IMG/VR virus record: IMGVR_UViG_3300046412_000198 | Span: 1 to 21,756 of that record | Length of the DNA stretch: 21,756 nucleotides | DNA from: a virus | Strand: one strand, 5' to 3' | In this document: in pieces, positions 1-21,756 of the stretch | Layout: every line of letters begins with the position of its first letter | How positions within the stretch are numbered: position 1 is the first letter of the stretch | Program-made: the position numbers and the translations under genes | The notes under the pieces: model-generated | Seen by the model: the letters and a program-made list of their open reading frames with translations, nothing else | Told to the model about the DNA's origin: nothing | Database searches by the model: none

Positions 1-54
1 CCTCTAGGGGTGTGCCCGATGGACGGTATATGCTATAGCCTACGCAAGATCTGC

Positions 55-218
55 GCGCACCTGTTGCACACCTTCCGCGCACCTATCGCGTGCGGTCGCG
101 CACCTTGCTTATATAGGTATGCGCGCAACGGTAGTAAGTTGCATTTTGGTACTGTCTATTTTGGTGTGAGTATGGCGTACACAACCCGCATAAATGCTTA
201 CCGCACACCTGCGCACCT
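55..218 (+). repeat. GCGCACCT-type direct repeat cluster
   Basis: Exact GCGCACCT occurs at 55-62, 77-84, 98-105 and 211-218, and the one-base variant GCACACCT at 66-73 and 203-210. The first three copies start 11 bp apart (55, 66, 77) and the next starts 21 bp on (98), roughly two helical turns, so they lie on one face of the helix. The last two form an adjacent pair. Such phased short repeats are typical of binding sites for a repressor or initiator. Which protein binds is unknown. Confidence 0.5.
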
Positions 219-234
219 TTTGTAAACTAACAAG

Positions 235-264
235 TTGCATTAACTTAATTGATCAGGTTATAAT
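235..264 (+). promoter_or_regulatory. sigma70-like promoter for the left + strand genes
   Basis: A perfect -10 box TATAAT lies at 259-264, with TTGCAT at 235-240 as a weak -35 box (3 of 6 consensus bases) and an 18-bp spacer. Transcription would begin near 271, about 50 nt before the first start codon at 321. The repeat pair at 203-218 lies just upstream, so a protein bound there could regulate it. Confidence 0.55.
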
Positions 265-320
265 CCCCCCAAGCCGGACGCATTGATGCCGATGGCGCAA
301 ACAGATAGAGGCAAACCCAT

Positions 321-452
321 ATGTACTCAGTAATTAACACCACCAATCTTTTATTAACCGCTGTCGCGCGTTTTGAATCGCACGCGCTCGCGGCTGAGTG
401 GGTGTCGCGCCAAGCGAACCCAGACGCATTCTTAATCATGGCGGAGGTTTAA
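321..452 (+). CDS. Small hypothetical protein, 43 aa
   Basis: An ATG at 321 opens a 43-codon frame ending in TAA at 450-452. GAGG at 308-311 is a plausible Shine-Dalgarno 9 nt upstream, inside the recurring motif GAGGCAAACCCA. The product starts MYSVINTTNLLLTAVARFES and ends FLIMAEV; it looks like a short amphipathic helical protein with no family I recognise. Its end lies 2 nt before the next ATG at 455, and the ribosome-binding site of that gene (GGAGG, 443-447) is inside this frame, which suggests translational coupling. It is the first gene after the promoter at 235-264. Coding status rests on start-site quality and tight packing. Confidence 0.5.
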   Translation: MYSVINTTNLLLTAVARFESHALAAEWVSRQANPDAFLIMAEV

Positions 453-454
453 TC

Positions 455-748
455 ATGACAACGCAAAAATACACCGTTAGATCAAACCGACAGCGCCCGC
501 GCATCTGGATAGAGGGCGCGCGTTTAGCTGGCGCTGGGTTTACTCATGGCGCGCGTTATAACGTGATGGCAACCGCCAATATTCTGGCACTGACATTGGC
601 AGATGATGGCGCGCGCAAAGTGGCAGGCGCTGCCGCGCGTCCGATTATTGATATGTGCGGGCGCAGCGTTGCGCCTTTCACAACTGGCGACGATGTGAGC
701 ATTACGTATGAGCAAGGGATCATCACTATTGAGAGGGCGAGCAAATGA
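455..748 (+). CDS. Tandem SymE/AbrB-like domain protein, 97 aa
   Basis: The start is set at the ATG at 455, preceded by GGAGG at 443-447, rather than at the upstream in-frame codon at 398. Two similar halves are visible. Residues 14-48 read RPRIWIEGARLAGAGF followed by THGARYNV and a beta strand. Residues 62-94 read RPIIDMCGRSVAPFTTGDDV, then ITYEQGIITIER. Each has the pattern of a SpoVT-AbrB/SymE-like swapped-hairpin half: R-P, beta strand, G, short helix, hydrophobic-F-x-x-G, beta strand, and a closing I-x-I strand. SymE is an SOS-induced AbrB-fold RNA-associated toxin in E. coli, and AbrB-fold proteins otherwise bind DNA as transition regulators. Here a DNA- or RNA-binding regulatory role is inferred. 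The gene ends in an ATGA overlap with the next gene. Confidence 0.6.
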   Translation: MTTQKYTVRSNRQRPRIWIEGARLAGAGFTHGARYNVMATANILALTLADDGARKVAGAAARPIIDMCGRSVAPFTTGDDVSITYEQGIITIERASK

Positions 749-1077
749 GTAATGAACATTTAGAAACGCTGCGCGAGTTTGACGCGCACATTGTGAGCAT
801 GGTGGAGGATTTCGCGGACTCCGAGCAAGATCGCTCCGATTATTGCTGTGAATGCGCGGATGGCTCGCAGTGGGCTATTTACTATGGCCGCGCATGGGAT
901 TTGGTGGAGGCGGTGCGAGCGCGCCGCACATCCGACCTGGCGAGCGCTGAGTTTGATTATGACGATGTGTTTACTGATTCATGCGATACCGACACCCGCA
1001 TGACGCGCTTGGCGTACCTAATCACGCATGCTGCGCTGTGGCAGGCTTTAGAGGATAAGGCCGCAAACGCCGCCTAG
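745..1077 (+). CDS. Acidic hypothetical protein, 110 aa
   Basis: The ATG at 745 overlaps the upstream TGA (ATGA), with GAGGG at 731-735 as ribosome-binding site. The protein is strongly acidic: by hand count 24 Asp/Glu against 9 Arg/Lys. It contains a short Cys cluster (YCCEC, residues 33-37) and a Trp/Tyr-rich stretch (SQWAIYYGRAWDLVEAVRAR). No family is recognised. Small acidic early phage proteins are sometimes inhibitors or DNA mimics, but nothing here proves that. The gene is followed 18 nt later by a rho-independent terminator, so it closes the first transcription unit. Confidence 0.6.
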   Translation: MSNEHLETLREFDAHIVSMVEDFADSEQDRSDYCCECADGSQWAIYYGRAWDLVEAVRARRTSDLASAEFDYDDVFTDSCDTDTRMTRLAYLITHAALWQALEDKAANAA

Positions 1078-1095
1078 CAGCAATCCAGACCAACC

Positions 1096-1127
1096 AACCC
1101 GCACCGGATGACGCCGCGCGGGTTTTT
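1096..1127 (+). terminator. Rho-independent terminator
   Basis: The inverted repeat AACCCGC (1096-1102) / GCGGGTT (1118-1124) has an inner CGG/CCG pairing (1105-1107 with 1114-1116) around ATGACG, and a run of five T at 1123-1127. It follows the stop codon at 1077 by 18 nt. It would end or attenuate the first transcription unit. The downstream genes from 1172 then need either read-through or a promoter that I cannot identify confidently. Confidence 0.75.
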
Positions 1128-1171
1128 CAGTGCCGATACCGGCGAAACTATCAACTATTGAGGCAAACCCA

Positions 1172-1471
1172 ATGAGACAAATAGAAAGAGAGATGCTGCG
1201 CGCGATTGGCGCGAATAAAGCATGGGCAAAAGATAACACGCGAGTTGAACCGCTAACGCGCTACGGTATAACGCGCGTTTGGCTGCATGAAAATCACATC
1301 GCAGATTGTTTTACTAATTGCGATGGCGAAATCCGCGCTTTTACAAACCGCGACACGCTCGCGCAATGGCCCACACCCACCACAAAAAGCCGACTGCGCG
1401 CGCTGGGTGTTGATCTGACACAAAAGGCGGGCGTGATCTCAATAGATGGGGAGGTGGTTTGCCATGTCTAG
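1172..1471 (+). CDS. Hypothetical protein, 99 aa
   Basis: The ATG at 1172 is chosen over an in-frame ATG at 1130 because the latter lies at the very end of the terminator, while 1172 has GAGG (1160-1163) 8 nt upstream, within GAGGCAAACCCA directly abutting the ATG. The product begins MRQIEREMLRAIGANKAWAK. It has a basic N-terminal half, then a probable beta-rich C-terminal part ending GVISIDGEVVCHV. The GITRVWLHENHIADCF segment suggests a small beta sheet. I recognise no family. It overlaps the next gene by 8 nt. Confidence 0.6.
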   Translation: MRQIEREMLRAIGANKAWAKDNTRVEPLTRYGITRVWLHENHIADCFTNCDGEIRAFTNRDTLAQWPTPTTKSRLRALGVDLTQKAGVISIDGEVVCHV

Positions 1472-1649
1472 CATTACCCAAAGCGCGCGCAAACGTATTG
1501 CGCAGATACAAACCATTGAACAAATAACAAACTATGAAGACAGGATGACGCGCCTGTATGAGTGTGGCGCGCTATCTGCGCAACAATTTTTTCGCATTAT
1601 TGGCTGGATAGCAGATCGGGAAGTTGAAATAGACTTAGCCAATGACTAA
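1464..1649 (+). CDS. Hypothetical helical protein, 61 aa
   Basis: The start is set at the ATG at 1464, 9 nt after GGGGAGG (1448-1454), rather than 1446, which would place the start before that site. The product begins MSSITQSARKRIAQIQTIEQ and ends WIADREVEIDLAND. It appears almost entirely helical, with a motif of spaced hydrophobic residues, YEDRMTRLYECGALSAQQFF, that could be a helix-turn-helix-like or helical-hairpin fold. No family is recognised. The start overlaps the previous gene by 8 nt and the stop overlaps the next start by 8 nt. Confidence 0.6.
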   Translation: MSSITQSARKRIAQIQTIEQITNYEDRMTRLYECGALSAQQFFRIIGWIADREVEIDLAND

Positions 1650-1974
1650 CCCCCAAACTCTCTACCAGTGGCTACCTCCGCCGCTGCGCAATAGCGCTCG
1701 ATTGTGGGCGCATTTTCATCAGCCGGTGCTATACGCGCCACGGCGGTTGCATCCTAATCCGTTGACTACATTTGCACGCGAAAAAACAGGCGTAACCAAA
1801 TGGTGCGTGATCCCTGGATGTGTTGTGGCTGTTGGTGACAGTGTTTACATAGCACCGCTCACGCCTGCTATGGCGTGGGAATACTGTATTCCGTTTGAAG
1901 CATTAGCGAGGAAGCCGAAACAATGCCGGATAGATACATTGCCCATTGTAGACATTGCGACACCCCATTTATGA
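1642..1974 (+). CDS. Hypothetical protein, 110 aa
   Basis: The ATG at 1642 lies within ATGACTAA, so it overlaps the previous stop by 8 nt and is probably translationally coupled; no strong Shine-Dalgarno is seen. The product begins MTNPQTLYQWLPPPLRNSAR, is Pro- and aromatic-rich, and its middle (KWCVIPGCVVAVGDSVYIAP) looks like a small beta barrel. I recognise no family. Its last 52 nt overlap the start of the zinc-finger gene at 1923 in another frame, and that gene's ribosome-binding site (GAGGAAG, 1908-1914) is inside this one. Confidence 0.5.
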   Translation: MTNPQTLYQWLPPPLRNSARLWAHFHQPVLYAPRRLHPNPLTTFAREKTGVTKWCVIPGCVVAVGDSVYIAPLTPAMAWEYCIPFEALARKPKQCRIDTLPIVDIATPHL

Positions 1975-2096
1975 GCGAGTCAAAGCGCCCGCCTAAATGG
2001 TGTAGCTACACTTGCAGAGACAAAGGGCAGGAAGCTATTAAGCGTCGAGAATATATCCGTCGCGGGTTAATGCGTCCTCGCCTTCCTTGGCAATGA
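1923..2096 (+). CDS. Treble-clef zinc-finger small protein, 57 aa
   Basis: The ATG at 1923 follows GAGGAAG (1908-1914) with an 8-nt gap and opens 57 codons ending in TGA at 2094-2096. The product has C9-x2-C12 (HCRHCDTPF) and C27-x3-C31 (WCSYTCRDKG), followed by a basic tail (IKRREYIRRGLMRPRLPW). The pattern CxxC-xx-P/F ... (W/Y)CSxxCR is common in small phage and bacterial treble-clef proteins that bind zinc and often nucleic acid. The last 59 bp overlap tail-to-tail with the primase-helicase gene on the other strand (end at 2038). The protein is a likely nucleic-acid-associated accessory factor; its function is unknown. Confidence 0.65.
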   Translation: MPDRYIAHCRHCDTPFMSESKRPPKWCSYTCRDKGQEAIKRREYIRRGLMRPRLPWQ

Positions 2097-4017
2097 GGAA
2101 GTGTATGTTTTGTCCTTTGCCATTTAGTTTGGCGTTCGCGGTTGTTAAATGTCCGCCATCTAGACAATCTCTTATGGCGGTACGCAATAGCTCGCGGGTT
2201 AAACCAATATCCTTGGCAAATTGCGCATTGGCTTCTAAGTCACGCTTTTTGGCGTAGCCAATTTCATGCATTCTTTCAAGCAATATATTTTTAGCTTCGA
2301 TCTCCGCGCGCATGCGGTCAGATTTCTTTTCGGCTGGGGTTTTCTCAGACAATGGCTTTAGATAGCCGCTCCGATTGGCAAAGAATGCGGGCGGGCGCAT
2401 TGGGCCATAAGATGACTTCAAATGGCGTATGACGATCACGCTATCGTCGGGCGTATGCCCAGACAAATCGCGGCGCTCTTGTGATGATGCCTTTTGTATC
2501 CCCAGCACAGATCGACAGCTATCAGCTAATGCACCGCCACCGCGCCCGTGATACTGGGTCATTTCCATTTCGCCGCGCTCTACACCTTCCGCGCTGGCCT
2601 TGCTGGTGTGGTGGATTAAGACAACCGCGCAGCCTGTCTGCTGTGCGATGTGGTCGGTACAGGCAATTGCTGCGCTGATCTGGCTGTTATCTTCTTCCTC
2701 CAGGAAGCGAGACAAAGTTTCCACGAATACAATCTGCGCGCCATCTGCTTTGACTGCCTCAATCACTTCCGCTGCAAAGGTGAGGTTGGGCAGGACAAGT
2801 CCGGTTTTCTTTTCGATTAGCTTTTTACCAGTGCCGCGCAGATTCCAGATGTTGATGCGGTTCTGCGCTTTGTTGGCACTGGTGGGTGGCTCTGGGCAAT
2901 TCAAAAGCGCATAGGCTTTGCGTCGATAATCTTCCGGCTCATCCTCTGCGGTCATAATCAGCGCGCGGGTGTCGCTTTCTTCAATCTGAGACATGATCCA
3001 CCACATCATCCAAGTAGATTTGCCACTACCGCCAGCGGCGCTGAGTTGTGATGTGCAGGCGTGGGGAAAGTAGCCATCCATGATGGCGCGTCTATCGGGT
3101 GCTGTTTGTAGATCGCTCAATGTGAATCGAATCCTTTTTGGTTGCTCGTAAGTATCCTCTGGCACGCGAGCGACAAAATCATTGTTCATTAAGTGCGTTT
3201 TGAAGATAGACGCAACGGTGGTTTTGACTTCTGACTCTGGCAGCGGTGGATTGTTGAGCGCATTTTCTGCCAAGGCTCTGCCGATGATTTCTTCTACGGG
3301 TTGATTTTCTCTAACCCATAAACCGATCAGGCGCGCGAGGTTGCTGTTGCGCCCACCCTCCTCTACTCCGCCTTCTGTCATGGGCAGTGATTCTTTGCTG
3401 CCACTACCTTTAACTGCGGCGAGGTCAACTTTGGTCAGTGATGGCGCATGATCCCAAAGCTCTGCCAGCGACATGCCATCCGGCGCGCTGTACTCATAGA
3501 CCATGCCGCTGCCGTGGATAGATCCAGGTGCAACGATGTATCCGCCTGCGCCGCGAAAGTCGATCTTGCGTTCTGTGTCAACGCTGTTGCCTGCCTCTAT
3601 CACACCAGTTTCTGAGTGCTGTGTGCTGTAAAGGTAGTGGCGTCCGTTGGCGGTGTTCACATAAAAGGGTGAGCGTTGGATATTGCCTTGCTCAACCCAT
3701 TGAATTGAATCGGGGCTGTCGCAATCAACCGCCATTACTTTAAGGCCGGTGGCGATGGCCCAATTGCAACGGGGATATTGTTTTTGCCATGCCTCTATCT
3801 GTTCCCATGATGCGGGATCGCGGCGGTACTGCCCCCATTGCACGCCAGAGCATGGTCGCTTGTACCATGCGATGCGTCGATCCATTTCGCCTTTATCTGG
3901 CTCAAAATTTTTGGGGATGGGTTGGCCGGAGCCGTTGAGCGGGAAGATGCTAAAGCCTGCTTCCCACAATTCAGCGATGCGAGGTATCGCTGATGTGGTG
4001 TCTTTTTCTTCTGCCAT
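2038..4017 (-). CDS. Primase-polymerase / replicative helicase fusion protein, 659 aa
   Basis: This is a bifunctional replication protein. Counting from the ATG at 4017, residues about 15-185 form a prim-pol domain: VMAVDCD with the catalytic acids D98 and D100, NGRHYLY near 124-130, and the family signature IDFRGAGGYIVAPGSIHG at 152-169. Residues about 221-275 resemble the helical PriCT-type linker. Residues about 297-560 form a RecA-like (RepA/DnaB-type) helicase with Walker A AAGGSGKST at 327-335, Walker B-like IVFVETLSRF and a QYHGRGGGALADSCRSV arginine-finger region. The C-terminus looks like a winged helix. An in-frame start at 4125 would add 36 residues but would leave only 16 bp for two divergent promoters, so 4017 is preferred; it follows GGCAAACCCAAA directly. 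No separate DNA polymerase is visible in the window. Confidence 0.88.
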   Translation of the reverse strand: MAEEKDTTSAIPRIAELWEAGFSIFPLNGSGQPIPKNFEPDKGEMDRRIAWYKRPCSGVQWGQYRRDPASWEQIEAWQKQYPRCNWAIATGLKVMAVDCDSPDSIQWVEQGNIQRSPFYVNTANGRHYLYSTQHSETGVIEAGNSVDTERKIDFRGAGGYIVAPGSIHGSGMVYEYSAPDGMSLAELWDHAPSLTKVDLAAVKGSGSKESLPMTEGGVEEGGRNSNLARLIGLWVRENQPVEEIIGRALAENALNNPPLPESEVKTTVASIFKTHLMNNDFVARVPEDTYEQPKRIRFTLSDLQTAPDRRAIMDGYFPHACTSQLSAAGGSGKSTWMMWWIMSQIEESDTRALIMTAEDEPEDYRRKAYALLNCPEPPTSANKAQNRINIWNLRGTGKKLIEKKTGLVLPNLTFAAEVIEAVKADGAQIVFVETLSRFLEEEDNSQISAAIACTDHIAQQTGCAVVLIHHTSKASAEGVERGEMEMTQYHGRGGGALADSCRSVLGIQKASSQERRDLSGHTPDDSVIVIRHLKSSYGPMRPPAFFANRSGYLKPLSEKTPAEKKSDRMRAEIEAKNILLERMHEIGYAKKRDLEANAQFAKDIGLTRELLRTAIRDCLDGGHLTTANAKLNGKGQNIHFLIAKEGEDALTRDGYILDA

Positions 4018-4141
4018 TTTGGGTTTGCCGTTTGGGTTAATCGGGGGGCCAGAATAAATCGGGCTTGACTTTTGCGCAAGTGGCTTTAGTATTGGCCTTG
4101 TCGGACGCACTATTGCTGATGACATTTACGGAGAAAACGAA
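4018..4141. promoter_or_regulatory. Divergent promoter region
   Basis: A + strand promoter is proposed with TTGACT (4065-4070), a 16-bp spacer and TAGTAT (4087-4092), leading to the gene at 4142. A - strand promoter is proposed with TTGCGC (complement of 4074-4079), a 17-bp spacer and TATTCT (complement of 4051-4056), leading to the primase-helicase at 4017. The -35 boxes face each other across the palindrome TTGCGCAA (4072-4079), a possible shared operator. The assignments are by eye. Confidence 0.45.
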
Positions 4142-4402
4142 ATGGCAAACCCAATGGAAGTTATAGAGCGCAAGCTCGCCCAACAACAAACCGAATTAGA
4201 TCGTGCCGTCTGCGAGATGCAATCGCTGATGGCTGCTTTTGATTGCGATCCGGTTTTGGATGTCGAAGTTTCCTCTTTCACCGACTCAGTGAATGCCAAG
4301 CGAGAGGCGGCAGGCTTTTTGCCCGCTGATCGCGTGACCTTTGTACTAACTGAGTCAATTCAACATGCTTTATCACTAACAGGAGACTACGGTGATGAAT
4401 AA
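4142..4402 (+). CDS. Hypothetical protein, 86 aa
   Basis: ATG at 4142 follows CGGAG (4129-4133); a second in-frame ATG at 4154 immediately follows GGCAAACCCA, so the true start could be either. The N-terminal 35 residues (VIERKLAQQQTELDRAVCEM) are a likely coiled coil. The rest is helical and unremarkable. No family is recognised. It is the first gene of the recombination operon and shares the ATGAATAA overlap with the next gene, which fits a small accessory of the replication module. Confidence 0.6.
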   Translation: MANPMEVIERKLAQQQTELDRAVCEMQSLMAAFDCDPVLDVEVSSFTDSVNAKREAAGFLPADRVTFVLTESIQHALSLTGDYGDE

Positions 4403-4814
4403 TCTTAAATTGGTTGATGTACCCGTCGAGGATCGAATCGACGCACTGTCTGATCGCATTGTTCAATTAAAAGGCGAGAAGCAAGACATTCAGAATCAGA
4501 TTGATGAATGCCAAGCGGCGCTGATTGAGATCGTCGGCATCAAAGATGAAGGATCGCAATCCTTCCACACTGACCGCTACTTGGTTGGCACTACTCAAGG
4601 CATTACGCGCACGCTTGATCGCACTGAAGTGCTGAAGCTGGCGGATAGGTTGCCGGAAGATACATATAAGAATGTATTCACCTGGAAGCCTGCGCTTGAT
4701 CTTGCCAACTACCGCGCGCTGAAAGACATGGCCCCCAACTTGGCGAGCATGGTTGATGACGCCATCACCAGCAAGCCAAGCAAGCCTGCTGTGAAGGTGG
4801 AGGCCAAGTCATGA
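4395..4814 (+). CDS. Phage hypothetical protein upstream of Sak4-like ATPase, 139 aa
   Basis: The ATG at 4395 follows AGGAG (4381-4385) by 9 nt; the GTG at 4392 is an alternative. The N-terminal third (residues about 8-45) is a coiled coil (RIVQLKGEKQDIQNQIDECQ). The middle is beta strands (FHTDRYLVGTTQGITRTLDR) and the C-terminal part is helical with a Lys/Pro-rich tail. Similar small coiled-coil proteins are often found just before Sak4/AAA ATPase genes in phages, so a role in recombination is inferred from position. It overlaps the next start (ATGA at 4811-4814). Confidence 0.6.
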   Translation: MNNLKLVDVPVEDRIDALSDRIVQLKGEKQDIQNQIDECQAALIEIVGIKDEGSQSFHTDRYLVGTTQGITRTLDRTEVLKLADRLPEDTYKNVFTWKPALDLANYRALKDMAPNLASMVDDAITSKPSKPAVKVEAKS

Positions 4815-5593
4815 GCAACCCACTTGCTGATCTTGTGCAACCGGCTGCGAGGCCAGTGCGCATGACCATTCTCGGTGAGGCCGGTACGGGCAAGACTACT
4901 TTAGCCTGTACTGCCTTCCCCAATCCGGTTGTGCTGCGCTTTGAGGATGGCATGCAGTCGCTGGGCGAGAATGCTCCGATGGCTACGCCTGTCTATCGCA
5001 CGATGGATGAAGCCAGCGCGTTTGTGAAAGCGTTGGCGGAACAGGCGGGTGAGCATGAATATAAAACGCTCATCGTTGATTCAATCACGCACATGTGCAA
5101 CAGCGTGATTGAGCCGGAAGTGCTGAAGTCAGACCCGCGTGGCGCTAAGAATCTAGCGCAGGCGCATGGTGGCTATGGCGCTGGATATGCGCAGGCGTGT
5201 GAGTTGACCCGTCAGTTTGTCACGCTCTGCACTGCGGCGTGTGACCATGCTGGGATGCATCTTGTATTCATTGGTCACGCTGCCAGCGAGACAGTGGAAT
5301 GGCCTGACAGTGATCCATATCAGCGACTGACCTTGCGTTGCAACAAGCGTTACACGCAATTCTTTGTTGACGATGTGGACGTAGTGGCACTGCTGAAGCT
5401 GAAGTCAAACACCTATGGCTCTGGTGAGCGCAAGAAGCTCAAGACTGATGGCACGCGCATTCTGCACATGTCGCCATCGCCTGCCAGCGTTACCAAAAAC
5501 CGTTACGGCATCACTGAGGACATTGAGATTGTCCAAGGTGAAAGCCCCTTTACCTTTATCCCTAGTCTCAACAATCAGGAGCAATTCTCATGA
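4811..5593 (+). CDS. Sak4-like RecA-fold ATPase (phage recombinase)
   Basis: This 260-aa protein has Walker A GEAGTGKTT at residues 22-30 and Walker B YKTLIVDSITHM around residues 85-96, followed by a conserved helical region and a beta strand with IGHAASE typical of the AAA_24/Sak4-type single-domain RecA-like ATPases. Sak4 proteins are phage single-strand annealing or strand-exchange recombinases that work with a phage SSB-like partner. The gene directly downstream encodes such a candidate partner. GGAGG at 4799-4803 gives a 7-nt spacing to the ATG. The assignment to the ATPase family is strong; the recombinase role is from the family and the context. Confidence 0.85.
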   Translation: MSNPLADLVQPAARPVRMTILGEAGTGKTTLACTAFPNPVVLRFEDGMQSLGENAPMATPVYRTMDEASAFVKALAEQAGEHEYKTLIVDSITHMCNSVIEPEVLKSDPRGAKNLAQAHGGYGAGYAQACELTRQFVTLCTAACDHAGMHLVFIGHAASETVEWPDSDPYQRLTLRCNKRYTQFFVDDVDVVALLKLKSNTYGSGERKKLKTDGTRILHMSPSPASVTKNRYGITEDIEIVQGESPFTFIPSLNNQEQFS

Positions 5594-6072
5594 ATTTTCT
5601 TAATAACTTTGACATCAACCATGTTGCCGATGAGGGCGACACTAAGCGTGACTTTGGCGCGGTTCCTGCGGGCCATTATCGGGTTGTCTGCGAGCGTGCA
5701 GAGGAAGCCGTCACCAAGTCCACCTCAACCGAAGCGTGCAAGTTTGCTTGGCGCATCAGTGAGGGTGAGTTTTCTGGTCAGTGGTTGTGGGATCAGATGA
5801 ACGTCGATCATCCTAAAGACGGCTATGCAGCACGCGAGCAAAATCGCTTCCGCGAGATGTGCAAAGCAACCAACACCATCACGCCTAAAACGATGGATGA
5901 CTTCCCTGGATGTGAGTGCGTTGTTGATGTGAAGGTGCGTCCCGCGCAGGGTCAGTATGGCGAGAGTAACGAGATCAAGCGTTACTTGCCGCCAGTGCCA
6001 AAAGACTCTGCCACGCCTGTAGAGGCAGCGCCCAAGCGTGCTGGCAACTCAGGTTGGGAAGCTCCGGCCTAA
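5590..6072 (+). CDS. DUF669-family protein, putative ssDNA-binding partner
   Basis: The 160-aa product begins MNFLNNFDINHVADEGDTKR and shows the DUF669 pattern: an early F-G-A-V-P-A-G-H-Y beta strand, KFAWRISEGEFSGQWLWDQM, then RFREMCKATNTITP and a terminal beta strand with the NEIKRYLPP motif. DUF669 proteins occur next to Sak4 or annealing recombinases in many phages and are thought to bind ssDNA with an OB-like fold; that role is from family context. The C-terminus (GNSGWEAPA) is not the acidic tip of classic SSB. AGGAG at 5577-5581 precedes the ATG by 8 nt. The gene ends TAATG, coupling it to the small membrane peptide gene. Confidence 0.75.
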   Translation: MNFLNNFDINHVADEGDTKRDFGAVPAGHYRVVCERAEEAVTKSTSTEACKFAWRISEGEFSGQWLWDQMNVDHPKDGYAAREQNRFREMCKATNTITPKTMDDFPGCECVVDVKVRPAQGQYGESNEIKRYLPPVPKDSATPVEAAPKRAGNSGWEAPA

Positions 6073-6155
6073 TGGATCCTATGGCGGAGATAATTTTGGG
6101 CCTTATGGTCTGCGTGGCATTGTTTATCTATGTCGAATGGAGAGGTGAGGACTGA
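6072..6155 (+). CDS. Small single-span membrane peptide, 27 aa
   Basis: The start ATG at 6072 shares its A with the upstream stop (TAATG), and TGA lies at 6153-6155. The product begins MDPMAEIILGLMVCVALFIY and continues VEWRGED: one hydrophobic span of about 16 residues between short acidic ends. This is a typical micro-protein layout. It sits between the ssDNA-binding gene and a zinc-finger gene and has no strong ribosome-binding site of its own, so coupled translation is inferred. Function is unknown; membrane tethering, host inhibition or lysis timing are all possible. Confidence 0.5.
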   Translation: MDPMAEIILGLMVCVALFIYVEWRGED

Positions 6156-6205
6156 CCCTTAGCAGTCTGAGCGCGGGTCAGGCCCACCCGTCACCACAAC
6201 GGGCC
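6152..6205 (+). promoter_or_regulatory. Cluster of overlapping inverted repeats
   Basis: Three pairings share bases: CTGACCC (6152-6158) with GGGTCAG (6175-6181); CGGGT (6174-6178) with ACCCG (6186-6190); and CCCGT (6187-6191) with ACGGG (6199-6203). The first and second exclude each other, as do the second and third. This layout recalls attenuators or switchable leaders. No T tract follows, so it is not a standard terminator. It lies just ahead of the zinc-finger gene at 6226. Confidence 0.4.
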
Positions 6206-6225
6206 ATCTAATTCTGGAGGTTGTT

Positions 6226-6417
6226 ATGAGTAACGATCTAACTAAGTCAATCGAACGCACTTGCAAGGGCTGCGACAAGCCCTTAAAGCCTACTGACCAT
6301 GACGGCGTGTGCAGCACTACGTGCGCGCATCTGGTGGGCGAGAAAAGCATGAGCGATGAACACTTCAACACTATGTTCTCTTTTATGAGATCGGGAGGTT
6401 TTGATGAGGGTTTTTGA
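6226..6417 (+). CDS. Treble-clef zinc-finger small protein, 63 aa
   Basis: The ATG at 6226 follows TGGAGG (6215-6220). The product has C13-x2-C16 (TCKGCDKPLKP) and C29-x3-C33 (VCSTTCAHL), which is the same cysteine layout as the protein at 1923-2096 (CxxC, about 12-14 residues, CSxxC). The C-terminal half is helical (SDEHFNTMFSFMRSGGF). It probably binds one zinc ion and possibly nucleic acid. Its last 14 nt overlap the next gene, whose ribosome-binding site (GGGAGG, 6393-6398) lies inside it. Confidence 0.65.
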   Translation: MSNDLTKSIERTCKGCDKPLKPTDHDGVCSTTCAHLVGEKSMSDEHFNTMFSFMRSGGFDEGF

Positions 6418-6661
6418 GGTAGTGAATGGAGATGAATCCTACTTCTTTGGCTGGGAAGAAGATGCCAAGAAGTTTGCAAAGGAAAAGTATGACGCTGAGA
6501 TAGATGGCGTGCCGTTTATTGATAAGCACTTTGTCGAGAGGCCGGATGAGTTTGCTGCGCTGCTAAATAAAGTAGCACACGCCCCGAAGGGCGCGGCTAC
6601 TGGCGCGAGTCGGCAAACCCATATAAGCGCCAGTGAGGATTCTACCACTCATGGGCATTGA
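6404..6661 (+). CDS. Hypothetical protein, 85 aa
   Basis: ATG at 6404 follows GGGAGG by 5 nt. The N-terminal 60 residues read as a compact alpha/beta domain (MRVFEVVNGDESYFFGWEED, then AKKFAKEKYD). The last 30 residues (from about AHAPKGAATG) are Ala/Ser/His-rich and coincide with two strong nucleotide inverted repeats, so this tail may be constrained by RNA structure more than by protein function. No family recognised. It overlaps the exonuclease start by 11 nt. Confidence 0.6.
   Translation: MRVFEVVNGDESYFFGWEEDAKKFAKEKYDAEIDGVPFIDKHFVERPDEFAALLNKVAHAPKGAATGASRQTHISASEDSTTHGH
6571..6634 (+). promoter_or_regulatory. Two strong adjoining hairpins before the exonuclease start
   Basis: Hairpin 1 pairs AGTAGC (6571-6576) with GCTACT (6596-6601) and, after an internal loop, CGCCC (6580-6584) with GGGCG (6589-6593) around a CGAA loop. 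Hairpin 2 pairs ACTGGCGC (6599-6606) with GCGCCAGT (6627-6634), and its 20-nt loop holds GGCAAACCCA (6612-6621). The two share ACT (6599-6601). The structures end just before the ribosome-binding site GAGGAT (6635-6640) of the exonuclease gene, so they could set its translation. Confidence 0.45.
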
Positions 6662-7535
6662 TGTGACAGCACTTGCAATGGGTAATTCCACACTTGCCGC
6701 GCTAGATACTGAAATGGAAATGCGGCAGGACACCAAGCCCCGCCCCTACCTTGGGGGCAGCGCAATAGGCGATGACTGTGATCGTAAGCTCTGGTATGGG
6801 TTTCGCTGGTACAAAGTTGTCACCTTTGATGCAGCCACCCTGCGCAAGTTTGATGACGGTCATCGCACCGAGGATCTGATGGCGGAGCGTCTGCGCTTGG
6901 TTCCAGGCATTAACTTGGAGACGCACGATCCAATAACTGGTAAGCAATTTGGTTTTTCTGAGATTGATGGACACTTCCGAGGACACGCTGACGGGCTGAT
7001 TCTGGGCATTAAAGAGTCACCTAATACCAAGCATATCTGGGAGCATAAAAGCGTCTCTGACAGCGTTTACAAGAAGCTACAGAAGGCTGTGAAAGATCAC
7101 GGCGAGAAAGGCGCGATTGAGAAGTGGAACGGCACGTATTACGGGCAGATTCAGGTCTATATGAAGCTGTTTGATTGCACTCGCGCGTATCACACGGTCA
7201 CCACATCTGGCGGGCGCGAACATATGAGCGTGCGCACCGACTACAACCCCAAGTTTGCAGATCATTTGATGGAGCGCGCAGCCAACATCATTGGCAGTGA
7301 CGCGCCACCGCCACGCATTAGCAATGACCGCACTTTCTTCAAGTGTAAGTGGTGCAACTACACCGATATATGCCACGGCGAGGAAGCGCCGGAGGTAACG
7401 TGTAGAAGCTGCGTTCACAGCTACGCCAGCGAGCGCGGCACATGGGCCTGCGCTGAGTTTTCGCGCGTGCTTGATAGGGCAGATCAGGAGGCTGCGTGTA
7501 ATGTCTATACGCCCATACCCAAAAATGAAAGTTGA
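6651..7535 (+). CDS. Cas4-like PD-(D/E)XK exonuclease, 294 aa
   Basis: The start is taken at the ATG at 6651, 10 nt after GAGGAT; a GTG at 6633 is an in-frame alternative, but it sits in a predicted hairpin stem. Near the N-terminus the motif SAIGDDCDRKLWYGFRW (residues 37-53) matches the conserved Cys/Arg segment of Cas4/RecB-type phage nucleases. The catalytic core is visible as GHADG (111-115, with D114) and EHKS (131-134, the E-x-K). The C-terminus has a Cys cluster (FKCKWCNYTDICHG, then CRSCVHS and WACAEF) that may bind an Fe-S cluster or zinc as in Cas4. It probably resects DNA ends to feed the Sak4/DUF669 pair. The end overlaps the next gene by 35 nt. Confidence 0.8.
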   Translation: MGIDVTALAMGNSTLAALDTEMEMRQDTKPRPYLGGSAIGDDCDRKLWYGFRWYKVVTFDAATLRKFDDGHRTEDLMAERLRLVPGINLETHDPITGKQFGFSEIDGHFRGHADGLILGIKESPNTKHIWEHKSVSDSVYKKLQKAVKDHGEKGAIEKWNGTYYGQIQVYMKLFDCTRAYHTVTTSGGREHMSVRTDYNPKFADHLMERAANIIGSDAPPPRISNDRTFFKCKWCNYTDICHGEEAPEVTCRSCVHSYASERGTWACAEFSRVLDRADQEAACNVYTPIPKNES

Positions 7536-8142
7536 GCGCATTAACTCATCTGAGTCTCATCCACTTATTCTTAACGTGCATTATGCAAGGCGCTTGCCAA
7601 GCATTAGCTACGCTTTTGGCCTGTTTAGAGAGGGGAAGATGACAGGAATTGTTACCTACGGAATGCCTGCCTCGCCATTTGTTTGCTCTGGGATTTGCGG
7701 AGAAGCCCACAAAAGAAAAGTATTAGAGCTTAATCGCTTGGTGCTAAGACACAACAGAAAAAATGAAGCATCGTTTTTGATTTCCAACAGCATCAAGCAA
7801 CTACCAAAGCCATCAATCATAGTGAGCTATGCCGACACCGACAGAAATCATAACGGCTGCGTTTATCAGGCAAGCAATTTTTATTTTGCGGGAACATCTA
7901 TAGAGCGCACCGACATTGATCCAGGTGAGGGAAAGCATCCAAGGCATCATTTGGGTGACGTTGATTCTAGGGTGCGGCGTAGCCCAAAGCATAGATATTT
8001 TTTTATTCACGCATCAAAAAAAGATAAAAAAAATCTGATGAAAGATTTGCTATGGGAAATAAACAAAAACTATCCAGAGAGAGTGGGTGCGCCAATTTTG
8101 AATGAACCTAATGATTTTGTTGAGCAGGAGCGTTTATTTTGA
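7501..8142 (+). CDS. Mom-like GNAT DNA-modification protein, 213 aa
   Basis: ATG at 7501 follows AGGAGG (7486-7491) by 9 nt. The product matches the pattern I know from proteins annotated as Mom-family adenine methylcarbamoylation proteins: HPLILNVHYARRLPSISYAF (20-39), GIVTYGMPASPF (49-60), VLELNRLVL (74-82), SYADTDRNHNGCVYQASNFY (109-128) and KHRYFF (163-168). Mu Mom is a GNAT-fold enzyme that converts adenine in phage DNA to N6-methylcarbamoyl adenine and blocks restriction. This copy lacks the longer insert seen before the KHRY motif in other members. Its gene is visibly more AT-rich (runs of A at about 8015-8031) than its neighbours, which suggests separate acquisition. Chemistry on DNA is inferred from the family. 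Confidence 0.75.
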   Translation: MSIRPYPKMKVERINSSESHPLILNVHYARRLPSISYAFGLFREGKMTGIVTYGMPASPFVCSGICGEAHKRKVLELNRLVLRHNRKNEASFLISNSIKQLPKPSIIVSYADTDRNHNGCVYQASNFYFAGTSIERTDIDPGEGKHPRHHLGDVDSRVRRSPKHRYFFIHASKKDKKNLMKDLLWEINKNYPERVGAPILNEPNDFVEQERLF

Positions 8143-9698
8143 AGCCATACCCAAACCAGAATAAAGCTGTCGATCTGATACTGGATTACCTGTACGGCTT
8201 TAACGGTAACCCTGTATTGGAAGCGCCAACAGGCGCAGGCAAGTCTGTGATACAGGCAGAGCTTGTGCGGCGCACGCTGGAAAACTGGCCCGACAAAAAC
8301 ATTCTTTGCCTTACGCATGTGCAGGAGCTTATCCAGCAAAACTTTGAGGCCATGCTTGCAGTTGGCGTGCAGATGGAGCCGCAGATTTATTCGGCTGGCT
8401 TAAAGCAAAAGAATGTAGGCCAGATAACTATGGCGTCGATTCAGTCTATCTATCGCAACTTAGACAAGTTGCCTTATCCCGATCTGATAATTGTTGATGA
8501 GGCGCACATGATTCCGCCAAAGGGCGAAGGCATGTATCAGACGTTGCTGCAAGAATTTCCAAACGCGCGGCTGGTAGGTCTGACCGCCACACCATATCGA
8601 CTGAAGGGCGGGTTGCTGACCAATGGCGAGATGTTCGATCACATCATTGAGGCCAAGCTCACCAACATGACAATGGCTGAGTTGATACATGAAGGCAAGC
8701 TGTCGCCGCTGACCAGCGAGGTAACGCATGCAAACCTGGATCTATCTGATCTGGTTAAGCACTCAAGCAGCGACTACACCGAAAAGTCTTTGTCTGAGAT
8801 GGTGGAGAAAAATTTAGAGCAGACACTAGCGGCGGTGAATGACATGGTTGTGCACCTTGGTGCACGCAATAAGGTGCTGATCTTTGCTACCAATGTTAGC
8901 CATGCAAACTTTATTGCGTCACAGCTAGGTGATGGTGCGCGTGTGGTGAATGGCAAGACCGCAAGCAAGGAGCGGTCAAAAATTTTGGCGCAATTTAAAG
9001 CAAGTCAATTCAAATACCTTATCAACGTGGGTTGCTTTACTACCGGATTTGACCAAAAAGACATCGACGGGCTGGTTTTTATGCGTCCTACGGCGTCTGC
9101 TGGGCTGTATGTGCAGATGTGTGGGCGCGGAATGCGCGTACATGCGTCTAAAACTGACTGTTTAGTGCTGGATTACGTGGGAAATATAGAAACCCACGGG
9201 CCGGTGACGCACGTTGAGCCGCCCCCTCCGCCCCGCGAGAGCAACCGCGAGAACGCGCCAAGCGTTAAAGAGTGTCCGGAGTGTATGTCCCTGCTGTATC
9301 TGGCGGCGACTGTCTGCGATGAGTGTGGTTACGAGTTTCCTAAGCAGTACAAGGTTCAGACCAGAGCAGCCAGCGCCAACATCATGGCTAAGGTAGATAT
9401 CCGCGAGCATCAGATAAGCGGCTACAAGGCGGTTATTCATACCAAGCGCAACGCGCCGGACATGATCAAGATCACTTGGAAGTCCGGCATGTTGCCGATC
9501 TGCGATCAGTACCTCTGCATCAACCATCAAGGCTATGCCCGTCAGAAGGCCGTGGAGTGGTTTGCGCGCTGGACGGGACGCCTACCCACGGGCGACATGA
9601 ACGTGGATCTACAGACGATTCAGACAATGCCGGAGCCACCAGTGCTTATAAAGGTGGATCACGGCGGCAAGTACCCAGAGATAAGGAATTGGATATGA
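8139..9698 (+). CDS. DEAD/DEAH superfamily II helicase with zinc ribbon, 519 aa
   Basis: Translation starts at TTG 8139, 8 nt after AGGAG (8126-8130), overlapping the previous stop. Motifs in order: Q-like YPNQNKAV (4-11), motif I EAPTGAGKS (28-36), motif II VDEAH (119-123), motif III-like LTATP (148-152), then the second RecA domain with VLIFATNVSHA, GFDQKDIDGLV and motif VI QMCGRGMR. After about residue 370 there is a CPECMSLLYLAATVCDECGY zinc ribbon (CxxC...CxxC). The layout matches RadD/SSL2-like phage helicases that act in recombination or replication restart, fitting the Sak4/exonuclease neighbours. The C-terminal 120 residues are specific and unassigned. Confidence 0.85.
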   Translation: MKPYPNQNKAVDLILDYLYGFNGNPVLEAPTGAGKSVIQAELVRRTLENWPDKNILCLTHVQELIQQNFEAMLAVGVQMEPQIYSAGLKQKNVGQITMASIQSIYRNLDKLPYPDLIIVDEAHMIPPKGEGMYQTLLQEFPNARLVGLTATPYRLKGGLLTNGEMFDHIIEAKLTNMTMAELIHEGKLSPLTSEVTHANLDLSDLVKHSSSDYTEKSLSEMVEKNLEQTLAAVNDMVVHLGARNKVLIFATNVSHANFIASQLGDGARVVNGKTASKERSKILAQFKASQFKYLINVGCFTTGFDQKDIDGLVFMRPTASAGLYVQMCGRGMRVHASKTDCLVLDYVGNIETHGPVTHVEPPPPPRESNRENAPSVKECPECMSLLYLAATVCDECGYEFPKQYKVQTRAASANIMAKVDIREHQISGYKAVIHTKRNAPDMIKITWKSGMLPICDQYLCINHQGYARQKAVEWFARWTGRLPTGDMNVDLQTIQTMPEPPVLIKVDHGGKYPEIRNWI

Positions 9699-9898
9699 GC
9701 GATATACCGCGCGAACACTGCGATATGTGTGGCGATGAAATGAGGCCCGTCTTTAACGGCGGCGAGGGAATGCGACTGAAGGGCTGGGTCTGCATTGAAT
9801 GTATGAATTGGGTGGAGGCAATTTACCGTGAGCGACGATATGAATGGTCGGAAGAGTGGGATAAGCCCGCATCACAGACAAATTCTGTCGGCCATTGA
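9695..9898 (+). CDS. Zinc-ribbon small protein, 67 aa
   Basis: ATG at 9695 overlaps the helicase stop (ATGA) and follows AAGGA (9683-9687). C9-x2-C12 (HCDMCGDEM) and C33-x2-C36 (WVCIECMNW) form a CxxC...CxxC zinc ribbon. The tail is acidic and aromatic (YRERRYEWSEEW). It is a likely zinc-binding accessory of unknown function, perhaps working with the helicase. The last 71 nt overlap the next gene in another frame. Confidence 0.65.
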   Translation: MSDIPREHCDMCGDEMRPVFNGGEGMRLKGWVCIECMNWVEAIYRERRYEWSEEWDKPASQTNSVGH

Positions 9899-10034
9899 AG
9901 CCGCACAGAACATGGCTGACACCACAAACAGGCCGCACATTGTTACCTATGATCTCCAGGTTAAGTCAGCAATTTATGCCAAGCACAGTCATTGGGTAGA
10001 AATGGTGCAGCCATGCCGCAAGCACAAAATTTAA
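9828..10034 (+). CDS. Hypothetical protein, 68 aa
   Basis: A GTG start at 9828 is supported by GGAGG (9814-9818) 9 nt upstream. The product begins MSDDMNGRKSGISPHHRQIL and continues SAIEAAQNMADT; it is mostly helical with a His/Lys-rich end. The reading frame is separate from the zinc-ribbon gene it overlaps by 71 nt and from the methyltransferase start at 10013, which it overlaps by 22 nt. No family recognised. Its support is the ribosome-binding site and the packing. Confidence 0.5.
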   Translation: MSDDMNGRKSGISPHHRQILSAIEAAQNMADTTNRPHIVTYDLQVKSAIYAKHSHWVEMVQPCRKHKI

Positions 10035-10852
10035 CTCCCTGCCCCGCAGACCCGCCCATCACTCCTAGCGGTGAAGGGGCAGCGGAGTTTCTTACCGTTC
10101 TTGATACGTTCTCTGGCATCGGCGGCTTTTCGCTGGGGCTAGAGCGTACAGGGCGATTTAAGACAGTGGCGTTCTGCGAGATGGATGCTTACTGCCAAGA
10201 GGTGCTAAAGCAACATTGGAATGGGATACCTATTTATGACTACATCGAAGACGTTACAGCAGGAAGACTTCTTCAAGATGGAATTGGAAGAGTCGATGTC
10301 ATCACCGGAGGCTTCCCGTGTCAGGATGTCAGTACGGCAGGGAGTATGTGGTTCACACCAGAAGGAACAAACGCTCCCCGATCCGGACTCTGGGCAGAGC
10401 TTGCCCGTCTTATTGGCGAAATTAGACCCCGATACGCAATCATGGAAAACGTCCCAAATCTCCTTGCTGGAGATGGAGGGCGATGGTTCGGAAGGATACT
10501 CAGTGATCTGGCCGAAATCGGGTTCGATGCGGAGTGGCATTGCATACCAGCTTCCGGCATTGGCGCTCCCCATCGCCGCGAGCGAGTCTGGATTATTGCC
10601 TACCCCAGCAGCGAGGGATTGGAAGGGGGCGGTGAAGCCAGAGACGATAGCAGCCAAGGGGAGAAACGCAGCTACCAACTCTTTACCGGATGCAGTGGAG
10701 TACCGTGGACAGCGTGGGAGGCTGAACCCAGCGTGGACAGAGTGGTTAATGGGCTACCCCGTAGGGTGGACAGAATTAAAGCAGTCGGTAACGCGATTGT
10801 CCCGCAAATCGCGGAAGAGTTAGGGAGGGCTATTTGTGCGGTGGATAAGTAA
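10013..10852 (+). CDS. DNA (cytosine-5) methyltransferase, 279 aa
   Basis: Canonical motifs are present in order: I DTFSGIGGFSLGLE (31-44), IV GGFPCQDVS with catalytic Cys at 103 (99-107), VI MENVPNL (144-150), VIII PHRRERVWI (186-194), and X VGNAIVPQIAEELGRAI (258-274). The segment between VIII and IX is only about 50-60 residues, so the target-recognition domain is short. The enzyme would methylate C5 of cytosine in a specific short site, protecting phage DNA from host restriction. The ATG at 10013 has a poor ribosome-binding site; a TTG at 9992 is an alternative. A long open frame in the +1 frame is nested within it (next entry). The target site is unknown. Confidence 0.88.
   Translation: MPQAQNLTPCPADPPITPSGEGAAEFLTVLDTFSGIGGFSLGLERTGRFKTVAFCEMDAYCQEVLKQHWNGIPIYDYIEDVTAGRLLQDGIGRVDVITGGFPCQDVSTAGSMWFTPEGTNAPRSGLWAELARLIGEIRPRYAIMENVPNLLAGDGGRWFGRILSDLAEIGFDAEWHCIPASGIGAPHRRERVWIIAYPSSEGLEGGGEARDDSSQGEKRSYQLFTGCSGVPWTAWEAEPSVDRVVNGLPRRVDRIKAVGNAIVPQIAEELGRAICAVDK
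10236..10823 (+). CDS. Overlapping +1-frame ORF inside the methyltransferase gene, 195 aa
   Basis: This frame is wholly inside the methyltransferase gene, shifted by +1, and open for 195 codons from ATG 10236 (or 200 from ATG 10221). Its product carries the motifs of a phage protein family I recall as separately annotated beside dcm genes: DPDTQSWKTSQISLL (64-78), YSVIWPKSGSMRSGIAYQLP (88-107), SGLLPTPAARDWKG (118-131) and GRLNPAWTEWLMGYPVGWTEL (161-181). SWKTSQ is read from the same bases as MENVP of the methyltransferase (10440 onward), and SGLLPTP from those of RVWIIAY. It could be a true overprinted gene, or a frame that the conserved MTase codons keep open. Start-site support is weak (GGGA, 10223-10226). 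Confidence 0.45.
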   Translation: MTTSKTLQQEDFFKMELEESMSSPEASRVRMSVRQGVCGSHQKEQTLPDPDSGQSLPVLLAKLDPDTQSWKTSQISLLEMEGDGSEGYSVIWPKSGSMRSGIAYQLPALALPIAASESGLLPTPAARDWKGAVKPETIAAKGRNAATNSLPDAVEYRGQRGRLNPAWTEWLMGYPVGWTELKQSVTRLSRKSRKS

Positions 10853-11007
10853 AACTAAGTACATTGAAGAAAGCGGCCTTTCTAATGGCGGAGCGGACGG
10901 GACTCGAATCCGTCCGGCCCCGCCTATGCGCACCCATGAGCGCCAATCTATGCGGTTTTGCGGCTATGCGCGCCGCTGAGAATCAGTGGTACTGACTAAA
11001 ATATTGA
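10853..11007. other. Convergent intergenic region with inverted repeats
   Basis: The early + strand genes and the late - strand operon end on each other here. AGAAAG/CTTTCT (10868-10873 and 10878-10883, CGGC loop) lies 16 nt after the methyltransferase stop. A longer stem pairs GGCGG (10887-10891) with CCGCC (10920-10924) and GGACGG (10895-10900) with CCGTCC (10910-10915). TCAGT/ACTGA (10983-10995) precedes the end of the late operon. No clear T tract follows any of them, so they are only candidate bidirectional terminators. CTATGCG is repeated at 10924, 10948 and 10964. Confidence 0.5.
10886..10913 (-). other. tRNA-Ser-like 3' end, candidate attP core
   Basis: Read on the - strand, the sequence ends ...CGGATTCGAGTCCCGT, then CCGCTCC, G, CCA. 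This equals a T-arm (loop TTCGAGT), a seven-base acceptor 3' strand, a discriminator G as in tRNA-Ser and an encoded CCA. The stem closing pair is A-C instead of G-C. No full tRNA follows upstream: no D-arm or anticodon arm is visible. Phages that integrate into tRNA genes carry such a 3' fragment in attP. No integrase is visible in the window, so this stays a candidate. Confidence 0.35.
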
Positions 11008-12570
11008 CTAATTCCAATACCGTCTGAACAAGACATCAAAGAAAGATTCCCTGATGGTCTTCTCTTCTTCGTCTTCCTCACGCGGATCTGTTACCTGACT
11101 ACCATCAGGGATGTAATTCTCTTCCTCTCCAAAATACTGCTGGCCCACTCTGCGCCCCCTACCTATGGGGCTGGCGGTTTCGTTAAAGACAGCATCAAAG
11201 TAGTCGCGAGTGTTGTATGCAGCGCGGCCATATCTTGTCTTACCTGTAACCGCAGCGGGTATATATTCCGCTCCCAGCCTAACAATACCGCCATTCAAAG
11301 GACTTGATTCCGATCTGACTTCTGTAAGCATAGCCTCTTCAGCAGTGCGTCTTCCTGTTTCTGCATCAGAGTACCGCCTGTTAGCTCCAGCTATTTCATC
11401 ATTGATGTCATTTATTTCATCACGCAAAGTATCAGCTACTGCACGCCTGCCCGCTGCGACAGGCACATCATCGACACTTGGCTCTGTCTGGAACGGAATG
11501 TTTTTCTCCCACTCTTGACGCATTTCTCTTGCAGAAGAGATCGTAAGGACATCGCTATCTAAGTCTTCCAACATGTCAATGGCTTGATCAATCTGCTTGA
11601 GCGTTGAGTTAGCCGCATCATCTGGGCCAAGGCCGCTGAGCAATTCATCACGACGAATTCTCAAAGACTCAATAAGGTTATAGACAGGTATATCTCTTCC
11701 TGCTTTCTCTGCCGCCTCTATTGCCGCATTAAGCTCGTTGGCCGCGACTTCTTTATCAAACTTAATCTTTCTTACCCCAGCATCCGTCGGCAAATAACCT
11801 CTGTCAGCGAGATTGGCAGTAAATTCATTTGACTTATCAATGTCGCCTTTAACATCTGCGGGCTGTCGGGGATAGACAATCTGACCGAATCTTTCACCTG
11901 GAGTGCTCCAAGGGTTGAGAGCCGTATGGAGTGGTCTTCCGACTGCATTCAAAGTCAGCGCATACGGATCGAGAGCTTCCATTAGCGTGCCAGCCTGCTC
12001 CAGCGTCTCCCCTGCCTGTCGGCCTGTTCTTGCAAGCACGCCAGTGCCAGTACCAGCCGCCCTAGTTAAGCCTCTGCCCGCAGCAATTGGCCCCATGCCA
12101 ACAGTGCCAACATCTGCGGCAACGCCAAACGGGTCGTTATATGCGGTATCTTTAATTGCGTCTACGCTTCCATATCGCGCGCCAAGGTAGTCGCCTGCCG
12201 CATCTAGTGCGCCATCCCACATGTATGGCGCTTCCCCCTCTGGCACTTCATTCCCTACAAGCCTATTCTCGTTAAAAAGGCCATCTACATTTGATTGGAA
12301 CCAGCGCGCTCCGTCATTTTTAAAGTCGCTGTACATGCCCATCATGTTAGGAATCATCTGCACCATATCTTTAGCAAAGCCAACGCCTGACTTGCCAAAG
12401 TTGTCCATGAATGTGCCTTCCTCAAAGATGGTTTCAACGTCAGAGCTAGGCTTACGCGCTTGCGTGGCTTCGTAGTCAGCAACCATTTGCTGTGCTTGAG
12501 CGACATTCTCCGGCTTTACTGTTCCGTCAGCCAGCTTTTGCTTTAACCGCTCATATTGCGATTTATTCAT
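11008..12570 (-). CDS. Putative internal virion / ejection protein, 520 aa
   Basis: The ATG at 12570 is chosen because it overlaps the upstream stop (ATGAATAA) and follows GAGGAAA; the frame could also open at 12585. The N-terminal 40 residues are a Lys/Gln-rich helix. Then come GKSGVGFAKDMVQMIPNMMG and a hydrophobic Gly/Ala segment, NDPFGVAADVGTVGMGPIAA, typical of membrane-active regions in podovirus internal proteins. The middle (about 230-400) is a long alpha-helical, acidic coiled-coil region. The C-terminus is charged (DPREEDEEEKTIRESFFDVL). It is the last gene of the late operon. The role is inferred from context; no defined family is recognised. Confidence 0.6.
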   Translation of the reverse strand: MNKSQYERLKQKLADGTVKPENVAQAQQMVADYEATQARKPSSDVETIFEEGTFMDNFGKSGVGFAKDMVQMIPNMMGMYSDFKNDGARWFQSNVDGLFNENRLVGNEVPEGEAPYMWDGALDAAGDYLGARYGSVDAIKDTAYNDPFGVAADVGTVGMGPIAAGRGLTRAAGTGTGVLARTGRQAGETLEQAGTLMEALDPYALTLNAVGRPLHTALNPWSTPGERFGQIVYPRQPADVKGDIDKSNEFTANLADRGYLPTDAGVRKIKFDKEVAANELNAAIEAAEKAGRDIPVYNLIESLRIRRDELLSGLGPDDAANSTLKQIDQAIDMLEDLDSDVLTISSAREMRQEWEKNIPFQTEPSVDDVPVAAGRRAVADTLRDEINDINDEIAGANRRYSDAETGRRTAEEAMLTEVRSESSPLNGGIVRLGAEYIPAAVTGKTRYGRAAYNTRDYFDAVFNETASPIGRGRRVGQQYFGEEENYIPDGSQVTDPREEDEEEKTIRESFFDVLFRRYWN

Positions 12571-14083
12571 CAGGAATTTCCTCATCCTCTAAAAGCTCTG
12601 CCGCTGTCTTGAAGTTATAAATGTTTCCGTAAGTTTTCTTAAAGCTATCTGACTCTCTCTGCGGGCTTCTGATATTTGGATTTTCGTTAAGGCGGTCTAT
12701 TCTTCTCCTAAATTTATCTCTTGATAGAACAAGACTTCTTTCTCTTTCTGCAAGGAAAGATTCAAGAATGCCCATAGCAAACTCTGGATCTTGGCTTATG
12801 TTTGCAAACATCAACTCCAGTTTCTTTATGTCTGTATCAGAAACAGGGACAAGAGTTGTTTGGCTCAAAGCCTTTATTAGCTCTTGCCCAGACAAGCCTT
12901 GCAGCTTACCCATCTGCCTATCACCAATGCCAAATGTTTTAGCAATTGCGCCTTGGACAAAGCCTGAATCAACCTCTTGGCCTGCAAGCATATTCATTGC
13001 TTCCCTTCCGCGAGCTATTGATGATTGAGTCTCGCTAAAGCCATCTGCAATTTCTTCAAAATCTTGCTCAAATCTTTGCAGATCGGTTACTGCCGCTTCG
13101 CCAGACTTAGAACCATATGAGCTTGCTTGCTGAAATGCCTGCTCAAATTCTCGGGCTTGCTCTGGACTTTCAATTTCTTGAACGACATTTCCAGCAAGGT
13201 CAAAAACTTTGATACCGCCCCCTTCCATGTCTTCAAACGTCAAAGCGCCCGCTGCCATTTGCGATGCTAGATCGGGGTCATCTATACCTATGCTCTTTAA
13301 ATAATCAGTGGTATTTTTGACTTTGTTCATATAGTCAGTGCGGAAAATGTCAAAATTTGAGCTTGCTTTAAACTCATCCCAAGTTGTTTCTGAAGGTATG
13401 TCTTCATTTTGCTTCATTGTTATATAGGTGTTATATGCCTGACTTGTTGAGCCTCTAGTTCCATAGCTTTTGCTGTCAAGAACCTCACCAGCATTTGGAT
13501 TAAGACTGTAACTGCCATCAGAGTTTCGGATAAATTTGGCAGCAGTTGTAATCATTGTATTGCCGGACATTTTTGTTTGGGGCTTAGTACCCATTTCCAG
13601 CATCATGTTGTATTCATCGGCAGTCTTTTGCTTATCAATAAGACCAAGCTGCGCGCCTCTATAAACATTTGCAAACTGAGGCGTGCCAATAGAACTCATG
13701 GCCATGCCAATTGCGCCTAATCGGTCACTATTGCTAACGCCTCTCATGCGCTCATATTTGTTTGGTTCCGGCCCAGCGGAGGAGGCAGGCACAGCCACAG
13801 CAGGCGGCTGGCTTTCAGCAGGCGCGGCAGGATTGATGCCAGTAGGCGCGGTACTGCCTGCGCCCATCATGGCGTCAATGGCCTTTATCGCATCAGCAGT
13901 GCCTTGCGTGTCAAACTTGGTGGGCAAGTATCGCTCAAGGTCTTCATCCGGCGGAGCGTTTACCATCATCCGCCCGCGCTTTGGCTTCATGCCAATCTGT
14001 TCAGCTAACTTGTCTTCAAGAAGAGAGGAATAATCGAACAATTCCCAATCTTGCCCAAATCCGTAACCGTCAAACACGCTCAT
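12563..14083 (-). CDS. Putative internal virion protein, 506 aa
   Basis: The product begins MSVFDGYGFGQDWELFDYSS. An Ala/Pro-rich linker (residues about 75-105, APAESQPPAVAVPASSAGPE) separates it from a domain starting SNSDRLGAIGMAMSSIGTPQ. This is the helical segment commonly seen in phage proteins with predicted ejection roles. The second half is acidic and helical (EQAREFEQAFQQASSYGSKS), and the last 90 residues are Arg/Glu-rich helices (AERERSLVLSRDKFRRRIDR). It sits 2 bp after the Gly-rich 419-residue protein in the same operon and overlaps the next gene by 8 nt. Structural role inferred; no firm family. Confidence 0.55.
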   Translation of the reverse strand: MSVFDGYGFGQDWELFDYSSLLEDKLAEQIGMKPKRGRMMVNAPPDEDLERYLPTKFDTQGTADAIKAIDAMMGAGSTAPTGINPAAPAESQPPAVAVPASSAGPEPNKYERMRGVSNSDRLGAIGMAMSSIGTPQFANVYRGAQLGLIDKQKTADEYNMMLEMGTKPQTKMSGNTMITTAAKFIRNSDGSYSLNPNAGEVLDSKSYGTRGSTSQAYNTYITMKQNEDIPSETTWDEFKASSNFDIFRTDYMNKVKNTTDYLKSIGIDDPDLASQMAAGALTFEDMEGGGIKVFDLAGNVVQEIESPEQAREFEQAFQQASSYGSKSGEAAVTDLQRFEQDFEEIADGFSETQSSIARGREAMNMLAGQEVDSGFVQGAIAKTFGIGDRQMGKLQGLSGQELIKALSQTTLVPVSDTDIKKLELMFANISQDPEFAMGILESFLAERERSLVLSRDKFRRRIDRLNENPNIRSPQRESDSFKKTYGNIYNFKTAAELLEDEEIPDE

Positions 14084-14085
14084 GA

Positions 14086-15348
14086 TTATGCTCCGCCCAT
14101 CCAGCCCATTCCGCCGCCCATTCCGCCACCACCACCACTAGATGTTGGCGCAGTCGGCTTATTATCTTGATAAAGATCATAGAACATGCCGCCAAGGGCC
14201 ATGCCGCCACCAAGCTGAGAAAGAAGGCTGGGATTATTTGTAACTGTTGAGCCGCCGCTGATTCCGTTTGCCGCTTGGAATCCTCCAAGATTCATCTGCC
14301 CTGGTTGGCCCACATTGTAGATATTTGCTTGATTCCATCTGTCGAGTGCTTGTTGATCGTAGTTGTATAAATAATCACCAGCACCCATTGATGTAGCAAT
14401 GTTTCCAATCGCCGCATCGTTAGCATTGCTAAACGTCACGCCAGCGTTTCCGTACTGCGTGCCAGCAGCGCCAAGCATTGATCCGCTGTTTCCGTACATT
14501 GATGCTGCTGCACCAACTAGCGAGTTGTATTTGGAAGCAGCCGCCGCTGTAGCTGCATTCGCTCGACTAGCCGCAGCAGCAATCTGTGCATTGACGTTAG
14601 ATGTCTGCGCTTGAAGCGTACCTTGCCCTGCGCCCATTGCATTTGCGTCTGCAGTACCGGAAGCCCACTGCTGCATCTGAGCGCCATAGTCAGTAATCAT
14701 TTGATTAGTCATGGCGTCAAGAAGCGATGCTCCCTGACCCACTTTAGAATTAGCACCACCAATCATCTGAGAGCCAATCTTTATTCCCGGTAAATTAGAG
14801 AACAGATTGCCGGTCTTAGTTTTGTTTGAAAATGAATCAAATGCGTTTTGCGCAGAACCAATTAAGTTTCCATACGATTGATCGTAAGTGTCTTGGTCAT
14901 ACTCAAACTTTAGATCAGAGCTAAAGTTTCCTCCTCCGCCGCCACCGCCGTATCCGCCGCCGCCAGCGCCTCCGCCCGTTTTGCCCAACTGACCAAGCAA
15001 CCACCCGCCAGAACCTAGTGCGCCCGCCTCACCGATCTGGGCGAGACTGTTTGCCGCACCCATCTGTCCAAGACCAGCGGCATTCATCATGGCTACTTGA
15101 TCAGCGCCCTGCCCGTTTGCATAATTTCCTGCTGCGGCCAATGCTTCCATCTGAAATGGATTCATGCCAGCAGTCAAATTATCTAAGTTGTACTGTGGCG
15201 TAGGAGAATTTTGGTAGGCATTGCTGTACTGAGAGATCATATCTTGAACAAATGGATCCATCTCAGTTTTAGTGGTTGACTTTCCTCCACCTAAAACTTT
15301 AGTTGCTACAGCCCCTGCAACAGCACTGCCAATTGCGCCCATAGTCAT
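14086..15348 (-). CDS. Gly/Ala/Asn-rich putative DNA-ejection or internal virion protein, 420 aa
   Basis: GGAGG lies 7 nt ahead of the ATG at 15348, which overlaps the upstream stop (ATGA). The N-terminus (MGAIGSAVAGAVATKVLGGG) is a Gly/Ala hydrophobic segment like those of phage ejection proteins. Residues about 45-140 are Asn/Gln/Met-rich with a glycine block (GGGAGGGGYGGGGGGGN). Residues about 245-300 are a long Ala-rich helix (AQIAAAASRANAATAAAASK). The C-terminus is again Gly/Met-rich (GGGGGMGGGMGWMGGA). Composition and position match podovirus tail/internal proteins needed for genome delivery, but I cannot name a family. Confidence 0.55.
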   Translation of the reverse strand: MTMGAIGSAVAGAVATKVLGGGKSTTKTEMDPFVQDMISQYSNAYQNSPTPQYNLDNLTAGMNPFQMEALAAAGNYANGQGADQVAMMNAAGLGQMGAANSLAQIGEAGALGSGGWLLGQLGKTGGGAGGGGYGGGGGGGNFSSDLKFEYDQDTYDQSYGNLIGSAQNAFDSFSNKTKTGNLFSNLPGIKIGSQMIGGANSKVGQGASLLDAMTNQMITDYGAQMQQWASGTADANAMGAGQGTLQAQTSNVNAQIAAAASRANAATAAAASKYNSLVGAAASMYGNSGSMLGAAGTQYGNAGVTFSNANDAAIGNIATSMGAGDYLYNYDQQALDRWNQANIYNVGQPGQMNLGGFQAANGISGGSTVTNNPSLLSQLGGGMALGGMFYDLYQDNKPTAPTSSGGGGGMGGGMGWMGGA

Positions 15349-15821
15349 TGCATAACCTCCAATTTATCCCAAGGATAAGTAATCTCTGAATGATCTTTTG
15401 CCACAATCAAATCCTCAATTTCATCTATTGAATTGGCCTCTTCAGCGCCCGTGATAGCGGCCCATAAAACTTCAGTCTCTGCATACAAAGCTATTTTTGA
15501 ACCGTATGGAGCCTCACAAATATATGGCGCATCAATAACCTGATTGCCTGCTTCACTTGTAATTCTTACCCTTCCGCTGATAATTATCCAAAGCCTTCTT
15601 TTCTTCCAGAGCTTTGAGATAATTGTATGGCCTTCTGGTATTTTTAAAACGCGCGTATAAGCACCGCCAATTAAATGCTCAGTCAATCCATTGGCATTGA
15701 CTTCATCCATGTCGCCACGTTCAGATCCTTCAAGATCCTTTAACGCTTTTTCTAAAGACTCAATAGAAGACCGCATTGCCAAGCGGCCCTCTTTGTCATT
15801 TTGTGCAATTAGCTCGTTCAT
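15345..15821 (-). CDS. Cupin-like protein, 158 aa
   Basis: The first 45 residues are helical (LEKALKDLEGSERGD). From about residue 46 the sequence has the spacing of a small cupin beta barrel: YTRVLKIPEGHTIISKLWKK, then RRLWIIISGRVRITSEAG, then APYICEAPYGSKIALYAETE and VLWAAITG. The G-(x)5-H metal-ligand pattern of classical cupins is incomplete (EGHTIISK, then WIIISGRV), so metal binding is doubtful. Cupin-like proteins occur in phage virion clusters, but their role there is not established. It is flanked on both sides by stop-start overlaps. Confidence 0.55.
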   Translation of the reverse strand: MNELIAQNDKEGRLAMRSSIESLEKALKDLEGSERGDMDEVNANGLTEHLIGGAYTRVLKIPEGHTIISKLWKKRRLWIIISGRVRITSEAGNQVIDAPYICEAPYGSKIALYAETEVLWAAITGAEEANSIDEIEDLIVAKDHSEITYPWDKLEVMQ

Positions 15822-16417
15822 CGAACGCCAAACATACCCTTCATGTTCATCATGGGTGCAGCCGCTGGTGGTCGCGGAGCAGTGAAATTGCTAAACCAAT
15901 TATTCATGCTTCCCATGCCGTTACCAAATCCCATCTGCTGACCGCCAAGGCCAAAGTCAATGGGCTTTGGTACAGCAGGAGCCATGCCGCCACCAAATGA
16001 AGGCAAGGGTCGATTAAACAAATCGCTAATTGGCGGCATTGGCTGGCCTCTTGGAGATGGGTTGTCTCCTCCTCCGCCAGCAGGCGTATTTGGCGTGGCT
16101 GGGATAGGCGGCAATCCACAAATCGCCCTAACAATTGGATTTACAGGCTCTGCTGTGCCAACTTGGGGCATTGGGCCATCAGCTGGTGCAGGCATCGGGG
16201 TTGGCATATTAGGCCCGCCACTAGGCATAACCATTGACCCGACAACAGGAGCGGGCTGACCCATACCCATACCAGGGGGCATAGCTTGCTGAGTATTGGG
16301 GCCACCTGACGGCATTGCCATTGTTTGAGGCATTGGAGAAACTTGGCCAAATAAACCACCATTGCCGCCTGCGTTAAAGTTTCCGGTAACTGTCGGCGCT
16401 TTCATTGCTCCAAACAT
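15818..16417 (-). CDS. Pro/Gly/Met-rich low-complexity protein, 199 aa
   Basis: ATG at 16417 overlaps the upstream TGA (TGATG); AGAGGG lies about 9 nt ahead. The protein consists largely of Pro, Gly, Met, Ala and Asn, with a short internal repeat: MAMPSGGPNTQQAMPPG and MVMPSGGPNMPTPMP. A short ordered segment with two Pro-flanked hydrophobic residues (NPIVRAICGLPPIP) lies near the middle. Such a chain is expected to be disordered or extended, as in some phage linker or collar proteins. No family recognised, and function is unknown. Its place in the operon implies a virion or assembly role. Confidence 0.55.
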   Translation of the reverse strand: MFGAMKAPTVTGNFNAGGNGGLFGQVSPMPQTMAMPSGGPNTQQAMPPGMGMGQPAPVVGSMVMPSGGPNMPTPMPAPADGPMPQVGTAEPVNPIVRAICGLPPIPATPNTPAGGGGDNPSPRGQPMPPISDLFNRPLPSFGGGMAPAVPKPIDFGLGGQQMGFGNGMGSMNNWFSNFTAPRPPAAAPMMNMKGMFGVR

Positions 16418-17124
16418 CACTTCATCCCTCTCATGATTAAATCAAGCATCCCTTGATCTACGCCGTTAAAAATACCACCGTTATTTACAACAGGGAGCTT
16501 GGGGGGAGGAATGTCTTTTTTCTTTGCCTCCGAGGGATCCCAATAATTGTTCATAAAGTTAATTGCAGAAGAGACTCGATTTTTGTTTTCTTGATTAAGT
16601 CCACTTCTGCCCTCTCCCCAGCCGCGAACATCTCCGCTAACCCAGCCTTTATTGCCGCCCGTTCCGGACTCTTGGAACCAACGGCCAAACCAATCTAAAT
16701 CTTTTCCGCTTAAAGCATTTTGCTGCCTCATCCAATTAAGCCAATCCGAGTTGGTGACAATTGATTCATCTCCCCAAGGCACTCCGCCGCTGGGGTAATT
16801 ACCCTGTACTGGCCCCGCCAATTGAGATAGCGCCCCACGATCTTTAAAGTCATCCAAAGTTTGAATGGCTGACATATCTTCAATAGGTTTAAAGCCTGAT
16901 GGCGCGCCATTAAAATGCTCATACATTTGAGCAGCAGATGCATTTAAACCATTGCCATACTGACCCACACCTTCCACGGTTCTGAACGGGGTTCTGGTGT
17001 CGTTAGCAAATGGGCCGCTATATGGCTTGCCAGAAGCAGTAAACGTGCCTGCGCCACCCTGCTGTCCACCCATATTTGCCATTATCTGAGCAATTGCTGG
17101 ATTGTTAAAAATATCAGGAAACAT
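16417..17124 (-). CDS. Hypothetical virion-operon protein, 235 aa
   Basis: The start is placed at the ATG at 17124, which overlaps the previous stop (TGATG) after GGAGAG. The first 25 residues are Met/Gln/Gly-rich and hydrophobic (MFPDIFNNPAIAQIMANMGG). The middle contains many Trp and Gly (WLNWMRQQNALSGKDLDWFG, then RWFQESGTGGNKGWVSGDVRGW), and the end has a Lys/Pro-rich stretch (KKKDIPPPKLPVV). The domain GVGQYGNGLNASAAQMYEHF to about residue 205 looks globular. I recognise no family. A tail or adaptor role is possible. Confidence 0.5.
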   Translation of the reverse strand: MFPDIFNNPAIAQIMANMGGQQGGAGTFTASGKPYSGPFANDTRTPFRTVEGVGQYGNGLNASAAQMYEHFNGAPSGFKPIEDMSAIQTLDDFKDRGALSQLAGPVQGNYPSGGVPWGDESIVTNSDWLNWMRQQNALSGKDLDWFGRWFQESGTGGNKGWVSGDVRGWGEGRSGLNQENKNRVSSAINFMNNYWDPSEAKKKDIPPPKLPVVNNGGIFNGVDQGMLDLIMRGMK

Positions 17125-18080
17125 CACGCTCTCCAGATTTGAAAGTTACGGAAATAAATATTTTGATATGAGGTAGTGTAAGTAGATCCATTTATTTGAA
17201 AGGCTAACCAGATATCGTTATATCTCTCATCAACGGTAAACTCACCAGAGAAGCTCTGCCAGCCAGAGGTTTGGCGAACACTTTGGCTGTGATACTCCTC
17301 CATGTCATCAGGATAGCTTCCAGTGTAATACCCCTCTGGCCAACCCCTGATCTGAAATGAGCCGCTTGATGTTCTCCACCCGCCATCTGCTCTCTTAAAA
17401 ATCTCTACTGACCATTCTAGCCGCGTACCCGCAGGAATTCGCCCTATGTATGCGACTGCGTAAGTGGCCAGAACGCGAAAGTTTTGATAGTAATAAGGAC
17501 GAGATGAGCTATACAGCCGAAAGTATTCACCGTCATCGTCCTCCCTGACCTCAATCCCACGGTAACCGTAGCCGTTGTCCTCTTCTGAGTTTTCCCAAGG
17601 CTGGGGATCACTGAAACCTTCATTCCACGCATTAAGTGGATTCATGGGCAATATCTTTCCACGATAAACATCGTAGTTGTGGCCCCACAGCGCACTATAA
17701 AAATCACTTGGTTCGTTCGTAGGGGGTTCATGGCGGAAGATAGGGTTATCCCTGTCATCTAGCTCGCCAGTAGCAAAGACCTTGCGGCAGATCAGAAGAT
17801 CCTCATCGTCCATAGCGATGTCTTTTGTTTTAAGCCTTACACCGCCAATTTGCTTATAGCTAATCCTTCCATTTTTTGGGCATGGCTCTAGCTCTCGGTA
17901 CTCACCAATCACCTCGCTGGCGTCTTCATATCCATCCACATCTATACGTTCACGCAGCTTTGCCGCCGTCTGATACTGATAATGTAGCCACTCAAGAGTC
18001 GGCTCTGGTTCTTGACTCTCAACATCCGGCGGGCTTTCTAACTCTTGTATTCCCCCTGGGGGGATTGCGTCATCTATCAT
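17124..18080 (-). CDS. Putative receptor-binding/decorating protein with C-terminal beta-sandwich, 318 aa
   Basis: The start is taken at the ATG at 18080, forming an ATGA overlap with the preceding stop; an in-frame ATG at 18089 is equally possible. The N-terminal half (residues 1-165) is acidic and has no recognisable fold. Residues about 185-318 read as a beta sandwich: TYAVAYIGRIPAGTRLEWSV, then SGWQSFSGEFTV, DIWLAFQINGS and YFRNFQIWRA. The pattern W-x-x-F-S-G-x-F-T-V ... I-W-L-A-F-x-I-x-G ... Y-F-x-N-F-x-I is like galactose-binding/carbohydrate-binding modules. A sugar-binding virion role is inferred. Position after the lipoprotein and fibre genes agrees. Confidence 0.5.
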   Translation of the reverse strand: MIDDAIPPGGIQELESPPDVESQEPEPTLEWLHYQYQTAAKLRERIDVDGYEDASEVIGEYRELEPCPKNGRISYKQIGGVRLKTKDIAMDDEDLLICRKVFATGELDDRDNPIFRHEPPTNEPSDFYSALWGHNYDVYRGKILPMNPLNAWNEGFSDPQPWENSEEDNGYGYRGIEVREDDDGEYFRLYSSSRPYYYQNFRVLATYAVAYIGRIPAGTRLEWSVEIFKRADGGWRTSSGSFQIRGWPEGYYTGSYPDDMEEYHSQSVRQTSGWQSFSGEFTVDERYNDIWLAFQINGSTYTTSYQNIYFRNFQIWRA

Positions 18081-18919
18081 GGGGCGCATGCCGTCAAGTC
18101 TGGGAACAGGTCACACAAGTTATCGTCAGTGACAGTCACGATGCCGCCTGCTGTGTAAATGTCTACAGCGCCACCGTTCAGCACGATGTCTGCAATCTGG
18201 CCATCCTCCATCGCGCCAAGGTTTGTGATGTAGCTTGAATTAAGGCTGTCATCATCGATGGTGTCACCAGATGTGTTGTACGCATCTGAGTTAGTGTCGC
18301 CAGATGTGGTTGTGGTATTTGTTTCAGTGTTAGTGGTTGTGGTTGTCACTGATTGATCAATAACGCCATCATCTTGAACGGCATAATAATCACCGCCCAC
18401 ATCCATTCCACCAGAGCCAACAGCGGCCACGCCAAGGTCAGCAACACTCTGCACAATGTTGGAATCTTGAAGAGCATCATTGATCTGCACTCGGGCAGCA
18501 TTATCTGAGGCGTTCTTGCTAACGTCAGCCTGTATCGCCGCCACGCCAACTCCCGCAAGCAACGTAGAGACAGGGGTTGCCAGTACACGCACATACTCCA
18601 GAGCTTCATTTCTCTGCTGCTGTAGAGTCACAATCGGCGCATCGTCATCCTCATCATCAGCGCCCTGCACACCAATTACAGCCAAAGCCACAGTCACCGC
18701 TGGGCAATGCTCTTTGTTGGCTTCACAAACACGGGCCAAAGAATCAAACAACTCTTTGTTTGATACCGCCTCTGCCTGCTTTTCTTGCATGCGAGCTTCA
18801 CGCTGAATCGCAACCATTTTTATTTGGTCAGCGCCATGCTGTGCCAGCCTGTCGTTTCCTTTTTGGGTCGCGCAACCAGTTACGGTTAATAACGCAATTA
18901 CAGCAGCTATCTCTTTCAT
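18077..18919 (-). CDS. Predicted phage lipoprotein, 280 aa
   Basis: The N-terminus MKEIAAVIALLTVTGCATQ has a short signal peptide with lipobox V-T-G-C; Cys16 would be lipidated and cleaved before it. The +2 residue is Ala, favouring the outer membrane. Residues 20-60 are charged and helical (KMVAIQREARMQEKQAEAVS). Three further Cys (65, 72 and a C-terminal pair) lie outside the signal. A Thr/Ser/Asp-rich linker sits near 195-225 (VTTTTTNTETNTTTTSGDTN). Phage lipoproteins include outer spanin subunits and superinfection-exclusion proteins, but neither is supported by more than the lipobox here. AGGG lies 8 nt before the ATG. Confidence 0.7.
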   Translation of the reverse strand: MKEIAAVIALLTVTGCATQKGNDRLAQHGADQIKMVAIQREARMQEKQAEAVSNKELFDSLARVCEANKEHCPAVTVALAVIGVQGADDEDDDAPIVTLQQQRNEALEYVRVLATPVSTLLAGVGVAAIQADVSKNASDNAARVQINDALQDSNIVQSVADLGVAAVGSGGMDVGGDYYAVQDDGVIDQSVTTTTTNTETNTTTTSGDTNSDAYNTSGDTIDDDSLNSSYITNLGAMEDGQIADIVLNGGAVDIYTAGGIVTVTDDNLCDLFPDLTACAP

Positions 18920-18920
18920 G

Positions 18921-19532
18921 TCAGCACCCTGTAGGTTTTTGTGGCCAATCTATTTCTTTTGGGAAATCAGGCTGCAATGTCAGGTCACGCAGCTTTTGCC
19001 TGTACTCACACCATTCTGCTTTTTTCTCTGTTGACATGTTTATGTCGGGAGAAAAAATAAAATCGCTACACATAAGCGCATAATCTCTTTGCTCCCGCAT
19101 CATTGCGGAGTGCATATCAAGCCGCTCCTGTATCTGCTTCTTAGTAAGATCTACAACCTCCCAAGGAATGACCTCCGCGTATGGGTCATCGCTAACATCG
19201 ACGTACCTAATCTCCTGAGTCCACTCATCAAACTCAGGCTCTGGTGCGTACTGGGGGTTAGGCTCAAATGGCAGATAAAGCTCTGGCTCAACGTCAAGAG
19301 TGCCTGTCTCTGGAATGCTCAATTCCGCTGGATGATCTGGTATGCGCGTCCAGCTACCCGCAAAACGAGAGGCAATTGCCCTTAACTGCTCAGTGAGCTT
19401 ATCTTTGCTGAAATCAGGGAATACAAACTGCTCTACCCAAGGCTCTCGGTCGGGATTTGCTTCGTCAAAAAACTCAACAGCAATCCATTCTGCCTCTGGA
19501 CGATAATCTAAAACCTTGTATTTAACTTTCAT
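18921..19532 (-). CDS. Tail-fibre assembly chaperone-like protein, 203 aa
   Basis: The C-terminal 70 residues fit the phage tail assembly chaperone pattern: KKQIQERLDMHSAMMREQRD, then EWCEYRQKLRDLTLQPDFPK and EIDWPQKP. The YRQ-x-LRD ... FP ... WP-x-KP signature is diagnostic of that family. The N-terminal part (residues 1-120) is an acidic, Pro-rich domain (FEPNPQYAPEPEFDEW) of unknown kind. Chaperones of this type fold or attach tail fibres, and the gene sits directly after the polyglycine fibre gene with an ATGA overlap, so that fibre is the likely client. Confidence 0.7.
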   Translation of the reverse strand: MKVKYKVLDYRPEAEWIAVEFFDEANPDREPWVEQFVFPDFSKDKLTEQLRAIASRFAGSWTRIPDHPAELSIPETGTLDVEPELYLPFEPNPQYAPEPEFDEWTQEIRYVDVSDDPYAEVIPWEVVDLTKKQIQERLDMHSAMMREQRDYALMCSDFIFSPDINMSTEKKAEWCEYRQKLRDLTLQPDFPKEIDWPQKPTGC

Positions 19533-20587
19533 ACGTCATGTCCAATTTTAATGATGCCATTTTGTCCAGCCTTACCACCTTCGCCTGTTCTACCAGAGCT
19601 TGTTGCCCCACCACCACCGCCGCCACTGCCCTGCTTTGATGCCGCTGTAGCACTGCCATTACCGCCTACGCATTTACCGCCATTGCCGCCGCCATAGTTA
19701 CCGCCAGCACCGCCTGCAACGCTGCCTACAGAAGCACCACCACCACCAGACGCCCAGCCTCCAAAATATCCATACGTTGAACTGTTGCCGCCCTTGCCTC
19801 CAGACTTTGAGGAGTCAGAGTTACCAGGAGAGCCCGGAAATCCGACACCTGTCATACCGCCGCCGCCGCCACCGCCGCCAGTATTTCCTTCGCCGCCGTC
19901 TCTGCCTGCTGATCCACTACCCCCAGCATTGCCAGATCCACTAAACCCGTTGTACTTACCCGCACTACCGCCACCGCAAGCACCTGTAGAGCCGAATGCG
20001 TTTTGGTTATAAGCACCGCCACCACCGCCGCCTGCACAAGATGTTTTGCCTACAGAAGTGCCGTTCACCGTAGTGCTGCCACCGTTTTTGCCTTGATATC
20101 CGCTACCCACAGCGATGCCGCCAGTACCACATTTACCGCAGTACTTGAATCCGGCTTGCGGGATTTTGGTGGCATAGAAAACCTCTCCCGAACCACCACC
20201 GCCACCAGATCGGGAGCCATTTGATTCTGTTTGGTGCTGCGGGCCACCCCCGCCTCCAGATGCGCCAGCGCCTACATACAGCATTGATACTGTACTATCG
20301 TATGAGCCAGTAGCCGCCTTGGTGATTGTCACGCAGCCTTCGGCTGTCGTACTTGTTATCGTCCCAATCTTGCGCCCATTACTGGTAGTAAATGACCCGC
20401 CGCTAATTGTTGACTGATTGGGCGCAGAGGCTGACTTACCGCGAAAATCACTGTAACTGATTGGCTTGCTGCCTTTGCTTATTAGAGAAGCGCCATTAGC
20501 CCAAAGCGCAAACCGAGCCGAATTACCTCTACTCCACTCAGAGTTGATCATGGAGGCAGAAACTTTCCCAGTATTAGGAATCGACAC
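19529..20587 (-). CDS. Polyglycine tail adhesin / fibre tip protein, 352 aa
   Basis: GTG at 20587 is the start, after GGAGG with a 6-nt gap; it overlaps the previous fibre gene by 14 nt. The N-terminal 55 residues (MSIPNTGKVSASMINSEWSR) resemble an attachment domain. Residues about 60-110 are beta-strand-like. From about residue 108 to 345 the protein is dominated by glycine-rich segments (for example GASGGGGGPQHQ, GDGGEGNTGGGG-like blocks), with Asn, Ser and four spaced Cys (KYCGKCGTGG). This composition matches the glycine-rich adhesins (phage S16/T2 Gp38 type) that form polyglycine type II helix sandwiches and bind the host receptor. That role is inferred from architecture. Confidence 0.7.
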   Translation of the reverse strand: MSIPNTGKVSASMINSEWSRGNSARFALWANGASLISKGSKPISYSDFRGKSASAPNQSTISGGSFTTSNGRKIGTITSTTAEGCVTITKAATGSYDSTVSMLYVGAGASGGGGGPQHQTESNGSRSGGGGGSGEVFYATKIPQAGFKYCGKCGTGGIAVGSGYQGKNGGSTTVNGTSVGKTSCAGGGGGGAYNQNAFGSTGACGGGSAGKYNGFSGSGNAGGSGSAGRDGGEGNTGGGGGGGGMTGVGFPGSPGNSDSSKSGGKGGNSSTYGYFGGWASGGGGASVGSVAGGAGGNYGGGNGGKCVGGNGSATAASKQGSGGGGGGATSSGRTGEGGKAGQNGIIKIGHDV

Positions 20588-21677
20588 GCATTGCCTCCAA
20601 CTCTGCTTTCAGCGACTTAACCTCTTCAATCAAGTAGCCCACTAGTCCGTTGTAATTGACAGACTTGTGGCCGTCTTCGTGATCGTGAATCAAATGCGGC
20701 AACAACTTTTCTACTTCTTGCGCTATCACGCCGCTACCAATGCGACCATCTTCTTTCCACGTAAACTCCACGCCGCGCAGATTATCTAAAATGCCTAACG
20801 GCGCATTAACTATGTTCTCCTTCAGCTTTTCATCAGAGTAAGCGGTTATATCTCCAGTGGCAGTAAACGAGCCAGTGTAGGAGCCGCTCATCTTGATCTG
20901 GTTGTTTGCTATGCTGATGCCGTTACCCGCGCTGTTGGGCGCGTAGTTGTGGGTATGGGCGCTAGTCACATAACCCGCACCGTTAGTTAGCTGGCTGTTG
21001 TTAGTCGGTATATCAGACGCCTTCGCGTATCCTGCGCCTGCGTGATTCCCCCAGCCGTGAGCCACATCCCAATTGCTAATCTGGGTGTCTGTGATCCGTG
21101 GATCGTTGCCACCGCCGCCAACAGAAAGATTATCAATCTGCCCCTGCAACGCCGCATCGCCAGCTATACGGTCATCAGTTTCTTGTGCTAGGTCAGCCTT
21201 AATTTGGCTGTCATCATAACCACCACCGCCTGCACCGATGATGCTGTTGCCGTCTGCGTCTCGGAAGTCAGCAGCTTGCACATAAGAGAAATCAGTCAGC
21301 CACGGCAGATTGCCATCGCGGTCTGAGACACCCCTGATCTCTGATTGACCATGCAATTCCATGTCGCCGTCACGACCAATTGAGACAGTGCCTTTGTCGC
21401 CCTTGGCGTACAGGAACGAGCCTCCAGGTGAGTCAGGATCCATGTTGGTTCCGCTGTAACCAAGGCTGCCGTTGAACGGAAAATTAGGGTCAGATGAGTG
21501 ATCCCATGTGAGCCTAAAAACACCCTCTTCAACATCGTTTTGCTCTGTCTTGCTGACGTAGCCAGACAGGTCAATATCACCGCCTCCGCCAGAGCCTTCA
21601 CCAGCCCAGCCCCATTTGCCATTGCCTAGGTCAACCCATCCATGCTGGGAGGGGTCATTTACAATTCGTTCACTCAT
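20574..21677 (-). CDS. Tail fibre with S74-type intramolecular chaperone, 367 aa
   Basis: GGAGG lies 6 nt ahead of the ATG at 21677. The N-terminal 30 residues are Gly-rich and fibre-like. Residues about 120-275 include repeats typical of phage fibre shafts (ISNWDVAHGWGNHAGAGYAK, then NSQLTNGAGYVTSAHTHNYA). Residues 281-367 are a peptidase S74/endosialidase-type chaperone: SDEKLKENI, LDNLRGVEFTWKEDGRI, then IAQEVEKLLPHLI and NYNGLVGYLIEEVKSLKAEL. In this family the domain trimerises the fibre and then cleaves itself off in front of a Ser; S281 of AYSDE is the likely site. The chaperone keeps the expected length of about 90 residues. It is likely the first receptor-facing fibre gene of the operon. 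Confidence 0.82.
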   Translation of the reverse strand: MSERIVNDPSQHGWVDLGNGKWGWAGEGSGGGGDIDLSGYVSKTEQNDVEEGVFRLTWDHSSDPNFPFNGSLGYSGTNMDPDSPGGSFLYAKGDKGTVSIGRDGDMELHGQSEIRGVSDRDGNLPWLTDFSYVQAADFRDADGNSIIGAGGGGYDDSQIKADLAQETDDRIAGDAALQGQIDNLSVGGGGNDPRITDTQISNWDVAHGWGNHAGAGYAKASDIPTNNSQLTNGAGYVTSAHTHNYAPNSAGNGISIANNQIKMSGSYTGSFTATGDITAYSDEKLKENIVNAPLGILDNLRGVEFTWKEDGRIGSGVIAQEVEKLLPHLIHDHEDGHKSVNYNGLVGYLIEEVKSLKAELEAMRVDS

Positions 21678-21756
21678 TTGAGTCCTCCGCTGGCATGGTG
21701 GAAATCTGATGCTCTAGGTCTTGGATAATCCCGCCAATCGCGTCACTCAATGCGTC
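21670..21756 (-). CDS. 3' end of an unidentified gene (partial)
   Basis: Read from the right edge, 28 codons run to a TGA at 21672-21670, inside the ATG overlap with the tail-fibre gene. The residues end SDAIGGIIQDLEHQIS, then TMPAEDSNE. This is a helical C-terminus with GGAGG of the next gene inside its last codons. The gene continues beyond the window, so nothing can be said about function. It is in the same operon. Confidence 0.6.
   Translation of the reverse strand, partial: DALSDAIGGIIQDLEHQISTMPAEDSNE

Follow-up and report, generated by a model that had tools for sequence, protein, structure and literature searches.

A gene nested in the +1 frame of a viral cytosine-5 DNA methyltransferase gene probably encodes the small subunit of the enzyme

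We report that the cytosine-5 (m5C) DNA methyltransferase (MTase) locus at 9992–10852 of an IMG/VR virus contig (21,756 bases, all of which are referred to here as the window) holds a second gene in its +1 frame. This nested gene is almost certainly a real overlapping gene, and its product, beta, is judged from sequence comparison to be the small subunit of a two-polypeptide m5C MTase of the M.EcoHK31I kind, with a probability of roughly 0.87. Under this proposal, a single stretch of DNA would specify one two-polypeptide MTase. The frame 0 product, alpha, would provide the catalytic domain with motifs I–VIII plus X, and beta would have its own internal translation start, ∼25 codons ahead of motif IV. 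The N-terminal part of beta would be overprinted on alpha motifs IV–VIII, and its C-terminal part (the PTP segment and LNPxWxEWLMGxPxGWT) would give motif IX, completing the small domain in trans, and probably also much of the target-recognition region. We infer that alpha and beta bind one another, that both are needed for methylation, and that the enzyme protects the phage DNA.

The features of the locus are collected in Table 1. In a Pfam search, alpha matched PF00145 over residues 35–211 only (E 5.7e-45), and it also matched phrog_363 (E 2.1e-69). Motifs I, IV (PCQ), VI (ENV), and VIII, which mark PF00145 membership, are all present in the alpha ORF, and both the alpha alignment and the match to M.HhaI place a variable stretch between motifs I–VIII and motif X. 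No motif IX was recognisable in the alpha chain, in which the Pfam match stops at residue 211. Upstream of the MTase gene lies a replication/recombination set (primase/helicase, Sak4-like annealing protein, SSB, Cas4-type exonuclease, and helicase), and no neighbour of the alpha/beta gene was recognised as a restriction gene. The alpha/beta overlap is also crossed by a 157-codon minus-strand ORF (10205–10678). Elsewhere in the window, four minus-strand ORFs of 321–525 aa (11008–12585, 12563–14083, 14086–15348, and 17124–18089) have no PHROG match; this block within 11008–18089 is unusually unknown and precedes the tail-fibre-like gene.

Table 1. Coordinates of the alpha and beta reading frames, their motifs, and one further gene of the window
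Feature	Position	Strand	Remarks
alpha, m5C DNA methyltransferase large subunit	9992–10852	+	start TTG 9992 or first ATG 10013
alpha motif I, DTFSGIGG (AdoMet binding)	10103–10126	+	
alpha motif IV, GGFPCQDV (catalytic Cys)	10307–10330	+	aligns with M.HhaI
alpha motif VI, AIMENVP	10436–10456	+	
alpha motif VIII, HRRERVWIIAYP	10571–10606	+	
alpha motif X, VGNAIVPQ	10784–10807	+	from the alpha alignment
beta, nested +1 ORF, 195 aa, probable motif IX/target-recognition subunit	10236–10823	+	phrog_1008, permutation, conserved ATG
alternative upstream ATG of beta, 5 codons more	10221–10235	+	absent from the closest relative, L178
beta SWKTSQ	10440–10457	+	+1 over alpha motif VI
beta PTP motif, SGLLPTPAARDWKG, from SGLLPTPAARD	10587–10628	+	over alpha motif VIII at its start
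beta motif IX, GRLNPAWTEWLMGYPVGWTEL	10716–10778	+	motif IX-like block of the beta alignment
tail-fibre-like gene	20574–21677		near the far end of the contig

The initial annotation of the window had described a 195-codon +1 frame wholly inside the MTase gene, with SWKTSQ as the +1 reading of MENVP, SGLLPTPAARD as the +1 reading of a second alpha motif, and a further motif in the last third; all of these are borne out, the second alpha motif being motif VIII and the motif of the last third GRLNPAWTEWLMGYPVGWTEL (Table 1). It had also named a family of SWKTSQ/PTP/LNP proteins and asked whether that family was over-annotated. The family is real: beta matches phrog_1008 (E 2e-27), as do 56 of 56 aligned betas, and phrog_1008 is beta. 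The beta alignment reads ...DPxTSSWRTSQxCL...TWPRSGxMRNGIAYQLPPL...SGLLPTPxA...GxLNPxWVEWLMGFPxGWT, and its last block, directly before the position of motif X, reads like motif IX by both sequence and placement. No beta family was found in Pfam or NCBIfam, a sequence search of the PDB returned only chance matches to glycolipid transfer protein (E 0.5 or worse), and none of these searches gave a known homologue of the N-terminal half. Folded alone from a 61-row alignment, beta gave a model of low confidence (pLDDT 58.8) except around the motif IX helix. Begun at 10221, beta would have 200 aa; a start at 10236 is more likely, because L178, the closest relative (a Rhodobacteraceae MAG), has that ATG and lacks the one at 10221. 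The site aligned to 10236 is ATG in most relatives, and an ATG together with a Shine-Dalgarno core was found at this site in 51 loci compared with 15.4±3.2 after permutation (maximum 23 in 200 permutations); the Shine-Dalgarno sequence of the window itself is weak.

That the +1 frame is open beyond chance was seen both in the window and among its relatives. In the window gene alone, a +1 open run of 204 codons (stop to stop) was reached in 0.1% of 20,000 synonymous permutations that keep the alpha amino acids and codon usage. Because relatives fetched with the +1 protein could form a biased set, the MTase protein was used as a second query, which added 80 relatives, and 56 of the 113 dereplicated loci are MTase-selected. 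Over these 113 loci, we counted 112 stops in the +1 frame compared with 618±17 after synonymous-codon permutation, a five-fold depletion where frequent stops would have spoken against a gene; the +2 frame behaved as the null (1205 compared with 1222±26). The complete ORFs of the MTase-selected set likewise have their long open frame in +1, not +2. Ordinary chromosomal MTases served as the negative control and gave null results over motifs IV–VIII (64 stops in +1 compared with 72.5±5.0, and 48 compared with 49.0±4.5).

The pattern of substitution points to selection on both frames. Between the window and L178, third positions of alpha differ in 26 of the 81 codons that precede the beta frame and in 17 of the 183 inside it, and 176 of 196 beta codons are identical (stop included). 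Synonymous positions are suppressed, with the suppression confined to the overlap, for which constraint on the MTase is not by itself a sufficient explanation. Across 45 pairs, the changes that are silent in alpha and beta alike reach 3–4 times the neutral expectation. In the same pairs, most change before motif VIII falls at third alpha positions, an alpha-dominant pattern, and most change after motif VIII falls at first alpha positions, equivalent to the third positions of beta, a pattern that leans to beta. The handover of the dominant constraint from alpha to beta occurs at about 10587–10628, and from motif VIII to motif X constraint acts on both frames, with a lean towards beta. This distribution suggests that beta was overprinted on an older alpha reading upstream of motif VIII, and that downstream the roles lean the opposite way. 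Of the two possibilities raised at the outset, over-annotation or an overprinted gene with its own role, the second holds in that the frame is selected beyond the MTase constraint, and the role is most likely to provide the motif IX that alpha lacks, as the small polypeptide of M.EcoHK31I does.

Alignment of phage and cellular loci (including bacteria and one archaeon) placed the SWKTSQ/PTP/LNP protein in the +1 frame of an m5C MTase, with the phase unchanged, in 255 of 257 loci, and no beta without an MTase was found among these 257. In a genome scan with 12 rows of the beta alignment as query, the best 80 of 291 loci came from Pseudomonadota, Bacillota, Actinomycetota, Bacteroidota, Planctomycetota, Cyanobacteria, and an archaeal MAG; the +1 relation held throughout, frame-disrupted cases excepted, and many of these loci may be prophages. 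The E. coli collection, searched for EcoHK31I-like loci, held four prophage-like copies only, and the one that was inspected carries a pseudogene flag from PGAP. One Roseovarius MAG chromosome has five copies of one alpha/beta locus (L239–L241, L243, and L244). In two cellular loci (L203 3482–4491 and L231 707–1506), alpha and beta both switch frame mid-gene, as in broken copies or sequencing errors, and in Mycobacterium phage Jinglebell (L087 1272–1977) an indel moves both frames together, with two opposite-strand ORFs annotated there instead.

Annotation of these loci is divided. Among 16 phage records, alpha was annotated in 11, beta in 4, the opposite strand in 1, and both frames in none. 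The four records with beta only, from which the catalytic MTase is missing, are XFactor gp67 (L085 1366–2094), SOVA965 (L088 1384–1884), Rctr197k gp201 (L093 1426–2106), and Mwe-JY08 (L084 392–652), and one of the four betas bears the name 'DNA-cytosine methyltransferase'. A literature search returned no paper that describes a gene nested within a phage m5C MTase gene. The overlapping frames of one gut-phage paper had to do with a reverse transcriptase.

The subunit role is supported because the beta-type C terminus occurs in two sets of natural MTase fusions. In mycobacteriophages such as OldBen (L267, L347–L379), alpha motifs I–VIII, PTP repeats, PEWMMGWPAGWV, and motif X follow one another in one chain and a single frame, and other mycobacteriophage relatives have the same parts in two overlapping ORFs. 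OldBen gp68 (L267 1483–3114) and L347–L379 together include fused, split, and frame-swapped arrangements in which the number of PTP repeats varies. One such single chain, L365, is matched by phrog_363 (alpha) over 1–357 and by phrog_1008 (beta) over 177–361 (E 6.2e-65). Its predicted model has a pLDDT of 71.7, with 85–96 in the motif IX region, and aligns end to end with M.HhaI 12–327 (Z 22.6, rmsd 3.3, 246 residues).

The second set comprises MTases from 27 Vibrio/Alteromonas plasmid records, four of which were read (L264 1537–2781; L446–L448). Their order is permuted, with motifs I–VIII, then X, and then a beta-like domain with motif IX at the C terminus that reads PSRGxMxxGxxYTG...LLSTxIAKDGNNNF...GGLxPxFxExFMGYP. 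The four have no +1 ORF (6, 6, 7, and 12 stops compared with 7.2, 6.2, 4.8, and 11.0). By hhalign, the domain aligned with beta at a probability of 96.6% (E 5.5e-10), and the 121 aligned columns take in both SWKTSQ and motif IX. The link for the N-terminal half of beta rests on this profile-profile result, because a single-sequence profile search with L264 gave a good match in the motif IX stretch only. The beta sequence is thus conserved where no overlap exists, which we regard as the strongest argument for counting it as a domain of a protein and a component of the enzyme. The initial annotation had counted a lack of independent standalone family members as evidence against its proposal; these C-terminal domains are members that overlap nothing, and a free-standing separate gene was not found.

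A further form is found in Firmicutes phages, whose single-chain MTases (L268–L346; L258, L259, and L261) have motif IX in frame (RKLTPRECWRLQGFP) and also a +1 ORF. This ORF of ∼140 aa spans motifs IV–VIII only, lacks motif IX, begins at a conserved ATG behind GGAG, and ends with LSDILEENVPEKYFLS. It contains 0 stops compared with 213±11 over motifs IV–VIII, as against 533 compared with 424±13 downstream, and the third-position difference is 0.329 ahead of the overlap, 0.164 inside it, and 0.375 beyond it. Because ordinary MTases have a segment like the end of this nested ORF in their main frame after motif VIII, the Firmicutes ORF also holds a piece that belongs to the main chain in ordinary enzymes. 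We suggest that it may be a new variant (beta-prime), and the N-terminal half of beta may have a further role, since MTases with their own motif IX keep the +1 ORF. In a tree of motifs I–VIII, drawn from a sample without the four Vibrio/Alteromonas sequences, 67 nested, fused, and Firmicutes MTases stand apart from 26 ordinary ones with a support of 0.95, a split compatible with one origin of these forms. We lean slightly towards a history in which a large phage/mobile-element clade of m5C MTases gained the nested +1 gene once, kept its phase in phages of many bacterial phyla and in archaea, and remodelled it into nested, beta-prime, mycobacteriophage-fused, and Vibrio/Alteromonas-escaped forms; here the Firmicutes nested protein would have a role beyond the M.EcoHK31I precedent, because its enzyme already has motif IX.

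Three other explanations were weighed against the small-subunit reading. The +1 ORF could be a by-product of MTase motifs and codon usage, with the SWKTSQ family over-annotated, and part of the similarity is indeed such a shadow: the +1 frames of the ordinary single-chain MTases L258, L259, L261, and L262 give weak scores with the beta profile (E 1e-8 to 1e-17). The initial annotation was right to suspect shadows of MTase motifs to that extent, but they are not the whole signal. The stop deficit is confined to +1 even though the permutation holds the MTase protein and codon usage constant, it is absent from ordinary chromosomal MTases, and the silent-site suppression is limited to the overlap. 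With the permutation test and the conservation of beta in the non-overlapping Vibrio/Alteromonas relatives, we consider a chance by-product already refuted and give it next to no credence.

Beta might have another job, as a regulator, an anti-restriction protein, or a host-takeover factor, and merely travel with the MTase; its N-terminal half without a known homologue would suit such a role, as would the persistence of a related +1 ORF where the Firmicutes-phage main chain already has motif IX. We think this improbable, given that single-chain MTases contain the beta C terminus in two different arrangements and that no beta was found apart from an MTase. M.EcoHK31I, moreover, needs two proteins according to the title of Lee 1995 as cited in PMC3404938. 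A programmed +1 frameshift that joins alpha motifs I–VIII to the beta C terminus into a canonical single chain is, at best, equally improbable. The beta C terminus is what follows motif VIII in a canonical chain, and in some mycobacteriophages two overlapping ORFs hold the parts; however, a shift at motif VIII does not need the ∼110 preceding codons of the +1 frame that are kept open, the internal ATG with a Shine-Dalgarno sequence is conserved, and the shifted product would lack motif X, since X remains in frame 0.

Long genes nested on the same strand are considered rare in prokaryotes, and the arrangement of M.EcoHK31I, in which the beta gene is nested in the alpha gene in another frame, has been treated as an oddity; to our knowledge, nested subunits of this kind are known from one or two laboratory enzymes. 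M.EcoHK31I consists of two polypeptides, a large one with motifs I–VIII and X and a small one with motif IX (PMC3404938). The window locus resembles M.EcoHK31I and M.EaeI (YGGCCR m5C MTases) in this split, the comparison being with the published description rather than the sequence, and it shares the nested small-subunit gene of M.EcoHK31I (10236–10823 in 9992–10852). M.EcoHK31I and M.EaeI are part of a restriction-modification system, whereas no restriction gene was recognised next to the window gene. Either subunit could recognise the DNA, because the TRD of M.EcoHK31I is assigned to the large subunit (PMC3404938) whereas the constraint at the window locus favours beta. M.AquI is an m5C MTase whose two polypeptides are divided after motif VIII, and its small subunit, with motifs IX and X (PMC3404938), is not described as nested; here, motif X is in alpha, and beta, which ends at 10823, is in a different frame from it, so that the window gene is not of the M.AquI type. 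The mycobacteriophage relatives L361, L367, and L368 do look AquI-like. The single-chain enzymes M.HhaI and M.HaeIII combine TRD and motif IX in one chain, and ordinary chromosomal enzymes of the single-chain kind lack the +1 ORF signal.

Overall, an EcoHK31I-like arrangement appears to be common and old, extending over more than 250 phage, bacterial, and archaeal sequences. Nesting accounts for the disagreement among gene callers at alpha/beta loci and for the label 'DNA methyltransferase' on proteins that have no catalytic domain. The PHROG label of phrog_1008 is a case in point, suggesting a whole enzyme although the family is the +1-frame partner. It also carries a warning that where alpha is scored alone, the small domain is missed. 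Because naturally split MTases have already been used for targeted methylation (PMC3439449), the diverse natural alpha/beta pairs could be useful.
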